DNA from: Vicingaceae bacterium
GTDB lineage: Bacteria; Bacteroidota; Bacteroidia; Flavobacteriales_E; Vicingaceae
Reading direction: 5' to 3'
Length of the DNA stretch: 64,000 nucleotides
Assembly: GCA_018402765.1 (NCBI GenBank)
Contig: JAGYIE010000001.1
Location: 682,001-746,000 of the forward strand
In this document: in pieces, positions 1 to 64,000 of the stretch
How the letters are laid out: the number at the start of each line of letters is the position of its first letter
How positions within the stretch are numbered: the stretch's first letter is position 1
Made by a program: the position numbers and the translations under genes
Notes under the pieces: model-generated
Databases searched by the model: none
The model's input: the letters and a program-made list of their open reading frames with translations, nothing else
Told to the model about the DNA's origin: nothing

Positions 1-239
1 TCATGTTCTTGATTGGCTTCTTTGTGAGTAAAGCAATCGGGGCTACCTATGATAAAAATGCAGCCATTGCATTTACTGCTGCAGGCAATAATTTCGAATT
101 GGCCATCGCGGTTGCTATCGCTGTTTTCGGACTAAATTCTGATCAAGCTTTTGTTGGTGTAATAGGCCCTTTGGTGGAAGTGCCTGCATTGATTCTGTTA
201 GTGAGAGTGGCTTTTTGGTTGAGGGGAAAGTATTATTAA
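1..239 (+). CDS. acr3: ACR3-family arsenite efflux permease, C-terminal end (truncated by window edge)
   Basis: Only the last ~79 residues are present; the frame is open at the left edge, so the ATG at position 3 is internal. The stretch [18 protein letters not shown] followed by [12 protein letters not shown] is characteristic of the last two membrane helices of the ACR3 (BASS superfamily) arsenite exporters, which expel As(III) across the inner membrane. ACR3 genes usually end ars operons with arsR and arsC, so the rest of an ars operon is expected to the left. It is followed by a hairpin and the convergent kdsA. Family assignment is firm; substrate follows from family knowledge. Confidence 0.88.
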
Positions 240-330
240 ATACATAATTCATCCTTAAATAATACCTCCTTATTCTTGGTTCTACTCTATATATAGAAGA
301 ACTTCTCTGATTCCAATGCTTTTAATTTAA

Positions 331-380
331 CAACCCTCCTAGGGTTATTAGCCGCTGAATTGCTAACCCCTGGAAGGTTT
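331..380. terminator. Imperfect inverted repeat between convergent genes, likely bidirectional terminator
   Basis: The arm AACCCTCCTAGGGTTATTAGC pairs imperfectly with GCTAACCCCTGGAAGGTT across a ~9-base loop. The left arm is itself a small palindrome (AACCCT-CCT-AGGGTT). It sits between the ACR3 stop and the kdsA stop, where a shared terminator is expected, but it has no long U-tract on the + strand, so it could instead be a dispersed palindromic repeat. A weaker 24-base imperfect palindrome lies at 279-302. Confidence 0.5.
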
Positions 381-382
381 TA

Positions 383-1195
383 TTAACCAATCGCTTTTCT
401 AATTCTGATCAGCTTTTCCAACATTGTTTCTAAATTGTCCAAATGCAACATATTGGCTCCATCAGATTTTGCTTCGGCTGGGTTATGGTGCGTTTCTAAA
501 AATAATCCATCGGCACCAACTGCTATACCCGCTTTGGCAATGGTCGTAATCAATTCAGGCTTTCCTCCTGTTACTCCGCTTGTTTGGTTGGGCTGCTGCA
601 AACTGTGCGTAATGTCTAAAATCACAGGCACATCGAATGCTTGCATAGTAGGAATTCCTCTAAAATCTACAATCATATCTTGGTAACCAAACATCGTACC
701 TCGGTCAGTGATCCAAACCTTATCATTCCCTGACTCTTTTACCTTATTTATCGCAAAAATCATTGATTCAGGCGCTAAGAACTGTCCTTTTTTGATGTTA
801 ATCACTTTGCCCGTTTTTGCAGCTGCTACCAACAAATCAGTTTGACGGCATAAAAACGCAGGAATCTGCAGCACATCCACATACTGAGCAGCGATTGCCG
901 CCTCTTCAGCAGAATGAATATCTGTTACCACGGGAACATCAAACTTCTTCCCAACTTTGTGTAGAATTTTTAATGCTTTATCATCACCAATACCTGTAAA
1001 ACTATCCAAACGTGAACGGTTCGCTTTTCGGTAAGAACCTTTAAAAATGAAAGGAATTTCTAAGCGATTCGTAATTTCAAAAATCCGCTCAGCTATATTC
1101 ATGGCCATCTCTTCGCCTTCTATTGCACACGGTCCTGCCATTAAGAAGAAATTTCCGCTATTGGTATGTTTTATATTCTTTAAATAATTGATCAT
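383..1195 (-). CDS. kdsA: 3-deoxy-8-phosphooctulonate (KDO-8-phosphate) synthase
   Basis: Condenses phosphoenolpyruvate with arabinose 5-phosphate to give KDO-8-phosphate, the first committed step towards the KDO of lipid A/LPS; cytosolic. The 270 residues match the family length. Visible landmarks are AGPCAIE (residues 20-26), the KANRS phosphate/PEP-binding motif (58-62), THSLQQP and the C-terminal ETHHNP...DGANML segment. Cys23 in AGPC is the metal ligand that marks the metal-dependent class (Aquifex type) rather than the metal-free E. coli type, which has Asn there. It stands alone, with no other kds gene beside it. A CAAAAGTA (TACTTTTG on the coding strand) at 1215-1222 may be its -7 element. 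Confidence 0.96.
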   Translation of the reverse strand: MINYLKNIKHTNSGNFFLMAGPCAIEGEEMAMNIAERIFEITNRLEIPFIFKGSYRKANRSRLDSFTGIGDDKALKILHKVGKKFDVPVVTDIHSAEEAAIAAQYVDVLQIPAFLCRQTDLLVAAAKTGKVINIKKGQFLAPESMIFAINKVKESGNDKVWITDRGTMFGYQDMIVDFRGIPTMQAFDVPVILDITHSLQQPNQTSGVTGGKPELITTIAKAGIAVGADGLFLETHHNPAEAKSDGANMLHLDNLETMLEKLIRIRKAIG

Positions 1196-1258
1196 TCTCT
1201 ACAATTTTGAAGTACAAAAGTACACCTTTCGATTAACAAATTTTTAATCAGTCTTTCA

Positions 1259-1290
1259 TTGCCTAAAGCCTAAAAAATAGGGTAAATTTG
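1259..1290 (+). promoter_or_regulatory. Bacteroidota-type promoter, TTG-N21-TAAATTTG
   Basis: TTG at 1259-1261 and TAAATTTG at 1283-1290 are 21 bases apart, matching the TTG/TAnnTTTG arrangement known for primary sigma in this phylum. The -7 element ends only four bases before the ATG at 1295, so transcription would begin at or next to the start codon. Confidence 0.6.
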
Positions 1291-1294
1291 CAGT

Positions 1295-2161
1295 ATGGCA
1301 CCAAAAACTGAACTCCCTTTTATTATCAAAGTCCTGCGTTTATATTTTAGTACGTTAGGAAAGCTAACGCCTAACCTTACATCCAAATTACTCATTAACC
1401 TTTTTTCTACTCCACAAACAAAAAAAGTTAGGCAGCGTGAGCTCGTTGTGCTAAAAGGTGCTTTACAAAAGCGAATAGAAATTGAGGGTTATGACATTCA
1501 AGTTTATGAGTGGGGACAAAGTGATAAAATTGCCTATCTACTGCATGGATGGGAAGGAAATGGCGGCAGTATGGGGGCTTTCGTTAGTTCGCTCTCGCAA
1601 ATGGGCTACAAAGTTATTACCTTCGATGGTCCTGCACACGGAAAAAGTAGCGGTAAAACAGCAAATTTATTGTTGTTTTCAAAAATATTTAAAGGAATTG
1701 TAAATGCATATGGTCATGCTGATATTCTTGTAGCTCACTCATTTGGAACAAGTGTAGCCTTGTACAGTGCTGTTGAGTTTAATATTACCCCTAAAGCAGC
1801 TGTTTTATTAAGTGGCACTAACAAGATTGAAGACATTTTTTATGAATTTGCAAACTTAATGAAGCTAGATAAAGCACAAGAAGAACGCCTATTTAAAACG
1901 ATTAAAACTAAATTTCAGCTTGATGCGCGTCATTTGGTTATGAATGAATATGCAAAAAAATCGCGGATAAAAGACGCTTTGTTAATTCATGACAAAAACG
2001 ATAGAATCATCAATTTTAGTAACACAGAAGCAATTGCTAAAAATTGGCCTGCTGCAAAAGTATTGCAGGTAGAAAATACAGGACATTATAAAATGCTATG
2101 GGCTCCAGAAGTAATAAAGGCTACGATTGACTTTTTCAAGCGATTAGAAGATTCTAATTAA
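1295..2161 (+). CDS. alpha/beta hydrolase
   Basis: A single-domain alpha/beta hydrolase of 288 residues, without signal peptide, probably a cytosolic esterase or lipase-like enzyme of unknown substrate. The oxyanion-hole HGW is at 84-86, FDGPAHGKS at 110-118, the nucleophile Ser149 lies in the elbow AHSFG (usually GHSFG), the acid is probably Asp236 in HDKNDRI and the base His264 in NTGHYKM. The N-terminal ~60 residues before the core resemble the leader seen in other Bacteroidota hydrolases of this type. Transcribed divergently from kdsA from a promoter that leaves almost no 5' leader. Confidence 0.85.
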   Translation: MAPKTELPFIIKVLRLYFSTLGKLTPNLTSKLLINLFSTPQTKKVRQRELVVLKGALQKRIEIEGYDIQVYEWGQSDKIAYLLHGWEGNGGSMGAFVSSLSQMGYKVITFDGPAHGKSSGKTANLLLFSKIFKGIVNAYGHADILVAHSFGTSVALYSAVEFNITPKAAVLLSGTNKIEDIFYEFANLMKLDKAQEERLFKTIKTKFQLDARHLVMNEYAKKSRIKDALLIHDKNDRIINFSNTEAIAKNWPAAKVLQVENTGHYKMLWAPEVIKATIDFFKRLEDSN

Positions 2162-2236
2162 CATCGATTAACGCTACCTTTTGATTAAAATCAATAGTTT
2201 TACGATTCTTTTTTAGCACCAAGAATTGTAACCATT

Positions 2237-4693
2237 ATGAATCATCGTTTTCTATTTTCATTTTCTATAGTATTGATTATAATAGGATTTAGCAGCTTCG
2301 CTCAATCCAATACTTACTCTTCATCTAAAATTCAGTTGGAATTAAAAAAACTGAACTTCATGGGCAATGCGCTTTATTTGGCCGCCCACCCTGATGATGA
2401 AAACACACGTTTAATCACCTGGTTGGACAATGAAAAATTGGCTCGAACAGCTTATCTATCCCTAACAAGAGGCGATGGTGGACAGAACCTAATCGGCACT
2501 GAGAAAGGCGCCGCCATGGGTTTGCTGAGAACCCAAGAATTAATCGAAGCTCGAAAAATTGACGGTGGAGAGCAGTTTTTTAGTCGTGCGGTAGATTTTG
2601 GCTATTCTAAAACAGCCAAAGAAACGTTTGAAATTTGGGAAAAAGATAAAATTTTAGCGGATGCAGTTTGGGTGATTCGAAAATTCAAGCCAGATGTAAT
2701 TGTTACTCGATTCCCACCAGATGAGCGAGCAGGTCACGGACATCACACGGCTTCTGCAATGATTGCCATTGAGGCGTTTAAATTAGCTGCTGACAAAAAT
2801 GCTTATCCAGAACAACTAAAATTGGTAGACACTTGGAAAGTAAAGCGATTGTATTGGAATGCATCCAATTGGTGGAACAAAGGAATTGCAGAAGAAGCAG
2901 CAAAAGATGACAAATACTATGTAGTTGATGCAGGTGGTTACAGCCCTTTATTGGGAGAATCAAATGGAGAGATTGCTGCAAAAAGCAGAAGTTCTCACAA
3001 AAGTCAAGGATTTGGAGCAGCAATGCAGCGTGGACAGAACTTAGAATATTTGTACCATTTAGAAGGAGAAAAAGCGACTACCGATTTATTTGATGGAGTC
3101 AATACTTCTTGGAAATCCATTAAAGGTGGCGATAAAATTCAACCTCAAATTGATGCTATTATAGCGAATTTCAAACCCAATAAACCTCAGCAATCCATTA
3201 CCGGGTTGATAAAATTGTACAATACCATCAAAGCGAATAAAAACTTAACACCTCACGCCACTCAAAAATTGGCAGACATTCAAGACATTATAAAAGCTTG
3301 CTCTGGAGTGTTTGTAGAAGCCTTAGCAGCAGATTTTAGCGGAACTGCAGGAAATGAGGTGAAGGTTTCTGCACAATTGATCAACAGAAACGGCACGGCT
3401 GTAAAAGCTACTTTTTCAAACATAGATGGTGATATTGAATTGCCGAAAAATCAATTGATCGAAAAGGATTTTACCATCAAAGCTCCTACAGAAATTTCAC
3501 AACCATACTGGTTGACAACTCCTTACTTTGGAGTATTTGGTGTTGATCAGCAAGAGTTGATTGGTTTGCCTGAAAGTCCTGCTGCAGTGAATCTAGATTT
3601 TCAATTGACCTATGAAGGAACGACTTTCTCATACTCTACTCCCCTTCTTTATAAATGGACAGACCGAGTGGAAGGCGAAATCTACCGACGATTTATTGTT
3701 ACCCCAAACGTAACAGGAGAATTTAGTAGCAATGTGTTATTATTTGCAGACGAGCAACCAAAAGAAATGAGCTTAATCATTAAAGCTCAAGAAAATAATA
3801 CCTCAGGGCAGGCATCTTTAATGATCCCTGAAGGTTGGAAAACAACGGCATTTCTATTTGATTACAACATTGCTGAAAAAGGACAAAAGCAAGTCTTTAA
3901 GTTCACGGTTACTCCTCCGAAAGGTGGGAGTGTTGGCGATCTTTTCATCAAATTATCAGATGGTTCGGAACTAAAATCTGAGCAATTGATTAAATACAAC
4001 CACATCGAATACCAAACGCTTTTTGATCCATTAGTTGCAAAAGTGGTAAAGGTCGACTTCAAACGAGCAGGCGATCGAGTCGGTTACATCATGGGTAGTG
4101 GCGACGAAGTGCCAAACAACTTAAAAGAGGTTGGATATACTGTAGAGCTTATAGAAGCTGATAATTTAAATACAGTCGACTTATCTGTTTACGATGCGAT
4201 AATCGTTGGAATTAGAGCATACAACACTACGGAATCGTTGAAAAATGGCAACTTGTTTTTGAATGATTTTGTGAAAAATGGTGGGAATGTAATCGTGCAA
4301 TACAATACCAATAGAGGTTTGGTTACTGAAGATATAGGACCATACAAATTTCAAATTTCACGTAAGCGTGTGACGAAAGAAGAAGCTGAAGTAACGTTCA
4401 TCAATCCTAAGGCGGAAGTGCTTAACTTTCCGAATAAACTGACCAAAGCCGATTTTGATGGTTGGGTGCAAGAAAGAGGGTTGTATTTTGCAGACGAATG
4501 GGACGAGCACTTCACTCCTATTCTATCGTGGAACGATCCTGACGAGAAAGCTCAACAAGGAGGACTGATCGTTGCGAAATATGGCGAAGGTCATTTTGTA
4601 TACACCGGAATCTCGTTCTTTAGGCAGTTGCCTGCAGCGGTGCCCGGCGCGTACCGTTTGATGTCGAATATTATTGGATTAGGAAAAAAGTAA
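2237..4693 (+). CDS. PIG-L (LmbE-like) family deacetylase, secreted, multidomain
   Basis: A signal peptide (cleavage near FAQS, residue 23) precedes a PIG-L N-acetylglucosaminyl-deacetylase domain (~35-300) with the zinc/catalytic motif HPDDE at 51-55 and HGHH at 167-170. At 818 residues it is about three times longer than a minimal PIG-L enzyme: the middle looks like beta-sandwich modules and the last ~200 residues (IIVGIRAYN, NGGNVIVQYNTNRGL) resemble a class I glutamine-amidotransferase/ThuA-like fold. Such long forms are common in Bacteroidota. The substrate is an unknown N-acetylated sugar or glycoconjugate in the periplasm or outside. A 44-residue membrane protein gene follows three bases after the stop, so the two are probably cotranscribed. 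Confidence 0.87.
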   Translation: MNHRFLFSFSIVLIIIGFSSFAQSNTYSSSKIQLELKKLNFMGNALYLAAHPDDENTRLITWLDNEKLARTAYLSLTRGDGGQNLIGTEKGAAMGLLRTQELIEARKIDGGEQFFSRAVDFGYSKTAKETFEIWEKDKILADAVWVIRKFKPDVIVTRFPPDERAGHGHHTASAMIAIEAFKLAADKNAYPEQLKLVDTWKVKRLYWNASNWWNKGIAEEAAKDDKYYVVDAGGYSPLLGESNGEIAAKSRSSHKSQGFGAAMQRGQNLEYLYHLEGEKATTDLFDGVNTSWKSIKGGDKIQPQIDAIIANFKPNKPQQSITGLIKLYNTIKANKNLTPHATQKLADIQDIIKACSGVFVEALAADFSGTAGNEVKVSAQLINRNGTAVKATFSNIDGDIELPKNQLIEKDFTIKAPTEISQPYWLTTPYFGVFGVDQQELIGLPESPAAVNLDFQLTYEGTTFSYSTPLLYKWTDRVEGEIYRRFIVTPNVTGEFSSNVLLFADEQPKEMSLIIKAQENNTSGQASLMIPEGWKTTAFLFDYNIAEKGQKQVFKFTVTPPKGGSVGDLFIKLSDGSELKSEQLIKYNHIEYQTLFDPLVAKVVKVDFKRAGDRVGYIMGSGDEVPNNLKEVGYTVELIEADNLNTVDLSVYDAIIVGIRAYNTTESLKNGNLFLNDFVKNGGNVIVQYNTNRGLVTEDIGPYKFQISRKRVTKEEAEVTFINPKAEVLNFPNKLTKADFDGWVQERGLYFADEWDEHFTPILSWNDPDEKAQQGGLIVAKYGEGHFVYTGISFFRQLPAAVPGAYRLMSNIIGLGKK

Positions 4694-4696
4694 ACC

Positions 4697-4831
4697 ATGG
4701 AAAAACAACCAGAGATTTTAGAAGAAGGCCCTCCATTTTTCAGTAGTTGGAACAAGCTGTATGTGTTTATTATTTGCTTTCAATTGGCATTGATTGCCTT
4801 TTTTACGTGGATTACCTTGCGCTTCGCTTAA
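4697..4831 (+). CDS. 44-residue single-pass membrane protein downstream of PIG-L gene
   Basis: ATG three bases after the PIG-L stop opens a 44-codon frame ending in TAA. The product begins MEKQPEILEEGPPFFSSWNK and continues as one hydrophobic helix (about residues 22-40) ending TLRFA. An acidic/proline N-terminus plus a single TM helix is what small cotranscribed membrane partners look like in this phylum; from memory similar mini-proteins often sit between PIG-L and sodium:solute symporter genes. No symporter follows here; the nearest of that type starts at 21999. Function unknown. Confidence 0.6.
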   Translation: MEKQPEILEEGPPFFSSWNKLYVFIICFQLALIAFFTWITLRFA

Positions 4832-4877
4832 ATGTAGTAATGAGTTAATGGATCAATATAGCAATTGTTTTGGATAA

Positions 4878-4903
4878 CCCTCGACTCCGCTCAGGATGAC
4901 AAA
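4878..4903. repeat. Possible dispersed intergenic repeat (CTCGACTCCGCTCAGGATGACA type)
   Basis: The intergenic sequence CTCGACTCCGCTCAGG followed by ATGACAAAG is markedly GC-richer than its surroundings and matches, from memory, a short motif scattered between genes of many Bacteroidota genomes. Only one copy is seen in this window. A 16-base perfect palindrome TTAAGTTTAAACTTAA follows at 4924-4939. Confidence 0.45.
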
Positions 4904-4956
4904 GGCATTAGTAGAATAATCAATTAAGTTTAAACTTAACTCCTCGAAAACTTAGA

Positions 4957-5166
4957 TCACATCCCACACAAAACCACAATCCCAATAACAGCAATCAGCA
5001 ATAAATACAAATACTTATTGCCAAAATTAAGCGTCCAACCCATGAGTCGTTGATATTTTGGAACCATCAATCTAGGGTCTAATGCATTAATATAAAATGG
5101 CCCTCTCCAATTTTTAGGATCTTGATGGGTGAGCTCTCGCATTTCTTTTTTGATGTCTTTGCTCAC
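4957..5166 (-). CDS. Small DUF5808-like membrane protein
   Basis: A 69-residue protein with a soluble N-terminus and one C-terminal TM helix (YLYLLLIAVIGIVVLCGM). The middle, DPRLMVPKYQRLMGWTLNFG, matches the pattern of DUF5808 (a DPR-hVPKR stretch followed by GWTLNF) as I remember it. No function is known. It lies 92 bases behind the metallophosphoesterase gene on the same strand and may be the last member of that transcription unit. Confidence 0.6.
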   Translation of the reverse strand: MSKDIKKEMRELTHQDPKNWRGPFYINALDPRLMVPKYQRLMGWTLNFGNKYLYLLLIAVIGIVVLCGM

Positions 5167-5258
5167 AAATTAAAGTTAAGATAAAGATTCTAACTACCAA
5201 TCTCACAAAAAATCATTGCTACATTTTCCTATTGAACAATTGCTTCATTAGTAAATCG

Positions 5259-6080
5259 TTACATTAGATCTTTCCCTTGCGCTTTCGTCTCCACTTCTGG
5301 TAGAATATCACAATTGTCCCAAATTCCTGTTAACAATGTTTTAGCATAAGAAGCTGGCAATCCTTTTTCGGTCATTAATTGATTCGCTAATACATGGTCG
5401 TATGAGAAATGAAGATGTTCAACTTTTAACTCCCCTTTTTCTGAAGATAAAATGGCATACCAAACATTGGTTTGTCCATCGTTTGCAGGCATTCCGATTA
5501 CGCCAGGATTTACCCACAACTGTCCGTTTTTTTCATCTTGGAAAGGTAATCCACAATGGCCTCCAATGATGACATCAGCTTTGGTCAATTCAAATTCTTT
5601 TTGCTTCACTTCCCATGGAGTAGATTTAAACACAAACTGAGAAACATGGCTTTTAGAACCATGCACAACAGCTACTTTTTTACCTGAAAAATAAAATTCT
5701 AAGAAGTCTGGCATTTGCTTTAACCATTCAATCAATTCTTGACCAACATTCTGCTGAGCATAGGGATACCACTGTCGTGAAAAAATATCGCAGCGGGTTC
5801 CGTCTTCAAAATCACAACCACAATCCTCCTGTCCTTCTCTCAGCTGCTGCTCTACATTTCCTGTAATGGACTGGATTCCCCAGTCTTTGATAAAATTTAA
5901 GCATTCCTCTGGCTGTGCACAATAACCCACAATGTCTCCATTACAAATAATTCGATCTGGAGTAAACCCTTTTGCTAAAGCGATTTCTTTCATTCTTTCA
6001 AGTGCTTGTAAGTTGCTATACACTCCACCGAACAATAAAATAGTGTTTCCTGAAATAGAAATGGATTGGGTTTTACTCAT
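5259..6080 (-). CDS. Metallophosphoesterase-fold protein with a depleted metal site
   Basis: The 273-residue protein follows the YfcE/MJ0936-like calcineurin fold, but the first motif, normally D-x-H-G/S-N, reads GGVYSN (18-23), losing both metal ligands. GDIVGY (48-53) keeps its Asp; the Asn-His motif reads GNVE (74-77), losing the His; VVHGS keeps His140; GHTH reads GHCG (174-177), losing the second His. A Cys cluster, CGC (87-89) and Cys97 in a DCGCDFEDGTRCD segment, has no counterpart in classical members; a related Cys-containing subfamily exists as far as I recall. It overlaps the symporter gene by 8 bases, hence tightly coupled. Activity on phosphoesters cannot be assumed: it could use a different metal centre or be a sensor. 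Confidence 0.78.
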   Translation of the reverse strand: MSKTQSISISGNTILLFGGVYSNLQALERMKEIALAKGFTPDRIICNGDIVGYCAQPEECLNFIKDWGIQSITGNVEQQLREGQEDCGCDFEDGTRCDIFSRQWYPYAQQNVGQELIEWLKQMPDFLEFYFSGKKVAVVHGSKSHVSQFVFKSTPWEVKQKEFELTKADVIIGGHCGLPFQDEKNGQLWVNPGVIGMPANDGQTNVWYAILSSEKGELKVEHLHFSYDHVLANQLMTEKGLPASYAKTLLTGIWDNCDILPEVETKAQGKDLM

Positions 6081-7434
6081 GTTTTTTTAAAAATAGAATA
6101 GGCAACAAATATAATCCCAAACAAATCAAACTACCCCATAAATTAGCTCCTAAAAGCACAGCATATTTTCCACTTCCGATGGCTAGATTATTTGGAAATA
6201 AATCAACCGCAAACATGGTTCCGATTACAACTCCGCCAAAAATAGAGAGAAAGAATGAAAGCTTAGGCGCTTTGACTTTCCACAAAATAAATACTGGAGC
6301 TAGACCTATTACCATGGTTCCTGATATTGTTGTTGCTGATAAAACCTCTGGGCCTAAAAAGATAGGAATAGTTCCCAAAATAGTTAAACCAATCATAGCC
6401 AAACGCCCTCTACTTAAACTAATATTGACCGTTTTTCCAAAGTTTAAATCCACTGCAATTAGCTTCGAAAAAGAGGCAAAAGCAGAGTCCAACGTCGAGG
6501 AAGCGGAAGTAATCATGATAAAATTAATCAACAGCATCATTCCAACACCAAAGGTTTTACTGACCTCAACGGCTGCTTGTCCTTCGAGTCCATTTTGCTG
6601 CGCATAGATGCCAATCCAAGAAAATAAGATGATGCAGATTCCTCCAATAAATGCGGCGGTAATAAAACTTTTCAACGCGACTTTAGGAGGGGAAATAAAT
6701 GCCCGATCTGTCATTACAGGGTCGTGAAAAGGATAACTGAATACTTGCAACAAAGCCACCAATAACAAATCGACTCCGCCTGCTAACGTCCATTCGCCGG
6801 AACCAATGGTTTCGGTAACGGTAGCTTCAGAACTCGGCAACAAAATGCCTAAAATCACAAACAACAGCAATCCGAAAAGAATCATTTGAACCATATCTGT
6901 AATCAGCGAACTGCGCAGTCCTCCTTTTAGTGCGTATGCCAGTGTCAATAAGGTGAAAACGATAATTGCTGCGAAATAAACCGTCGTTCCTTTATCGCCA
7001 AAGTAAGTTCCAATCACCATGGTATTCGACCATACTTCATTAAACATTCGAAAGGTAATGAGTAATGAAAATAAACGAATCGCATTGCTCCCAAAACGAC
7101 TGCGTAGAAATTGATGGATGCTTTCATACCCGCCTTTTACCCGCATGTGATAGATGACAAATCCTGCCACCAAAAAAGACAAATAATAGGACGCATAAGC
7201 CACTCCGCCGACCATTCCAAACTCCAACCCTAAATTGGCAGCATTGGTTATGGATTTGGCAAAAATCCAAGAAATAACCAAACTAGAAGTCAGTAACCAA
7301 AAGCCTGGCAACTTTCCATTGGCCGAAGAAGCACGAAAAAAGATTTCCTTGCTTTTCGCCAATGGAGAAATAAAGAATAGGCTCAAGCCAAATAAAATGA
7401 CCAAAATCCATTGATAAATTAAGAGATCATTCAT
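6073..7434 (-). CDS. Sodium:solute symporter (SSS/SLC5 family)
   Basis: A 453-residue polytopic inner-membrane protein with about 12-13 hydrophobic helices. The SSS signature is visible in the N-terminal third (LLTSSLVISWIFAKSITNAA, GGYESIHQFLRSRFG) and in ALKGGLRSSLITDMVQ. The family couples Na+ entry to uptake of sugars, amino acids, nucleosides or other small solutes; the substrate cannot be read from the sequence. It lies three bases after the susD stop and overlaps the metallophosphoesterase-like gene, so it is probably the inner-membrane uptake step for what the SusC/D pair delivers to the periplasm. Confidence 0.88.
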   Translation of the reverse strand: MNDLLIYQWILVILFGLSLFFISPLAKSKEIFFRASSANGKLPGFWLLTSSLVISWIFAKSITNAANLGLEFGMVGGVAYASYYLSFLVAGFVIYHMRVKGGYESIHQFLRSRFGSNAIRLFSLLITFRMFNEVWSNTMVIGTYFGDKGTTVYFAAIIVFTLLTLAYALKGGLRSSLITDMVQMILFGLLLFVILGILLPSSEATVTETIGSGEWTLAGGVDLLLVALLQVFSYPFHDPVMTDRAFISPPKVALKSFITAAFIGGICIILFSWIGIYAQQNGLEGQAAVEVSKTFGVGMMLLINFIMITSASSTLDSAFASFSKLIAVDLNFGKTVNISLSRGRLAMIGLTILGTIPIFLGPEVLSATTISGTMVIGLAPVFILWKVKAPKLSFFLSIFGGVVIGTMFAVDLFPNNLAIGSGKYAVLLGANLWGSLICLGLYLLPILFLKKHE

Positions 7435-7437
7435 GTA

Positions 7438-8889
7438 TCAATTGGCGTCCCACCATGTTTTTACGTTCACACTATTTCCATTAGTTGCAGCAGCTGCAGA
7501 ATTATAATTGGCACTATTCAACGTTTGTTCTCCACTAGGGTAAGGCAATCTTACGGGTATTAAATCATTATTCAAACTTGCAGCTACCGTTTTTAATCTT
7601 GGAAAACCTGTTCTTCTAAATTCTATCCAGTTTTCATAGCCATTAATGGTATTGGCGATCCACTTTTGAGTGATAATCTGCTCCAATGGACCTGCTCCAA
7701 AAGCGCCAAATGCAGCCGAATCAGTTGTCAAATACGAAGCAGGTAAAGTGGTATTCCAATATTCAAATGCTTGACGAACTCCAGTTTCGTATAGTGCTTG
7801 CGCATTCCCACCAATTAATCCTTTATTTGCTGCTTCTGCCAATAACAAAGAGGTTTCCCAAGCCGTCATAAAGTTGGCATCCAACACTCCTGTATTTTCT
7901 CTAAAAATAGTTCCTGGTAATGAATAATCCGCCACTGAAATTGTATTCGAAATATCTGGTCCATTCAAAATCCCAACATAAGGAGTTGTTCCAGTAGTAT
8001 CACCAGAGCGTGGTCTAAATAGCACCTCAATCCGCGGATCGTTAAATCCTTTTAAGATTTCTTCGCACGTTAAAGACATCACGTATTGATTGAAATCTCC
8101 TGAACGTAAAGTCGCCATTCTAAAGTTATTCGGTGGCCCTGAAGTAAAATCATAAGTCGCATTTTCAACATTAAATTGAATGTAATTTCCTGCAGTAAAA
8201 ATGGATTGTAATTCTGTGCTCACATTTACTCGATCTGATATTCGCATCAAGTATTTAATCTTTAAAGAATTGGCAAACTTCGTCCAAGAAGCTAAATCCC
8301 CGCTAAATAAAATATCTCCCTCTAAACGAGCTGCCCCAGAATAGTTGCTTATGGCTGCAATCCCTTGATCCAGCAAATCCAAGATTCCACCATCGGCTGT
8401 ATAAATTGTTTCTTGGCTGTCGTATTTTGGAGTGGTGTTTCCTGACTTTCCATTCAGTGCTTCAAAAAATGGAACATCCCCGTAAATATCTGTCAAAGCA
8501 GCGCCCATATATGCTTTCAGTATCAATGCAGGGCCTTCATATACTTTAAATGCACTACTTTTTGAAGATTTTTGTAAGATAATTTGGTTGTCACGCAGAT
8601 TCGTGTACAACACTGGCCAAGGATTACCTCCCAATTGAGGGGAGCTTAAATTGTGTCGATCGAATAAATTGAAATCGATCATGGATAAATTCTGCCCCAA
8701 TAAATTCCCTGCGACAAACCCTTCATAGCTCATTTCTTCGCCATAATTATAGATGACTTGACGCAACAACAAACCGGGTTGCGCATCAATGGGCGCATTG
8801 GGATTGGTATTAATGTCCTCAAAATCTTTGGTGCAAGCAGATAGCATCAAGAGGCTAAATACTGTAATTATATAGTTGATCTTTTTCAT
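7438..8889 (-). CDS. SusD/RagB-family outer-membrane nutrient-binding lipoprotein
   Basis: Lipoprotein signal with lipobox LSAC (Cys19), then FEDINTNPNAP, the N-terminal hallmark of the SusD-like_2 subfamily. 483 residues, usual for the family, with alpha-helical TPR-like stretches (LAEAANKGLI, QALYETGVRQAF, QKWIANTINGYENWIEFRRTG). It caps the SusC barrel at the cell surface and hands over the ligand. It begins nine bases after susC ends. The SusD-like_2 type is frequent in loci for peptides and other non-glycan nutrients, and no glycoside hydrolase is nearby, so a glycan substrate is not indicated. Confidence 0.93.
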   Translation of the reverse strand: MKKINYIITVFSLLMLSACTKDFEDINTNPNAPIDAQPGLLLRQVIYNYGEEMSYEGFVAGNLLGQNLSMIDFNLFDRHNLSSPQLGGNPWPVLYTNLRDNQIILQKSSKSSAFKVYEGPALILKAYMGAALTDIYGDVPFFEALNGKSGNTTPKYDSQETIYTADGGILDLLDQGIAAISNYSGAARLEGDILFSGDLASWTKFANSLKIKYLMRISDRVNVSTELQSIFTAGNYIQFNVENATYDFTSGPPNNFRMATLRSGDFNQYVMSLTCEEILKGFNDPRIEVLFRPRSGDTTGTTPYVGILNGPDISNTISVADYSLPGTIFRENTGVLDANFMTAWETSLLLAEAANKGLIGGNAQALYETGVRQAFEYWNTTLPASYLTTDSAAFGAFGAGPLEQIITQKWIANTINGYENWIEFRRTGFPRLKTVAASLNNDLIPVRLPYPSGEQTLNSANYNSAAAATNGNSVNVKTWWDAN

Positions 8890-8898
8890 GGTTTTCGC

Positions 8899-11800
8899 TT
8901 AAAAATTAAATCCTAGTTTCACGCCAATACTTCTAGAAGTCGCATAAGACATGTCTTCCACTCCACTTAAAATTTGATTTCCTTGTACAGCCAACTGCTC
9001 AGGATCAAAGTGTGGAATTTCACTAAAGGCGTATAAATTCCTTCCAAAAAGTGAAATTCTTAAGTTTCTACCCTCTTGCAACAATCCTTTATTTCCTTTT
9101 GCGTCAAAAGTATAACCAATCGTCACTTCTCGAATTTTCAAATAAGAAGCATCGTATGTATTGTTCTCTTCGTGATTCCGGTCGTAGTATTGGATGTAAT
9201 AATTTTCAGCAGAAATGGCTGTGGTATTTTTCTCATAAACAGGGTTTGCTTCTGTGCCAACGTTCACAACTCCATCCACTACGATTCCATCCACTGGTCT
9301 ATCTTCTGTTTCTTTCAACTGACCTGCAACACCTGCTTGTGCTAGTGTTCTAGAAACAATGATTCCACCTTGTCGCCAGTCCAATAAAATACTCGCATCC
9401 CAATTTTTATATTGGAACTGATTGCTTATTCCTAAAATAAAGTCAGGATTAGCGTTACCTAACTTTTTCAATGTATTGTCGACAATGAAATTTCCTTTGT
9501 CATCCACGATAAAATCTCCTTCTGCCGTCTTTTTATAGCCTGTTCCGTAGATGTCTCCAATTCTTCCACCTTCTTCTACTTGAAACCAAACACGTTGATT
9601 AACATTATCATAAATACTTGAATAACCCAATGTTAATCGACCATCATCCTGAGGCAAATTTTCAACTGTTGAAACATTTTTGCTAAAGTTGAAATTAGTT
9701 CTCCACTCAAAATTCTCTTTTCTAATCGTGGTTAATCCTAACATTATTTCCACTCCTTTAGAGCGAACTTCTCCTCCATTCACTACTTCTTGATTGTATC
9801 CTGAAGTAATGGAAACTGGCAATGAGATAATTTGATTTTTGGTCAATGCATTGTAATAGGTTGCATCCAATCGAACTCTATTGTTAAAGAAACCTATATC
9901 GGCGCCAACTTCATAAGAAGTCGTTTGCTCTGGCTTCAAATTAGAGTTTGCGATGGTTAACTGATCACTCAGAGTTGGTAAACCGCCATACGTTACTTGA
10001 GGCAAAAACGTCCCTTCTGTTTGGTATGGATCTGTATCGTTACCCACTTGTGCCACATTTGCTCTTACCTTTAAAAACGTAATCTCTGTCGGCATTTCAA
10101 TTAGATTAGATACCACAAAACTAGCAGCCACCGAAGGATAGAAAAAAGATGTATTGGCAGTAGAGTTGACTGTTGCTAAAGCGCTAGACCAATCATTTCG
10201 GGCAGAAAAATCTAAGTACAAATAATCTTTATACCCAAATTTGACTACACCATAAACACTGTTAATTCGTTTAGTTTTATCAGCTTGAAACACTTGAATT
10301 GGTGCAGCAGCGTTGGTTAAGCTATAAATTCCCGGCTGAGCCAATTTGGTTGTTTGGGTTTGTGTGGTGGTTGCTTGCTGATCCATTCGATTGGCTCCCA
10401 CCGAAAAGTCTGTTGAAATGGCATTGAACTTTCGTTGATAGTTCACCAACACATCTGAATTCATTTCTCTAAAACCCACTTGGTGTTCAGCATAGGCTCC
10501 TTGTAAAAAGCGATTCGAACTATATGCTCTTTTAAACTTTCGCAGTTCTGCTGAATAATCTAATCCTGATCGAACTGCTATACTTAAATATTTATCCACT
10601 TGATAAGTAGCACTCAAGTTTCCAAACAATCGATTTCGATTAAACGAATTGGTGTTTTCTTTCAGAATAAAGTATGGATTATCGAAATAGGTATAATTAA
10701 AAGAATACTGTTGAACATCCTCAAAACCTGGTTGCCAATAATCTTTCAGCACTCCAATATCTAAAGATCGGGGTCCCCAAGCTACCAATGAGTAATTTAC
10801 ATTCTCAGATCCGTATCCATTTGAAGGGCGGTTGTCACTCGATGAATTTACATAATTAATCGACGTGTTAACTTTTAGGCGATCGGTCACATTTAAACCC
10901 ATTCTAGCTGCCAACGTTTTCCGTTCTAAATTAACTCCCGGTATGATGGATTTACTTCTCAAATCGGTATACGACAAGCGCATATTCCCTTGATCGAATG
11001 ATTTAGATATTGCTAAATTATTTATTGACGTTACCCCTGTCTCATAAAATTCTTTTAGGTTATTTGGATAGGATTTCATTTCAGTGGGCGTAATTGGCGC
11101 ACCACCATGAACAGCCACATCACCACCTCTAACAACAGACCAACCAGCCAAATAAACCGGACTATCAAATTGAGCAGCCAAATAACCTTCATTCAATCGA
11201 GGGCCATAACCGTAAGATATATTGTCATTGATTCCGCCACCTAATCCATCTACATACACAAATTGACCTTGACGACCTTGACCGTATGTATTTTGAAATT
11301 CAGGCAACTTAAAAGCACTTTCAACACTTGTTGAAGAATTAAAACTTACACCAAATCCATCAGATTTTGATCCATCTTTGGTGGTAATTAAAATTACTCC
11401 ATTCGCAGCTCGAGTTCCATACAATGCAGCTGCACTGGGCCCTTTCAAAACAGTTACCGATTCCACATCGTCAGGATTTACTTCCATGGCCCCATTTCCG
11501 AAATCAATTTCTTGAAATCCTGCTGCAGCATCTGTGGTGTATGGAATTACTGTGTTGTTATTGATTGGTGTTCCATCCACTACAAACAAGGGATTATTAT
11601 TGGTAAAAGATGCCTCTCCTCGAATGGTAATTTTAGAAGTAGATCCTACTCCAGTTGCACCTTGACTTACGGAAACTCCTGCTACTTTTGCTGCTAAATT
11701 ATCGACAAAGTTAGACGACTTAACTTCCGAGACTTCTTTACTATCAATAGTTTGAATTGCATAACCCAAATTTTTCTTTTCACTTTGGATACCTAAAGCG

Positions 11801-12135
11801 GTAACTACCACCTCATTCAGCTCATTAGCATTAGGACTTATATTCACCACTATTGGCTCAAGCTGCTTGGAAGCCGTAACACTAACTTCTTGAGAAGCGT
11901 ATCCAATAAAGGAGATTTCTAATACATTGAGATCTTGGGATGATTTTATGGAAAAGGACCCATTCACATCTGTAGATACTCCATTTGATGTTCCTTTTAT
12001 TATAACAGATGCTCCTAGAAGCGGTTCATTTGATTTATTATCAACCACTTTCCCCTTTATAGTAAAGGATTGATTTTGTGAAAATCCAGCAACCATGCAT
12101 AATACGGCCACTAGAAAAAAAGTAATTTTTTTCAT
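8899..12135 (-). CDS. SusC/RagA-family TonB-dependent outer-membrane transporter
   Basis: 1078 residues: signal peptide (1-19), a carboxypeptidase-regulatory-like beta-sandwich (~23-105, with GKVVDNKSNEPLLGASV), the NEVVVTALG segment that precedes the plug in SusC proteins, a plug domain (~120-235, including FVVDGTPI and GTRAANGVILITTK), then a long barrel ending ...IGVKLGFNF with the C-terminal Phe used by the BAM machinery. It imports ligand through the outer membrane with TonB energy. First gene of a susC-susD-symporter-phosphoesterase-like unit; DUF2064 lies 48 bases upstream on the same strand. No anti-sigma/ECF pair is adjacent. Confidence 0.95.
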   Translation of the reverse strand: MKKITFFLVAVLCMVAGFSQNQSFTIKGKVVDNKSNEPLLGASVIIKGTSNGVSTDVNGSFSIKSSQDLNVLEISFIGYASQEVSVTASKQLEPIVVNISPNANELNEVVVTALGIQSEKKNLGYAIQTIDSKEVSEVKSSNFVDNLAAKVAGVSVSQGATGVGSTSKITIRGEASFTNNNPLFVVDGTPINNNTVIPYTTDAAAGFQEIDFGNGAMEVNPDDVESVTVLKGPSAAALYGTRAANGVILITTKDGSKSDGFGVSFNSSTSVESAFKLPEFQNTYGQGRQGQFVYVDGLGGGINDNISYGYGPRLNEGYLAAQFDSPVYLAGWSVVRGGDVAVHGGAPITPTEMKSYPNNLKEFYETGVTSINNLAISKSFDQGNMRLSYTDLRSKSIIPGVNLERKTLAARMGLNVTDRLKVNTSINYVNSSSDNRPSNGYGSENVNYSLVAWGPRSLDIGVLKDYWQPGFEDVQQYSFNYTYFDNPYFILKENTNSFNRNRLFGNLSATYQVDKYLSIAVRSGLDYSAELRKFKRAYSSNRFLQGAYAEHQVGFREMNSDVLVNYQRKFNAISTDFSVGANRMDQQATTTQTQTTKLAQPGIYSLTNAAAPIQVFQADKTKRINSVYGVVKFGYKDYLYLDFSARNDWSSALATVNSTANTSFFYPSVAASFVVSNLIEMPTEITFLKVRANVAQVGNDTDPYQTEGTFLPQVTYGGLPTLSDQLTIANSNLKPEQTTSYEVGADIGFFNNRVRLDATYYNALTKNQIISLPVSITSGYNQEVVNGGEVRSKGVEIMLGLTTIRKENFEWRTNFNFSKNVSTVENLPQDDGRLTLGYSSIYDNVNQRVWFQVEEGGRIGDIYGTGYKKTAEGDFIVDDKGNFIVDNTLKKLGNANPDFILGISNQFQYKNWDASILLDWRQGGIIVSRTLAQAGVAGQLKETEDRPVDGIVVDGVVNVGTEANPVYEKNTTAISAENYYIQYYDRNHEENNTYDASYLKIREVTIGYTFDAKGNKGLLQEGRNLRISLFGRNLYAFSEIPHFDPEQLAVQGNQILSGVEDMSYATSRSIGVKLGFNF

Positions 12136-12183
12136 ATATGATTTGATAATAATGAAGAGTAAATTGGAGGATAAAATCCTAGA

Positions 12184-12882
12184 TTAATTCATTATTCCAG
12201 GTGGCCCTCTTAACAGAAAGGCATAGACAAACTCATGCGAATTGAAAAGCTGTTTAAGCTTGACAAACTCTTTATGAAAAGATGCAATAATTGAGCGGAT
12301 ACTCTCTAGAAATAAGAGATGAGAATTAAATGCTATTCTAAATTCTTCAGGCGTATCTAAATCACCTTTGACTGATAAATAGTAAGCTGATTTCTGTGTA
12401 TTGGCTGCGAAAAGATTAATTGAAGTTATTAAACTCGCTTTCTGCCAATCGAGCGATAAAAATTGCTCCTTTGAAAAAGTCTCTTTATGCAAACCAATAA
12501 GGTAGGTTCCACCATCTAAAGCAGGTCCCAATACTAATTGATTTTTTGAAACGCACTTTGTCGCTTCAAAAATATCAATAACCGATAAAGTAGGACAGTC
12601 GTTACCAATTGCGATAACAGATTCAAATCCTTGAGAAAACAATGATTCGAAAGCATCAAAAAGCTCTTCACCAAATGTAGTTTCTCCTTTAGCTTTAAAT
12701 TCAAAAACCGGCAATTGAGATTTATTCGCAATAGAAATTGCTTGATTTCGCAATTTTCCAATTATCTTGTTAATGGTATTGGTGCGAATTCTAGGCGCTA
12801 GTATTTTTAGTGTAGCAGCCTGCTTCTTTGAATGGTCAAAGAATAGTAAAGCAGTTGTCTTGTCTATTGGGTTGTTTTCCAC
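12184..12882 (-). CDS. DUF2064 family protein (glycosyltransferase-A-like fold)
   Basis: 232 residues related to DUF2064/TIGR04282, nucleotidyl/glycosyl-transferase-fold proteins of uncertain activity. The two hallmark stretches are GNDCPTL (93-99) and GPALDGGTYLIGL (119-131), the usual GSDCP and GPxxDGGYYLIG motifs. The N-terminal nucleotide-binding segment, usually K-x-P-x-x-G-K-x-K-T-R, is degenerate (DHSKKQAATLKIL). Lies 48 bases upstream of susC on the same strand; whether it belongs to that operon is uncertain. Confidence 0.8.
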   Translation of the reverse strand: MENNPIDKTTALLFFDHSKKQAATLKILAPRIRTNTINKIIGKLRNQAISIANKSQLPVFEFKAKGETTFGEELFDAFESLFSQGFESVIAIGNDCPTLSVIDIFEATKCVSKNQLVLGPALDGGTYLIGLHKETFSKEQFLSLDWQKASLITSINLFAANTQKSAYYLSVKGDLDTPEEFRIAFNSHLLFLESIRSIIASFHKEFVKLKQLFNSHEFVYAFLLRGPPGIMN

Positions 12883-13020
12883 ACGGATAATTTCTCTGCC
12901 AATGTAAGGAAGATTTTTAGGATTGGATTGTCATAACAAAGACCTTTTACACCTCTAACCCAAAATTAACTTCAGCCCATTTTTATTCATTTATCCATAA
13001 AGTAAAGTTGCTATGAAATA

Positions 13021-13028
13021 TATATTTG
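13021..13028 (+). promoter_or_regulatory. Putative -7 promoter element TATATTTG
   Basis: Matches TAnnTTTG 53 bases before the start of the PhoX-type gene. No TTG is found at the expected 19-23 base spacing, so this could be an activator-dependent promoter or chance. Confidence 0.35.
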
Positions 13029-13080
13029 AACCTGAACTTGGACCTAAAATAAAAATTCTCTTAAACCCTAAAACAAAAAC

Positions 13081-16000
13081 ATGAAAAAAAAATTTAATCG
13101 AGTACTTAAACTAGGCCTTTTTTGCATCGGATTAGGACTATTTAATAAAGCTCACACACAGCAAAATCAGGTATTATCAACTAGAATAATTACCAGCACA
13201 GACGATGCGGAAGAAAGAGGGTTGAATGCAAGTTCAGACCCAGGTAGAATGGATTTGACAAGTTCAGATCTAGAATTGGTGAGAGATGGTGGAGATGGAG
13301 ACCAATTTGTTGGTATGCGCTTTACCAATATCACAATTCCAAAAAATGCCATTATAGATTCTGTATTTATTCAGTTTACAGTTGATGAAACAAACAATGG
13401 AGCTACTTCTGTAACAATTAAAGCAGAAGATGTAGATAACTCCTCCACTTTTGTTGGGATAAATAATAATATCTCATCAAGAGCAACTACCGTGGATAGT
13501 GTAAATTGGAACAATATTCCAGCTTGGAACACCACCCGTTTGGCTACGATTGACCAAAGAACTCCTGATTTAAAGGTGTTGGTTAAGTCCATCATAGGAA
13601 GAGCAGGTTGGGCAAGTGGAAATCCGATTACCTTTATTATAACAGGGACAGGAGAAAGAACCGCTGAATCTTTTGATGGTAGTGCCAATGAAGCTCCAGA
13701 ATTAATAATTCACTATTCTGTGCCACAAATAAAAACATTTGCTGTTTTAACCGGTGATGACGATGCAGAAGAAGACATTTCGAATGGCGCAATGGATTTA
13801 ACTAGTAGCGATTTAGAGTTTACTACAGATGGATCGTCTCTTCAAATAGTGGGCATTCGTTTTCAAAATGTAAGCATTCCTAGAGGGTCAATTATAAGAA
13901 ATGCCTACATCCAATTCGAAGTAGATGAAGTTACTACAACTGATACGGTTAATGTAGCTTGGGGTGTAGAATTAATTGATCATGCTCCTGCTTTTACTGC
14001 ACTGCCTGCCAACTTAAGTGGAAGAACATACAGTGCAGTTCCTACATTTTGGAATAGAATACCAGCATGGGGTACAAGACAAATAGGAGGTATAGATCAG
14101 CAAACTCCTGATTTTAGCAGTTTAGTACAATCTATTGTTAATAGAAGCGGATGGATTTCAGGTAATGCTATGGTTTTTGCTGGTTTAGACCCAGCTGTCT
14201 TAAGTGTTCCCGGTTATACTCCAAATGCGGGTAAAAGAACTGCGGAATCTTACAACGGCTCCACTTCAGGTGCACCTAGATTAGTTGTAGAATATCTGGC
14301 TCCCGCTTCTTATGAGGAAGGATTCTTTCCAGTGGCAAAATTAAGCTCTTGGAAATACAATGATTTAGGTATTGATTTGAGTGCTACCAATTGGACTTCT
14401 TTAGCTTTCAACGATTCAACTTGGAGTTTTGGAAATGCAATTTTAGGTTACAATAACAATAACGAAACAACGACTTTAGATTTTGGTTCTGATCCTCAAA
14501 ACAAAAGAATCACTACCTATTTAAGACATACGTTCAATGTTGCTAATGCAGCTCAGTACGATTCACTCATTTTTGACGTATTGCGAGATGATGGTGTTGT
14601 AGTTTATGTAAACGGCCAAGAAGTATTCAGACAAAATATGCCATCAGGCACAATTGGTTACAATACTTTAGCCCCAATTGCGGTAGGCGGTACTGATGAA
14701 ACAACCTTTTTTAGAACAACTGTAAATAATGTTTTAGTAAACGGTAGAAATGTAATCGCAGTTGAATTACATCAGAATGCAGCTACTAGCTCCGATTTAA
14801 GTTTCGACATGGAAGTTATCGGAAAATTACCTCCAATGGCGACTTCTTCTTTTCCAATTAGCACAGGCGATGAGTGGAACTATTTAGATAATGGTAGTGA
14901 TATTCTCTCTTCCAATTGGAAAACCTTGAATTATAATGATACTGCTTGGGCTTATGGGGCATCACCTCTAGGCTATGGAGACCCTTCAGCAACAACGTTG
15001 TCTTTCGGTAATGATCCACAAAATAAACATGTTACTTATTATTTTAGAAAACGTTTTAACGTTGCAAACCTAACTGCGTTGAAAGATACACTTCAACTTT
15101 CTGTAAGAAGAGATGATGGTGCTATCGTTCATATTAATGGCGTGGAAGTGTTTAGAACGAATATGCCGGCAGGTCCGGTTAACTTCAGAACTACCTCAAG
15201 TACAATAGTTAGCGGAGCAGATGAACAAGCATTTTTTAGTACGGATTTCCCAAAAAGTGTATTGAACCAAGGCATTAATGTAATTGCTATTCAATTGCAC
15301 CAAAGAGATAGTTTGAGTTCTGATTTAATGATAGATGTTAGATTAGATGAAAAGCCAGATCCTCCTGTAGCAAGAAGAGCTTGCTTAGGCCCTAACGATA
15401 CGCATATATCTTGTTATACCTCTTTATTGCCTTCAGCTCAAAATCCAGAATTATTAATTCCTGAAACACATAACTTCCAAGTTTTACTTAAGCAAGGTGA
15501 TGCTTATATGAATCAGAATGTGCGAAATACGGCACCTGGAAATAATGATTTTACAGGTTATGTAGCTAGAAATGGAAGCAGTGTAGATGGATTTTTAGGG
15601 GTTAATCATGAAAACACACCTGGTGGGGTTTCATTATTAGACATTAGATACATCGATTCAGTAAGGTTATGGACTGTAGATTCTACACAAGCTGTTGATT
15701 TTTATAACAATGACTTAGTATCTACAGCTAGAAACTGCTCTGGTGGTATTACCCCTTGGGGAACAATTATTACCTCTGAAGAAACCTTTAACTCAGGAGA
15801 TGCTAACAATGACGGTTACCAAGATGTGGGATGGCAAGTAGAAATTGATCCAATAACTAGAAAAGTATTGGAATATGGCACTCCAGGAAAACAAGAGAAA
15901 TTGTGGTCCTTAGGTAGAATGAGTCATGAGAATATTGCTGTAGCAAATGATAGCTTAACAGCTTATGAAACCGAAGATGCAGGTTCAGGATGTTTTTACA

Positions 16001-17556
16001 AATTTATTGCTGACAATAAAATGGATCTTTCCACGGGTAAGCTTTACGCGCTTCAATTAGACGGAGGCTTAAGTTCTGGAGAGCCCGTTCTACCTTCAGG
16101 TAAATGGATTCAAATTCCGAATGCCACCCAAGCAGATAGAAATAACACTAGAAATTTAGCATTGTCATTAGGGGCAACTCCTTTTAGAGGTCCTGAAGAT
16201 GTGGAGATTGGAACAATAGACGGAAAAATTTACTTTACTTCCAAAGGTAATAATAGAACTTATCGTTTTAGCGATGATAATGACTCGACCATTTCTCAGT
16301 TCGAAACATTTGTTGGTGGAATGAATTACTTAATAAATCATGGCAATGGAGTTACTTCTGAAGCATGGGGTTCAGGAAATGACAACCTAGCTTTTGACGA
16401 TTTGGGTAATTTATATGTATTGCAAGATGGAAGTAGAAACCATATCTGGATGGTAGCTCCAAATCATACGCAAGCAAATCCAAAGGTTGATTTATTTGCT
16501 AAATTACCATCAGGATCAGAACCTTGCGGAATGACATTTACGCCAGATTACAAATTCATGTTTGTATCTGTACAACACCCAAGTGGCTCTAATTCAAGTA
16601 TTATGCAAACAGATGCTGCAGGGGATCCTGCCGGCATGAATGTGAGTACAACAGTTGTTATTGCTAGAAAAGAGTTTTTAGGAAATTATGCTCCTACAAT
16701 GGCTGCTAGCAACTTTACTTTTCCAACATCAGCTTGCGATACAGTAGATTTAAACTTCTCTAAAGGAAATGGCGATGGCCGATTAGTAATTGCAAAAGAA
16801 GATGCAATGGTTGACGCGTTACCAATGGATGGATTTACTTACTTAGCAGATAACACATTGGGTATTGGCTCACTATTAGGTGCTAATAACTTTGTAATCT
16901 ACGATGGAACAGATTCTTCAGTAACCATCAAAGGTTTAAAGCAAAACACCATGTACCATGTTTCTGTATTCGAATACAATCAAAACCCAAATAAATTTTA
17001 CAACACTACAGTTCCTGCGATTGATAGCACTACTACTACTGCAGTGACTACTAGTTCTATTACGGGTAGTACAAATACTTTTGTAAATACCACTGAAAAC
17101 TATTCGGTAACAAGCACTAGCGGTTCTACTTATTTATGGACAGTAACTAACGGTACAATTACCTCAGGAGCAGGAACGAATAGCATTACTGTAAATTGGG
17201 GATCTACTATCGGACTAGGAACTGTTTCTGTAATTGAAACCAACGCTAGAGGTTGCGAAGGAGATTCAGTAAATCAATCGGTTAATATTGGTACTACAGG
17301 AATTCAAAACTTTGACTTAGCTCACGCTATGACCATTGCTCCTAACCCATCAAATGGAAGAACTACAGTTTCACTTATTGGAACAAATGATGCTTATGAT
17401 GTGGAAGTATTTGACTTAGTTGGTAAGCAAATTCATACCGCAACTAATCAAACAGGAACTTACGAAATAGACCTTACTTCAGAGAAAAAAGGAACCTATG
17501 TAATAAGAGTAAGAAGCCAAAATAAAGTGGGTACAAAACTGTATATCAAAAATTAA
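13081..17556 (+). CDS. Giant secreted PhoX-type alkaline phosphatase with T9SS sorting domain
   Basis: 1491 residues. A signal peptide (1-26) is followed by two similar beta domains (~37-210, ~218-410; shared DDAEE, MDLTSSDLE, NRIPAW-like and RTAES motifs), two similar galactose-binding-like jelly rolls (~420-580, ~595-755; both with RDDG, VNGQEVFR/INGVEVFR, NVIAVELHQ/NVIAIQLHQ), then a PhoX (DUF839) domain (~763-1213). PhoX hallmarks are NCSGGITPWGT near 884 with its metal-bridging Cys, GWQVEIDP, LGRMSHENIAVA, ETEDAG, and GPEDVEIG. PhoX enzymes are Ca/Fe phosphatases releasing phosphate from esters. After an Ig/PKD-like stretch the last ~78 residues (IAPNPSNG, VEVFDLVGK, KGTYVIRV) form a type A T9SS sorting signal, so it should be displayed on or released from the surface. 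Monocistronic, ended by a strong terminator. Confidence 0.88.
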   Translation: MKKKFNRVLKLGLFCIGLGLFNKAHTQQNQVLSTRIITSTDDAEERGLNASSDPGRMDLTSSDLELVRDGGDGDQFVGMRFTNITIPKNAIIDSVFIQFTVDETNNGATSVTIKAEDVDNSSTFVGINNNISSRATTVDSVNWNNIPAWNTTRLATIDQRTPDLKVLVKSIIGRAGWASGNPITFIITGTGERTAESFDGSANEAPELIIHYSVPQIKTFAVLTGDDDAEEDISNGAMDLTSSDLEFTTDGSSLQIVGIRFQNVSIPRGSIIRNAYIQFEVDEVTTTDTVNVAWGVELIDHAPAFTALPANLSGRTYSAVPTFWNRIPAWGTRQIGGIDQQTPDFSSLVQSIVNRSGWISGNAMVFAGLDPAVLSVPGYTPNAGKRTAESYNGSTSGAPRLVVEYLAPASYEEGFFPVAKLSSWKYNDLGIDLSATNWTSLAFNDSTWSFGNAILGYNNNNETTTLDFGSDPQNKRITTYLRHTFNVANAAQYDSLIFDVLRDDGVVVYVNGQEVFRQNMPSGTIGYNTLAPIAVGGTDETTFFRTTVNNVLVNGRNVIAVELHQNAATSSDLSFDMEVIGKLPPMATSSFPISTGDEWNYLDNGSDILSSNWKTLNYNDTAWAYGASPLGYGDPSATTLSFGNDPQNKHVTYYFRKRFNVANLTALKDTLQLSVRRDDGAIVHINGVEVFRTNMPAGPVNFRTTSSTIVSGADEQAFFSTDFPKSVLNQGINVIAIQLHQRDSLSSDLMIDVRLDEKPDPPVARRACLGPNDTHISCYTSLLPSAQNPELLIPETHNFQVLLKQGDAYMNQNVRNTAPGNNDFTGYVARNGSSVDGFLGVNHENTPGGVSLLDIRYIDSVRLWTVDSTQAVDFYNNDLVSTARNCSGGITPWGTIITSEETFNSGDANNDGYQDVGWQVEIDPITRKVLEYGTPGKQEKLWSLGRMSHENIAVANDSLTAYETEDAGSGCFYKFIADNKMDLSTGKLYALQLDGGLSSGEPVLPSGKWIQIPNATQADRNNTRNLALSLGATPFRGPEDVEIGTIDGKIYFTSKGNNRTYRFSDDNDSTISQFETFVGGMNYLINHGNGVTSEAWGSGNDNLAFDDLGNLYVLQDGSRNHIWMVAPNHTQANPKVDLFAKLPSGSEPCGMTFTPDYKFMFVSVQHPSGSNSSIMQTDAAGDPAGMNVSTTVVIARKEFLGNYAPTMAASNFTFPTSACDTVDLNFSKGNGDGRLVIAKEDAMVDALPMDGFTYLADNTLGIGSLLGANNFVIYDGTDSSVTIKGLKQNTMYHVSVFEYNQNPNKFYNTTVPAIDSTTTTAVTTSSITGSTNTFVNTTENYSVTSTSGSTYLWTVTNGTITSGAGTNSITVNWGSTIGLGTVSVIETNARGCEGDSVNQSVNIGTTGIQNFDLAHAMTIAPNPSNGRTTVSLIGTNDAYDVEVFDLVGKQIHTATNQTGTYEIDLTSEKKGTYVIRVRSQNKVGTKLYIKN

Positions 17557-17581
17557 ATAATCCTATCAAAAAAGGAAAGCG

Positions 17582-17611
17582 AGCAAGGTGAGGCAACTCA
17601 CCTTGCTTTTT
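17582..17611 (+). terminator. Rho-independent terminator
   Basis: An 11-bp perfect stem AGCAAGGTGAG/CTCACCTTGCT with a GCAA tetraloop and a run of Ts, 25 bases after the PhoX-type gene. Confidence 0.92.
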
Positions 17612-17633
17612 ATGGTAAAAAAAGTATCGAATT

Positions 17634-18557
17634 ATGAAATTAATTAGTTGTATTACCTTATCATTAGTTAATCTGGCGCTATCTGCGCAATTAAAAGAAG
17701 AACCACATTACATCAGAGATCATCCTGATGTAATTATCTATTTTTCTGTGGAAGATGCAGAAAAAGGAGAAAATGTAAAAATTCTGAATCTGAGAAATAA
17801 AGAGTTGACAACAGTTCCCGATGGAATTAATCAATTTGAAGATTTGCAGTTTTTGAATTTGATGAAAAACCAATTAAGTTCATTACCAAATGAAATCTTT
17901 GAATGTTCTGAATTAACGGAATTGGTTTTCCGCCAAAATAAAATAGAGGCCATACCTAAATCAATTGGTAACCTTAAAAAATTAGAGGTGCTTAATGCTT
18001 CAAAAAATAAAATAAGCACATTGCCAGATGAGATTGGCGATTTAAAGCGTGTAAAAATCATTCATTTAGTGGAGAATGATTTAACCACATTACCAAAATC
18101 TATTGGAAGGTTGAAACGATTACAAACGTTGGAATTAGATAATAATCAAATCACTACATTACCTGAGTCAATTAAGAAAACAAGAAACCTTTCTTACCTT
18201 ACTTTAGCTCAGAATGAGTTAAATGAATTCCCGATAGGATTATCTAAAAGTAGAAAGTTAACCAGCTTGAATCTAGACTATAACAATATAATAATAATCA
18301 GTGACGATATAAAAAGGCTAAGACGATTAGAAGCTTTGTCGATCAACAGCAATGGGCTTTCAGCAGTAACAGAAGAATTTAGCCGATTAAAAAATATTCA
18401 GTTATTAAACTTTGGCAATAATAAAATCACTAAACTTCCTGAAAACCTGAGCAATTGGTCAAACTTAAAAACGTTAATCTTAATCGGCAACCCAATTCCG
18501 GAAGCTGAGAAAAGAAGAATAAAAAGCTCCTTACCGAATTGTGATATTCGATTCTAG
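17634..18557 (+). CDS. Secreted leucine-rich repeat protein
   Basis: A signal peptide (cleavage near LALSA, ~19) precedes a short N-terminal region and about ten or eleven LRRs of ~23 residues (from ~48 to ~295) of the type L-x-x-L-x-L-x-x-N-x-[IL]-x-x-[IL]-P-x-x-[IL]. No kinase, GTPase or sorting domain is attached, and the 307 residues are almost all solenoid, suggesting a periplasmic or surface-exposed binding protein. It starts 22 bases after the terminator of the preceding gene and is probably monocistronic. Ligand unknown. Confidence 0.85.
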   Translation: MKLISCITLSLVNLALSAQLKEEPHYIRDHPDVIIYFSVEDAEKGENVKILNLRNKELTTVPDGINQFEDLQFLNLMKNQLSSLPNEIFECSELTELVFRQNKIEAIPKSIGNLKKLEVLNASKNKISTLPDEIGDLKRVKIIHLVENDLTTLPKSIGRLKRLQTLELDNNQITTLPESIKKTRNLSYLTLAQNELNEFPIGLSKSRKLTSLNLDYNNIIIISDDIKRLRRLEALSINSNGLSAVTEEFSRLKNIQLLNFGNNKITKLPENLSNWSNLKTLILIGNPIPEAEKRRIKSSLPNCDIRF

Positions 18558-18565
18558 AACCCTAT

Positions 18566-18631
18566 GCCGCATCTGTTATATACCTTAAACTACAGAAAAT
18601 AAGACTTTCCTTATAACAGATGTGGCTTTTT
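18566..18631. terminator. Long-loop hairpin between convergent genes
   Basis: GCCGCATCTGTTATA (18566-18580) pairs with TATAACAGATGTGGC (18612-18626), 15 bp with one G-T pair, across a 31-base loop, followed by TTTTTAA. The right arm is also the last codons of the convergent membrane-protein gene, so the terminator of the LRR gene reaches into the neighbour's coding end. Confidence 0.65.
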
Positions 18632-19045
18632 AATACTACGCTTCCCTGTCATTTTCCAACCCAACCAAGCCATTGGAAGATATGCCAATCCTAAATCTAG
18701 TATCGAAAACCATAGTGGTGAAGGTAAACTTATTACCATTGTTAACCCACCAAGTAAGAAAAAAATACCAACTCCCATCGCTAATCTGAATTGATGACTT
18801 CCGGCAACTAAAGAAGCTAAAAGCGCGCCAATTAACGTTCCAAAAGCATGTGCTAAAAATGGGAAAATGAAATGCTTTACTTCAAATAGTTCCATCGCAG
18901 CTTGCAAACCTTCCATGGTAGTTGTATCTGTTCCTGCAGGTGGCGGAATGATGGAGCCACTAATGGTAATAATTCCCATATTGACTGTTCCGCCAACAAA
19001 CAATCCTAGCACAACGGCTAATGTATTTCGGAGTAAATTTTTCAT
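18611..19045 (-). CDS. Four-helix membrane protein, unknown function
   Basis: 144 residues with four hydrophobic helices (about 8-30, 58-80, 88-107, 112-132) and a short exported-looking loop with PPPAGTDTTTMEGLQ between helices 1 and 2. I recognise similar proteins in Bacteroidota but no function. No obvious catalytic residues or metal motif. It is followed 54 bases upstream on the same strand by the AIM24-family gene. Confidence 0.7.
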   Translation of the reverse strand: MKNLLRNTLAVVLGLFVGGTVNMGIITISGSIIPPPAGTDTTTMEGLQAAMELFEVKHFIFPFLAHAFGTLIGALLASLVAGSHQFRLAMGVGIFFLLGGLTMVISLPSPLWFSILDLGLAYLPMAWLGWKMTGKRSIKKPHLL

Positions 19046-19099
19046 ATCGAAATAGTTAAATAAATTGACGTTGAATGTATAAAATGAAGATGTATTACC

Positions 19100-19900
19100 C
19101 TACCTATCCCCATCAATCATTCTTCCTAAGCCACCCAAGATAGAGCCTTCTCCTTTTGAAGATCCGCCCATTTTAGGAGCATGCTGTATAATTCGGTCTG
19201 CCAATCGAGAGAAAGGTAAACTCTGTAAATACACGGTTCCTGTTCCTTGTACAGTAGCCAAAAACAATCCTTCACCACCAAAAAACATGGACTTAAGATT
19301 TCCTGCTCGCTCAATAGAATAATCTAAGCCAGGTGTAAAGCCAACGATACAACCTGTATCTATCAGTAATGTCTCATTATTCAACGTCTTTTTTACAATC
19401 GTTCCTCCGGCATGCAAGAACGCTAATCCGTCTCCTCTTAATCGTTGTAAAATAAACCCTTCACCACCAAAAAAGCCTGCACCGAACCGTTTGGTAAAGG
19501 CGATAGAAACTTCTGTGCCTTTTGCAGCGCATAAAAAGGAATCCTTTTGACAAATGATTTCGCCACCCATTTCTTTTAAGTCTAGTGGTAGAATTTTACC
19601 AGGATAAGGCGCTGCAAAGCTCACTTCTTTCTTCCCAAAACCTGTATTTGTAAAGTGTGTCAGAAAGAGCGACTCACCGGTAATTAATCGTTTTCCAACA
19701 CTTGCTAACTTTCCAAATAATCCTTGATTCGGATTAGAACCATCGCCCATTTTAGCTTCAAATTGAATGGCTCTATCCATCCAGTTCATAGCACCAGCCT
19801 CGGCGATAACTGTTTCTTGTGGGTCTAGGATAATGGAAACTACTTGCATATCGTCTCCATGTATTTGGTATTCTATTTCGTGTGATTTTCTACTTCCCAT
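19100..19900 (-). CDS. TIGR00266/AIM24 family protein
   Basis: Family members (YaaE/AIM24-like, double-stranded beta-helix repeats) are widespread and poorly characterised. Hallmarks are [38 protein letters not shown], the Gly-rich [15 protein letters not shown] and the C-terminal [12 protein letters not shown], plus a Gly/Ser-rich tail. The frame is open upstream to an ATG at 19936 and a TTG at 19954; I chose the ATG at 19900 because the conserved family N-terminus (x-SHEIxY-x-I-x-GDDMQ) begins five residues later. Probably cytosolic. Confidence 0.85.
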
Positions 19901-20056
19901 ATCTGAGCTATTATTTTTACTCCCAAAATAATCCATATGCGCTAGTTTTATCAATTAAAATTACATGAACGGCTAATGCTATCTTTATGAAAAAGATACG
20001 TTCAAATATAACAAAAGACTTCATTCGGCAGCATTTTATTGAACGCTAAATTCATC

Positions 20057-20890
20057 TCAAACAACTACTTGAAACAGCGTTAGATTAAAATCACAACTCA
20101 CGTGCATCTTCTCGATTGTTTCAAAATGGGCGACTTGCTTTTCTGATGCGCTCCAATAATAAGGCGTCATTTTAAGTAGATTGAGTATTGATTCTTGATG
20201 ATTTAATTTCAGTTCAAAGGAACATCGCTTAGATCTAACTCGACTAAATGAATCCGGAATTTTCTCCAATATGGTTCGCTCATGTGGCCTGAATTCATCA
20301 TATACCAGCTCAGCTACTTCCTTCATGTGGTTTTCTGCAGGACTGACAATCAATACTTTTCCCTCTTCAGCTAACACCCGCTGAAATTCTTCTGATTGAA
20401 ATGGAGCAAAAATAGAAACAATCAAATCAACCGAAGAGTCGGCTACAGGTAAATTAAAAATTGAGCTTACAAAAAAGTGAACAGATTTATAGCGCTTTGC
20501 TGCTATCCTTACGGCATATTTAGAAATGTCTGTTCCATAGACTTGTGGAGCAATCTTCTCTAATTTTCTTGCTAATCTATCTGTATAATAACCTTCTCCA
20601 CAGCCGGAATCTAAAATAGTAGACGCTTTTTCTTTGCTAACTTCATCTTGAATCAGCTCAGAAATTTCAGCCAATAATGGATCATAATTTCCTTCTTCCA
20701 AGAAACTTCTTCGTGCAGCGATCATGATTTCACTGTCTCCTGGATTCGTTGATTTTTTTTGATTCACCGGCAGTAAGTTCACATAGCCTTCTTTAGCAAC
20801 ATCGAACTGATGGTTGTTCTCGCAGGAATAACTGCGATTCTCCATTAATTTCAAAGCGGATTTACAATGTGGACAAATCAAAATAGACAT
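20057..20890 (-). CDS. rlmA: RlmA-type 23S rRNA (guanine-N1) methyltransferase
   Basis: An N-terminal zinc ribbon (Cys6, Cys9, Cys23, His27) is followed by FDVAKEGYVNLL (29-40), the typical RlmA opening, then a class I SAM-binding domain with LDSGCGEGYYT (about 92-102) and a STNPGDSEIM linker. The E. coli homologue methylates G745 of 23S rRNA and Gram-positive relatives methylate G748. 277 residues, usual length. It follows hutD by 31 bases on the same strand and is likely cotranscribed. Confidence 0.87.
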   Translation of the reverse strand: MSILICPHCKSALKLMENRSYSCENNHQFDVAKEGYVNLLPVNQKKSTNPGDSEIMIAARRSFLEEGNYDPLLAEISELIQDEVSKEKASTILDSGCGEGYYTDRLARKLEKIAPQVYGTDISKYAVRIAAKRYKSVHFFVSSIFNLPVADSSVDLIVSIFAPFQSEEFQRVLAEEGKVLIVSPAENHMKEVAELVYDEFRPHERTILEKIPDSFSRVRSKRCSFELKLNHQESILNLLKMTPYYWSASEKQVAHFETIEKMHVSCDFNLTLFQVVV

Positions 20891-20921
20891 AATGCGAATT
20901 TCGGGAGAATGGCTGATAGAA

Positions 20922-21509
20922 TTAAACTTTTGTTTCTTTTTTTGACAATTGAACCAATACGACTTCGCTATCTGCTTTTGCTAACACCTCTAACAACCCT
21001 TTTTCTGCTTCGGAAACTGCGAGGAATGTTCCTTCCATTAAAACAAAATTATCGGCTTGATGCTTTATTACAACTTCCCCACTATGAATATAAACAAAAA
21101 CCCAATCGGCAGAAATACTGACTTGCTTTCTGTCGTTCTTTAGAAAAGCGGAAGCTGCCATAGAATTGGCTAATCCATCCTTCGTAATGACATTAAAATC
21201 AATGCACTTACCAATAGCCTTCGTATTCCAATCTCCATTAAAAGCATCTTGATCAAATTTCTTTAATTTCCTTTGATGATGCCCTTCATGATGAATCTGA
21301 AGACTTCCTTCTAGAATTAATAAGGTACGATGATACCCTTTAAAAGGGGTAAAAGTGGACGATTCTGCTTCAACAGTGGCGGTACTAATCCGAAAATCAA
21401 AATCACGAGCTTTAACTGAAGATTCAGGTGGATAAATATATAATTGGGTAGTCGTTCCACCGGTCCATTTGTTGGTCATGTGAGCAGATGAAGGGATTAA
21501 TTGAACCAT
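20922..21509 (-). CDS. hutD: HutD family protein
   Basis: 195 residues of the HutD bicupin family: KWTGGTTTQLYIYPPES near the N-terminus, FDFRISTATVE, STFTPFKGYHRTLLILEG and DFNVITKDG are the usual landmarks. HutD of Pseudomonas tunes histidine utilisation, probably by binding an Hut intermediate. No hutH, U, I or G gene is in the window, so the gene is an orphan here, paired with rlmA. The region just upstream carries the decayed symporter start described separately. Confidence 0.82.
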   Translation of the reverse strand: MVQLIPSSAHMTNKWTGGTTTQLYIYPPESSVKARDFDFRISTATVEAESSTFTPFKGYHRTLLILEGSLQIHHEGHHQRKLKKFDQDAFNGDWNTKAIGKCIDFNVITKDGLANSMAASAFLKNDRKQVSISADWVFVYIHSGEVVIKHQADNFVLMEGTFLAVSEAEKGLLEVLAKADSEVVLVQLSKKETKV

Positions 21510-21528
21510 TGATTTTAAAAATAGACCT

Positions 21529-21682
21529 ATTTAAAAGTAGTTAAAGTTAATTCCAACTCCCTTTTCATTGCAACAAAAATCTTTTCTACTTTAGCCTTCA
21601 GGGGCAAATCAGATGGAATTACCCTACCTAGACTGGATTATCATAGCATCCTAATTTCTTCTTTCATAAAGCATTGGGCTTT
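21529..21682 (+). repeat. Direct repeat copy 1 (decayed)
   Basis: Begins ATTTAAAAGTAG and runs through TTCCAACTCCC, TTTTCATT, CTTTTCTA and AGATGGAATTA to GCATTGGGCTTT, paralleling 21921-22068. Similarity is lost just before the palindrome. Confidence 0.85.
21613..21682 (+). pseudogene. Relic of a symporter gene 5' end
   Basis: The ATG at 21613 opens MELPYLDWIIIAS followed by TAA at 21652-21654; the intact gene at 21999 begins MELHYLDWIIIASYF. Homology continues past the stop to about 21682, then ends. Over these 70 bases I count about 11 differences (~84% identity). Of the six before and including the stop, four are synonymous third-base changes (CTA/CTC, GAC/GAT, ATC/ATT, TCC/TCT), implying the copy diverged while still coding and is the remnant of a paralogue, not a fresh duplication. 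It has no plausible function as a 13-codon frame, though a leader role cannot be excluded. Confidence 0.82.
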
Positions 21683-21693
21683 CCAATTGATTT

Positions 21694-21726
21694 ATCCTTC
21701 AGAGGGTTTGAAACCCTCTGAAGGAT
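21694..21726. repeat. Perfect 33-base palindrome (16-bp arms, 1-base centre)
   Basis: ATCCTTCAGAGGGTTT, a single G, then AAACCCTCTGAAGGAT. It lies 12 bases beyond the end of the symporter relic. It resembles REP/MITE-like palindromes dispersed between Bacteroidota genes; without a T-run it is a poor intrinsic terminator. Confidence 0.85.
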
Positions 21727-21920
21727 CGCCAAACGATATTGTTTCTCATTTTTGAATGATTAGTTTTCCTTGGCATACAACTGCTACATCTCGCAACACC
21801 TCATAAAGATAAGGTATTTTCGTTTAGGAAATTATCGTGATTGATTCATAATAAAATGTCAAGAAACCCTTTTCATACAAATATTCTACTGAAGATTAAA
21901 GCGAGTAAATAATTATTCTT

Positions 21921-22068
21921 ATTTAAAAGTAGTTATTTCCAACTCCTTTTTCATTCCACCAAAAAACTTTTCTATTTTAGACGCCATAAACAATACAGAT
22001 GGAATTACACTACCTCGATTGGATTATTATAGCATCTTATTTTCTTCTTTCACTCGGCATTGGGTTTT
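21921..22068 (+). repeat. Direct repeat copy 2 (intact, leader and start of symporter)
   Basis: Counterpart of 21529-21682, spanning ~78 bases of leader and the first ~23 codons of the symporter gene. Confidence 0.85.
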
Positions 22069-23768
22069 ACTATAAAGCCAATGCAGGCAAAGATTTAAAC
22101 CAATTCTTTTTAGGCGGCCGTAATTTACCGTGGTACATCGCCGGCATTTCTATGGTAGCCACTACGTTCGCCGCAGATACACCACTTTGGGTAACAGAAA
22201 AAATTGCTCAACACGGTGTTTCCGGAAACTGGCTTTGGTGGAATATGCTCATCGGTGGTATGCTCACCACTTTTTTCTTTGCTCGATTATGGAGACGAGC
22301 TGATGTATTAACAGAATTAGAGTTAATTGAAATTAGATATAGCGGTAAAGCAGCAGCATTTCTTCGAGGTTTCAAATCCCTCTACATGGGAATATTTCTA
22401 AATGTGGTGATCATCGGCTGGGTAAATGCTGCTCTTGCATCCATTCTTATGATCTTTTTCGATATACCTGAAAACAAAATCTTATATGTATTGGGTGCTT
22501 GCATGCTAATTGTTGCCTTCTATTCTACATTATCAGGTTTTATGGGCGTTGCTATCACGGATACCATTCAGTTTTTCATTGCAATGATTGGTTGTATTAT
22601 TCTAGCTGTAATCGTTCTAAACACGGAACAAATAGGCGGAATGGCAGGATTAAAAGCACAGTTACCTGCTTGGCGATTTGATTTCTTTCCTAAAATTGGC
22701 GAAAGCTCCTCTACTTTAGATACTGTAGGCACCTACAGTATTTCTATTGGTGCATTTTTAACATTTGGCTTAGTGCAATGGTGGGCAAGTTGGTATCCGG
22801 GAGCAGAACCAGGCGGTGGTGGCTATATCGCTCAGCGAATGATGAGTGCAAAAGATGAAAAGAATGCTGTTTATGCCACTTTATTTTTCCAAATTGCTCA
22901 TTATTGTTTGCGTCCTTGGCCATGGATTATTGTTGGCCTTTGCGCATTGGTTTTATATCCAGACTTAGGCCCAGAGGAGACCAAACAAGGATTTGTTTTG
23001 GCGATGCGCGATTATTTACCAATAGGTTTAAAAGGACTATTATTGGTTGCATTTTTAGCGGCTTATATGAGTACGGTTTCTACTCAATTAAACTGGGGAG
23101 CAAGCTATATTACCAATGATTTTTATAAGCGATTCATAAAAAAACCTGAGTCATTCAAAACTGAAGAAGAAGAAAATACACATTATGTTAAAGCTGCAAG
23201 AATTAGTACTTTGATAATTGTATTGATCTCTATTTTCGCGACTTCTCAAATAGAAACTATTGATGGAGCAGCCAATTTTTTAATTGAATGCGGAGCAGGT
23301 TTAGGTATGGTATTAATTCTAAGGTGGTATTGGTGGCGAATTAATGCATGGAGTGAAATTACTGCATCCATTGCCCCATTTATCGGGTATACGTTATCTA
23401 ACTATGTATTTCATTTCGAACATCCAACAAACTTCCTTTTTACAGTTGGGTTTTCAACCATTTGTTGGCTTACTGTAACTTTCTTAACTAAACCTACAGA
23501 TTATGTTCATCTAGCTAAATTCTATAATAAAGTACGTCCAGAAGGAAACTGGAAGCCATACAAACAAGCTGATAAAACAGAGAAAAGCACCATTCTCCCA
23601 TTAGTAGCTTGTTGGTTAAGCTCAGTAATAATGACCTATGGAATTTTGTTCTTCATAGGTTCCATTATTTTTCAAAATTATACTGATGTAGCTTTATATG
23701 GATCTGTAAGTTTTTTAAGCTTTCTAATCCTTAGATTTTATATCTCCAGAAGTAAGGTTTTCGATTAA
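21999..23768 (+). CDS. Sodium:solute symporter (SSS/SLC5 family), long form
   Basis: 589 residues with roughly 14-15 TM helices, longer than the symporter at 6073. Starts MELHYLDWIIIAS; ADLNQFFLGGRNLPW-like segment (residues ~30-45: KDLNQFFLGGRNLPWY), MVATTFAADTPLWVTE, ELIEIRYSGKAAAFLRGFKS, and AAYMSTVSTQLNWGASYITNDFYKRF, a clear SSS TM8 Na2-site region. Substrate unknown. This subtype in Bacteroidota is often linked to PIG-L deacetylases (recollection); the PIG-L gene here lies 17 kb away. The leader and first codons are duplicated in decayed form ~390 bases upstream. No partner gene follows closely. Confidence 0.92.
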   Translation: MELHYLDWIIIASYFLLSLGIGFYYKANAGKDLNQFFLGGRNLPWYIAGISMVATTFAADTPLWVTEKIAQHGVSGNWLWWNMLIGGMLTTFFFARLWRRADVLTELELIEIRYSGKAAAFLRGFKSLYMGIFLNVVIIGWVNAALASILMIFFDIPENKILYVLGACMLIVAFYSTLSGFMGVAITDTIQFFIAMIGCIILAVIVLNTEQIGGMAGLKAQLPAWRFDFFPKIGESSSTLDTVGTYSISIGAFLTFGLVQWWASWYPGAEPGGGGYIAQRMMSAKDEKNAVYATLFFQIAHYCLRPWPWIIVGLCALVLYPDLGPEETKQGFVLAMRDYLPIGLKGLLLVAFLAAYMSTVSTQLNWGASYITNDFYKRFIKKPESFKTEEEENTHYVKAARISTLIIVLISIFATSQIETIDGAANFLIECGAGLGMVLILRWYWWRINAWSEITASIAPFIGYTLSNYVFHFEHPTNFLFTVGFSTICWLTVTFLTKPTDYVHLAKFYNKVRPEGNWKPYKQADKTEKSTILPLVACWLSSVIMTYGILFFIGSIIFQNYTDVALYGSVSFLSFLILRFYISRSKVFD

Positions 23769-23893
23769 TGCAGAAGTAATAACTATAAAGACTTAAAACT
23801 CGTTTTAAATAATGTGTGGTATTAATTCTATACTTTTTATAGATTTAGCTATCTTTACTGCACATTTTATAGACCAAAACTTATTTTAACCAT

Positions 23894-24826
23894 TTGCTAA
23901 TTATGCAGAACACAAAAATTCTCATCAATCCTATTAGCAATGTCAGAAATGCACTTCTGGCAATAGCATTAGGCTCGACACTTTCCATTTCATCATGCAC
24001 TGAAGGAGAAAAAAAAATTGAAAATCAGACACCTCTAGTAGAAACAGAAGGAAGGGCAAACGCAATGTTTGAAATAGAAGGAAAGGTATTTAGTATTCCT
24101 TCCCCTATTCAAACTGCTTTACTAATAAAAGAATCCGGAATAGCGTTCAATAAAGAAGCCTTGAATCCAATATCAAATGTTTCAAAGTATACAACATCTT
24201 CAAAAAAAGCACTTAACCTAGGTATTTATGGCACAGACTTAGGATACGTTACTATTTTTGAAGAACCACAATCTTCTATCGCATACTTAGCAGTTAGTAA
24301 AAGTTTAGCAAGTGACATCGGCATTGCTAATATATTTAACGAAAGTCTTTTAATCAGATATGAAAAAAATATTAGCAATAAGGACTCTTTATTGGTTTTA
24401 GTTTCTGATGCATTTAGGGCAACTGATCGATTTTTAAAAGAAAATGATCAAGATGATTTGGGGGCGCTAATACTTGCCGGTGGTTGGATTGAAACGTTAC
24501 ATTTATCTGCTCAGAATCCTGATATTTTAAACAACCAAAAGATTAAAGAAAGGATTGGAGAGCAAAAAATTACCTTAGAGAATCTTATTAAATTACTGCT
24601 TACCTTAAAAGAGAATAGTGATGTAATAGATTTAATTGCGAATCTAAACGAACTTAAAAGTATCTTTAATCAAGTAACTTACACGTATGAATTTGTCGAT
24701 CCTACTACAGAGGAGGAAACAAAAACGACGACGATTAACAGTATTTCTAGTACCACTATGTCAGCGGAGACACTAGAATTAATTACTCAAAAAGTTAATT
24801 CAATCAGAAATACAATTATCCAATAA
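23894..24826 (+). CDS. Lipoprotein of unknown function linked to TerB-ABCG transporter
   Basis: 310 residues. The N-terminus ends in lipobox ISSC (Cys35), preceded by an unusually long n-region (MLIMQNTKILINPISNVRN), so the true start may be the ATG of MQNTK (codon 4, 23903). Motifs that look conserved are GKVFSIPSPIQTALLIK, KALNLGIYGTDLGYVT and ALILAGGWIE; the C-terminal third is helical. No domain recognised. Its stop codon is immediately followed by the ATG of the next gene, so the two are translationally coupled, and together they precede the transporter at 25371. Confidence 0.75.
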   Translation: MLIMQNTKILINPISNVRNALLAIALGSTLSISSCTEGEKKIENQTPLVETEGRANAMFEIEGKVFSIPSPIQTALLIKESGIAFNKEALNPISNVSKYTTSSKKALNLGIYGTDLGYVTIFEEPQSSIAYLAVSKSLASDIGIANIFNESLLIRYEKNISNKDSLLVLVSDAFRATDRFLKENDQDDLGALILAGGWIETLHLSAQNPDILNNQKIKERIGEQKITLENLIKLLLTLKENSDVIDLIANLNELKSIFNQVTYTYEFVDPTTEEETKTTTINSISSTTMSAETLELITQKVNSIRNTIIQ

Positions 24827-25264
24827 ATGACCATTATGAATACATCGACCAACAAATTCGTCTTATTTTTCTTTCTATTGTTTATTGGTGTTCAATTTGA
24901 GTCTATTGCTCAGTGTGACACTATTGCAACTATTTGTAAAAAGAATATCTCCTCCCAGTTTTTATCCGACGGTCAAGAATATAGAGCTTTGTTAATCGAA
25001 GAAGAAACTGCAGAATTTCACCTTACTTTATACGGTGAAAGCGAATATCGCTTTGCAGCTTGCAGCGGATTACAGCAAAGTAATCTTTTGTTTACCGTTT
25101 ACGATAAAGAAAGGAATGAAATTTTTAGTAATAAAAAATATAGTATTGCTCCTTATTGGGACTTTAAGGTAGTTAATACACTTGATGTAATAATAGAAGC
25201 AAATCTAAACATAGATAAACTAAGCTCAGGGTGTGCGGTTCTATTAGTAGGTTTTAAGCCTTAG
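24827..25264 (+). CDS. Small secreted protein, unknown function
   Basis: 145 residues with a signal peptide ending ESIAQ-C (cleavage ~28; this SIAQ-C is not a good lipobox). Four further Cys in the mature part (CDTIATICKK, AACSG, SSGCAV) suggest a disulphide-bonded periplasmic domain. The start directly abuts the upstream stop (TAA-ATG); an alternative ATG lies three codons later. Terminated by a strong hairpin before the transporter gene, so it forms a two-gene unit with the lipoprotein. Confidence 0.72.
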   Translation: MTIMNTSTNKFVLFFFLLFIGVQFESIAQCDTIATICKKNISSQFLSDGQEYRALLIEEETAEFHLTLYGESEYRFAACSGLQQSNLLFTVYDKERNEIFSNKKYSIAPYWDFKVVNTLDVIIEANLNIDKLSSGCAVLLVGFKP

Positions 25265-25292
25265 TGTTTAATATTTTTCAATCAATTGATTT

Positions 25293-25327
25293 GGCGTTGA
25301 GACATTAGTTTCAACGCTTTTTTTTTA
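25293..25327 (+). terminator. Rho-independent terminator
   Basis: GCGTTGAGA pairs with TTTCAACGC around CATTAG, followed by nine or more Ts. It separates the two-gene unit from the ABC transporter gene. Confidence 0.9.
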
Positions 25328-25370
25328 TTATTTTCATACCTCCAAAAATTAAGTCGGTAGACAAGAAGAT

Positions 25371-28300
25371 ATGAGTGAACGAATTTTAAAAGCCCTAATG
25401 CAACTATTTGCTATTGTGGCTAATGTAAGTGAAGAAAATCCACTTGGACGAGAATTTGTGCGGTTCTTCCTCAAGCAGCAATTAAATCAGGAGCTAGTTG
25501 ATAAATACTTAATGGTTTTTGACCAATATGTAGAAGAACAAACAAAAAGAAAAGATGGTACAAAAGTAAGAAAGAGAACCTCCGTCAACTCTGTTAAGAT
25601 CTTAGTTATTTGTACGCAAATAAATAAGGAACTGACTCAAAAACAAAAGATTTTCGTTCTTATCAATTTACTAGAGTTCATCTACTTAGACAAAATTGTA
25701 AATGCTCAAGAAAGTGAATTTGCTGACACTGTTGCAGAAACATTTAACATAGAGAAAGAAGAATATGAAAAATGCAAATCTTTCATAAAGTCTGATGTTA
25801 ATCAAGTTATCGATTCTGAGGACATGCTGGCGGTAAGCAACAATTTTCCTGAGTCGCAGCTAAGATCAAAGCATATCCACTCTCCCGGACTTAATGGAAA
25901 ATTGAGAATCCTTTTTGTAAAAAGTGTGCGAATGCTTTTTGTAAAATATTTAGGAAGTTCTGAACTTCAGTTAAACGGTCAGATCATGCTTTCCTACAAA
26001 GTGTACATCCTTAATCAAGGTTCTGCCCTCCGCGGAAGCAAACTCTCTACGATATACTACAGCGATATAATAAGCAAGTTTCTTTCTGACACAAATGAAG
26101 AACTGACCACGTTTACGGCTGAAGAAGTAACCTATAAATTTAAAAATGGGAATATAGGATTACACGAACTGTCCTTTCAAGAAGAATCTGGTGGACTAAT
26201 TGGAATAATGGGCGCAAGTGGTGCAGGAAAATCTACATTATTAAATGTGCTGAATGGGAATTATAGACCAAGCACTGGCGCAGTAAAAATAAACGGTTTT
26301 GATATAAACGATCCATCGAATAAGGACAAAATTGAAGGCGTAATTGGATACGTTTCTCAAGATGACTTATTAATTGAAGAATTAACTGTTTTTCAAAACT
26401 TATTTTTTAATGCCAAGTTATGTTTCGGAAATCTTTCTGATAAGCAATTAATTAGAATGGTTATTAAGGTATTAAATGCCTTAGGTTTATATGAAACAAA
26501 AGATTTAAAGGTGGGAAGCCCAATGGATAAAACCATTTCGGGTGGGCAACGAAAACGCGTAAATATTGCCTTAGAATTAATAAGAGAACCTGCCGTTTTA
26601 TTTGTTGATGAACCAACATCAGGCTTATCGTCAAGAGATTCAGAAAATATTATGGATCTTCTAAAAGAACTCTCTCTAAGAGGGAAGTTGATTTTTGTCG
26701 TAATACATCAACCATCTTCTGATATATTTAAGATGTTTGACAAATTATTAATTCTAGATACAGGAGGTTATTTAATCTATAATGGGAATCCAGTCGATGC
26801 AATAATTTATTTTAAAACTATTGCTAACCAAGCAAATAAATCAGAGAGTGAGTGTGTTGAATGTGGAAATGTAAATCCTGAACAGATATTTAATATCATC
26901 GAATCTAAGGTTATCGATGAATACGGAAATTTAACAGACAGCAGGAAAACAGCGCCAAAAGAATGGGAAGATTATTTTCAAGAAAATGAGAAAAACAATG
27001 AGTTACTTGCAATCAAAAATGATAAGCCTCCGAAAATAACCTTCAAAATTCCTAACCTATGGAAACAGTTTAAGGTCTTTTTGAAAAGAGATATATTAAG
27101 TAAACTAACTAACAAGCAATATTTACTAATTAACTTTTTAGAGGCTCCAATATTAGCATTTATACTTGCATTTATTGTAAAATATAAAAATGCTGATGAG
27201 GCCTTAAATGGTGCTTACATCTTTAGGGAAAACGAAAACATTACTGCATACATTTTTATGTCAGTTATTGTAGCACTTTTTATGGGGCTAACTGTAGCAG
27301 CAGAAGAGATTATTCGCGATCAAAAAATACTTAAACGAGAGAAGTTTCTTAACCTTAGCAAAGGCAGTTATCTATTTTCAAAAATAGGAATCATGCTCAT
27401 TGTCTCTGCTATCCAAACACTTAGCTTTGTTTTGGTAGGTAACTCTATTCTTGAGATTAAAGGAATGTACTTTGACTATTGGTTGATTTTATTTTCAACA
27501 TCTTGTTTTGCAAATATGCTAGGTTTAAATATTTCTTCAGCATTTAACTCCGCAGTAACCATTTATATTCTAATTCCTTTTTTAGTAATCCCTCAGCTTA
27601 TTTTAAGTGGAGTTATTGTAAAGTTTGAAAAACTTAACCCTGCAATTACTGTACAAAATAAAGTTCCTTGGAGTGGAGATATTATGGTAAGCAAATGGGC
27701 TTTTGAAGCACTGGCGGTTAATCAGTTTAAAAATAACAAATTCAATAAAAATTTCTATTACATAGATAAGGAATTAAAAAGTGTGGGATTCAAAAAGAAC
27801 TTTTGGATGAATAGAATTCGGGAAAAGTTAAATTTTATTGAACGAAACCTATCGAATGAAGAGAAAAAAGAAGCGTTAATAAAAGCGATTTATTTAGTAA
27901 AAATAGAACTATCAAAAACGATAAGCTCGGTTCCTAGCATACCGTACAGTGAGATTGAGCAATTATCAATTGATAAGCTAACCGCATCTGCTATTGGCAA
28001 AACAAGGTCGTATCTTGAAGAATTAAATAACTACTACATAGACACCTACAATAAAATGACCTCCGAAAAAGATAAAGTGGTATCAGGACTTAATAAAACT
28101 GATGAAGACAAAGAGGAGTTTATTCAATTAAAAAATAGGTATACGAATGAATCGCTTAATGACTTGGTGACGAATCAAAATGACCTCAATAAAATTATAG
28201 AATGGGACAATCAGCTAATCCAACATTCGAATCCTATATTTAAGGATCCTGAAGGGTTTAGAGCTCATTTCTTTGCTCCTTCAAAATTGCTTTTTGGACA

Positions 28301-28460
28301 AAAGATTACTACATATACTGCTAACCTACTAGTAATTTGGTTATTCTGTATCAGCTTGGCAATAACATTGTATTATGACTCGCTTAAAAAGTTATTAGAC
28401 GCGATAGAGAAACAATTCTCTAAAATAAAAAGAAAAAGTAAGCAAATAAAAGCCCATTGA
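25371..28460 (+). CDS. TerB-like/ABCG-type ABC transporter fusion
   Basis: 1029 residues. The N-terminal ~150 residues resemble TerB-like tellurite-resistance domains (helical, acidic: LEFIYLDKIVNAQESEFAD). A ~100-residue linker domain with YSDI-type motifs leads to an ABC ATPase: Walker A GASGAGKST (~280-288), signature ISGGQRKRVNIAL (~388), Walker B LFVDEPTSG (~409) and the switch His in VIHQPSSD. About 590-790 carries ABC2-type helices, then ~180 residues of coiled, charged sequence (~800-980) and one last helix (~990-1010). The ATPase-before-membrane order is that of ABCG (White) half-transporters, which act as dimers. Cargo unknown. It faces the SiaB/SiaC pair and shares a bidirectional terminator with it. 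Confidence 0.86.
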   Translation: MSERILKALMQLFAIVANVSEENPLGREFVRFFLKQQLNQELVDKYLMVFDQYVEEQTKRKDGTKVRKRTSVNSVKILVICTQINKELTQKQKIFVLINLLEFIYLDKIVNAQESEFADTVAETFNIEKEEYEKCKSFIKSDVNQVIDSEDMLAVSNNFPESQLRSKHIHSPGLNGKLRILFVKSVRMLFVKYLGSSELQLNGQIMLSYKVYILNQGSALRGSKLSTIYYSDIISKFLSDTNEELTTFTAEEVTYKFKNGNIGLHELSFQEESGGLIGIMGASGAGKSTLLNVLNGNYRPSTGAVKINGFDINDPSNKDKIEGVIGYVSQDDLLIEELTVFQNLFFNAKLCFGNLSDKQLIRMVIKVLNALGLYETKDLKVGSPMDKTISGGQRKRVNIALELIREPAVLFVDEPTSGLSSRDSENIMDLLKELSLRGKLIFVVIHQPSSDIFKMFDKLLILDTGGYLIYNGNPVDAIIYFKTIANQANKSESECVECGNVNPEQIFNIIESKVIDEYGNLTDSRKTAPKEWEDYFQENEKNNELLAIKNDKPPKITFKIPNLWKQFKVFLKRDILSKLTNKQYLLINFLEAPILAFILAFIVKYKNADEALNGAYIFRENENITAYIFMSVIVALFMGLTVAAEEIIRDQKILKREKFLNLSKGSYLFSKIGIMLIVSAIQTLSFVLVGNSILEIKGMYFDYWLILFSTSCFANMLGLNISSAFNSAVTIYILIPFLVIPQLILSGVIVKFEKLNPAITVQNKVPWSGDIMVSKWAFEALAVNQFKNNKFNKNFYYIDKELKSVGFKKNFWMNRIREKLNFIERNLSNEEKKEALIKAIYLVKIELSKTISSVPSIPYSEIEQLSIDKLTASAIGKTRSYLEELNNYYIDTYNKMTSEKDKVVSGLNKTDEDKEEFIQLKNRYTNESLNDLVTNQNDLNKIIEWDNQLIQHSNPIFKDPEGFRAHFFAPSKLLFGQKITTYTANLLVIWLFCISLAITLYYDSLKKLLDAIEKQFSKIKRKSKQIKAH

Positions 28461-28480
28461 AATAATTCAATGGGCTTCTC
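28451..28480. terminator. Bidirectional terminator
   Basis: AGCCCATTGAA (28451-28461), loop ATAA, TTCAATGGGCT (28466-28476). Reading on the minus strand it is followed by TTTTATTT; the + side has CTTCTCT. It includes the transporter's last codons and stop. Confidence 0.8.
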
Positions 28481-28501
28481 TAGTTTATAGCATAAAAAGC
28501 A

Positions 28502-28882
28502 TTACTCTTCCATTTCAACCATTTTAAATGGGATGTTTATTATCGCTTGATAATCTTCTCCAGCTTCTAGCATATCCTCATCGTCCTCTTCGTAATACCA
28601 TTTAATTACTGTATCACTTCCGTTTGATTTAATCTTCTCTAACTTCTTAAATACATCCAGGATGCATTTAGAAGAACTCGTATTAAAGTATTCCAATTGA
28701 ATTTTAACCTCAGTTGAACTTTGAGGACTATTCGTATATTCTTCTAGCTTATCAACAAGTGGCTTATAAAATTCAATAGAATTCTCGGGGATAGATCTTC
28801 CTCTAATTAAAAGCTTACCCTCTTCTAAGTTAAATACAATTGTCGGAGTCTTTGGGGTCCCGTCTATTTTTAAATTTTCCAT
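28502..28882 (-). CDS. siaC: SiaC-family regulatory phosphoprotein (DUF1987)
   Basis: 126 residues of the DUF1987/SiaC family: TPKTPTIVFNLEEGKLLIRGRSIPE-type opening, EFYKPLVDKLEEY and the core FNTSSSKCILDVF. Thr68 in FNTSS aligns in position and motif with the phosphorylated threonine of Pseudomonas aeruginosa SiaC. There SiaB phosphorylates SiaC, SiaA dephosphorylates it, and unphosphorylated SiaC activates the diguanylate cyclase SiaD. Here only the kinase-like partner is adjacent (13 bases upstream, same strand); SiaA and SiaD are absent, so the output must differ. A role in controlling the convergent ABC transporter is an inference. Confidence 0.86.
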   Translation of the reverse strand: MENLKIDGTPKTPTIVFNLEEGKLLIRGRSIPENSIEFYKPLVDKLEEYTNSPQSSTEVKIQLEYFNTSSSKCILDVFKKLEKIKSNGSDTVIKWYYEEDDEDMLEAGEDYQAIINIPFKMVEMEE

Positions 28883-28895
28883 TTTTGCCTATTTT

Positions 28896-29444
28896 TTATT
28901 CACTTATTTTAACTAACAAACTGTAAAACGAATGTTGTTGATCAACTTCTTTAAAGTTATATTCTAGTTTATGTCCAGACTTTCTAGCAATATCGATCAT
29001 CCCTAAACCACCTCCTCCTTTATCAGACATTATTCCGTTGTTTAAGACTTCCTTATAAAAATCTTTGAGTTCATCAGCTTCTAAATTATTTATTTTATCT
29101 ATGCGATGTCTAAGTTCTTCGACATTATCATTCTCCATATAATTGCCGGTACATATCAAATAAGCCTCGTCTGATTTTCCAATTAAAAAAATTACGGAAG
29201 ACACTTCTTCTTTACCGCTTAAACTTGGATTTTCGGCAATGTGGTGGTAAAGATTTTGAAGGGTTTCAACTAAGACATTGTAAACCTTCTTTCTAATTCT
29301 TGATGGTTCTTCTAGCTTATCCATTTTGGATTCTATAATCTGCAAAACGGAAGAAACCAATTCTGAGGAAACATCACCTTTGTAGGATAATATAATATCA
29401 TCCTGATCCATAAGGTTATAAAACTCTAGTAAATTAATCTTCAT
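28896..29444 (-). CDS. siaB: SiaB-family protein kinase (DUF6272)
   Basis: 182 residues, GHKL-ATPase-like kinase of the SiaB type. The N-box region is VYNVLVETLQNLYHHI (Glu and Asn positioned for Mg-ATP), and the G-box is SDKGGGGLGMIDIARKSG. It opens with DQDDIILSYKGDVSSELV, as usual for the family. It should phosphorylate the adjacent SiaC homologue on Thr68. First gene of a two-gene unit. A possible promoter lies at 29474-29500. Confidence 0.84.
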   Translation of the reverse strand: MKINLLEFYNLMDQDDIILSYKGDVSSELVSSVLQIIESKMDKLEEPSRIRKKVYNVLVETLQNLYHHIAENPSLSGKEEVSSVIFLIGKSDEAYLICTGNYMENDNVEELRHRIDKINNLEADELKDFYKEVLNNGIMSDKGGGGLGMIDIARKSGHKLEYNFKEVDQQHSFYSLLVKISE

Positions 29445-29473
29445 CTAATTAATAAATAAGTTATTTGCAATCT

Positions 29474-29500
29474 CAAAACTATAAATTTAGAAATTGACAA
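29474..29500 (-). promoter_or_regulatory. Putative promoter for siaB-siaC
   Basis: On the minus strand TTG (29500-29498), 16 bases, then TAGTTTTG (29481-29474). Spacing is slightly shorter than the usual 17-23. Confidence 0.42.
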
Positions 29501-29664
29501 CACCTAATAAATATTAAGCTAATATACTGCATATTGATTAACAAATAAAATAAATATTATTTTTTTTCTCATTATTTTCAAATTGACTAGAAAGCAATTA
29601 TTCTAGTACAGGTAGTAATAGATTATGTACTTTTACCCACTTGAAAAAACCGAAAGGTACAGCT

Positions 29665-30399
29665 ATGATAAAAGAAGATTGGTTCAAAGATTGGTTCGAT
29701 TCAAAGTATTATCACATTTTGTACAAAAATCGTGATGAAAAAGAAGCTCAGCAGTTTATGAGAAGACTTATGGAACAGTTTAACATACAATCAGGTTTAA
29801 AAGTAATCGATATAGCTTGCGGAAAAGGTAGGCATTCAACATACATTAATTCACTTGGCTTTGACGTTACAGGAATTGATTTATCACCTGAAAGTATAGC
29901 CTTTGCAAATAAAAACACAACTACATCTCTTCGATTTGATAGACATGACATGAGAGAAGTCTACAAAGAAAAGCAATTTGACATCGCAGTAAATTTATTC
30001 ACTAGCTTTGGTTATTTTAAAGATGAAGAAGATAATCAGAAAGCGATAAATGCCATGACAGGTAATCTAAAGCTTGGAGGCCATTTAGTTATTGATTTTT
30101 TAAATGTCAGTAAAGTTATACCTACTTTACCAAGTGAAGAGTTTAAAACAATTGAAGGAATTGAATTTGATATAAAAAAGTCATTAATGAACAACTTCAT
30201 CAATAAAGAAATTGATTTTATAGATAATGGCAAACATTTTCACTTCACAGAGCACGTCAAGAATATATCAAAAGAAACCTTTTCAGAATACTTAAAGAAG
30301 GCCGGATTAGAGCTAATTCATTTATTTGGAGATTATCAACTAAATGAATTCGATGAGCAAACCTCGGATCGTCTAATTTTAATCAGCAGAAAAGTATAA
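29665..30399 (+). CDS. Class I SAM-dependent methyltransferase
   Basis: 244 residues. The SAM-binding motif I is VIDIACGKGRHS, followed by FDVTGIDLSPESIAFA (motif II acidic loop), FDIAVNLFTSFGYF and GGHLVIDFLNV. The DWFDSKYYHILYKNRDEKEAQQFM opening region is typical of a Bacteroidota family of small-molecule methyltransferases with unknown substrate. The frame extends to a TTG at 29641, but the ATG at 29665 has an AAAGG seven bases upstream and matches the usual N-terminus. The ZIP gene begins three bases after its stop. Confidence 0.83.
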   Translation: MIKEDWFKDWFDSKYYHILYKNRDEKEAQQFMRRLMEQFNIQSGLKVIDIACGKGRHSTYINSLGFDVTGIDLSPESIAFANKNTTTSLRFDRHDMREVYKEKQFDIAVNLFTSFGYFKDEEDNQKAINAMTGNLKLGGHLVIDFLNVSKVIPTLPSEEFKTIEGIEFDIKKSLMNNFINKEIDFIDNGKHFHFTEHVKNISKETFSEYLKKAGLELIHLFGDYQLNEFDEQTSDRLILISRKV

Positions 30400-30402
30400 A
30401 AG

Positions 30403-31125
30403 ATGAATACTACAGCACTAATAGTATTGTTTTTAAGTTCAGCGATTAGCGGATTGGCTATGGTTTGGTTTAAACCTAGTGGTACTAAAAATATAAAGTT
30501 ACTCCTATCTTTTAGTGGGTCGTTTCTGATGGCGATTTGCTTTTTACACTTACTTCCTGAGCTATTTTCAACCAATACACCAAATGTATCTTTATTTCTT
30601 TTGATTGGATTTTTTATGCAACTGCTGTTGGAATATTTCTCAGGTGGAATCGAGCATGGTCATATTCATTTACATGGTGATCAACTAAAAAAGTTTCCAT
30701 TTCTAGTATTTTTTAGCCTTTGCTTTCATGCATTTGTAGAGGCTGCTCCTGCATTCCATTTTCATGGAGAAGGCCATGAGCACGAAGTGTCTCCATTATT
30801 GATTGGTATAGCCCTTCATAAGATTCCAATTTCAATCGTTCTAGCAAGTTTGTTATTAGCAAATCAACTAAAAAAGTTATCAGTAATAACCGCTGTCATT
30901 GTATTTTCACTTATGGCCCCTCTTGGTGGACTTTTAGGGCATTGGCTCGATCACAATACGGAATTTTCGAACTTATTCCCATATTTATTAGCAGTAGCAG
31001 TAGGTATTCTATTGCATATTGCAACTACTATTTTATTGGAAACAAGCGAAAATCATAAGTTTAGTAAAATGAAGTTAATCAGTATTCTGGTTGGGGCTTT
31101 ATTAGCGATAATTACCACCTATTAA
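30403..31125 (+). CDS. ZIP-family metal transporter
   Basis: 240 residues, about eight TM helices. His-rich loops between helices (GIEHGHIHLHGD at 82-93, FHFHGEGHEHE at 118-128) suggest Zn/Fe/Mn binding. The helix-4-like motif is HAFVEA (109-114), but the helix-5 motif, usually HEIPEG, reads HKIPIS (139-144), losing the Glu. Transport of zinc or another divalent metal across the inner membrane is family knowledge; direction and metal are uncertain. Cotranscribed with the methyltransferase. Confidence 0.84.
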   Translation: MNTTALIVLFLSSAISGLAMVWFKPSGTKNIKLLLSFSGSFLMAICFLHLLPELFSTNTPNVSLFLLIGFFMQLLLEYFSGGIEHGHIHLHGDQLKKFPFLVFFSLCFHAFVEAAPAFHFHGEGHEHEVSPLLIGIALHKIPISIVLASLLLANQLKKLSVITAVIVFSLMAPLGGLLGHWLDHNTEFSNLFPYLLAVAVGILLHIATTILLETSENHKFSKMKLISILVGALLAIITTY

Positions 31126-31182
31126 GGTTAATTTCTTTTCATTTTTTAAGCTTTTTTTCTTTATAAACGAACCCTATATGAC

Positions 31183-31190
31183 TAACTTTG
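31183..31190 (+). promoter_or_regulatory. Putative -7 element TAACTTTG
   Basis: TAnnTTTG match 38 bases before the peroxiredoxin start; no TTG at the standard -33 spacing. Confidence 0.42.
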
Positions 31191-31228
31191 TTATAGTTTA
31201 AAATTTAAATAAAAAACAAAAAAACATT

Positions 31229-31861
31229 ATGGCAGTATTAGTCGGAAAAAAAGCTCCACACATCTCTGCAAGCGCAGTAATTAATGGAGAAGAAATCGTA
31301 GATAATTTCTCATTGGATCAATATTTAGGAAAAAAACATGTTGTGCTTTTTTTCTACCCTAAAGATTTTACTTTTGTTTGCCCAACTGAATTACACGCTT
31401 TTCAAGCAAAATTAAAAGAGTTTGAAGACAGAAACACGGCGGTAGTTGCATGTTCTACTGATACTGAGCAATCTCATTGGGGATGGTTACAATTAAGTAA
31501 AGATCATGGCGGTATAGAAGGTGTTACTTATCCAATAATTGCAGATACCAACAAAACTATTTCATCTAATTTTGATGTTTTAGCGGGAGAATGGGACTAT
31601 AATGAAGATGGAGAAATGATTGCTCATGGCGAAATGGTCGCCTACAGAGGTTTATTTCTAATCGACAAAGAAGGAATTGTAAAGCACCAATTGGTTAATG
31701 ATTTGCCTTTAGGAAGAAATGTTGATGAAGCGCTAAGAATGGTTGATTCTTTACAATTTTTCGAAGAAAAAGGAGAAGTTTGTCCCGCAAACTGGTCTAA
31801 AGGAAAAGATGGAATGAATGCTACTCATGATGGAGTTGCTTCATATTTATCTAAGAACTAA
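31229..31861 (+). CDS. Typical 2-Cys peroxiredoxin (AhpC/Prx1 type)
   Basis: 210 residues. The peroxidatic Cys51 lies in FTFVCPTEL and the resolving Cys near 185 in GEVCPANW, so both active-site cysteines of a dimeric 2-Cys peroxiredoxin are present. It reduces H2O2 and organic hydroperoxides in the cytosol and needs a thiol reductant. A thioredoxin gene lies on the opposite strand 300 bases downstream and could provide it. Monocistronic, with its own promoter element and a bidirectional terminator. Confidence 0.96.
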   Translation: MAVLVGKKAPHISASAVINGEEIVDNFSLDQYLGKKHVVLFFYPKDFTFVCPTELHAFQAKLKEFEDRNTAVVACSTDTEQSHWGWLQLSKDHGGIEGVTYPIIADTNKTISSNFDVLAGEWDYNEDGEMIAHGEMVAYRGLFLIDKEGIVKHQLVNDLPLGRNVDEALRMVDSLQFFEEKGEVCPANWSKGKDGMNATHDGVASYLSKN

Positions 31862-31877
31862 TTTCAAAAAATCTTAA

Positions 31878-31912
31878 TTTAAAGGCTCTAATTTTTAATT
31901 AGAGCCTTTAAA
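31878..31912. terminator. Bidirectional terminator
   Basis: 15-bp perfect stem TTTAAAGGCTCTAAT/ATTAGAGCCTTTAAA with loop TTTTA between convergent peroxiredoxin and DUF6952-like genes. Confidence 0.88.
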
Positions 31913-31925
31913 TTTATAATTGTGT

Positions 31926-32171
31926 CTACCCTCCAATGGAAACTCTTACCTTTTGAGTGTATGCGCGTAAAGCTTTTGGAAATGGGATATTTTCTTTCTC
32001 CATCTCTTTCTTTATCCATATCGCTGCCATTATATGCGTTAACTGTTCTCCTTCGTCATCACCTTCTACTTCTATCTCAGGCACCTGTTCATCTAAAATG
32101 GCTAACTCAGCATTTTCTAATTCTTCAAAAGAAGTATTTTCAACAAGCTTCTTAATAATTGGCATCTTCAT
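31926..32171 (-). CDS. DUF6952-like small protein
   Basis: 81 residues, acidic: MPIIKKLVENTSFEELENAE followed by EQVPEIEVEGDDEGEQLTHI. I recall the same small family behind thioredoxin and peroxiredoxin genes in other Bacteroidota. No catalytic motif or Cys. It starts three bases after the thioredoxin stop, the last gene of mazG-trx-DUF6952. Function unknown; a partner of the thioredoxin system is an inference from position. Confidence 0.75.
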   Translation of the reverse strand: MKMPIIKKLVENTSFEELENAELAILDEQVPEIEVEGDDEGEQLTHIMAAIWIKKEMEKENIPFPKALRAYTQKVRVSIGG

Positions 32172-32174
32172 AGT

Positions 32175-32489
32175 TTATAATTTTTCTAATAATTCAACTA
32201 CCTTTTCTTCTTTGCTTGTGGCAGTACCTTCTACTAATTTACCATTTTTAAAGATAGCAAAGAATGGCAAGTTATCGACACCCGCAGCTGCTCTAGCCGC
32301 TTCATTCTCCTCTGCATTTACTTCCAAAAAGGATATTCCTTCAAATCGCTCATCATTAGATAATCGCTTAAACTTAGGTGCAAATAATTTACATGACCCA
32401 CACCAATCAGCATAATATTTTACAATTACTTTCTCGCTACCTGAAACACTTGCTTCCCATAATTCATCTGTTATTTTTTCTACTGCCAT
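32175..32489 (-). CDS. Thioredoxin family protein
   Basis: 104 residues, single thioredoxin fold. The active site is WCGSC (Cys30, Cys33) instead of the canonical WCGPC; cis-Pro is in NLPFFAIF. The Ser variant is common in Bacteroidota thioredoxins of this length. No signal peptide, so cytosolic. Lies 10 bases behind mazG and three before the DUF6952-like gene. Likely reductant for the convergent peroxiredoxin. Confidence 0.93.
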   Translation of the reverse strand: MAVEKITDELWEASVSGSEKVIVKYYADWCGSCKLFAPKFKRLSNDERFEGISFLEVNAEENEAARAAAGVDNLPFFAIFKNGKLVEGTATSKEEKVVELLEKL

Positions 32490-32499
32490 ATTCTATTTT

Positions 32500-33267
32500 T
32501 TATATTGTTTTTGCTTTATTCCAGTAATGATCCATTTCAGCTAGTGACATTTCTCCCATTCGCTTTCCATCTTTAGCTGATTCTGTTTCTAAAAATTGAA
32601 ACCGTTTTATGAACTTTTTGTTTGTCTTCTCTAATGCATCTTCAGGATTAATTCCTAAAAATCGGGCATAATTAATTACCGAGAAAAGAACATCACCTAA
32701 TTCGTCTTCTACCTTTTCTTTAGGCGAATTATTCCCTACCTCTTCTGATAGTTCTTTTAACTCTTCTTCTACTTTCTCATACACTTGTTCTTTAGTATCC
32801 CAATCAAATCCTACGCCTCTAGCTTTATCCTGAATTCGAATAGCCTTAATCATAGCAGGTAGCGAACGTGGAACTCCTCCTAATACAGACTTATTCCCCT
32901 CTTTAAGTTTTAATTTTTCCCAATTTTCAAGCACTTCTTTCTCATCTTTCACCACCGTATCTCCATAGATATGTGGATGACGATGAATTAGTTTCTCGCA
33001 GATTCCATTTAAAACATCTGAAACATCCCAACCATAACTTTCAGAACCAATTTTTGAATAAAAAACCAAATGCAAAAATAAATCACCAAGCTCTTTTTTA
33101 ACTTCAAGGTAATCTTCATCATGAATTGCGTCTACTAATTCGTATGTTTCTTCTACTGTTAAATGACGCAATGATTGCATGGTTTGCTTTCTATCCCAAG
33201 GACATTTCTCACGTAAATCATCCATAATGCATAGCAATCGCTGAAATGCCTCTAAACGCTTATCCAT
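32500..33267 (-). CDS. mazG: Nucleoside triphosphate pyrophosphohydrolase MazG
   Basis: 255 residues with tandem MazG domains: CPWDRKQTMQSLRHLTVEETYE and KKELGDLFLHLVFYSKIG in the first, KVEDELGDVLFSVINYARFLG in the second (ELGD metal motifs in both). Hydrolyses (d)NTPs to NMP and pyrophosphate, cleaning aberrant nucleotides. GVGFDWDTKEQVYEKVEEEL is also typical. Promoter-proximal gene of the mazG-trx-DUF6952 unit; a TATTTTTG on the minus strand at 33289-33282 may be its -7 element. Confidence 0.95.
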   Translation of the reverse strand: MDKRLEAFQRLLCIMDDLREKCPWDRKQTMQSLRHLTVEETYELVDAIHDEDYLEVKKELGDLFLHLVFYSKIGSESYGWDVSDVLNGICEKLIHRHPHIYGDTVVKDEKEVLENWEKLKLKEGNKSVLGGVPRSLPAMIKAIRIQDKARGVGFDWDTKEQVYEKVEEELKELSEEVGNNSPKEKVEDELGDVLFSVINYARFLGINPEDALEKTNKKFIKRFQFLETESAKDGKRMGEMSLAEMDHYWNKAKTI

Positions 33268-33330
33268 AAATTAGTTTTCTACAAAAATACACAGCAAGAG
33301 CCGGATTAAAAATTTAAGCGCTAATTTTTA

Positions 33331-33338
33331 TACTTTTG
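33331..33338 (+). promoter_or_regulatory. Putative -7 element TACTTTTG
   Basis: TAnnTTTG match 18 bases before the acyloxyacyl hydrolase start; no TTG at the usual distance. Confidence 0.42.
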
Positions 33339-33356
33339 AATTCCTAAAACTTCACA

Positions 33357-34445
33357 ATGAAATCAATTGTACTCATTTTGATTCTTTTAATTTTTTCGAA
33401 AGCATGGGGACAAATTGGTGTAAAAGAAAATCCTTTTTCTGTAGGGTTCAGAGCTGAGTACGGTTTTATATTAACCCATTCCGAAACAATGGAGTATATA
33501 ACAGGTCAGCATTTTAGAACCTATGAACTTTATTTTGAAAAGTCAACAACTGGTTCAAAAAACTGGCAAAAAGAATACAATTTACCAAAATGGGGAGTCG
33601 CATTTTATTCTGCTAGAATTAATAAATTCTTGGGGGAAGTTTACACCTTGCATCCATATATTGCTTTCCCAATAGTAAGAAATAAAACTCTTGATCTTGC
33701 CTTTAGACTTGGAGGTGGTATTGGATATGTTAGCAATCCGTTTGATAAAAATGATAATTTTAAGAATGTTGCCATTGGATCCCGACTGAATGCTACATTT
33801 TCATTTATGCTAGACGCTCAATTTAATATTAGTAAGCCACTTAAGCTACATACTAGTGCAGCTTTTACTCATTTTAGCAATAGCTCATTCGAGAAACCTA
33901 ACTTAGGTATTAACATTCCAACAATTGGATTAGGTTTATCTTATCATTTTGGGAAACCAAAAGAGATAGATCATCAACCTTTAGATGCTTTCAATAAAAA
34001 AACTCAAAAATGGACCTATACACTTCGTGCAAATTTGGGTATCAATGAGACTTATGCAACTGTAGATAAAAAATATTATGCAAGTTCATTTTCCTTTTTA
34101 GCCCAAAAACAAACTTCTCGAAAAAGCAGATGGGGCGGCGAATTAAACATCTTTAACAATCCGGCGCTTAGGGCTGAACTACAATCGAGGGGAGAAAAAG
34201 TAGACCGTGGGGTAGGCATTACACAGATTGGATTAGGTGCATCTCATACACTAACTATTGATAAATTTGGTCTATACCTACAAGCAGGAACTTACTTATA
34301 TTCGCAGTATACAGATTCAGGAATGCTCTATCAACGTGTGGGTGGGACTTACCAATTTACCGATAAAATAAGTGGACAATTAATCCTAAAAACACATCTT
34401 GCTATTGCTGAGTATTTAGAATTTGGAATTGGATATACCCTATGA
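33357..34445 (+). CDS. PagL-like acyloxyacyl hydrolase / lipid A deacylase
   Basis: A signal peptide (~1-18) precedes a predicted outer-membrane beta barrel of 362 residues. The PagL signature H-x-S-N is at 172-175 (THFSNSS), followed by KPNLGIN, as in lipid A 3-O-deacylases; the barrel end SYHFGKP follows. It would remove an acyl chain from lipid A in the outer membrane. The protein is about twice the length of Pseudomonas PagL: residues ~210-362 form a second block of alternating strands of unknown role. Its stop overlaps the start of the next gene (ATGA). Confidence 0.82.
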   Translation: MKSIVLILILLIFSKAWGQIGVKENPFSVGFRAEYGFILTHSETMEYITGQHFRTYELYFEKSTTGSKNWQKEYNLPKWGVAFYSARINKFLGEVYTLHPYIAFPIVRNKTLDLAFRLGGGIGYVSNPFDKNDNFKNVAIGSRLNATFSFMLDAQFNISKPLKLHTSAAFTHFSNSSFEKPNLGINIPTIGLGLSYHFGKPKEIDHQPLDAFNKKTQKWTYTLRANLGINETYATVDKKYYASSFSFLAQKQTSRKSRWGGELNIFNNPALRAELQSRGEKVDRGVGITQIGLGASHTLTIDKFGLYLQAGTYLYSQYTDSGMLYQRVGGTYQFTDKISGQLILKTHLAIAEYLEFGIGYTL

Positions 34446-35173
34446 TAAGTCGAATAGCAGTAATATTTATTCTATTCTCTCTTTTTTCTTGTGAAAAAGA
34501 GCATTTGGGCGACTGCTTTAATTCTACAGGTTCAACTAAGGTAAACTATCGAAATGTTGAAAATTATACTAAAATTGAACTTGATGACCGAATCGATTTA
34601 GACTTAATTTGGGATTCTACAAACAGCATAAGTGTAAAAGCAGGAAGCAGAATTATAGACAATGTTATAACAAAAGTTGTAGATGGAGAATTGAAAATCT
34701 ACAATGCAAATAAGTGTAACTGGGTGCGCAGTTTTAAAAAACAAATAAAAGTAACAGTTAGAGGAAACAAATGGAACACAATAACCTATAGAGGCTCAGG
34801 TAATATCAACTCCCTAAATACTATAAAAACAGACTCAATATTCCTTGATTGCTGGGAAGCAAGTGGAGACATCTACTTATCTATTGATTGCAAAGCTAGT
34901 TACTTAAAATCTCATACAGGCCCTACGGTTATTAATGCTTTGGGAAATAGCGCCTTTTCATATCTATATTTAGCTGCAAATGGAGAAATAGATACTAAAG
35001 GTCTTACAGCTGCTAGGAATAATGTAATAAACCAAAATCAAGGAAATATATACATAAATACAACCAATCAACTCGATGCAATTATAGATGGCAATGGCAA
35101 CATTTACGAATTTGGGACTCCTTCAATTGTTAATTTAAATCGAAGAGGAAAAGGCAACTTAATACGTCGTTAA
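34442..35173 (+). CDS. DUF2807 (GIN-domain) lipoprotein
   Basis: 243 residues. Lipobox LFSC puts the lipidated Cys at 17. The body reads as a right-handed beta-solenoid of the DUF2807/head-GIN type: YTKIELDDRIDLDLI, VTVRGNKWNTITYRGSGNI and SGDIYLSIDCKASYLK are typical strands. A putative auto-transporter-like adhesion or envelope protein; function not established. Four-base overlap (ATGA) with the PagL-like gene implies translational coupling. Confidence 0.82.
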   Translation: MISRIAVIFILFSLFSCEKEHLGDCFNSTGSTKVNYRNVENYTKIELDDRIDLDLIWDSTNSISVKAGSRIIDNVITKVVDGELKIYNANKCNWVRSFKKQIKVTVRGNKWNTITYRGSGNINSLNTIKTDSIFLDCWEASGDIYLSIDCKASYLKSHTGPTVINALGNSAFSYLYLAANGEIDTKGLTAARNNVINQNQGNIYINTTNQLDAIIDGNGNIYEFGTPSIVNLNRRGKGNLIRR

Positions 35174-35236
35174 AATACCTTAATTACCACCCATTAGTAG
35201 TATTATTCTTAATTTTGGAGGCAAACAAAAGGAATT

Positions 35237-35431
35237 ATGAAAGTTTTTTTGATTTCAATGGTTATGTTGGCTATAGGTTTCGCAGGGATTGCTGTTAAAC
35301 TACTTTTTAAAAAGAATGGAAAATTTGCAGGGACCTGTGCAAGCAATAATCCATTGCTTCAAGAAGAAGGTGCATCTTGCGGTGTATGCGGAGCTAGACC
35401 TGAGGAAAAGTGCAAAGCTGCTAATGATTAA
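35237..35431 (+). CDS. Cys-rich single-pass membrane mini-protein
   Basis: 64 residues: one N-terminal TM helix (~3-23), a basic KKNGK, and a C-terminal tail with Cys34, Cys48, Cys51 and Cys59 (GTCASNN, SCGVCG, EEKC). The CxxC suggests metal or disulphide chemistry on the periplasmic face. From memory similar mini-proteins occur beside apbE in Bacteroidota. Its TAA overlaps the apbE stop of the opposite strand. A TAATTTTG at 35210-35217 is a possible -7 element. Confidence 0.7.
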   Translation: MKVFLISMVMLAIGFAGIAVKLLFKKNGKFAGTCASNNPLLQEEGASCGVCGARPEEKCKAAND

Positions 35432-36447
35432 TCTTCTAATAATTCTATTTGCCTTTCTAAATTTCGGGTAATAAATATTTTTAAATCTCCCAAAGAGTCT
35501 GCATATATTAAGAAAGCATCTAATTCGTCATGCATTTCTACTATTCGTTTTGACTCCTCTAATCCCAATACCATAAACGCAGTAGCATATCCATCAGCTT
35601 CTATGCAAGTATTCGCAACTACAGACGCACTCAATAAAGAGTGTGTAACTGGATAGCCGGTTTTCGGATTTATGGTGTGGGAGTATTTAATTCCATCTTC
35701 TTCATAGAACTTTCTATAATTTCCAGATGTAGCTAATGCTTGATTTTCCAAACTCAAAATGGCGGACAAAATCCTAGTCTCCGAATTTTCTATTGGTTTA
35801 TCTATACCGAGTCTCCACCACTCCCCTTCTACATTTTTACCTTTAGTTACTACCTCACCACCAAGCTCTATCATATAATTACCAACAAATTTTTTATCTA
35901 AAAAATTAGCCAATAAATCAACAGAATAACCCTGAGCTATTGCATTAAAGTCGAGCATAGCGTTTGGTAAAACCTTTATCAATGTATCTCCTTTTAATTC
36001 GAAATTTGAAACGCCAACATATTGTAATAAACTATCAATCAGATTAGGTGATATAGTTGATTTATTTTTAAAGCCCCATCCATATGCATTTATAACGGGA
36101 GCTAATGTGACATCAAGTGCATTATTGGTCGCATTACTTATCTCTAGAGACTTTAGAAATACAACCTTAAAAATAGAATCAACTATAACAGTATCAGAAT
36201 CATTATTTAATTGACTAATGAGCGAGGTGCTTAAATAGGTGCTCACTGAATTATCTATCGCTTTTAATATCGAATCAATTTCCTTCTTAAAATTGACTTG
36301 GTTACTATCGATATACTTTATGTTATAGGTAGTTCCCTGTGCCTCCCCTTCTATATATACTTGATGATTAACCTTAACTTCTTGATTTGTAGAATTAGAA
36401 CAAGCAAACAAAGTAAGCCCAATTGTAAAAAATATAAGAATCCTCAT
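35428..36447 (-). CDS. apbE: FAD:protein FMN transferase (ApbE), lipoprotein
   Basis: Lipobox LFAC (Cys16), then the ApbE domain: QGTTYNIKY, NAIAQGYSVD, MIELGGEVVTKG, SHTINPKTGYPV and EADGYATAFMVLG are the conserved FAD/Mg sites. 339 residues, normal. It attaches FMN to threonine of RnfG/NqrC and related periplasmic flavoproteins. No nqr or rnf gene is in the window, so its target lies elsewhere. It starts exactly where the DUF2452 gene ends (one-base overlap) and its stop overlaps that of the convergent mini-protein. Confidence 0.95.
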   Translation of the reverse strand: MRILIFFTIGLTLFACSNSTNQEVKVNHQVYIEGEAQGTTYNIKYIDSNQVNFKKEIDSILKAIDNSVSTYLSTSLISQLNNDSDTVIVDSIFKVVFLKSLEISNATNNALDVTLAPVINAYGWGFKNKSTISPNLIDSLLQYVGVSNFELKGDTLIKVLPNAMLDFNAIAQGYSVDLLANFLDKKFVGNYMIELGGEVVTKGKNVEGEWWRLGIDKPIENSETRILSAILSLENQALATSGNYRKFYEEDGIKYSHTINPKTGYPVTHSLLSASVVANTCIEADGYATAFMVLGLEESKRIVEMHDELDAFLIYADSLGDLKIFITRNLERQIELLED

Positions 36448-36881
36448 TAATCAATAATTTCCCACGTATGGTCAGATAATAATTTTGCTTTAGCTACGAA
36501 TGTTTTGAACCCTCCCATTCTGCCCCATTGATCAGGAGCAATCATAGAAAGCAAATCTTTCCCATTTTCTCGCTTATAAAAATAGTAGGTATGCCCTACT
36601 AAAGGCTTAAAGCCCATTTCTGATAAATAAATTTGTTCTGATACCTCTACACGCTCTTTAAGTTTATTCGCCTGACTAATAAGCAGCTCCATTTGATCAT
36701 AAATTTGCTTCATTTGCGTATTCGTTTGCTCAGCCATTGCAGACATGGCAGTCGATTTAATCCGCTCTTTATCATCAGGAAAAATTACAGCAGAACTTAC
36801 ATTATGCGCATAGGGCAACGTACTTGGTGTTTCTGTAATTTTATCTTTATCTATTGGATTGTGCTTTCTTCTCTCTTCCAT
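36447..36881 (-). CDS. DUF2452 family protein
   Basis: 144 residues matching DUF2452: NPIDKDKITETPSTLPYAH, SAVIFPDDKERIKSTAMSAM, then a coiled-coil-like helix (QMKQIYDQMELLISQANKL) and a basic/aromatic C-terminus with GHTYYFYKRENG. Soluble, no signal peptide. No function known. Sandwiched between yaaA and apbE on the minus strand with almost no spacing, so it is part of their operon. Confidence 0.83.
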   Translation of the reverse strand: MEERRKHNPIDKDKITETPSTLPYAHNVSSAVIFPDDKERIKSTAMSAMAEQTNTQMKQIYDQMELLISQANKLKERVEVSEQIYLSEMGFKPLVGHTYYFYKRENGKDLLSMIAPDQWGRMGGFKTFVAKAKLLSDHTWEIID

Positions 36882-36882
36882 C

Positions 36883-37665
36883 CTAATTCCAGTTTTCTGC
36901 TCGTGTAAATATCAACTTGTTTTGTTTTGATAATTCACCGTTAAAATGATATCCTTCATAATCAAACCCCTTTAAGTCTTCTACTCTAGATATCTTATTT
37001 TTAATTATATAGTTACTCATCATCCCTCTTGCTTTTTTCGCATAAAAAGATATTATTTTAAGCTTTCCATTTTTTTCATCTTTAAACTCGGGGGTAATAA
37101 TTTCACCATCAACAGCTTTGGTCTTAACTGATTTAAAATACTCAGTTGATGATAAGTTTACTAACACCTTCTCAGAATGTCCTTTCAAAGCCTGATTTAT
37201 CTCATCGGTAATTTTGTTTCCCCAAAAATCATATAAATTCTTACTTCCTTTAACACTAAATGATGTTCCCATTTCAAGTCGGTAAGGTAAAATTAAATCC
37301 ATTGGCTTCAACAATCCATAAAGACCTGATAAAATTCTTAAATGATTTTGAGCGTATTCATAATCTGTATCACTAAATTGTTTAGGATTCATTCCTGCAT
37401 ATACATCTCCAGTAAAGGCTAGTAATGCTTGTTTCGCATTTACTGTGCCGGCGTTGGGCGCTTCCCAGTTTTGATTCCTCGTAAAATTTAAGTCAGCTAA
37501 ATTTTCGCTTATGGACATTAGATTCATTAATTTTTCCCTAGAAGCATTTTTTAATGCTTTCATAATTTCCAGAGATTCTTTTTTAAATACGTAAACTGAA
37601 GAAATTGAAGTTTCGGCAGGAGTTTCGAAATCGAGTGATTTAGCAGGAGAAATAATGTGAATCAT
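36883..37665 (-). CDS. yaaA: Peroxide stress protein YaaA (UPF0246)
   Basis: 260 residues starting IHIISPAKSLDFETP with other landmarks FTGDVYAGM, LRILSGLYGLLKPMDLI, YRLEMGTSF, LYDFWGNKIT, NLSSTEYFK and YAKKARGMM. In E. coli YaaA protects against H2O2 by limiting free iron, and the fold binds DNA in vitro. First gene of a yaaA-DUF2452-apbE unit; a TAATTTTG element on the minus strand (37689-37682) lies 17 bases before its start. Confidence 0.95.
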   Translation of the reverse strand: MIHIISPAKSLDFETPAETSISSVYVFKKESLEIMKALKNASREKLMNLMSISENLADLNFTRNQNWEAPNAGTVNAKQALLAFTGDVYAGMNPKQFSDTDYEYAQNHLRILSGLYGLLKPMDLILPYRLEMGTSFSVKGSKNLYDFWGNKITDEINQALKGHSEKVLVNLSSTEYFKSVKTKAVDGEIITPEFKDEKNGKLKIISFYAKKARGMMSNYIIKNKISRVEDLKGFDYEGYHFNGELSKQNKLIFTRAENWN

Positions 37666-37751
37666 ATAAATTATTTTACATCAAAATTAACCAAACAGGG
37701 TTTAAATTGTTCATTTATAAACTTAAAATAACCACAAGAAATTGAACTTAA

Positions 37752-37787
37752 TTTGAATTAATCGTGCAAGTGTTTTACCTACATTTG
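37752..37787 (+). promoter_or_regulatory. Putative promoter TTTG-N24-TACATTTG
   Basis: TTTG at 37752-37755 and TACATTTG at 37780-37787, spacing slightly longer than usual, 21 bases before the proline dehydrogenase ATG. Confidence 0.45.
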
Positions 37788-37808
37788 CCGCAATAGAGAT
37801 TTACAGAG

Positions 37809-38981
37809 ATGGTAACATTCAACAATACTAAAATAGCTTTTGAACACAAGAGCAATCCTGAGTTAAAGAAGGCCTATTGGCTTTTTAAACTAATGGGAAT
37901 TGGATGGTTAACGAAAATAGGTGCTATTTTTTTAAAAATAGCTTTAGCCCTTAGATTGCCTGTTAAAGGAATGGTAAAAGTAACAGTATTTGAACAGTTT
38001 TGTGGTGGAGAAAGCATAGAAGACTGTGAAAATAGAATACAACAACTAGGCTCACAAAACGTAAAAACGATATTGGATTATTCTGCTGAAGGAAAACAAT
38101 CAGATGAAGATTTTGATTTATCTATGGGAAAAGCTGTTGCATCTATTGAACGAGCCAAATTAGATTTAAATATACCATTTTGTGTATTCAAAGTAACAGC
38201 TTTAATGCCATTTGATGTATTAAAAAAGGTAAGCGCTAAAGAAACATTATCTGAAAAAGATGCATTGGCATATCAAAAAGGAAGAAACCGAATAGATATC
38301 ATTTGCCAGAATGCTTCTAATGCCGCTATTCCTGTGATGATTGATGCTGAAGAAAGTTGGATTCAAGATGCAATTGATGAGATTGCATTAATAATGATGC
38401 ATAGGTACAATAGAGAAAGTGCATTAGTTTACAATACGGCTCAAATGTATAGACATGACCGTTTGGACTATTTAAAAAATCTCTACAATCAAGCGGTAGA
38501 AGAAGGATTCTACATAGGCATGAAAATCGTTAGAGGCGCCTACATGGAAAAAGAACGAGAAAGGGCTGCTAAAAATAATTATACAGACCCGATCCAACCT
38601 GATAAAGCGGCTACTGATTCAGATTACAATTTGGCAATTAATTTTTGCATGCAAAACTTAGATAGAATCGCCATTTGCGCAGGGACTCACAACGAGGCTA
38701 GCTCTCAATTATTAACTGAGCTAATTGATAATAAATCGCTTAATAGAGACGATAAACGAATTTTCTTTTCACAGCTTCTAGGCATGAGTGATCACATTAG
38801 TTTTAATCTTTCTAAAAAAGATTTCAATGTGGCGAAGTATGTACCTTACGGGCCTATTTCAGAAGTTATGCCCTACCTTATAAGACGTGCAGATGAGAAT
38901 ACGTCTATTGCAGGTCAAACAGGTAGAGAACTCCGGTTAATCCAAGAAGAGTTAGATAGAAGAGCTAAAATAGCCTATTAA
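37809..38981 (+). CDS. Proline dehydrogenase
   Basis: 390 residues, monofunctional FAD-dependent PutA/PRODH barrel, oxidising L-proline to pyrroline-5-carboxylate and feeding electrons to quinone. Conserved segments: FCGGES, YSAEGKQSD, CVFKVTALMPF, MIDAEESW, YNTAQMYRHDRLDYL, MKIVRGAYMEKER, AGTHNEAS, QLLGMSDH and the C-terminal YLIRRADENTSI. The P5C dehydrogenase partner is not adjacent. Single-gene unit with its own promoter element. Confidence 0.94.
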   Translation: MVTFNNTKIAFEHKSNPELKKAYWLFKLMGIGWLTKIGAIFLKIALALRLPVKGMVKVTVFEQFCGGESIEDCENRIQQLGSQNVKTILDYSAEGKQSDEDFDLSMGKAVASIERAKLDLNIPFCVFKVTALMPFDVLKKVSAKETLSEKDALAYQKGRNRIDIICQNASNAAIPVMIDAEESWIQDAIDEIALIMMHRYNRESALVYNTAQMYRHDRLDYLKNLYNQAVEEGFYIGMKIVRGAYMEKERERAAKNNYTDPIQPDKAATDSDYNLAINFCMQNLDRIAICAGTHNEASSQLLTELIDNKSLNRDDKRIFFSQLLGMSDHISFNLSKKDFNVAKYVPYGPISEVMPYLIRRADENTSIAGQTGRELRLIQEELDRRAKIAY

Positions 38982-39023
38982 CTCTTCGCTGCTTTTTTAC
39001 ATGCTTTTATTATCTTCGCCTAG

Positions 39024-40370
39024 ATGAAAAATTCGCTAATCGAAAAAATAAAAAATGCAACCAATTTCACAGATTACGAAAGAGACTCGCTGATTAAGCG
39101 GCTGGAAGCAAGTGCTAAAAGTGGATTAATTTTTGAAGCTAAAGAAGAGGAAATAGAAAAGGATCTTGCTAAAAAAAATACTCTTTTAAAGGAAATAAAC
39201 GCTAAAAAAGTTGGAGCTACAGGAATTGAGCATCGACTTATAGAAGGAGACAATCTGCATGGCCTTAGTTGCTTAATAAACCAAAAAGAATCGGTTGATA
39301 TAATTTACATAGACCCTCCATACAACACAGGTAATAAAGATTTTAAATACAATGATCATTACGTAGATTCTACAGATGAGTTTCGACATTCTAAATGGAT
39401 TTCGTTTATGTCAAAGCGATTAAAGATTGCCCATCAATTATTGAAAGATGATGGCGCTATCTTCATTTCGATTGATGATGCTGAACATGCCCGACTTAAG
39501 CTATTATGTGATGAAATTTTTGGGAATACTAATTTCGTTGCCAATTTAGTTCGTAAAAACAAGTCAGGTTCAGGGCATGATAGTAAAAAAATAGCAGTAG
39601 AATACGATTATGTTCTCTGTTATGCTAAAAAAATAGATCAGCTTAAATTTAGTAAAGAGGATGCAGGAGCTGAACAAGACCCCAAATACAAACTCAAAGA
39701 TAAACACCTCAACCACAGAGGTAAATATTATCTTCGAGACTTAGATTATAAAGGAAGTTATAGCCGAAGTTTAGATTACGCTATAATTGCCCCAGATGGC
39801 ACTGAAATGTGGCCAGGAAATACGTTCGGAAAACCAAATACCTGGAGATGGGGACAAGAAAAATTTGATTGGGGAATTGATAATGATTTTATAGTATTCA
39901 AACAGAAAAATGGTAAATGGAAAGTATATATTAAACAATACCAGTTTGTAGATAATAAAAACAACAAAAGGCAACGTTTGATTCCGCATAGAGCACTTAT
40001 AGACTTCTCTAATGCAATTGGCAGCAATGAATTAAAAAGCATCCTCAATCAAGATATTTTTACGTATCCTAAACCTACTGCTCTTGTTGAATTTATCTTA
40101 GATTTATTTGCACATAATAGATCATTGCATATACTTGATTTCTTTGCAGGAAGCGGCACTAGCTTGCATGCTACATTACTGAAAAATAGAGCAGACGGCG
40201 GTAGTCGAAGATGCACTTTGATTACGAATAATGAGAATAAAATTTGTGAAGAAGTTACCTATCAAAGAAGTAAAAAAGTAATTGAAGGATACAAAAATAA
40301 GAATGGCAAATTAATTGAAGGACTTAGTGAAAACGTTCTTCGATACTATAAAGCAAGTTTTGGCAAATGA
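39024..40370 (+). CDS. Adenine/cytosine amino DNA methyltransferase of a putative R-M system
   Basis: 448 residues. Motif IV DPPYN at 97-101 precedes motif I FFAGSGT near 374, the beta-class order of amino-methyltransferases (typical of type III Mod and many type II enzymes). A helical N-terminus (1-65), SIDDAEHARLK and a ~150-residue insertion between the two motifs likely holding target recognition (NTWRWGQEKFDWG, YIKQYQF) are visible. Methylates adenine N6 or cytosine N4; the site cannot be read from the sequence. Its stop overlaps the next gene by four bases (ATGA), coupling it to a nuclease-like protein. Confidence 0.9.
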   Translation: MKNSLIEKIKNATNFTDYERDSLIKRLEASAKSGLIFEAKEEEIEKDLAKKNTLLKEINAKKVGATGIEHRLIEGDNLHGLSCLINQKESVDIIYIDPPYNTGNKDFKYNDHYVDSTDEFRHSKWISFMSKRLKIAHQLLKDDGAIFISIDDAEHARLKLLCDEIFGNTNFVANLVRKNKSGSGHDSKKIAVEYDYVLCYAKKIDQLKFSKEDAGAEQDPKYKLKDKHLNHRGKYYLRDLDYKGSYSRSLDYAIIAPDGTEMWPGNTFGKPNTWRWGQEKFDWGIDNDFIVFKQKNGKWKVYIKQYQFVDNKNNKRQRLIPHRALIDFSNAIGSNELKSILNQDIFTYPKPTALVEFILDLFAHNRSLHILDFFAGSGTSLHATLLKNRADGGSRRCTLITNNENKICEEVTYQRSKKVIEGYKNKNGKLIEGLSENVLRYYKASFGK

Positions 40371-41056
40371 TAAAACCGCTAAAAATAACTGTAAGCAAAC
40401 AAGATGTGCTTACTGCTATCACTTTAGCAAAAAAGCAACTTTTTATAGATAACCTTAGAAATAGATCACTGAATGTTGCATTTGACAGTAAGATTAGAGG
40501 ATATGTTGGAGAATTAGCCGTCAAAAATTGGTTTAAAACTAATAATATCGATTTTCTATCTACTAACACAATCAATAGAAAGAGTAACATGGATGTCGAT
40601 TTCCTATTTAAAGGAAAATTACAAAACTTAGAAATAGAATTAAAGACATCCCTAATTCCAGATCAAGACCGAACTATAGATGAGGCTATTTGTCAGCGGG
40701 ATCTAAAGCTTATAAAACGTGGTAATGATAGCATAGAACAACTAAAAAGCGACCTGCATATCCAACTTTTTTTTAATCAAAGAAGAGCCGCGAAAGACTT
40801 ATGGTTAGAACAACAGCCGGTAGTGAGTTTAAATACCACTGAAGAAGAAATTTACACTCATCTAGCTTGCTTTAGATATTTAGAAGACACTTTTTTAGTT
40901 GGATGGATTGATAAGCCAACACTTATTAAACAAATTGCTAACAAATCCAACTTTAAAAAAACCTGGAAATATGGCCAAAGAGAGTTTTGGACGTGTAGTT
41001 TAAAGTCCGAAATACGACCAATGGATGAGCTAATCATTTTTTTGAAAGAAGCTTAA
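40367..41056 (+). CDS. PD-(D/E)xK-like nuclease, probable restriction endonuclease partner
   Basis: 229 residues with no named family that I recognise. A conserved-looking RGYVGELAVKNWF (Glu49) followed by NMDVDF (Asp76, Asp78) and LEIELKTS (Glu91, Lys93) spells E-x(28)-D-x(12)-E-x-K, the PD-(D/E)xK nuclease pattern; strand-helix spacing fits. The C-terminal half has WKYGQREFWTC and no further motif. The four-base ATGA overlap with the methyltransferase makes a type II-like restriction enzyme the best explanation. The lack of a helicase/ATPase Res subunit argues against type III. Activity and specificity are inference. Confidence 0.72.
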   Translation: MIKPLKITVSKQDVLTAITLAKKQLFIDNLRNRSLNVAFDSKIRGYVGELAVKNWFKTNNIDFLSTNTINRKSNMDVDFLFKGKLQNLEIELKTSLIPDQDRTIDEAICQRDLKLIKRGNDSIEQLKSDLHIQLFFNQRRAAKDLWLEQQPVVSLNTTEEEIYTHLACFRYLEDTFLVGWIDKPTLIKQIANKSNFKKTWKYGQREFWTCSLKSEIRPMDELIIFLKEA

Positions 41057-41114
41057 CTTCAGAACAAACACACTTAACTTTTTAACTATCTTAGAGGTTC
41101 AAAAAAGATTTATT

Positions 41115-42794
41115 ATGCTGCAAGAAAAAGCGTTAGCCTTATTAAAGTCTGGGGAAAATGTATTCTTAACAGGATCCGCAGGAACTGGAAAGACATACGT
41201 ATTGAATCAATACATTAATTATTTAAAAGATAGAAAGGTGGCCGTAGCAACCACTGCTTCTACCGGAATAGCAGCTACTCATATGAATGGAATGACGATA
41301 CATTCTTGGGCCGGTATTGGAGTAAAAGAACAGCTTACAGGCAAGCAATTAGCCAGCATGAAAGATAAAAAATACTTGCGTGACCATTTAGAGAAGACCA
41401 ATGTCCTTATAATTGATGAAATATCAATGCTTCACAAAGTACAATTGAATTTAGTAAATGAAGTACTACAGTTCTTTAGAGGGAATGAAAAGCCTTTCGG
41501 AGGAATTCAAGTTGTTTTATGTGGAGACTTTTTTCAATTACCTCCGATAGGGAAACCTGGCGAAAAGAGCAGTGAAAAGTTTGCGTTTATGTCCGAGTCG
41601 TGGGTTTCTGCAAACTTTCAAATTGCTTATTTAACAGAGCAATATCGACAAGAAGGTGGAGAATTAAATCAAATCCTAAACGAAATTAGAGCATGCCAAA
41701 TTAGTCAGCGAAGCAGACAACTTCTACAGCAGGCTCAAATGAACGAATTTCATAAAGAGCAAGAACCTACAAAGCTTTACACACATAATTACGATGTTGA
41801 CAATATTAATTACGATTATTTATCCAAACTAAAAAGCAAATCAAAGTCATATACAGCTGAAACAAAAGGAAATGAAAAATTACTAATGACGCTTAAAAAC
41901 TCCGTTTTGGCTAGTGAAGAGCTAGAGTTAAAAATCGGAGCAAAAGTTATGTTTGTCAAAAACAATAGTGAAAAAGGCTATGTAAATGGAACGCTTGGTA
42001 CAGTGATCGGTTTTAATGAGGATCATATTCCCTCAGTGAAGCTTTTTGATGGAAGAACCGTATATGCTCATCATGAGAGCTGGGGCGTAATGGATGATAA
42101 AGGAAGTGTATTGGCTAGTTTTAGTCAAATTCCCTTAAGGTTGGCTTGGGCAATTACGATTCACAAATGCCAAGGAATGACCTTAGACGCTGCTGAAATA
42201 GATTTATCAAAAACTTTCGAAAAAGGACAAGGTTATGTAGGTCTTTCTAGACTTAAAAAATTAGAGAATTTAAAACTTATTGGATTTAATGATTTGTCAT
42301 TAGAAGTAGATCGTTTAGCATTTAAAGCGGATTTAAGGTTTCAAGAACTATCTGCTCAAGCTGATATACAAAATACTAATGCAGAGCTTGAGAATAATGC
42401 AATTAATTTTATAAAAAAGTGTGGCGGACTAACTAACCCCAATGATATAGAACGAAATAAGAAGAAAATAAAAGAGAAGAAGAAAGAAAAAAAAGAATCT
42501 ACCTATGAGGTAACTTTGGAGTACATGCGCCAAGCAATGACATTAAAAGAAATAGCACATGAAAGAGGCATGACTACCGGGACTATTGCCGGTCACCTTA
42601 TACGATTGAAAAAAGAAAATCCAGACTTCAATTTCAGTCAATACAAACCTAAAAAAACGATCTGTGATAAAGTAGAAATAGTCTATAAAATGCTTCCAAA
42701 AGGCGAACCAATTAGCACTAAAAATATCTATGATCAATTAGAGGGAAAAGTAACCTATGATGACATTAAGTTAGCATTGGCTTTTGTAGTGTAA
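41115..42794 (+). CDS. PIF1-like superfamily 1 helicase with C-terminal HTH
   Basis: 559 residues. Walker A GSAGTGKT (20-27), Walker B LIIDEISML (~97), VLCGDFFQLPP, YRQEGGELNQIL, and the motif V/VI region TIHKCQGMTLDAAEIDL...GYVGLSRLKKL mark a PIF1/RRM3-type 5'-3' DNA helicase. After a Lys/Glu-rich linker (~445-460) comes a helix-turn-helix domain (MTLKEIAHERGMTTGTIAGH, HTH_40-like). PIF1 enzymes unwind G-quadruplexes and D-loops. It lies 58 bases after the nuclease gene; whether it belongs to the R-M unit or to the host background is unclear, since similar helicases are common in Bacteroidota. Confidence 0.9.
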   Translation: MLQEKALALLKSGENVFLTGSAGTGKTYVLNQYINYLKDRKVAVATTASTGIAATHMNGMTIHSWAGIGVKEQLTGKQLASMKDKKYLRDHLEKTNVLIIDEISMLHKVQLNLVNEVLQFFRGNEKPFGGIQVVLCGDFFQLPPIGKPGEKSSEKFAFMSESWVSANFQIAYLTEQYRQEGGELNQILNEIRACQISQRSRQLLQQAQMNEFHKEQEPTKLYTHNYDVDNINYDYLSKLKSKSKSYTAETKGNEKLLMTLKNSVLASEELELKIGAKVMFVKNNSEKGYVNGTLGTVIGFNEDHIPSVKLFDGRTVYAHHESWGVMDDKGSVLASFSQIPLRLAWAITIHKCQGMTLDAAEIDLSKTFEKGQGYVGLSRLKKLENLKLIGFNDLSLEVDRLAFKADLRFQELSAQADIQNTNAELENNAINFIKKCGGLTNPNDIERNKKKIKEKKKEKKESTYEVTLEYMRQAMTLKEIAHERGMTTGTIAGHLIRLKKENPDFNFSQYKPKKTICDKVEIVYKMLPKGEPISTKNIYDQLEGKVTYDDIKLALAFVV

Positions 42795-42832
42795 AGAAAG
42801 CGCTTACGCGTAAATTTATTTAATTTTACATC

Positions 42833-43630
42833 ATGCGATTTTTCACAGCTTTAAAGACAGGTTTTCTTAGTTATACGGATGCATTATCATTTATTCACGA
42901 GAATAAACTATATCGTTACTTTCTATGGCCTGTATTGATGCATATGATATTGTTTTTTTTAGGTTTCACAGGAGTGTCATTCTTAACTGACATTACTATT
43001 GAATTTTTAAAATCCTTGGTTGCAGAAAATCTAGATGCCTGGTATAACGCTGAAATATTGCAAGGGGTGCTAGCCGTAACCTTATGGATCATACTTAGAA
43101 TTTTCTTCTTTATTGCCTTTGCCTATATTGGTGGTTATGTTGTTTTACTGCTGCTATCTCCAGTTCTTTCTTTAGTCGCAGCGAAAACAACAGAAAAAAT
43201 TACAAACACATCACTTTCATTTAGTATTTCTCAATTCTTAAATGACCTTTTAAGAGGAATAGCGATGGCCATTCGTAATTTTATTTACCAATTATTGATA
43301 ACTGCAGCTCTCTTAATCATTGGCTTTCTTCCACTATTAGGTTGGCTCTCCCCTATTTTACTTTTCGGAGTTTCAAGCTTTTTTTATGGCTATTCCTTTT
43401 TGGATTATGGTCTAGAAAGCAAAGGATTAAACTATGGAGAAAGCGTTCGTTTTGTCAACAGAAACAAAACACTATCATTCTCTTTAGGCTTACCATATGT
43501 TTTATTACTACTGATTCCTTTTATCGGGCTTATTCTTGCAGGCTTTTTGGCTATTGTTAGCACCGTAGCTTCTACCCTAGCACTTCATAAACCTGCCTAT
43601 TTGCAGCAATTGCCAAAGCAACATAACTAA
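42833..43630 (+). CDS. EI24-domain membrane protein (CysZ-like)
   Basis: 265 residues with about five or six hydrophobic helices and SLSFSISQFLNDLLRGI, LPLLGWLSPILLFG and SFFYGYSFLDYGLESKGL, the EI24/CysZ landmarks. CysZ is a sulphate channel in Enterobacteria, but the family is broad; no sulphur-assimilation gene is near, so transport of sulphate is uncertain. It is directly upstream of mqnA (7 bases). Confidence 0.83.
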   Translation: MRFFTALKTGFLSYTDALSFIHENKLYRYFLWPVLMHMILFFLGFTGVSFLTDITIEFLKSLVAENLDAWYNAEILQGVLAVTLWIILRIFFFIAFAYIGGYVVLLLLSPVLSLVAAKTTEKITNTSLSFSISQFLNDLLRGIAMAIRNFIYQLLITAALLIIGFLPLLGWLSPILLFGVSSFFYGYSFLDYGLESKGLNYGESVRFVNRNKTLSFSLGLPYVLLLLIPFIGLILAGFLAIVSTVASTLALHKPAYLQQLPKQHN

Positions 43631-43637
43631 TTGATTA

Positions 43638-44384
43638 ATGATTAAAATTTCCGCTGTCTCCTATTTGAATACCTTACCATTTGCATATGGTATAGAACAA
43701 TCTGAATACCTGAAAAAAAACAGTGATATCAATAGAGATATTCCATCTGAGTGTGCAAGAAAACTTGTAGAAGGAGAAGTGGATTTGGGGTTAGTTCCGG
43801 TAGCCATTATTCCTCACTTAGAAAAGTATTTTATTATTTCCGACTACTGCATCGGAGCTGTAGGAAAAGTTCATTCGGTTAATTTATATAGCCATAAGCC
43901 AGTTGATCAGATAACGGAAATTGTATTGGATTATCAATCCCGAACATCAGTAAATCTTTGTAAAATACTTTGCAAACATCATTGGAATATTTCTCCTCAA
44001 TTTATACAAGGAGCTGCAGGCTATGAAAAAGAGATTTTACCTCATCAGGCTGCAGTAATTATTGGAGATCGGACGTTTGCCTTAAGTGGCACGTTTGCTT
44101 TTGAATATGATTTATCAGAAACTTGGTTTGAAATGACCAGTTTGCCGTTTGTTTTCGCAGCTTGGGTGGCAAATAAAGAGATACCACAAGACTATATTGA
44201 AGAGTTTAATAAAGCTGCAGCAAATGGACTTAAACATATTGATAATGCAATAGCATTTGGAAACATCACTTTGATTAGTCAAGAAGACCAAAAAAACTAC
44301 CTAACAAATTCCATCAGCTACCAGTTTGACGACAAAAAAAAGGAAGGACTAGCTAAATTCTTAGCGCTACTCCAGACACTATAA
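43638..44384 (+). CDS. mqnA: Menaquinone biosynthesis enzyme MqnA (chorismate dehydratase)
   Basis: 248 residues. ISAVSYLNTLPFAYGIEQ, DIPSECARKLVEGEVDLGLVPVA, ISDYCIGAVGKVHSV and VLDYQSRTSVNLCKIL are family hallmarks of MqnA. It dehydrates chorismate to 3-enolpyruvylbenzoate, the first step of the futalosine pathway. Presence of this gene implies mqnB/C/D elsewhere in the genome and distinguishes the organism from MenF-type Flavobacteriia. Ended by a bidirectional hairpin. Confidence 0.93.
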   Translation: MIKISAVSYLNTLPFAYGIEQSEYLKKNSDINRDIPSECARKLVEGEVDLGLVPVAIIPHLEKYFIISDYCIGAVGKVHSVNLYSHKPVDQITEIVLDYQSRTSVNLCKILCKHHWNISPQFIQGAAGYEKEILPHQAAVIIGDRTFALSGTFAFEYDLSETWFEMTSLPFVFAAWVANKEIPQDYIEEFNKAAANGLKHIDNAIAFGNITLISQEDQKNYLTNSISYQFDDKKKEGLAKFLALLQTL

Positions 44385-44393
44385 GAACAAAAA

Positions 44394-44419
44394 AAAGAGG
44401 AATTTTTCAATTCCTCTTT
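44394..44419. terminator. Bidirectional terminator
   Basis: AAAGAGGAATT/AATTCCTCTTT, 11 bp, loop TTTC, flanked by A and T runs, between convergent mqnA and the DUF2911 gene. Confidence 0.85.
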
Positions 44420-44440
44420 CCTATTTAGATAAGCTTTATC

Positions 44441-45289
44441 TTATTTCTTTTTTTTCATTTCTGCAGTCCAATCAGCTATATTCTTTTCATTCAACTTAAT
44501 ATAAACTCCATACTCTGCTTCTTCAGCTAACTTTTTAGATCGCTCAGCAGTTGCTAAAGCTCCTTTCAAGTCTCCCATTTTATGTTGTATCAATGACATG
44601 GTATATACATTCCAGAATTGAGCGTTAATATCAACTGACTTTTTAGACCAAGCTAATGCTTGCTTTAAATCCTTATTGTTATCAAAGTAATAACGCGCAC
44701 TAGAATTGTATAAACTGTATGCACCTTCTACTTTAGCTATTTCAGCTTTTATATTTTCTTCAGCAATTTTTGATGGATCTGCACTTACGTTAAATCGAAT
44801 TGCGGTAGTTGCCCAATTTAATTGAACAGCTGTTTCCTTATCGGTCACATCTCTAAATGAAAACATCATTCTTTCTGTAGCTTCAGATGTCATTGGTTTT
44901 ACAGAAATCTCGAGCGCGTTCTCTTCTGCTTTGTATTGAGATGCACTTGCCGTAGCATTTTTATTAAACATTACTTTCCATTCTTCTTTTCCAGGAATAG
45001 TAAATATAGAATATGAACCAGCTTTAAGTTCATTACCTTCAATCATTACATCAGTTGAAATTGTAAATTTAGTCGCAGCATTAGCACCTGTTCTCCATAA
45101 TTTTTGATAAGCCAGTAAATCCCCAAATATTTCACGGCCTTTAACTCCAGGTCGAGAGTATTCAATTGTTACATCAGTCAAACCAACTCGTTGCATTACC
45201 ATTGCCTTAGGGCTTGGTTGTGGTAAATCTTGTGCGTAAATGGCTACTGAAATTAATGCAGCAGACAAAATCGTAAATAATTTCTTCAT
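44441..45289 (-). CDS. DUF2911 domain protein, secreted
   Basis: Signal peptide (cleavage near IYAQ, ~19), then DUF2911: LPQPSPKAMVMQRVGLTDVT, EYSRPGVKGREIFGDL, KLWRTGANAATKF, ELKAGSYSIFTIPG and WKVMFNKN. The C-terminal ~90 residues form a TPR-like helical segment (KQALAWSKKSVDINAQFWN, KMGDLKGALATAERSKKLA). 282 residues. Periplasmic, function unknown, common in Bacteroidota. A TACATTTG on the minus strand (45325-45318) is a probable -7 element 29 bases upstream. Confidence 0.88.
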   Translation of the reverse strand: MKKLFTILSAALISVAIYAQDLPQPSPKAMVMQRVGLTDVTIEYSRPGVKGREIFGDLLAYQKLWRTGANAATKFTISTDVMIEGNELKAGSYSIFTIPGKEEWKVMFNKNATASASQYKAEENALEISVKPMTSEATERMMFSFRDVTDKETAVQLNWATTAIRFNVSADPSKIAEENIKAEIAKVEGAYSLYNSSARYYFDNNKDLKQALAWSKKSVDINAQFWNVYTMSLIQHKMGDLKGALATAERSKKLAEEAEYGVYIKLNEKNIADWTAEMKKKK

Positions 45290-45364
45290 AGTTTTTATTA
45301 ATTGTTGTTTATTTTTTCAAATGTACACAACCCCAAAGGAGTTGTTATGTTCATTTCACAATTT

Positions 45365-45994
45365 TTAAGAGAGGGTCATGTAAACGACCTTTTTAGTCTC
45401 AAAAAAGTCCTCATCAAAATAGTGACTAAGGTGATATAGTGAATGATTATATTTCACTTCGTTTAGCTCTTCTGTTAGATCTCCACCTTTTAAGAACAAG
45501 AAACCATTGTCCAAATCATTAAAACTCGCTTTTTTGATTTTGTTACTTACCCAAGGAATAAAACTGGCTGTTCGAGTAACAGCCCTACTTACAATAAAAT
45601 CAAACTTTCCTTCTACTTTTTCTGCTCGTTGATGTGTTGCTATTAGATTTGAAAGCCCTATACCATCAGCAACTGCTTGAACTACTTTAATCTTTTTTCC
45701 GATAGCATCCACTAAATGAAAATGTACCTCAGGAAACAGTATTGCTAATGGCAGACCGGGGAACCCTCCACCTGTGCCTACGTCCAAAATTGATGTACTA
45801 GGTTTAAATTCGATAACCTTAGCAATTCCTAGTCCATGGAGTACATGTCTCAAATAAAGCTCGTCCATATCTTTTCTAGATATCACATTGATTTGAGCGT
45901 TCCATTCATGGTACAATGCTTGAAGCAGCGTAAATTGATGAAATTGGTAATCTGAAATTGTTGGAAAATACTGTTTTATTAAATCGCTCTGCAT
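45365..45994 (-). CDS. rsmG: 16S rRNA (guanine-527-N7)-methyltransferase RsmG
   Basis: 209 residues. QINVISRKDMDELYLRHVLH, SILDVGTGGGFPGLPLAI (SAM-binding), HLVDAIGKKIKVV and FDFIVSRAVT are the GidB/RsmG hallmarks. Modifies G527 in the 530 loop of 16S rRNA; loss gives low-level streptomycin resistance in other bacteria. It follows the sigma-factor gene by 11 bases on the same strand and lies in the GT2-sigma-rsmG unit. Confidence 0.95.
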   Translation of the reverse strand: MQSDLIKQYFPTISDYQFHQFTLLQALYHEWNAQINVISRKDMDELYLRHVLHGLGIAKVIEFKPSTSILDVGTGGGFPGLPLAILFPEVHFHLVDAIGKKIKVVQAVADGIGLSNLIATHQRAEKVEGKFDFIVSRAVTRTASFIPWVSNKIKKASFNDLDNGFLFLKGGDLTEELNEVKYNHSLYHLSHYFDEDFFETKKVVYMTLS

Positions 45995-46005
45995 GAAAAG
46001 TTATT

Positions 46006-46611
46006 TTAGTTAAAAGTGTGTCTTGAATGTTCAAGCATATCATTCAACAATGCTCTAGCTCTAAACAACTGAGCTTTAACAGTACCTAGGGGTAAATTGC
46101 ATTCATCCGCAATTTCTTCATAACTGTATTCATCAAAATACCTTAGGGTAATTAACTCCCGATAAGGTGATTTTAACTTATCTACGGCTGCCCTCATTTC
46201 TGAGACCTTTTGCTGATGCATAAACGCTTGTTCCGGATTCTCATTTTCTGATTTTACATCCATCGACCATTGACTTCCATCTTCATTATCTTCTTGATCA
46301 AGCGATAAGGTTTGCATTCTCTTTTTACGAATAAAATCAATACAGTGATTTGAGGCTATCCTGTAAAGCCATGTACTGAATGCATAATTAGAAGTATACT
46401 GATCTAGACGCAAAAATGCTTTGCCAAAGATTTCTATTACAAGATCTTCTGCCTCTCTTTTATCGTGGACCATTTTCAAAACTAGAAAATAAATGGAGTC
46501 ATGATAATTATTTAACAAATCAGTGTAAGCATTTTGAGAACCCGAAAGAGCTGCTTCAACAAGTCGCTTATCGCGCTTACCTTTTTCTGTTAATTCCTTG
46601 TTTACTTCCAT
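46006..46611 (-). CDS. ECF-like sigma-70 family RNA polymerase sigma factor
   Basis: 201 residues. Region 2 is visible in YTDLLNNYHDSIYFLVLKMV, AEDLVIEIFGKAFLRLDQY and FSTWLYRIASNHCIDFIRKKR; region 4 in YREVITLRYFDEYSYEEIADE-like sequence (RELITLRYFDEYSYEEIA) and LPLGTVKAQLFRARALL. No anti-sigma gene is adjacent. The frame extends 13 codons upstream to a GTG at 46650, but the ATG at 46611 has an A/G-rich leader and matches the family start, so I use it; it overlaps the end of the GT2 gene by ten bases. Confidence 0.92.
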   Translation of the reverse strand: MEVNKELTEKGKRDKRLVEAALSGSQNAYTDLLNNYHDSIYFLVLKMVHDKREAEDLVIEIFGKAFLRLDQYTSNYAFSTWLYRIASNHCIDFIRKKRMQTLSLDQEDNEDGSQWSMDVKSENENPEQAFMHQQKVSEMRAAVDKLKSPYRELITLRYFDEYSYEEIADECNLPLGTVKAQLFRARALLNDMLEHSRHTFN

Positions 46612-47726
46612 GTTTTTTCTTTTATTAAGAATCCTGAAAAACCAAGACACAAGGTATTTAGCAATAACAATAGACTATATAATGGGGTTCCAAAAGATAA
46701 TCGTTGTTCTTGAATTTTTTGCATAGCAAGGTTAAAGGTAATAAAATGGATAATGATTGAAAAAATCAAAAGGATAATAATTGTGTAGTGAAATGTAGTT
46801 AAAAAAGCTAATGGCCATAATGTATAGATGACCAATTTACTTAGTGTATACAACCCCAACAATACTTTATATTTTCCTTTGTATAAGGAAGCTGTCGTTT
46901 GATGTCTTCGCTTTTGTTTCCACCATTTGGTAAGCTTATTTTTTGGTATTGAGATAGTTTTGGCGCTCTCTTCCATCACAAATCGAACCGATTTTTTCGA
47001 CGCAACTTGCTGCACAAATAAGTCATCATCACCTGAAGAAATATGCAAATGATTTGTAAACCCTTTCGCATTCATAAACAAACTTTTACGATAGGCCATA
47101 TTTCTTCCAACCCCCATGTATGCTTTCCCTGCGTGAGCAAACCCAAAGCTCAATAGTGCTATTTCAGCAGTATCAAACCGAATCAGTAAGTTCAGTAATC
47201 CCTGCTCCTTTCTATATGCTCCATATCCCAAAACGATTTCAACTCCTTCTTCAAAAGGAGCTATCATTTGCTTTATCCATTGATTCGAACTCGGAATACA
47301 GTCTGCATCGGTAAATAAAAGCAATTCATTTTCTGCATAAAATATGGCTTTCGTTATTGCAGCCTTTTTCCCTCCACTATGCCAATCCTGAATGTCTAAA
47401 ACCTTAAGATTGGTATAGCTTTCTTGAAATTTACTTAGAACCTCTAGTGTATTGTCACTACTATGATCGTTTGCTATAATTACTTCAAATTTGGGGTAAT
47501 CTTGCTCGAATATATCCTTTAAATGTTTGTGCAGATTAGCCGCTTCGTTTTTAGCTGCAATTACCACACTAACACCTTGATAAGAATCCACTAATACCGG
47601 CTTAGTCTCTGTGTGATTTTTTATAAAAACTAATGGTAAAACAAAACGAAGGAGGAATATCAAAAAGGTTAAAACCGCAATCGAATAGCCGACTAAGATG
47701 AGCAATGAAATAGAGGAATCAGTCAT
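46602..47726 (-). CDS. Membrane-anchored family 2 glycosyltransferase
   Basis: 374 residues. An N-terminal TM helix, GT2 domain with VVIAAKNEAANLHKHL, VIIANDHSSDNTLEVL, the DxD LLLFTDADCIPS and GVGRNMAYRKSLF, SSGDDDLFVQQVA, then a KWWKQKRRHQTTA (QxxRW-like) motif and three C-terminal helices. Resembles the processive or surface-glycan GT2 enzymes. Product unknown. First gene of the GT2-sigma-rsmG unit; TACATTTG on the minus strand (47758-47751) is a candidate -7 element. Confidence 0.88.
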   Translation of the reverse strand: MTDSSISLLILVGYSIAVLTFLIFLLRFVLPLVFIKNHTETKPVLVDSYQGVSVVIAAKNEAANLHKHLKDIFEQDYPKFEVIIANDHSSDNTLEVLSKFQESYTNLKVLDIQDWHSGGKKAAITKAIFYAENELLLFTDADCIPSSNQWIKQMIAPFEEGVEIVLGYGAYRKEQGLLNLLIRFDTAEIALLSFGFAHAGKAYMGVGRNMAYRKSLFMNAKGFTNHLHISSGDDDLFVQQVASKKSVRFVMEESAKTISIPKNKLTKWWKQKRRHQTTASLYKGKYKVLLGLYTLSKLVIYTLWPLAFLTTFHYTIIILLIFSIIIHFITFNLAMQKIQEQRLSFGTPLYSLLLLLNTLCLGFSGFLIKEKTWK

Positions 47727-47782
47727 AATCTAGATTGCTAAATAGCGTTGCAAATGTAAAATTCTTTTCCTCGGGTTTTTGG

Positions 47783-47790
47783 TATCTTTG
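47783..47790 (+). promoter_or_regulatory. Putative -7 element TATCTTTG
   Basis: TAnnTTTG match 28 bases before tgt; no well-spaced TTG. Confidence 0.4.
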
Positions 47791-47818
47791 GCGAACTTTT
47801 TACACGGCATTTATTTAG

Positions 47819-48949
47819 ATGAAATTTACATTAGAAAAAACAGACGATAACTCAAGAGCGAGAGCAGGCCTAATAGAAACTGATCATGGTGGTATTGAAA
47901 CACCTATTTTTATGCCTGTAGGCACTGCTGCTAGTGTAAAAGCTGTCCATCAACATGAACTTAGAGATGATATTGAAGCGCAGATAATATTAGGCAATAC
48001 GTATCATTTGTTTTTAAGACCGGGTTTAGAAGTAATCGAAACCGCAGGTGGTTTACACAAATTCAATAATTGGAATGGACCAATATTAACAGATAGTGGC
48101 GGTTATCAAGTATATTCTTTATCTCAACGAAGAAAGATAAATGAAGAAGGTGTAAAATTTAAATCGCATATTGATGGTAGCAAATTGTTTTTTACACCTG
48201 AAAATGTAATGGATATTCAGCGTTCAATTGGTGCCGATTTTATAATGGCATTTGATGAATGTACACCCTATCCTTGTGATTATAGATATGCAAAACGATC
48301 TATGCAAATGACGCATAGATGGCTAAAAAGGTGTTGTGATCAATTTGACTCAACAGAGCCACGATATGGTTACAATCAAACATTACTGCCGATTGTGCAA
48401 GGAAGTACCTACAAGGATCTAAGAAAAGAATCTGCTGAAACAATAGCATCGTTTGATCGAGAGGCTAATGCTATTGGAGGGTTATCAGTAGGAGAGCCTG
48501 CGGAGGAAATGTATGAAATGACAGGTATTGTAACTGAAATACTACCTGAAGAAAAACCGAGATACTTAATGGGTGTTGGCACCCCTGCAAATATTTTAGA
48601 AAATATTGCATTAGGAATCGATATGTTTGACTGTGTGATGCCAACAAGAAATGCGAGAAATGGAATGCTATTTACTAAAAATGGCATTATGAATATGCGT
48701 AATGAAAAATGGAAAAATGATCATAGCGCATTAGATGAATTTGGAGATAGTTATGTCGATGCTACCTACAGTAAGGCCTACGTAAGACATCTAGTTGTTT
48801 CAAAAGAAATCTTGGGTGCACAAATTGCGACACTTCACAATTTAGCTTTTTATCTTTGGTTAGTGAAAGAGTCCAGAAGACAAATAATAGCTGGCACATT
48901 TGCTATTTGGAAAAAAGATATGGTAGAAAGAGTTCAGCGCAGACTTTAA
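47819..48949 (+). CDS. tgt: tRNA-guanine(34) transglycosylase lacking zinc cysteines
   Basis: 376 residues, full-length Tgt: inserts preQ1 at G34 of His, Asn, Asp, Tyr tRNAs for queuosine. Present are FMPVGTAASVKAV, LGNTYHLFLRPG, DSGGYQVYSL (92-101), IVQGSTYKDLRKES, GGLSVGEP and GIDMFDCVMPTRNARNG with the nucleophile Asp (271). The zinc motif, C-x-C-x-x-C in bacterial enzymes such as that of Zymomonas, reads G309-D-S311-Y-V-D314, losing all three Cys, while His340 (TLHNLAFY) remains. I recall the same loss in other Bacteroidota Tgt proteins, so it appears to be a lineage trait, not decay. The LptF/G gene begins three bases later. Confidence 0.93.
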   Translation: MKFTLEKTDDNSRARAGLIETDHGGIETPIFMPVGTAASVKAVHQHELRDDIEAQIILGNTYHLFLRPGLEVIETAGGLHKFNNWNGPILTDSGGYQVYSLSQRRKINEEGVKFKSHIDGSKLFFTPENVMDIQRSIGADFIMAFDECTPYPCDYRYAKRSMQMTHRWLKRCCDQFDSTEPRYGYNQTLLPIVQGSTYKDLRKESAETIASFDREANAIGGLSVGEPAEEMYEMTGIVTEILPEEKPRYLMGVGTPANILENIALGIDMFDCVMPTRNARNGMLFTKNGIMNMRNEKWKNDHSALDEFGDSYVDATYSKAYVRHLVVSKEILGAQIATLHNLAFYLWLVKESRRQIIAGTFAIWKKDMVERVQRRL

Positions 48950-48952
48950 GAA

Positions 48953-50029
48953 ATGGGAATACTAGATCGCTATATAATCAAGAAGTTTTTAGGAACCTTC
49001 TTCTTTTCTATTGCATTGATTATTTCAGTGGCAGTAGTATTTGATATAACAGAAAAGCTTGATGATTTCATAGAGAGGAACGCCCCCCTCAATGCCATTA
49101 TTTTTGATTATTATCTCAACTTCATTCCATATTTCGCAAATCTATTTAGCTTCCTCTTTGTATTTATTTCTGTTATCTTTTTCACCTCTAAGATGGCATC
49201 AAATACAGAGATTATATCCATACTAGCGAGTGGAGTAAGTTTTAAGCGATTTTTATTGCCATATTTTATCTCTGCATCAATACTAGCATTACTTTCATTT
49301 TATCTCAATAACTTTTTGATCCCCGATGCGAATAAGGCGCGTTTAGATTTTGAAGAGCAATATATTCGAAATCAGTTTAGAAACGATGACAATAACATCC
49401 ATATCCAACTCGATGACAGCTCGTATGCTTATCTAGAAAGTTATAATATTTGGGCAAATATCGGCTATAAATTTTCATTAGAAACCATTAAAAATGGCGA
49501 AGTTACCTATAAGTTAATTTCTGACTATATGCAATGGGATTCAACGCAGAATCATTGGATAGTGTATAATTATTATGAGCGATATATCAATGGAACAAAG
49601 GAGCGTTTAATTCAAGGTAGGTCAAAAGATACAACGCTTAATATATCTCCTGAAGACTTCAATAAAAGAGACAATTCAGTTGGGACCTTGGATTATTACG
49701 CTCTAAACGAAGCAATTGCTAGAGAAAAATTTAGAGGTTCTCAAAAAGCTGTGTATTACGAATTAGAAAAGTATGGCCGCTTAGCATCGCCATTTGCAAC
49801 ATTCGTTTTAACCTTGATTGGTGTATCTATAGCGAGTAGAAAAGTAAGAGGAGGTATTGGGGTCCATATAGGAATTGGATTAGCCATTAGCTTTACCTAC
49901 ATCCTGTTCATGCAGGTTTCTGAAACATTTGCTACAAACGGAAACTTTAACCCCATTTTAGCCGTTTGGATTCCAAACATTACTTTTGGTTTACTTGCTA
50001 TATACTTGTTAGCTAAGGCTCCTAAATAA
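48953..50029 (+). CDS. LptF/LptG family LPS export permease
   Basis: 358 residues. ILDRYIIKKFLGTFFFSIAL opens the family; two TM helices near the N-terminus, a large periplasmic beta-jellyroll (~130-270), and three C-terminal helices (FVLTLIGVSIASRKVRGGIG, LAISFTYILFMQVSETF, ILAVWIPNITFGLLAIYLL). With LptB it extracts LPS from the inner membrane. Coupled to tgt; its 3' end overlaps convergent ispE by eight bases. The tgt-lptFG-accA-dnaB order is a recognised Bacteroidota arrangement. Confidence 0.9.
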   Translation: MGILDRYIIKKFLGTFFFSIALIISVAVVFDITEKLDDFIERNAPLNAIIFDYYLNFIPYFANLFSFLFVFISVIFFTSKMASNTEIISILASGVSFKRFLLPYFISASILALLSFYLNNFLIPDANKARLDFEEQYIRNQFRNDDNNIHIQLDDSSYAYLESYNIWANIGYKFSLETIKNGEVTYKLISDYMQWDSTQNHWIVYNYYERYINGTKERLIQGRSKDTTLNISPEDFNKRDNSVGTLDYYALNEAIAREKFRGSQKAVYYELEKYGRLASPFATFVLTLIGVSIASRKVRGGIGVHIGIGLAISFTYILFMQVSETFATNGNFNPILAVWIPNITFGLLAIYLLAKAPK

Positions 50030-50834
50030 GCAATTTGGCGCTAAAAACGGTACAATTATCAAATTTCACCCTAGGTGGTATAGAATAAAATAAACCATAG
50101 ATGGTAGAACCACTGCCGCTCATAGAAGCATAAAATGCTCCATAGTTATACAGTTTTAGTTTTATTATTTCCAGCTCTGGAAATGTTTTGAAAATTGAAG
50201 CCTCGAAATCATTGTAAACAAAATCTTTCCAATCATTTGGATCCATCGACAATACATCATTTAAAGCATACTCTGGACATTTTGGTTTTACCCTTGAGTA
50301 GGCCATTGCGGTACTTACATGTATATTTGGATATACCAGTACAATATAATAATTGGATAGATTTATAGATATGTCTTTAAATGTATCCCCTTTTTCTAAA
50401 GCTAAAACCGGTACATTCTTAATAAAAAATGCACAATCACTGCCTAACTGTCTAGCAAAGCATTGTAATTCATCGTCTGACAAAGCGATATCAAAAAGTT
50501 GATTCAAACATTTCAATACAAATGCAGCATCTGCAGATCCTCCGCCTAGACCGGCTCCTATGGGTATATTCTTTTTTAGATGAATAGCTACTTCAGGCAA
50601 ATTGTATGTATTCTTTAATAAATAATATGCTTTCAAGCATAAATTATCGCTGAGGTCTCCGGGGATAACTATACCTGAAGAGGTAAAGCGTGTTTTGGTC
50701 TCAGAAGGTATAATTTCAAGCTCATCAGTCCAAGGAATAGGAACAAAAAGACTTACTATACTATGAAAGCCGTCAGCGCGCTTCTCTGTTATGTTTAAAC
50801 CTAAATTAATCTTTGCGTTAGGAGAAAAGTTCAT
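50022..50834 (-). CDS. ispE: 4-diphosphocytidyl-2-C-methyl-D-erythritol kinase
   Basis: 270 residues, GHMP kinase. NAKINLGLNITEKRADGFH (substrate Lys and His), the ATP loop PIGAGLGGGSADAA, and MSGSGSTIYGLF near the end. Phosphorylates CDP-ME in the MEP isoprenoid pathway; the organism thus makes isoprenoids non-mevalonately. Single gene with its own well-spaced promoter (50852-50882), convergent with the LptF/G gene. Confidence 0.95.
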   Translation of the reverse strand: MNFSPNAKINLGLNITEKRADGFHSIVSLFVPIPWTDELEIIPSETKTRFTSSGIVIPGDLSDNLCLKAYYLLKNTYNLPEVAIHLKKNIPIGAGLGGGSADAAFVLKCLNQLFDIALSDDELQCFARQLGSDCAFFIKNVPVLALEKGDTFKDISINLSNYYIVLVYPNIHVSTAMAYSRVKPKCPEYALNDVLSMDPNDWKDFVYNDFEASIFKTFPELEIIKLKLYNYGAFYASMSGSGSTIYGLFYSIPPRVKFDNCTVFSAKLLI

Positions 50835-50851
50835 TGAAATGATTTTTTTTG

Positions 50852-50882
50852 CAAATATATTCTAATTACTTTGGCACCCCAA
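50852..50882 (-). promoter_or_regulatory. Promoter for ispE, TTG-N20-TATATTTG
   Basis: On the minus strand TTG (50882-50880), 20 bases, TATATTTG (50859-50852), about 17 bases before the ispE ATG. Both elements and spacing fit the Bacteroidota consensus. Confidence 0.6.
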
Positions 50883-50939
50883 TTAGAAATAATCGCCCAA
50901 AGATTATTTGTAATTTTACAAAAATTTTAAGCCTTAAGT

Positions 50940-51932
50940 ATGCCAACATATTTAGATTTTGAAGAACCAATAAAAGAGCTTGTTGAACAAATTGAACAAG
51001 CAAAACAAATTGAAGAAAAAAGTAAGGTAGATGTTTCTAAAACTACCAAAGCCCTAGAGAAGAAGTTAAAGGAAGTTCAAACTGAAATATACAGCAAACT
51101 AACTCCATGGCAGCGAGTACAAGTATCTCGTCATCCAGAACGCCCATACTCATTAAGCTATATAGAAGCGATGACTGAAGGAAACTTTATTGAGCTTCAT
51201 GGCGATAGAAATGTAAAAGATGACAAAGCCATGATAGGCGGATTCGGAGAAATTGATGGCAAAACATACATGTTTATCGGACAACAAAAAGGAATAAATA
51301 CCAAAATGCGTCAATTCAGAAACTTTGGTATGGCAAATCCTGAAGGCTATCGCAAGGCGCTTCGACTGATGAGATTAGCTGAAAAATTTAATAAGCCTAT
51401 AATTACCCTAATAGATACCCCTGGAGCATTCCCAGGTTTAGAAGCTGAAGAAAGAGGTCAAGGAGAAGCTATTGCAAGAAATTTAATAGAAATGATGCAA
51501 TTAAAAGTTCCGGTTATTTGTATCGTAATTGGCGAAGGAGCCTCAGGCGGTGCACTTGGAATAGGAATTGGTGACAAAGTTCTAATGCTAGAAAACGCAT
51601 GGTACTCTGTTATTTCTCCTGAAAATTGTTCTACAATCCTTTGGAGAACTTGGGACTTTAAAGAACAAGCAGCCGAAGCATTAAAGCTCACTGCAGACAA
51701 TATGCTTGCAAATAAATTAATTGATGGCATAATAAAGGAACCAATTGGTGGTGCTCATGCTCACCCTGAGGAAGCTTATAAAAATGTTAGAAAAGAAATA
51801 ATCGCACACACCAAAAAGTTAGAACTATTAGACGTTGAAAAACGTATTGAAGAAAGAATTAATAAATTCTGCGAAATGGGTGTTGTTAATGAACCTAAGA
51901 AAAAAACATCAACAAAAGTAGCAGCTAAATAA
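50940..51932 (+). CDS. accA: Acetyl-CoA carboxylase carboxyltransferase subunit alpha
   Basis: 330 residues. [17 protein letters not shown] coiled N-terminus, [59 protein letters not shown]-like [19 protein letters not shown] and [15 protein letters not shown] are standard AccA segments. With AccD it transfers CO2 from carboxybiotin to acetyl-CoA for fatty acid synthesis. Ends in a hairpin that spans its stop codon. Confidence 0.97.
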
Positions 51933-51945
51933 GCAGCTACTTTTT
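51914..51945. terminator. Bidirectional terminator overlapping accA stop
   Basis: AAAAGTAGC (51914-51922) pairs with GCTACTTTT (51936-51944); an inner GCT/AGC extends the stem around loop AAATA. The accA stop (51930-51932) is in the loop and the right arm reaches the convergent gene's last codons. Confidence 0.8.
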
Positions 51946-53229
51946 ATAATAAGCTGAAAAGCCTACAACCTTATTAGGTAAGGTAGAAATTTGGCTATCC
52001 GTAAAAGAATTCAAATCTAACGCATAAGCCTTTCCGTTTTGAAAATGGTTGTAAATGCACGTATTACTTCCTTCATCTATATAAAAATCATCAGCATAAA
52101 CATTCCTTGACTTTATAATTCCATCAGTTAGATTTAAAGAATATTCATATAAGTTCCCATTTTCTGTTGAATTGAAATATAACCTGTAACTATATGAAAA
52201 GCAAGATGATATAGAATAATTAAAGTCAGCAATAAAATTCATAGCTCCTGAGGCAAACTTATATTCCATCAACCTTCCTTTACCGTTTACATTTCCTAGA
52301 ATGTAAACATTATTGCCTCCCGACTTTCCTAATCCTACAGCAGCCATATTAAGCTCTCGATTTGATATAAGAGCTCCGGTAATACCATATTGACCAAGAT
52401 AATAAGTTTGATCATTTAGTCGTTTTTCAAGAGTATACAAATAATTACCTATTTTTTTAATGTCAATTGGCTGATGAATCGTATTAATAATCCCTTGCGC
52501 ATTTCCATTCAAATCAAACTTATAAATTTGATTTTGAAAATTTAAACAGTATAAAACTTCATTGATCTCTCTAAGTTTACTAAACTCAAAAGTTCCACCA
52601 GATTGACTCAACTGTTTGCTCCATTGCAAACTATTATCAATGATACTGTAGGCACTGATCACTGGAAACAATCGCTGTAAAATAATGTAATCCTCACTTC
52701 TTTTATTAATGGCTATGCCTGCACATGAAACCGATTTTTGAGCAAAATTGTTAACTGTTCCATCGGTATTGTATAAATAAAGTGCAGTTGAATTTGCACT
52801 AGAAGATGCCAGAACCGTTCCCTCGTATGCATATCCTCTGTAATTGAGCCTAACTTCCACGGATTCAATTTTTGTATTCTCTCCATCAGAAACAGATAGC
52901 TCAATAGTATACCTTGAAGAAATAAAATTTTCTGCAACCTCATAAAAAATGACCAAATCTGCTGAAGGCTTGTTAACATAAACTGTTTTGCTTCCATTTA
53001 CATATTGCTGATTTAAATTATCATATAATCGAAGAACCACACTTTCTACATTTTGATTATCCGAAACACTTGCCCTCACAATAAGCGCTGAATCAACACT
53101 TATCATTTGGCCTGATTGCGGTGAAGTAATAGAAACTGTTGGAAATATCTCATCCTTTTCTTTTTTACATGAAATCATTGCAAATAGGATCAGAAATAAT
53201 AGAAAAATGCCTTTTTGAAATAGTTTCAT
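51937..53229 (-). CDS. Lipoprotein with Ig-like and beta-propeller-like regions
   Basis: 430 residues. Lipobox MISC (Cys21), then PTVSITSPQSGQMISVDSAL, a bacterial Ig-like (Big_9/cadherin-type) domain to ~130, and ~290 residues of regularly spaced strand-rich sequence (six or seven repeats such as YILGNVNGKGRLMEYKF) reminiscent of a beta-propeller. No catalytic motif. Probably surface or periplasmic. Not recognised beyond this. Convergent with accA, with no obvious promoter element upstream. Confidence 0.72.
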   Translation of the reverse strand: MKLFQKGIFLLFLILFAMISCKKEKDEIFPTVSITSPQSGQMISVDSALIVRASVSDNQNVESVVLRLYDNLNQQYVNGSKTVYVNKPSADLVIFYEVAENFISSRYTIELSVSDGENTKIESVEVRLNYRGYAYEGTVLASSSANSTALYLYNTDGTVNNFAQKSVSCAGIAINKRSEDYIILQRLFPVISAYSIIDNSLQWSKQLSQSGGTFEFSKLREINEVLYCLNFQNQIYKFDLNGNAQGIINTIHQPIDIKKIGNYLYTLEKRLNDQTYYLGQYGITGALISNRELNMAAVGLGKSGGNNVYILGNVNGKGRLMEYKFASGAMNFIADFNYSISSCFSYSYRLYFNSTENGNLYEYSLNLTDGIIKSRNVYADDFYIDEGSNTCIYNHFQNGKAYALDLNSFTDSQISTLPNKVVGFSAYYKK

Positions 53230-53385
53230 TGTTTATGTATTGTTTTTAATCTGTTAGCAACTTGTTAGTAGATGGTTAATAAAAAGTGATAAGTTAAGAA
53301 TTTCCCTTAAAACAAACACGATAGTTCGTGAGTAACTAAATTAAATAATTCTTGGCTTTCAACTTTAAGAACACGTCTAATTTGC

Positions 53386-53393
53386 TACTTTTG
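53386..53393 (+). promoter_or_regulatory. Putative -7 element TACTTTTG before dnaB
   Basis: TAnnTTTG match ending five bases before the dnaB ATG, which would give a very short or absent 5' leader. Confidence 0.45.
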
Positions 53394-53398
53394 AAAGG

Positions 53399-54952
53399 AT
53401 GGATAATACAGGCAACTCAAAGGATCAAGCACGCAAAAGAAGTGCTAAAAATAGTTTACAGATAGCTAATTTAGAGCACGGTAGACTACCTCCTCAAGCA
53501 GTTGACCTCGAAGAGGCTGTATTAGGGGCTATGATGCTTGAAAAAGAAGCGGTCAATGTAGCTATAGACATCCTTCAACCAAAAAGTTTTTATAAAGATG
53601 CTCACCAGAAAATTTTTGCTATAATACAAGACTTGTTTCAAAAGTCTGAGCCAATCGACTTATTAACGATTACCAATAGTCTCAGACAAAATGGTGAATT
53701 AGATATAATTGGTGGTCCTTATTACATATCTCAGTTAACAAACAAAGTTGCTTCTTCTGCAAACGTAGAATTTCATGCTCGAATAGTTGCTCAGAAATAT
53801 ATTCAACGAGAATTAATTCGAATTTCTTCTGAAATTATTAGTGATGCCTATGACGAAACTACCGATGTCTTTAACCTAATGGATAAAGCAGAAAGTGGTC
53901 TTTTTAGCGTGACTGAAGGAAACATTAGAAAGAATTGGGACGATATGTCCACCCTTGTTAGGCAAGCCATTAAACAAATCGAATCTGCAAAAAATCAAGA
54001 TGGAAATATTGTAGGTACTCCTTCGGGATTCACTGCCTTAGATAAGATAACATCAGGTTGGCAACCTTCGGACCTTATAATCCTAGCTGCTAGACCTGCA
54101 ATGGGGAAAACAGCATTTGCGCTAACTTTATGCAGAAATGCTGCAGTAGACTTTAAAAAAGGAATAGCAATTTTTTCATTAGAGATGTCTTCACTTCAGC
54201 TTGTAACACGTCTTATATCAGCCGAATCTGAGTTATCATCTGGTAAATTAAAGAATGGAAACTTAAGGTATGATGAGTTAGCCCAAATTCATACCCGAAT
54301 TGCAGGACTAACTGAAGCGCCCATATTTATTGATGATACTCCTGCAATTTCAGTATTTGAATTAAGAGCTAAAGCTAGACGACTTAAAGCGCAGCATGAC
54401 ATTCAGCTATTAGTTGTTGATTATTTGCAACTAATGACAGCAGGTGGTGAAGGAAAAGGAAATAGAGAGCAAGAAATTAGTACTATTTCAAGGTCGTTAA
54501 AGAGTATTGCAAAAGAATTAAATATTCCTGTAATTGCTCTATCTCAATTGAGCAGAGCTGTAGAATCAAGAGGTGGAGATAGAAGACCACAACTTTCGGA
54601 TTTAAGAGAATCGGGTTCTATAGAGCAGGATGCTGATATGGTAATTTTTATTAATCGTCCTGAATACTATGGCCTAACTGAGGATGAAGCTGGAAACTCA
54701 ACACTAGGTGTTGCCAATATTATTATTGCGAAACATAGAAATGGGTCTGTTGGTGATGTACAGTTGAAGTTTACCGCAGAGTTGGCTAAATTTGGAAATT
54801 TAGACAATAATTACTTTGGTGGAGAGAATTCAGGAAATAGGGGTAACGCTTTTGGAGATATGCCAATAAATGATGAATTCGATACGTCTAGTAACACAAT
54901 AACACGTTCATCTAAAATGGACGACTTTGGTGATGAGGAAGTTCCATTCTAA
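53399..54952 (+). CDS. dnaB: Replicative DNA helicase DnaB
   Basis: 517 residues. N-terminal domain with PPQAVDLEEAVLGAMMLE, RecA-like core with Walker A ARPAMGKTAFA (~231), FSLEMSSLQLVTRL, VVDYLQLMTAGG and SDLRESGSIEQDADMVIFINRPEYY, then IIAKHRNGSVGDVQLKF. A ~50-residue disordered C-terminal tail ends in DEEVPF, the acidic-aromatic type tail seen in SSB-like proteins, which might be a protein-binding tip (inference). No intein. Followed 44 bases later by the AsnB-like gene. Confidence 0.97.
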   Translation: MDNTGNSKDQARKRSAKNSLQIANLEHGRLPPQAVDLEEAVLGAMMLEKEAVNVAIDILQPKSFYKDAHQKIFAIIQDLFQKSEPIDLLTITNSLRQNGELDIIGGPYYISQLTNKVASSANVEFHARIVAQKYIQRELIRISSEIISDAYDETTDVFNLMDKAESGLFSVTEGNIRKNWDDMSTLVRQAIKQIESAKNQDGNIVGTPSGFTALDKITSGWQPSDLIILAARPAMGKTAFALTLCRNAAVDFKKGIAIFSLEMSSLQLVTRLISAESELSSGKLKNGNLRYDELAQIHTRIAGLTEAPIFIDDTPAISVFELRAKARRLKAQHDIQLLVVDYLQLMTAGGEGKGNREQEISTISRSLKSIAKELNIPVIALSQLSRAVESRGGDRRPQLSDLRESGSIEQDADMVIFINRPEYYGLTEDEAGNSTLGVANIIIAKHRNGSVGDVQLKFTAELAKFGNLDNNYFGGENSGNRGNAFGDMPINDEFDTSSNTITRSSKMDDFGDEEVPF

Positions 54953-54996
54953 ACTGTAAGTATTTACAAACATCAGCTTCAAGAAACTATTTAACT

Positions 54997-56253
54997 ATGC
55001 AGCTTCGAATCTTAATACTTCTCTTCTTTATATCATTTTCAGCTAAAGCATCTTATGTTTTAATACCAATGGATGATGCACAAAGTAATCATTTAAAGGC
55101 ATATGGTGTTGCATTTTGGGTATTAGAAAGAGAGGTCGAAGTGCAATGGTTGCTCAACTATAGAGGTGGTAGTTTTATGATAAAAGCTGCAAAGCAAATT
55201 CAAGACGAATGTTTAATCAGAGGCGTTTCTTACGAACTAATCACTGACGCTAAAGCAAGTAGTATTTTAATAGAAATATCAAATCCTGAAGTAAATATGG
55301 ATGCCATAAAGCTTGAAAAAGCCCCAAAAATGGCTGTGTATTCTCCTAAAGGAAAACAACCTTGGGACGATGCAGTTACTTTGGTCCTTACCTATGCTGA
55401 GATACCATATGATATCGTTTATGATGAAGAAATTATAAATGGGACACTTCCACTATATGATTGGCTACACTTACATCATGAGGATTTTACAGGCCAATAT
55501 GGACGTTTCTACGCTAATTATAGAAGCTACCCTTGGTATAAAGAACAAGTTAGACAAAACGAAGAAATGGCTGCTAAACTAGGCTTTAGTAAGGTTTCTC
55601 AATTAAAACTAGGCGTGGCTAAACAAATTAGAGACTTTACATCAGGTGGTGGCTTTTTATTTACCATGTGCTCGGGAACGGACTCTTACGACATAGCTTT
55701 ATCAGCAATGGATTTAGATATTTGTGAACCTATGTTTGATGGTGATGGATCCACTCCAAATTATAATGCTAAATTAAATTTCAAAAATACCTTTGCATTC
55801 AAGGACTTTTCGCTCATAACCGATCCAATGCAGTATGAATTTTCAAATATTGATGCTACCCCTGCCCATAGTAGAACTTCTGAAAAAGTAGACCTATTTA
55901 CACTTTTTGAATTTTCGGCTAAATGGGACCCCGTTCCAACAATGCTTTGCCAAAACCATACTCCTGTAATAAAGGGGTTTATGGGGCAAACAACAGCATT
56001 TAATAAGCAATTTATCAAACCAGAGATATTAATATTAGGAGAAAATAAAGCACTAAACAGTGCTAGGTACATACATGGAACTTTTGGAAAAGGAACTTGG
56101 ACCTTCTATGGAGGACATGACCCGGAAGATTACCAGCATTTTGTTGGTGACCCTCCCACTGATTTAAACCTGCATCCAAATAGCCCAGGTTATCGATTAA
56201 TATTAAATAATGTGCTATTTCCCGCTGCTAAAAAGAAAAAGCAAAAAACGTAA
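54997..56253 (+). CDS. Conserved secreted protein, often mislabelled asparagine synthetase B
   Basis: 418 residues with a signal peptide (~1-18). Databases commonly label such Bacteroidota proteins asparagine synthetase B, but the glutaminase N-terminal Cys2 and the PPi-loop SGG-x-DS are both absent. Instead there are VLIPMDDAQSNHLKAYG, VQWLLNYRGGSFM, and a Gly-rich GGGFLFTMCSGTDSYD segment plus GTWTFYGGHDPED, which suggest a class I GATase/ThuA-like or glycan-related fold. A basic tail (KKKKQKT) ends it. Next to dnaB in other Bacteroidota too. Function unknown; no catalytic assignment made. Confidence 0.75.
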   Translation: MQLRILILLFFISFSAKASYVLIPMDDAQSNHLKAYGVAFWVLEREVEVQWLLNYRGGSFMIKAAKQIQDECLIRGVSYELITDAKASSILIEISNPEVNMDAIKLEKAPKMAVYSPKGKQPWDDAVTLVLTYAEIPYDIVYDEEIINGTLPLYDWLHLHHEDFTGQYGRFYANYRSYPWYKEQVRQNEEMAAKLGFSKVSQLKLGVAKQIRDFTSGGGFLFTMCSGTDSYDIALSAMDLDICEPMFDGDGSTPNYNAKLNFKNTFAFKDFSLITDPMQYEFSNIDATPAHSRTSEKVDLFTLFEFSAKWDPVPTMLCQNHTPVIKGFMGQTTAFNKQFIKPEILILGENKALNSARYIHGTFGKGTWTFYGGHDPEDYQHFVGDPPTDLNLHPNSPGYRLILNNVLFPAAKKKKQKT

Positions 56254-56322
56254 TGCGTATTTTTTCGTTCAGCTTATTTTTAAGTTAGCCCATTTAGAGT
56301 TTTAACAACGGCCGTTTTTATC

Positions 56323-56330
56323 TACTTTTG
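56323..56330 (+). promoter_or_regulatory. Putative -7 element TACTTTTG for the polysaccharide locus
   Basis: TAnnTTTG match 16 bases before the flippase ATG; the only recognisable promoter for the six-gene plus-strand run. Confidence 0.42.
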
Positions 56331-56346
56331 AATCTACAAAAAGAGA

Positions 56347-57624
56347 ATGTTAAATAAAAGAATTAAGACTTTCTTTCAGGAGAGAAGTATGCTTAAGAAT
56401 ATAGCCGTTTTAACTGGCGGCACTCTTATAGCGCAACTCTTGAATTTTTTGTCTGCTCCTGTTTTATCCCGTTTATTTTCCAAAGAAGATTATGGCGAAT
56501 ACGGTTTGTTTATGTCTGCAGTTAGTTATGCCACTGTGTTAGCCTGCTTGCGATTAGAGCAAGCAATTGTTTTACCAAAAGAAGAAGCAGAAGCAAATTC
56601 AATTACCTGGTGGTCAGTGCGATTAAATCTAGCGGTTTCTCTAATTACTACTATCGTATGTGCAGTTGGGATATTTTGGTTTGGTCTTTCAGCTTTTTTT
56701 ATATTGGTTGGACCTACAGTATTCTTTACCTGCCTCATAGCCATATATTCATATTTCAATAGCCGAAATAAAGATTATAATCGTGTTTCAAATGCAAGAA
56801 TAATTATAAGTATAGCCATTACAATTGTTTCAATTTTACTTGGGTTTTCCAATAGCGGAACCTATGGGTTAATCTATGGAATACTGTCGGGACAGGTGAT
56901 TGGCGCATTCTATTTATTTTATCACTTGCGTAAAGGCATTCATAGTTTCAAAAATACACTAAGTTGGAAAGAACTTAGAAAAAAGTACAGTGACTTTATT
57001 TTTATAAATACTCCTCACGCATTGTTAGATTTAACTGAAGTGTACGGAGTAGTTTTAATTATCGGGTTTTTCTTTGATAAAGCATATATTGGAGCATATT
57101 TCTTTGCTTTTAAAATACTTAAAGCACCTTTAAAAATTATTGGCTCCTCTATTTATCAGGTACTTTACCGAGAATTTTCAGAAAAGATCACTTTAAACCA
57201 AAGTTTTTTTTCACTTTTTAGAAGTACTATCAAACAAATAGCGCTTCTTTCTTTCCTCCCTTTCTTGATACTTGGTATATTTGGAAAAGAATTATTTAGT
57301 TTTATCTTTGGTGAGGAATGGGCAATTGCAGGAGTATATTCATCTTATTTTTCACTATGGTTTTGGCTCAACTTTATCGCCAGCCCAGTATCATGCACCC
57401 CATTAGTGCTTAATAAGCAAGGAATTTCATTTATGATAGCCGCAAGCAATACGGTATTGCGTATTGCAATACTTGCTGTTGCAGGTTATTACAATGATTT
57501 CAAGTTACTTATCTATCTATTTGCTATTTCTCAATCAATAGTTATGATTATAAATATTACATGGTACTACTCATTAGTAGCTAAACACCATAAACAAACT
57601 ACTTTAAATGAGTTCAATCTTTAA
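56347..57624 (+). CDS. Oligosaccharide flippase (Wzx-like, MOP superfamily)
   Basis: 425 residues, 12 or so TM helices. KNIAVLTGGTLIAQLLNFLSAPVLSRLFSKEDYGEYGLF-type opening (read 17-55), typical of polysaccharide_synt/Wzx proteins; VLPKEEAEANSITWWS and IGAYFFAFKILKAPLKIIGSS are also family-like. Flips an undecaprenyl-PP-linked oligosaccharide to the periplasmic face. First gene of the locus; the next gene overlaps it by 17 bases. Confidence 0.9.
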   Translation: MLNKRIKTFFQERSMLKNIAVLTGGTLIAQLLNFLSAPVLSRLFSKEDYGEYGLFMSAVSYATVLACLRLEQAIVLPKEEAEANSITWWSVRLNLAVSLITTIVCAVGIFWFGLSAFFILVGPTVFFTCLIAIYSYFNSRNKDYNRVSNARIIISIAITIVSILLGFSNSGTYGLIYGILSGQVIGAFYLFYHLRKGIHSFKNTLSWKELRKKYSDFIFINTPHALLDLTEVYGVVLIIGFFFDKAYIGAYFFAFKILKAPLKIIGSSIYQVLYREFSEKITLNQSFFSLFRSTIKQIALLSFLPFLILGIFGKELFSFIFGEEWAIAGVYSSYFSLWFWLNFIASPVSCTPLVLNKQGISFMIAASNTVLRIAILAVAGYYNDFKLLIYLFAISQSIVMIINITWYYSLVAKHHKQTTLNEFNL

Positions 57625-58720
57625 ACTAATTTTCTTTCATCCCGCAAAAATTGAATTGGGTATCTCGGGAAGTTCAATCAGGCCGCACAATTTGCTTAAG
57701 ACATTTAAAAACTTAGAAATAGATGTAGAAGAAGTAAGTGGAGAGATAGAAGAGCGAGAAGAAAAAATTAGCCAGTTAAAAGAGCGGATAATTTCTGGTG
57801 AAAAATTTAATATGCTCTATGTAGAAAATACCACCCTACCACTAGGTTTAATTCAGCATAGAACAAAATACTTTTCATACTACAAAAAATATACTAACGA
57901 TAAAAATTTTATTCAGTTTTGTTTGGACCAAAATATCCAATGCAGCTATTATTATCGAGATATTTATTGGGACTTCCCAGAAGTATTTGAAAGCAATTAT
58001 TCGTTTTTAAAAAGAAAATATATACTTCTTCATCAGCGATATTTTGGGAAGAAAGAACTTTGCTTTTTAAAAAAAAATATTCGTGTTTTTGTACCCTCAG
58101 AATTGTTTAAAGAATATTTAAATAAAAAGTATAATCTGAAAGCTGAAGCTCTTTCACCTGGAAGTAATTTAAACGAAAATGCAACTATGCCTAAATCAGA
58201 TAAGTTGACAATGATTTATGTAGGTGGAGTTAGCGCATTGTATTTTAGTGATTTTTTGATAGGAGAATTAGAAAAAATTCAATCTGTTATTCGTCTTATT
58301 TTGTGTTGTAGGAAAAATGAATTCGAAAAAAATAAAGCTAGATTTAAACAACTGAAACAAGTTGAAATACATCACACATCAGGAGATCAGTTGTTAAAGC
58401 TCTATAATCGTTCTCATCTTGCCTTGTTCCCTCTAAAACCGAAAGGTTATGGAAAATTGTCGTATTCAGTGAAAATACCTGAATACATTTGCAATGCTAA
58501 ACCAATTGTTGCATTTAAAAACAACACCTGTGCAGAAGTAATTGAAAAGCATCAATTAGGATGGACTATTGGTGAAGAAAAAGATGAATTGTTTCATTTG
58601 CTTGACAGATTGGCGAAAAATCCGAAAGAAGTAGACGAAAAAGTAGCAAATACTATGAAAGTGAGGGACAAGTTTACATGGGAAGGTGTAGCACAAAAAG
58701 TAATTGGGTGTAGTCTATGA
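57608..58720 (+). CDS. Glycosyltransferase, GT-B-like
   Basis: 370 residues. The N-terminal half (FFHPAKIELGISGSSIRPHN, YYRDIYWDFPEVFE) is variable; the C-terminal half looks like a GT4-type Rossmann domain (IYVGGVSALYFS, LKLYNRSHLALFPLKPKGYGK, VKIPEYICNAKPIVAFKNN). The usual E-x7-E motif is degenerate. Overlaps the flippase by 17 bases and the next gene by four (ATGA). Sugar specificity unknown. Confidence 0.78.
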   Translation: MSSIFKLIFFHPAKIELGISGSSIRPHNLLKTFKNLEIDVEEVSGEIEEREEKISQLKERIISGEKFNMLYVENTTLPLGLIQHRTKYFSYYKKYTNDKNFIQFCLDQNIQCSYYYRDIYWDFPEVFESNYSFLKRKYILLHQRYFGKKELCFLKKNIRVFVPSELFKEYLNKKYNLKAEALSPGSNLNENATMPKSDKLTMIYVGGVSALYFSDFLIGELEKIQSVIRLILCCRKNEFEKNKARFKQLKQVEIHHTSGDQLLKLYNRSHLALFPLKPKGYGKLSYSVKIPEYICNAKPIVAFKNNTCAEVIEKHQLGWTIGEEKDELFHLLDRLAKNPKEVDEKVANTMKVRDKFTWEGVAQKVIGCSL

Positions 58721-59832
58721 AGGTATTTCTATTAGCAGATGGAAGCTCAGCACACACTGAAAAGTGGGTAAAAAGCTTATTGGACAATAACGTAAAGGTA
58801 TTCTTATTTAGTCTTAGAAGAATCTCACCGCTATTAGAATCCATAGTATCGAATAAATTTGAAGTGCATTCTTGCGAAAAAAATGTTCGTTCAAATGCTT
58901 CTGCGTTTAATAAAAGCACTTACTTAAATGTAATACCGGAAGCAAAAAGGCGAATAAAAAAATTTAATCCAGACATTGTTCACGCTCATTATATTAGTAG
59001 CTATGGGCTTTTGGCCTTTTTGAGTGGTTTTCGCCCTTATGTTCTATCTGTTTGGGGAAGCGATATTATGGTTTTTCCAAAACGCAGCTTATTTCATAAA
59101 TTAATTATAAAGGTAATTTTGAAATTCAGCAGCCAAGTATTTGCCACGAGTAAGTTAATGTTAGACATCGTACAAAAAGAGTTTAATAAAAAAGAAAGCA
59201 TTCATTTACCTTTTGGAATTGATACAAACTTGTTTCTTCCTTCTGAAAATTCAATTCAAGAAGGAAATCTTACTTTTATTATTTTAAAATCATTAGCAAG
59301 CACGTATGGTATCGACATTGCAATTGAGGCTTTTAAAGAAGTTAAGACCAATTACCCTGAGAAGACTATTCAGCTTCAAATATATGGTGATGGAGATAAA
59401 AAAGAGGCGTATACCTCACTAGCAGGCGCATTTCTAAACAAGTCTATTTACTTTATGGGTAAAATTCCAAATGATCAGGCACCAAAAGCATTACAACAAG
59501 CTAACGTAATGGTTAATGTTTCAAGGAGCGAAAGCTTTGGTGTTAGTGTACTAGAAGCTTCTTCAGCTGCTTTAGCGGTAATTGTTTCAAATAGGGGTGG
59601 TTTGCCGGAAACTATACTGCCTAACAAGACCGCCATTATGCTAAATGAGCTGAGCGTTAAAGAATGTACTAAAGCAATGGAAACTTATCTAAATAACCCA
59701 AAATTGGCTAGTCAACACGGAAAAAACGGCCGGGAGTTCGTATTAGCAAACTTTCAACAAGAAAAACTAGCAGCACTTCAAATTGAGGCTTACAAAAATA
59801 TAACACATAAAAATAAACAAGAACATAGATAG
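58717..59832 (+). CDS. Family 4 glycosyltransferase
   Basis: 371 residues. VFLLADGSSAHTEKWVKSL opens a GT-B fold; DIVHAHYISSYGLLA, LSVWGSDIMVFPK, FGIDTNLFLPS, SRSESFGVSVLEASSAALAV (the E-x7-E motif) and GGLPETI are conserved GT4 features. Retaining transferase using an NDP-sugar on an undecaprenyl-linked acceptor (family knowledge). Four-base overlap (ATGA) with the preceding gene. Confidence 0.9.
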   Translation: MKVFLLADGSSAHTEKWVKSLLDNNVKVFLFSLRRISPLLESIVSNKFEVHSCEKNVRSNASAFNKSTYLNVIPEAKRRIKKFNPDIVHAHYISSYGLLAFLSGFRPYVLSVWGSDIMVFPKRSLFHKLIIKVILKFSSQVFATSKLMLDIVQKEFNKKESIHLPFGIDTNLFLPSENSIQEGNLTFIILKSLASTYGIDIAIEAFKEVKTNYPEKTIQLQIYGDGDKKEAYTSLAGAFLNKSIYFMGKIPNDQAPKALQQANVMVNVSRSESFGVSVLEASSAALAVIVSNRGGLPETILPNKTAIMLNELSVKECTKAMETYLNNPKLASQHGKNGREFVLANFQQEKLAALQIEAYKNITHKNKQEHR

Positions 59833-59835
59833 CAA

Positions 59836-61059
59836 TTGAAACTTCTTATTCACACACAGTATTTCCCCCCTGAGGTGGGGGCGCCCCAAAATCGTTTACA
59901 CGAGTTAGCTTTACGCCTAAAAATGTTAGGTGTTGAAGTAACTGTTTTAACTGCAATGCCCAATTATCCAAAAATGGAGATTCAGAATGACTATAAAGGG
60001 AAGAAATACCTCTATGAAGAAATGGATGGACTGAAAGTTCACCGTTCTGCTATTTATGTCTCAAAATCGAAGTCTATCGTAATGCGTCTATTAAATTACT
60101 TTTCATTTGTTTGGTCATCCTATTGGGTGGGCAAAAGAAAAATAATGGGTGCATTCGACTTCGTACTTTGTGAATCACCACCTTTGTTTTTAGGAATCTC
60201 TTCTTATCTTCTAGCAAAACATCATGGGTCGAAATTTATTTTTAACGTATCCGATTTATGGCCTGAAAGCGCAGAAAAACTAGGCTTGGTAACCAATCCC
60301 GCATTCTTGAAAATGGCAACTTTATTAGAAGAGTATTTATATAAAAAATCGACTTTAATTACCGGACAAACAATGGGAATCGTTAACGATATTCAAAAAC
60401 GTTTTCCAAATAAAAAGCTATTTTGGATGCCAAATGGAGTTGATGTTAGTTATTATAAGCCTGAAAACATTGAGTCTAATTGGAGGGAAGATAACGGATT
60501 CAATAAAGATGATAAATTGTTTTTATATGCCGGCATAATTGGTCATGCTCAAGGATTAGAGGTTATTTTAAAAGCTGCAGCATTGCTAAAAAGTGAATCC
60601 AAAATAACATTTATTTTACTGGGCAGTGGTCCTTGTAAAAGCAATCTACAGCAAATGGCTGACCAATTAAAGTTAACCAATGTTATTTTCTTAGATGCAG
60701 TAGCAAAGAAAGAGATTCCGTTTATCCTAAAGGCAATCGATTTTACAATTATACCTTTGAAAAAATTAGATTTGTTTAAAGGTGCAATCCCCTCAAAAAT
60801 ATTTGAAAGCTTAGCTATGAAAGTACCTATTCTTTTAGGTGTTGAGGGGGAAGCCAAGGAGCTGTTTATCGATGAGGCTAAAGCAGGTGTCTTATTTGAA
60901 CCTGAAAATGGAATTGACTTGAGCGAAAAAGTAATTGAATTACTAAAAAATGAAGATAAAATAAAAGAATTCGGAGACAATGGGGCCAATTATGTTGCCC
61001 AAAAGTTTAATCGAGATATTTTAGCTCAATCTTTCTACAAACAGCTAAAAAGTATGTAA
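59836..61059 (+). CDS. Family 4 glycosyltransferase (WbuB-like)
   Basis: 407 residues, starting with TTG at 59836 three bases after the preceding stop; no ATG in frame gives the conserved opening MKLLIHTQYFPPEVGAPQNR. Other landmarks: VSDLWPESAEKLGLV, MPNGVDVSYYKPE, YAGIIGHAQGLEVIL, LGSGPCKSNL, IPSKIFESLAMKVPILLGVEGEA. WbuB-like enzymes add amino sugars such as fucosamine to O-antigen intermediates. Followed by wecB. Confidence 0.9.
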   Translation: MKLLIHTQYFPPEVGAPQNRLHELALRLKMLGVEVTVLTAMPNYPKMEIQNDYKGKKYLYEEMDGLKVHRSAIYVSKSKSIVMRLLNYFSFVWSSYWVGKRKIMGAFDFVLCESPPLFLGISSYLLAKHHGSKFIFNVSDLWPESAEKLGLVTNPAFLKMATLLEEYLYKKSTLITGQTMGIVNDIQKRFPNKKLFWMPNGVDVSYYKPENIESNWREDNGFNKDDKLFLYAGIIGHAQGLEVILKAAALLKSESKITFILLGSGPCKSNLQQMADQLKLTNVIFLDAVAKKEIPFILKAIDFTIIPLKKLDLFKGAIPSKIFESLAMKVPILLGVEGEAKELFIDEAKAGVLFEPENGIDLSEKVIELLKNEDKIKEFGDNGANYVAQKFNRDILAQSFYKQLKSM

Positions 61060-61104
61060 ATACAAACCTTGATGTATTTAACTAACAAAAAAGAAAAAAA
61101 GTAA

Positions 61105-62160
61105 ATGAAAATTATTACGATAGTTGGAGCACGACCTCAATTTATAAAAGCGGCAGTTGTTAGTCGAGCTTTTCAAAAGTTGGGAATTGAAGAGAAAATC
61201 ATTCATACAGGGCAGCACTTTGATCCCAATATGTCGGAGGTATTTTTTACAGAAATGCAAATTCCAAAACCTGCATATAATTTGGCAATTCATGGAGTTA
61301 ACCATGGTGCAATGACAGGTAGAATGTTAGAGAAAATTGAAAAGGTGCTAATCCTTGAAAAGCCCGATTTAGTGCTGGTTTACGGTGATACAAATAGCAC
61401 CTTGGCTGGAGCGTTGGCAGCTAAAAAAATTCATATCCCTGTAGCACATGTGGAAGCCGGCCTGCGTAGTTTTAATATGCAAATGCCAGAAGAGGTTAAT
61501 CGTATTCTCACCGACCGAATTTCTTCAGTTTTGTATGCTCCAACTCAACAAGCCGCGGAAAATTTAAAAGCTGAAGGCTATGGTAACTTTGATATAAAAA
61601 TTCTGATTGTTGGCGATGTTATGCTTGATGCTGCATTATTTTATGCGGATCAATTAAAAGAAAAACCAACCGAAGATGAATACTTTTTATGTACTTTACA
61701 TAGAGCTGAAAATACGGATGATTTAAGTCGTTTAAAAGCATTGGTAGGAGGTTTAAATGAAATTCATAAAAGCACTAAAGTAAAACTACCTCTGCACCCA
61801 AGAACAGCGGCTATTCTACAGAAAAATGATATTACGTTGGAAGTCGACACCATTCCACCACAAGGCTATTTGGAAATGATTAATTTGTTAAAGAATTGCA
61901 AAGGTGTAATTACCGATAGTGGCGGTTTGCAAAAAGAAGCTTACTTTTTTCAAAAGGCTTGCGTTACTATGCGCGATCAAACTGAATGGGTAGAATTGGT
62001 TGAAAATGGTGTCAATGTTTTAGTAGGTGCAAATCGTGAGAAGCTAATTACTGAGGTAAAAGCAATCAATAATAAAAAATTGGATTTTAGCATGAATCTA
62101 TATGGAAAAGGAAATGCAGGTGAAGAAATTGCACATTCAATAAAATTACTTTTTAAATAA
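61105..62160 (+). CDS. wecB: UDP-N-acetylglucosamine 2-epimerase (non-hydrolysing)
   Basis: 351 residues. IVGARPQFIKAAVVSRAF, HTGQHFDPNMSEVFF, VYGDTNSTLAGALAA, HVEAGLRSFN (catalytic Glu), MPEEVNRILTD (Glu), LHRAENTDD (His) and TDSGGLQKEAYFF are all present. Interconverts UDP-GlcNAc and UDP-ManNAc, so the surface glycan likely contains ManNAc or a derivative. In line with the flippase and transferases. Confidence 0.95.
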   Translation: MKIITIVGARPQFIKAAVVSRAFQKLGIEEKIIHTGQHFDPNMSEVFFTEMQIPKPAYNLAIHGVNHGAMTGRMLEKIEKVLILEKPDLVLVYGDTNSTLAGALAAKKIHIPVAHVEAGLRSFNMQMPEEVNRILTDRISSVLYAPTQQAAENLKAEGYGNFDIKILIVGDVMLDAALFYADQLKEKPTEDEYFLCTLHRAENTDDLSRLKALVGGLNEIHKSTKVKLPLHPRTAAILQKNDITLEVDTIPPQGYLEMINLLKNCKGVITDSGGLQKEAYFFQKACVTMRDQTEWVELVENGVNVLVGANREKLITEVKAINNKKLDFSMNLYGKGNAGEEIAHSIKLLFK

Positions 62161-62165
62161 AATCT

Positions 62166-63377
62166 GTGAGCTTTTACAATAACATAAAACAGAATCACTT
62201 TTTTTACACAACAGCTTTATTACTTGCAGTACTTCCATTAAAAAAACTAATGGTTCCTATTCTAATATTAATAATTATTTCGTGGTTACTGACTGACTCA
62301 TTTTCAAGTAAGATTGATAGGTTAAAAAAAAATAAAGTGTTTTTGCTGTTTGTTTGCCCATTTTTCTTTTACTTATTTGGGATGATTTATAGTAACAATC
62401 AACTTTTTGGCTGGAAAGATGTGGAATTAAAGCTTTCACTTTTAATCTTTCCGTTAATTTATGCTTCCACTAGCTTTCCATTAAACAAGTTTATAAAGAG
62501 ATTAGGGCTTATTTATGTTTACTCTATCTCCATTACCTGTTTATTTAGTATTATATACGGAGCATTTTCCCTTAAGCAAATACCCACTTATGTCATGTTA
62601 AATTTGTTTTTACATCCTACTTATTTGGCTATGCATTCAAATATGGCATTGGCAATTTGCTATTTTCTTTTTTTTAGAAAAGATATAGAAGAAAATACTC
62701 CACTAAAAATTGCCTTTTTATTATTGAGTGTTACTACTTTGTTAACATTAAGTAAAACTGGCATAATTGTTTGGTTGATTTTAATTGGGTTCATGGTTTT
62801 TAACAATCTAGTTATTCTTAAAAAGCAATTCCTAACCTCAATAATTCTCGTCATTTTTGGTACATCATTGCTTGCAACCCTATATTTTGCTGTTCCAGAA
62901 GTACGAAATCGATTTTACTATGCATTTGAAGCATTGGTAAATCAATCAAAAAACCAAGTTGATACAAAAACATCTGAAAGTACTCAAGTTAGATTGTTGA
63001 TTTGGCAGCAAACCATAGAAATTGTAAAAGAAAATCCACTTTTAGGTACAGGAACAGGAGACATAAAAGATGAGCTCTATAAAAAATACGAAAAGGAAGG
63101 AATGCAAGGAGCCCTTGAAAATAAGCTAAATGTTCATAACCATTACCTTCAGCTACTTGCTACCTTAGGGATTTTAGGTTTTATCTTTTTTATGGCTTCG
63201 ATTTTTGTTCCTTTGACACAAGCAATGAAAACGAATAACAGGGTTTACCTAGCTTTTATATTGATTTTAAGTATCAATATATTGTTTGAGTCTATGTGGG
63301 AAAAGCAAGATGGAATTGTTTTTTATGCCTTTTTAAATGCGCTAATTTATTTTCATGGAAATAAGGCGCTAATCTAA
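62166..63377 (+). CDS. O-antigen ligase/polymerase family protein (WaaL/Wzy-like)
   Basis: 403 residues, GTG start at 62166, about 11-12 TM helices. A large periplasmic loop carries RNRFYYAFEALVNQSKN and STQVRLLIWQQTIEIVKENP, then LLGTGTGDIKDE and the NKLNVHNHYLQLLATLGILG signature of the Wzy_C/O-antigen ligase domain (His motif). Polymerises or ligates the repeat unit on the periplasmic side. Its 3' end overlaps the convergent phosphoglycosyl transferase by nine bases. Confidence 0.88.
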   Translation: MSFYNNIKQNHFFYTTALLLAVLPLKKLMVPILILIIISWLLTDSFSSKIDRLKKNKVFLLFVCPFFFYLFGMIYSNNQLFGWKDVELKLSLLIFPLIYASTSFPLNKFIKRLGLIYVYSISITCLFSIIYGAFSLKQIPTYVMLNLFLHPTYLAMHSNMALAICYFLFFRKDIEENTPLKIAFLLLSVTTLLTLSKTGIIVWLILIGFMVFNNLVILKKQFLTSIILVIFGTSLLATLYFAVPEVRNRFYYAFEALVNQSKNQVDTKTSESTQVRLLIWQQTIEIVKENPLLGTGTGDIKDELYKKYEKEGMQGALENKLNVHNHYLQLLATLGILGFIFFMASIFVPLTQAMKTNNRVYLAFILILSINILFESMWEKQDGIVFYAFLNALIYFHGNKALI

Positions 63378-63959
63378 AATCCGCATTATAGTATTTGCAA
63401 TGATTTTTAAGTCGAATACAAAACTTTGGTTTTTTATATATAGTAGGTTAAGTCCAAGTTTCTCAGGCATGATCTCATGAACATAAATCTCTTCAGGATT
63501 TTCGGCTTCTCCTAGTAACTTATTCTCATCCATAAATTCTAAAGAAGCTAAATCGGTTAATCCGGGCTTAACCTTTAGCACCTGTCTTTGCTCATCTGTA
63601 TATAAATCAACATATTTAGCTACTTCAGGACGTGGTCCTACGATGCTCATTTCATTCTTGAGAATATTGATCAATTGAGGAAATTCGTCAAGTTTGTATT
63701 TTCTTAAATAATACCCTATCGAAGTAATTCTATTATCCTTCTCCCCAACGGTTATCAATCCCTTTTTATCAGAACCAATTTTCATGGTTCTAAATTTATA
63801 TAAGTAGAATGGTTTTGAATCTAGCCCAACCCTTTCTTGCTTATAAAAAATTCCTCCATTGGATGTCAAAAGAACTAATAGTCCGATCAAAACGAAAAAT
63901 GGTAAAAATATGATCAACACTAAAGAAACTGCAAATAAGTCAAATAGCCTTTTAAACAT
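63369..63959 (-). CDS. Small phosphoglycosyl transferase (PglC/WcaJ-like sugar transferase)
   Basis: 196 residues, minimal monotopic PGT: an N-terminal hydrophobic re-entrant helix (FDLFAVSLVLIIFLPFFVLI), YKQERVGLDSKPFYLYKFRTM, the catalytic Asp-Glu of LDEFPQLINIL, MSIVGPRPE and VKPGLTDLAS. Transfers a sugar-1-phosphate to undecaprenyl phosphate, starting assembly of the glycan. It is on the opposite strand from the flippase-Wzy block, so it is the leading edge of a second, minus-strand cluster. Confidence 0.93.
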   Translation of the reverse strand: MFKRLFDLFAVSLVLIIFLPFFVLIGLLVLLTSNGGIFYKQERVGLDSKPFYLYKFRTMKIGSDKKGLITVGEKDNRITSIGYYLRKYKLDEFPQLINILKNEMSIVGPRPEVAKYVDLYTDEQRQVLKVKPGLTDLASLEFMDENKLLGEAENPEEIYVHEIMPEKLGLNLLYIKNQSFVFDLKIIANTIMRILD

Positions 63960-64000
63960 TACCTACAACTTTCTGGTATGCCTTTTTTACTGCTTGAATA
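63952..64000 (-). CDS. 3' end of an unidentified gene cut by the window edge
   Basis: Upstream of the phosphoglycosyl transferase on its strand an open frame runs in from the right edge and reads ...IQAVKKAYQKVVGNV before TAA at 63954-63952, overlapping the transferase start by eight bases. A helical C-terminus like this would fit a sugar-nucleotide enzyme such as a DegT aminotransferase, but too little is visible to name it. Confidence 0.4.
   Translation of the reverse strand, partial: IQAVKKAYQKVVGNV

Follow-up and report, generated by a model that had tools for sequence, protein, structure and literature searches.

The window analyzed here is a 64,000-nucleotide stretch of the genome of a Vicingaceae bacterium (GCA_018402765.1, JAGYIE010000001.1:682001-746000). 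An initial annotation, made from the nucleotide sequence, had placed in it a cluster of five genes, in which a lipoprotein, a small secreted protein and an ABCG-type transporter converge on a SiaB-SiaC pair. Open reading frame (ORF) calling by a simple longest-ORF rule, combined with family assignment, confirmed all five genes at the positions claimed, as well as the direct abutment of the lipoprotein stop codon (TAA) and the ATG of the small secreted protein (24826/24827). The terminator thought to be shared by the transporter and SiaC genes takes the form of a strong two-way terminator-like hairpin. The features of the locus, together with one related gene elsewhere in the same genome, are the following:

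23903-24826, + strand: lipoprotein gene (L), ORF call, about 307 amino acids (aa)
24827-25264, + strand: small secreted protein gene (S), 145 aa, with a signal peptide
25293-25318, + strand: terminator-like hairpin with a T run, between the S and transporter genes
25371-28460, + strand: ABCG-type half-transporter gene (T), 1029 aa
25371-26126, + strand: N-terminal regulatory head of the transporter, residues 1-252
28448-28479: two-way terminator-like hairpin shared by the transporter and SiaC genes
28502-28882, - strand: SiaC-family phosphoprotein gene (C), 126 aa
28896-29444, - strand: SiaB-family kinase gene (B), 182 aa
L165:4302-5447 (approximately G000:C1:564301-565446), - strand: SiaB-type gene with tandem DUF6272 domains, outside the cluster

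The listed start of the lipoprotein ORF is a TTG at 23894, with the ATG at 23903 being the more likely start. No PP2C or GGDEF gene was detected among the neighbors examined around the cluster, in agreement with the earlier observation that neither the phosphatase SiaA nor the cyclase SiaD lies nearby. The hairpin at 25293-25318, absent from the initial annotation, separates the small secreted protein gene from that of the transporter, so that the three plus-strand genes may not share a simple transcript; a similar hairpin is present in 24 of 50 corresponding gaps in relatives. This hairpin may be an attenuator or may set differing expression of the L-S pair and the transporter.

The lipoprotein, with the lipobox cysteine at residue 32, is mostly helical and contains seven invariant residues (Cys32, Gly107, Asp112, Tyr115, Gly193, Glu197 and Arg302). 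It belongs to no family in Pfam or NCBIfam, and its structural model, which is of good quality (pLDDT 84), yielded no convincing PDB match; EfeO/imelysin-like and phosphotransfer-like helical matches were weak and were dismissed as common arrangements. The small secreted protein carries four conserved cysteines (30, 37, 79 and 136) and, likewise, has no Pfam or NCBIfam family. Across the class sample, 80 of 99 loci have the lipoprotein gene no more than 4 kb from the transporter and 63 of 99 have the small secreted protein gene beside it, usually in the order L>S>T>; the lipoprotein family is present in 82 of the 84 transporter-containing genomes. Probably, the two proteins are extracytoplasmic partners of the transporter. 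The genome of the window encodes four members of the lipoprotein family, and copies that do not adjoin a transporter are common in relatives.

The transporter head and the SiaB-SiaC pair

In the transporter, the ATPase (ABC_tran in Pfam, 111.6 bits, residues 264-417) precedes the membrane domain (ABC2_membrane, 77.7 bits, residues 566-786) in a single chain, which is the arrangement of ABCG-type proteins, and a long loop (approximately 790-980) lies ahead of a C-terminal hydrophobic stretch. The best NCBIfam match, TIGR00955, is below the cut-off of that model. Upstream of the ATPase, the protein contains a TerB-like region (residues 1-140) and an FHA-like region (149-235). The TerB-like domain proposed previously is clear at the family level, with Pfam TerB (PF05099) matching 40 of 56 homologs (best 5.5e-12), whereas the window protein alone, at 17.8-20.9 bits, falls short of the cut-off of 24.4.

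An AlphaFold2 model of residues 1-252, built with the 56 homologs, has a pLDDT of 89.8 and a pTM of 0.85. In this predicted structure, residues 1-140 are helical and match PG1108 of P. gingivalis (Z 9.6), and the structures matched by residues 149-235 are nearly all FHA chains, FHA-2 of Rv1747 among them, with moderate scores (Z ~6-8); on the strength of such scores from a predicted model, this segment was assigned the FHA fold. We call it FHA-like in view of these moderate scores and because the Pfam FHA model is nearly blind to the family, matching 2 of 56 members with a best E-value of 0.11, and the usual phosphothreonine-contact residues are not obvious by eye. Thus, the model shows the transporter head as a TerB-like plus a divergent FHA-like domain. 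The extreme N-terminus (MSE-ILKALMQLFAI) shows some of the strongest conservation in the head.

In Pseudomonas, SiaC is phosphorylated on Thr68 by the kinase SiaB and dephosphorylated by the PP2C protein SiaA (PMC7647112, PMC8457831); when unphosphorylated, SiaC uses Asn67-Thr68-Ser69 to bind SiaD helices, an interaction that phospho-Thr68 blocks (PMC8457831). The SiaC of the window, the only one encoded in its genome, clearly belongs to the family (PF09345, 147 bits against a curated cut-off of 24.5). Alignment to 6kko and 7e6g puts its motif Y65-F-N-T68-S-S in the Pseudomonas register, so that Thr68 within FNTSS is indeed retained, as first noted. Among transporter-linked SiaC proteins, both Asn67 and Thr/Ser68 are found in 55 of the 55 that are readable there. 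The SiaB of the window matches DUF6272 with 147 bits and exceeds the cut-off of the SiaB family kinase model (NF038262, 170 bits against 85), with conserved Glu60, Asn64 and a Gly-rich motif at 143-148. Against the narrower equivalog models of the Pseudomonas proteins, the two proteins score below the requirements (94.6 bits against 150 for SiaC with NF038265; 88.6 against 225 for kinase_SiaB). The second SiaB-type protein of this genome, with its two tandem DUF6272 domains, is encoded without an adjoining SiaC gene.

Association of the transporter with SiaC across Bacteroidia

We surveyed the phyletic distribution of these families in 149 genomes of the class Bacteroidia, of which 84 encode the transporter, 86 the lipoprotein, 91 SiaC and 92 SiaB. 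Transporter and SiaC co-occur in 82 genomes, the transporter alone is found in two, SiaC alone in nine and neither in 56; the resulting phi of 0.85, as well as those for transporter and lipoprotein (0.92) and for transporter and SiaB (0.84), are raw values that are not corrected for common descent, and the widespread phosphatase domain SpoIIE, used as a control, gave 0.49 with the transporter. SiaC reaches up to 21 copies per genome, which implies that other SiaC outputs exist.

The genes are also linked. Using profiles of the five proteins to map the neighbors in about 100 collected transporter regions, we found that 34 of 100 loci, the window included, have a SiaC gene no more than 3 kb from the transporter; given genome size and the SiaC gene count of each genome, 0.82 such loci would be expected (nominal P ~3e-46, with loci treated as independent). 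Such linkage occurs in 22 of 38 families, and these counts are lower bounds, given that contig ends can hide neighbors; about two thirds of the transporter loci lack a SiaC gene at this distance. The arrangements are varied: SiaC can be convergent behind the transporter, as in the window, co-directional before it and separated from it by the lipoprotein gene (C>L>T>), or directly before it (B>C>T>), and a few loci are divergent. Of the four relatives sampled from the family to which the window belongs, G108 alone is linked, in the arrangement of the window, and the SiaC genes of the other three group with that of the window in the SiaC tree. Eighty named loci from a public genome collection display the same patterns in Bacteroidota, for example, in Crocinitomicaceae, Carboxylicivirga, Saccharicrinis and Cesiribacteraceae.

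The trees of the two proteins are in agreement with respect to these arrangements. The eight C>L>T> loci are a clade in either tree, with a support of 100 for the transporter and of 99 (from few columns) for SiaC, and loci of the B>C>T> type likewise cluster in both. In four genomes (G020, G064, G100 and G133), a main-type transporter is encoded alongside a C>L>T> transporter copy with a SiaC of its own. With such paralogs sharing a genome, the joint clades are hard to attribute to species history; cassette-level paralogs are as expected if transporter and SiaC work as a pair.

In two genomes (G041 and G115), the gene between those for SiaC and the transporter encodes a protein of 374 or 377 aa (L153, L154) that ends in a SiaC domain of 115 residues (99.7 and 91.2 bits) and begins with 220 residues that match the profile of the transporter head (E-values of 3e-18 and 1.5e-11). 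The two proteins come from two species of one genus and are 62% identical. The fusion was found in 2 of 395 class genomes and nowhere outside this genus, neither among the 395 genomes nor among the 80 named loci, so that one event may account for it. SiaC also occurs fused to SiaB (L181), to two SiaB domains in tandem (SiaB-SiaB-SiaC; L271, L272) and to PP2C (L270). To judge from these sequences, the fusion of SiaC alike to the kinase, the phosphatase and the head points to the head as a direct partner of SiaC. The L270 protein (L270:2784-4850, - strand) combines, in one chain, a caspase-like N-terminus, recognized by eye from its motifs, with PP2C SpoIIE and SiaC domains.

Taken together, the phyletic match, the linkage in 22 families, the cassette paralogs and the head-SiaC fusion support the original proposal that the two halves of the cluster, at first connected by position, belong together, and contradict the possibility that there is no conserved neighborhood. 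The coupling of the transporter with SiaB-SiaC is, therefore, well supported.

The transporter can work without SiaC, given that in six of the seven transporter-encoding genomes with no SiaC match (G022, G107, an uncultured Bacteroidia MAG, a Prolixibacteraceae MAG and three Prevotellaceae MAGs) the transporters form one clade in the transporter tree. The related transporters of this clade in SiaC-less genomes are L234, L236 and L237 (Prevotellaceae), L222, L227 and L162, and most of them also lack an adjoining lipoprotein gene. In all seven cases, the head is less conserved than the ATPase domain predicts (z from -1.1 to -2.3); with about two independent events and several incomplete metagenome assemblies, this is only suggestive of faster head divergence where SiaC is missing. 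In a phylum-wide sample, the matches outside the class are ABCG cores within longer proteins, some of which, in other phyla, carry a TerB-like N-terminus, and no SiaC was found in the one related Spartobacteria genome tested (L246). Hence, transporters of this layout are more widespread than their pairing with SiaC.

A SiaC-gated transporter as the probable output

The initial annotation had suggested a switch that operates through SiaC phosphorylation instead of c-di-GMP. The genome of the window contains no GGDEF match and hence no SiaD, and so a c-di-GMP output was rejected and the SiaA/SiaD pair elsewhere that would have claimed this SiaC was not found. In the class, 146 of 149 genomes are devoid of a GGDEF match, which was detected in the other three. 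The genome does encode three PP2C (SpoIIE) proteins, all unlinked to the cluster, one of which is a HAMP-PP2C (HAMP-SpoIIE) protein of 595 aa at G000:C9 with the layout reported for SiaA. This protein would complete the switch rather than refute the module. In relatives, PP2C sensor genes often lie near the cassettes, with beta-propeller/Y_Y_Y-PP2C proteins behind SiaB and, at loci of the B>C>T> type, GAF/PAS-PP2C proteins together with CheB/CheR. The B>C>T> cassettes of L146, L152, L153 and L154 adjoin genes for CheB, CheR and GAF/PAS-PP2C proteins, neighbors that suggest methylation-based input of a chemotaxis-like kind. Directly 3' of a C>L>T> cassette, L118:10146-12296 (+ strand) encodes a 717-aa protein that combines GldL_N, GldM_1st and PP2C SpoIIE domains; GldL_N and GldM_1st are parts of the gliding/type IX secretion motor, and the protein is a possible motor-like sensor feeding SiaC.

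We favor, with a probability of roughly two in three, a signal-controlled envelope transport module in which PP2C and SiaB set the state of SiaC and SiaC gates the transporter through its head. Under this scheme, a SpoIIE-type PP2C acting in trans, probably the HAMP-PP2C protein, together with SiaB would determine whether Thr68 of SiaC is phosphorylated. SiaC in one of the two states would then dock on the cytosolic TerB-like/FHA-like head and alter the dimerization or ATPase activity of the transporter, so that transport would be switched on or off post-translationally, without c-di-GMP. Outside, the lipoprotein and the four-cysteine secreted protein would act with the transporter as acceptor, chaperone or cargo. 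Physical docking of SiaC on the head, the role of Thr68 as the switch and export as the direction of transport are what we infer from the combined evidence, and by analogy with SiaD, unphosphorylated SiaC would be the binding form. The extension to the class, namely, that SiaC acts as a general adaptor and, in Bacteroidia, has direct control of an ABCG transporter via the TerB/FHA-like head, rather than c-di-GMP, as its main output, with diverse PP2C sensors (beta-propeller, GAF/PAS, GldL/GldM-like) as inputs, we consider slightly better than an even bet.

The predicted FHA-like fold of residues 149-235 would also permit the reverse, with phosphorylated SiaC as the form that binds. FHA domains read phosphothreonine, and Rv1747 of Mycobacterium tuberculosis, an FHA-FHA-ABCG transporter, is tied to the Ser/Thr kinase PknF (PMC3908365); by the same logic, the FHA-like part could recognize phospho-Thr68, so that phosphorylation recruits SiaC rather than releasing it. 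Nevertheless, the near absence of Pfam FHA matches and the failure to recognize the canonical contact residues by eye, along with the behavior of the only SiaC studied, in which phosphorylation blocks effector binding (PMC8457831), render this variant rather unlikely. It appears improbable that SiaB-SiaC serves another effector and that its nearness to the transporter is inherited synteny devoid of a functional link. The unlinked two thirds of the transporter loci are compatible with such an explanation, as is the fact that, at some loci without a transporter nearby (L168, L169 and L172), SiaB-SiaC keeps its own neighbors, namely, a methyltransferase and the two gene families that follow it in the window. 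However, inherited synteny fits poorly with the several orientations, including the one with the lipoprotein gene in between, with the excess of linked loci over expectation and the clades shared by both trees, and with the fusion of the head to SiaC. Least probable is a reversed flow, with the L, S and T proteins sensing or carrying a signal and the head controlling SiaB, SiaC and PP2C towards some other output: the genomic association fits both directions, and sensory PP2C proteins and CheB/CheR do lie near some cassettes, but the studied SiaC acts on a downstream target and transporters of this layout exist without SiaC. A role in phage defense was rejected, the PADLOC matches being limited to generic ATPase parts.

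Relationship to known systems

The closest counterpart of the favored SiaC-gated module is the SiaABCD system of P. aeruginosa, which consists of the PP2C phosphatase SiaA, the kinase SiaB, the phosphoprotein SiaC and the diguanylate cyclase SiaD (PMC7647112, PMC8457831). The two systems share the SiaB and SiaC families, Asn67-Thr68-Ser69 and a HAMP-PP2C protein of SiaA layout, which in the window's genome is unlinked. They differ in that no GGDEF protein or SiaD was found in this genome, that the linked partner is an ABCG transporter and that SiaB and SiaC of the window do not reach the cut-offs that NCBIfam sets for the Pseudomonas equivalogs. Because SiaD, the defining output, is missing, the system of the window is not SiaABCD, but it probably works like SiaABCD up to SiaC. 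In HsbA-HsbD and BgrV-BgrR (cited in PMC8457831), too, an antagonist-type protein passes its phosphorylation state to a target other than a sigma factor, but those targets are diguanylate cyclases, whereas the likely target here is a transporter.

On the transporter side, Rv1747-PknF similarly combines an ABCG half-transporter, an N-terminal FHA-type module and a linked Ser/Thr phosphorylation system (PMC3908365). Unlike Rv1747, the transporter of the window has a TerB-like domain in front and a single, divergent FHA-like domain; furthermore, the SiaB/SiaC switch replaces the kinase that phosphorylates the transporter itself, and a lipoprotein and a secreted protein are added. The TerB-containing ABCG proteins of Verrucomicrobiota and Armatimonadota (L244, L250) have the TerB-like N-terminus and the ABCG core in common with the window protein but differ in size (1100-1200 aa), and no cassette of lipoprotein, small protein and SiaC was seen with them. 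PMC8457831 contains the general suggestion, made by its authors, that a DUF1987 protein modulates the proteins adjacent to it. In the literature searched, which excludes most subscription papers, we found no description of a SiaC-controlled or SiaC-linked transporter. We read the cluster as a SiaABC-type partner switch with a transporter as a likely, new kind of output.

The class is nearly devoid of diguanylate cyclases, and about 60% of its genomes sampled here encode SiaB and SiaC. For SiaC in these bacteria, the evidence presented here names a concrete target and a candidate docking domain. If the proposed mechanism is true, the reach of partner switches is not confined to sigma factors and cyclases but includes membrane transport, and an unstudied ABCG family gains a regulator, a lipoprotein and a secreted partner.

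Follow-up and report, generated by a model that had tools for sequence, protein, structure and literature searches.

What kind of system does a DNA methyltransferase form with an adjoining protein of no named family? The question is posed by two genes, here called M and R (Table 1), in the window, the 64,000-nucleotide stretch of a Vicingaceae bacterium that we analysed (GenBank assembly GCA_018402765.1, contig JAGYIE010000001.1, forward-strand positions 682,001 to 746,000). A first-pass annotation, made from the letters alone, had read them as a Type II restriction-modification pair with a new endonuclease family; its coordinates (39024-41056) and the four-base overlap of the two genes are right in every position, and E49, D76, D78, E91 and K93 lie at the R residues that it gave. 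We consider it probable that M and R constitute a two-gene, ATP-independent, Type II-like restriction-modification (R-M) system that was born from a Type III system by partner replacement.

The ATGA overlap recurs in Acidiluteibacter (L013) and, by the coordinates of the open reading frames, in two further genomes (G009 and G016); R would be translated by coupling from the mRNA of M. Predicted promoters at the locus did not exceed those in shuffled sequence, and terminators numbered 2 as compared to 1.2 in shuffles. Phase variation of the pair was rejected: no tandem repeats were found at the locus, and where M looks split, in G007, the assembly has a gap filled with N.

Table 1. Features of the M-R locus, in positions of the window.
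Feature	Position	Strand	Conservation or basis
M: beta-class amino-DNA-methyltransferase, Type III Mod-like, without Mod C-terminal domain, 448 aa	39024..40370 (incl. stop)	+	
M motif IV, DPPY, residues 97-100	39312..39323	+	invariant in 8/8 aligned M/Mod proteins
M target-recognition domain, residues ~202-347, between motifs VIII and X	39627..40064	+	bounds from beta-class layout
M motif I, FAGSGT, residues 374-379, AdoMet-binding	40143..40160	+	invariant in 8/8 aligned M/Mod proteins
ATGA, 4-base overlap of M stop and R start	40367..40370	+	
R: putative PD-(D/E)xK restriction endonuclease, unnamed family, 229 aa	40367..41056 (incl. stop)	+	aligned homologues
R E49, candidate helix-A acidic residue, within GYVGELA	40511..40513	+	9/10 aligned R; Gly in G016 (L007)
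R D76-x-D78, candidate 'PD' aspartate	40592..40600	+	10/10 aligned R
R E91-L-K93, candidate (D/E)xK motif	40637..40645	+	E91 and K93 in 10/10 aligned R

Ancestry of the methyltransferase

M matches the Pfam DNA methylase family PF01555 (N6/N4 amino-methyltransferases; E 2.7e-34), its best PADLOC match is the Type III methyltransferase (E 3.6e-89), and in the PDB it matches the Type III Mod Mbo45V (2.4e-47), another Mod (8.6e-44) and EcoP15I (1.3e-35). The order of its motifs, with DPPY at residue 97, a recognition domain of ~145 residues and FAGSGT at 374, is that described for the beta class, in which motif IV is followed by the recognition domain and then by motifs X and I (FxGxG) (PMC4490356), and bears out the earlier assignment to the beta-class amino-methyltransferases. 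Catalytic core and recognition-domain layout are those of a Type III Mod. Of 56 M and Mod rows, 48 entered a tree, after removal of L029, L031, L037, L105, L113 and L137 as fragments or truncated genes and of L131 and L135 as duplicates; there the ten R-partnered Ms and the M of G036 form one branch (support 99/97, recovered in 98% of bootstrap trees), which sits beside Mods that have a Res neighbour. Identity of M with four Res-partnered sister Mods (L049, L140, L141 and L142) is 37-48%.

What sets M apart is its end. M terminates in LRYYKASFGK, while direct alignment has all four sister Mods running at least 100 residues further. The boundary at which M stops is that of the C-terminal domain (CTD) that contacts Res, which in EcoP15I Mod comprises residues 539-644 (PMC4490356). 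Intact proteins of the R-partnered clade carry 0-17 residues past the region aligned to the window's M, as compared to at least 100 in 37 of 40 distinct Type III-like Mods; of the three short-tailed ones, L095 has its tail in an overlapping frame, L105 is followed by a transposase and L113 meets a contig end. At its other end, the N-terminus, M has retained a region that can be compared to the dimerisation domain of Mods. Judged by its sequence, M is a Type III Mod without CTD rather than an ordinary Type II methyltransferase.

The partner of that domain is missing as well. No Res ATPase adjoins the pair, and a search with the Res of a sister system, which was positive in four of four controls and which distant Res types may escape, found no Res homologue in any of the 12 R-bearing genomes, the window's own included; a second Res query likewise gave 0/12, in a run that had no control. 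This agrees with the first-pass annotation, which had noted the absence of a Res ATPase. The Res subunit with its helicase ATPase, by which a Type III system is recognised, is thus absent from the locus, and the pair has the separate R and M genes without ATPase of a Type II system. R itself was considered as a descendant of the Res nuclease domain, and this was rejected: profile-profile comparison with the Res protein and with Res C-termini gave nothing (probability 0.1%).

A truncated Mod and a missing Res are also what a decaying Type III remnant would leave behind, that is, an orphan Mod beside an unrelated open reading frame. We regard this as highly improbable, given that every intact clade member has the identical tail end, that R has homologues in two distant families and co-occurs with M, and that dN/dS is low for M as well as for R (for R, 0.077 between G443 and G762 and 0.099 between G013 and G033; in three more of the five pairs compared, synonymous sites are saturated). 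Purifying selection acts on R.

Relatives of M are found on mobile elements (five plasmid and two phage records). In each of the five records opened (four plasmid, one phage), a helicase or Walker-A gene adjoins the methyltransferase; these are ordinary Type III systems and were set aside. As a separate observation, Mesomycoplasma hyorhinis carries three successive Mod-like genes followed by one helicase gene, with small open reading frames in between (L149:2635-10085), an unusual multi-Mod Type III array.

The candidate endonuclease and its association with M

R matches nothing at E <= 1 in Pfam, NCBIfam or PADLOC, in keeping with its earlier description as a protein of no recognised family, and its profile matches nothing at E <= 10 among PDB chains. 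Against PHROGs it gave two weak matches only, to an intron-encoded nuclease (0.0066) and to a family of unknown function (0.01). When ten R homologues were scanned at E <= 10, matches were confined to single members (among them PADLOC AbiQ, 4.5e-4, and PDC-S01, 6.7e-4), and PD-(D/E)xK profiles matched none of the homologues even at this threshold. An AlphaFold model of R computed from two sequences has a mean pLDDT of 45 and a pTM of 0.33, and secondary structure estimated from residue propensities gave no decisive pointer to an alpha-beta core.

The residues speak more clearly. The first-pass annotation had named loss of the acidic and lysine residues in homologues as the result that would overturn a nuclease; D76, D78, E91 and K93 are invariant in all ten aligned R proteins, down to 35% identity, and E49 is kept in nine, and the refutation fails. 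Acidic residues and a (D/E)xK lysine conserved across homologues are the mark of the PD-(D/E)xK nucleases, and because of this conservation R is likely to be one of them.

The lack of a nuclease profile match would equally suit a protein that assists or regulates M, for example as a stand-in for the missing CTD; M has, after all, lost a protein-protein interaction domain, and R is always accompanied by M. However, few stretches of the R alignment are conserved as well as the acid/ExK region, M persists alone in one genome (G036), and an accessory protein would not need the frozen recognition domain of M described below. We therefore consider such a role very unlikely and retain R as a putative nuclease.

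How widely is this protein distributed? The window's R matched 11 of 100 related genomes, its own counted; one match (L011 in G081) is an AAA ATPase and was rejected, leaving ten, all in family f1, of whose 46 genomes they make up 10. A named relative is Acidiluteibacter ferrifornacis S-15 (Flavobacteriia; L013), with 69% identity. In a class-wide draw R matched 7 of 395 genomes, six from f1 and, weakly, G244; a phylum-wide draw at E <= 0.01 gave 6 of 395, namely the window's own genome, a strong match in G443 and four weak ones (G106, G526, G710 and G732). Among 61 relatives of G443, R was found in two, G443 itself and G762. Short exact R peptides, a scan beyond whose reach distant homologues lie, occurred among the contigs of 84,980 species in Acidiluteibacter only. 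G244 contains an open frame of 228 codons (L145:3566-4033; L020) between purD and a decarboxylase-like gene, which matches the R profile (E 6e-5), keeps GE...D...ExK and is a possible distant relative of R; no methyltransferase was seen near it in a stretch of 8 kb.

In the f1 genomes with R, M lies directly upstream in 10 of 10. In G443 and G762, M and R are on separate contigs in unrelated gene neighbourhoods, R directly after mutS2 and M after a Sir2-like gene among cellular genes. All 12 R-bearing genomes (the ten among the 100 relatives plus these two; related genomes, not independent ones) nevertheless carry M, and R without M was never seen; a third genome of the G443/G762 genus (G761) has neither. 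The reverse case, M without R, is the clade member G036, and in G003 M runs off the contig end beside proline dehydrogenase, which leaves the locus incomplete for R. Joint decay of the two genes, as expected if R is harmful without M, is seen in G022, where M is interrupted by an in-frame stop and R by a frameshift and a stop.

Two further observations concern these genomes. The R-less M of G036 adjoins a gene that by eye is serine-recombinase-like (L047:5611-8817) and is perhaps a mobile orphan methyltransferase. In G443, R precedes a tmRNA-like stretch (read by eye), and the block of mutS2, R and this stretch is ~96-100% identical in DNA between G443 (L128:4833-8300) and G762 (L143:3800-7400), while other compared genes have 81-96% protein identity; the block is a recent recombination tract between species. 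That R alone had moved between the two was rejected, since 98% identity spans mutS2, R and the stretch behind them together.

Genomic position and the recognition domain

The first-pass annotation had likened the position of the pair, between ordinary metabolic genes, to that of acquired defence genes, and this likeness was not supported. A proline dehydrogenase gene lies upstream of the pair in 10 of 10 f1 loci from six genera, and the same membrane-protein gene, which we take to be EI24-like, lies downstream in 9 of 10. Because these neighbours are kept across six genera, the pair is an old resident, vertically inherited and subject to losses. The pair is missing from this site in both genomes of genus g9: in G020 the flanking genes are ~168 bases apart, and in G010 there is ~2 kb of other sequence. 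Recent horizontal gain is contradicted by the synteny, and no R homologue was found on plasmids, phages or viral contigs. Vertical inheritance, together with the unlinked M and R of two genomes, is unusual for a mobile defence system. Two further neighbours of R were noted. In the window, and in its genus only, R is separated from the membrane-protein gene by a gene for a PIF1-type helicase that ends in an HTH_40 domain (41115-42794), and in G026 R is followed at once by what, by eye, is a toxin-antitoxin pair of ParE-like and ParD-like proteins (L042:2278-2902).

Conservation of the recognition domain was expressed as the ratio of identity in this domain (residues 202-347 of the window's M) to identity in the catalytic parts (70-201 and 348-424). 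Across 45 pairs within the R-partnered clade the ratio is 0.82-1.14 (median 0.99), whereas 238 pairs of Type III proteins, taken at a catalytic identity of 0.5-0.9 and including rows without a seen partner, have a median of 0.44, and only 6 of the 238 reach 0.82 or more. For this comparison, in which pairs are not independent of each other, the longer L140 and L142 stood in for L133 and L134, and the M of G036 was set aside. On these ratios, the recognition domain of M is frozen, unlike that of Type III Mods. Enzymes that share one recognition module are described as diverging in specificity, while restriction enzymes overall tend to recognition immutability (PMC4081073). Such freezing would be imposed by a separate R that reads the site of M on its own, and a conserved regulatory methyltransferase would fit too.

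The latter possibility deserves attention, since M might be a house-keeping methyltransferase and R a MutH-like or repair nuclease that nicks or cuts M sites for strand discrimination or repair, not against phage. The frozen recognition domain, a chromosomal position fixed over six genera, and the place of R directly behind mutS2, with M among cellular genes, in G443 and G762 would all agree with such a role. Against it, adjacency to mutS2 is confined to one genus and lies within the shared 98% recombination tract, and R matches neither MutH nor any repair family. Moreover, the patchy presence of the pair (10 of 46 family genomes), the sites empty of it in G010 and G020, and its decay in G022 indicate that it is dispensable. 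A house-keeping function is thus decidedly unlikely, and a dispensable R-M system remains our preferred reading.

One-strand marking and comparison with known systems

In the R-M system that we propose, M, a dimeric Mod-type enzyme, would read a short site via its target-recognition domain and methylate an amino group there, adenine N6 being likelier than cytosine N4. We infer that R has the fold and activity of a nuclease, reads the same site independently of M, cuts it when unmethylated and thereby serves in defence. As to ancestry, a Mod would have lost its Res-docking CTD, Res with its helicase and nuclease would have been lost, and a separate nuclease would have replaced it. The annotated Type II system with a new endonuclease family therefore stands in part: there is a methyltransferase-putative nuclease pair, and the family is missing from curated libraries, but the methyltransferase is a CTD-less Type III Mod.

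This descent creates a difficulty. Type III enzymes mark one strand, so that one daughter is unmarked after replication, and self-cutting is avoided because two opposed unmarked sites are needed for cleavage (PMC3874151). Should M likewise mark one strand only, each replication would leave one daughter duplex unmarked and open to cutting by a plain Type II nuclease, and the pair, as far as its genes tell, has lost the motor that Type III systems use for the two-site check. Self-protection could be achieved if M protects both strands, if R needs two sites, or if M acts faster than R.

One way out would be a single R-M complex in which M recognises and R cuts nearby, following Type IIG/III-like logic and possibly requiring two sites. 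Such a complex would need an answer to the problem of one-strand marking. It is compatible with the region, similar to the dimerisation domain of Mods, that M retains at its N-terminus, and for the MmeI family a check of paired, opposed sites is described as probable (PMC4081073). However, enzymes with shared recognition diverge widely in specificity (PMC4081073), while the recognition domain of M is frozen; the Res-docking domain is gone from M, and G443 and G762 make M and R from separate loci. We consider this arrangement unlikely and favour a separately reading R.

A fuller scenario, which we advance tentatively and which may well prove wrong, is that a Mod gave up its Res-docking domain together with Res and the motor, that a small, unrelated nuclease of independent site specificity was recruited, and that recognition froze as a result; marking would still be one-stranded, and unmarked daughter DNA would have to be told apart from foreign DNA without a motor, for example because R requires two opposed sites or because M outpaces R. 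If true, this would be a second, two-protein solution to one-strand protection beside MmeI. On our preferred reading, the pair is a concrete case of R-M type conversion by nuclease swap, whose molecular traces are a missing docking domain and a frozen recognition domain. It is compact and cloneable, suited to asking how one-strand methylation can protect a genome without an ATP motor, and R represents a candidate family of endonucleases that escapes present defence-gene models. Neither this pair nor any Type II-like system built on a CTD-less Mod was the subject of a paper that our literature search brought up.

How does the pair compare to known systems? With Type III systems (EcoP15I and the sister Mod-Res systems L049, L140, L141 and L142), M shares the Mod motifs, the domain order and the position of the recognition domain; it differs in that the pair has no CTD, no Res and no ATPase, that the recognition domain is frozen, and that a separate small nuclease is present which is not detectably a Res nuclease domain. 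The pair resembles Type II systems with separate R and M in its two genes, the absence of an ATPase, an R never found without M, and the immutability of the recognition domain. Unlike these, its M is of Type III descent and there is a single M, though an enzyme of the Mod type will usually mark just one strand of its asymmetric site, and cleavage by R is putative. With the PD-(D/E)xK superfamily R shares the conserved E...D-x-D...E-x-K in a compact protein, but it lacks a profile match to any member family, and a fold of this type is putative. MmeI and the Type IIL (IIG) enzymes, finally, work without an ATP motor. Their asymmetric sites are marked on one strand (PMC4081073), as the site of M would be if M is Mod-like. 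MmeI, however, is one fused chain whose shared recognition domain diverges freely, whereas M and R are two proteins with a frozen domain.
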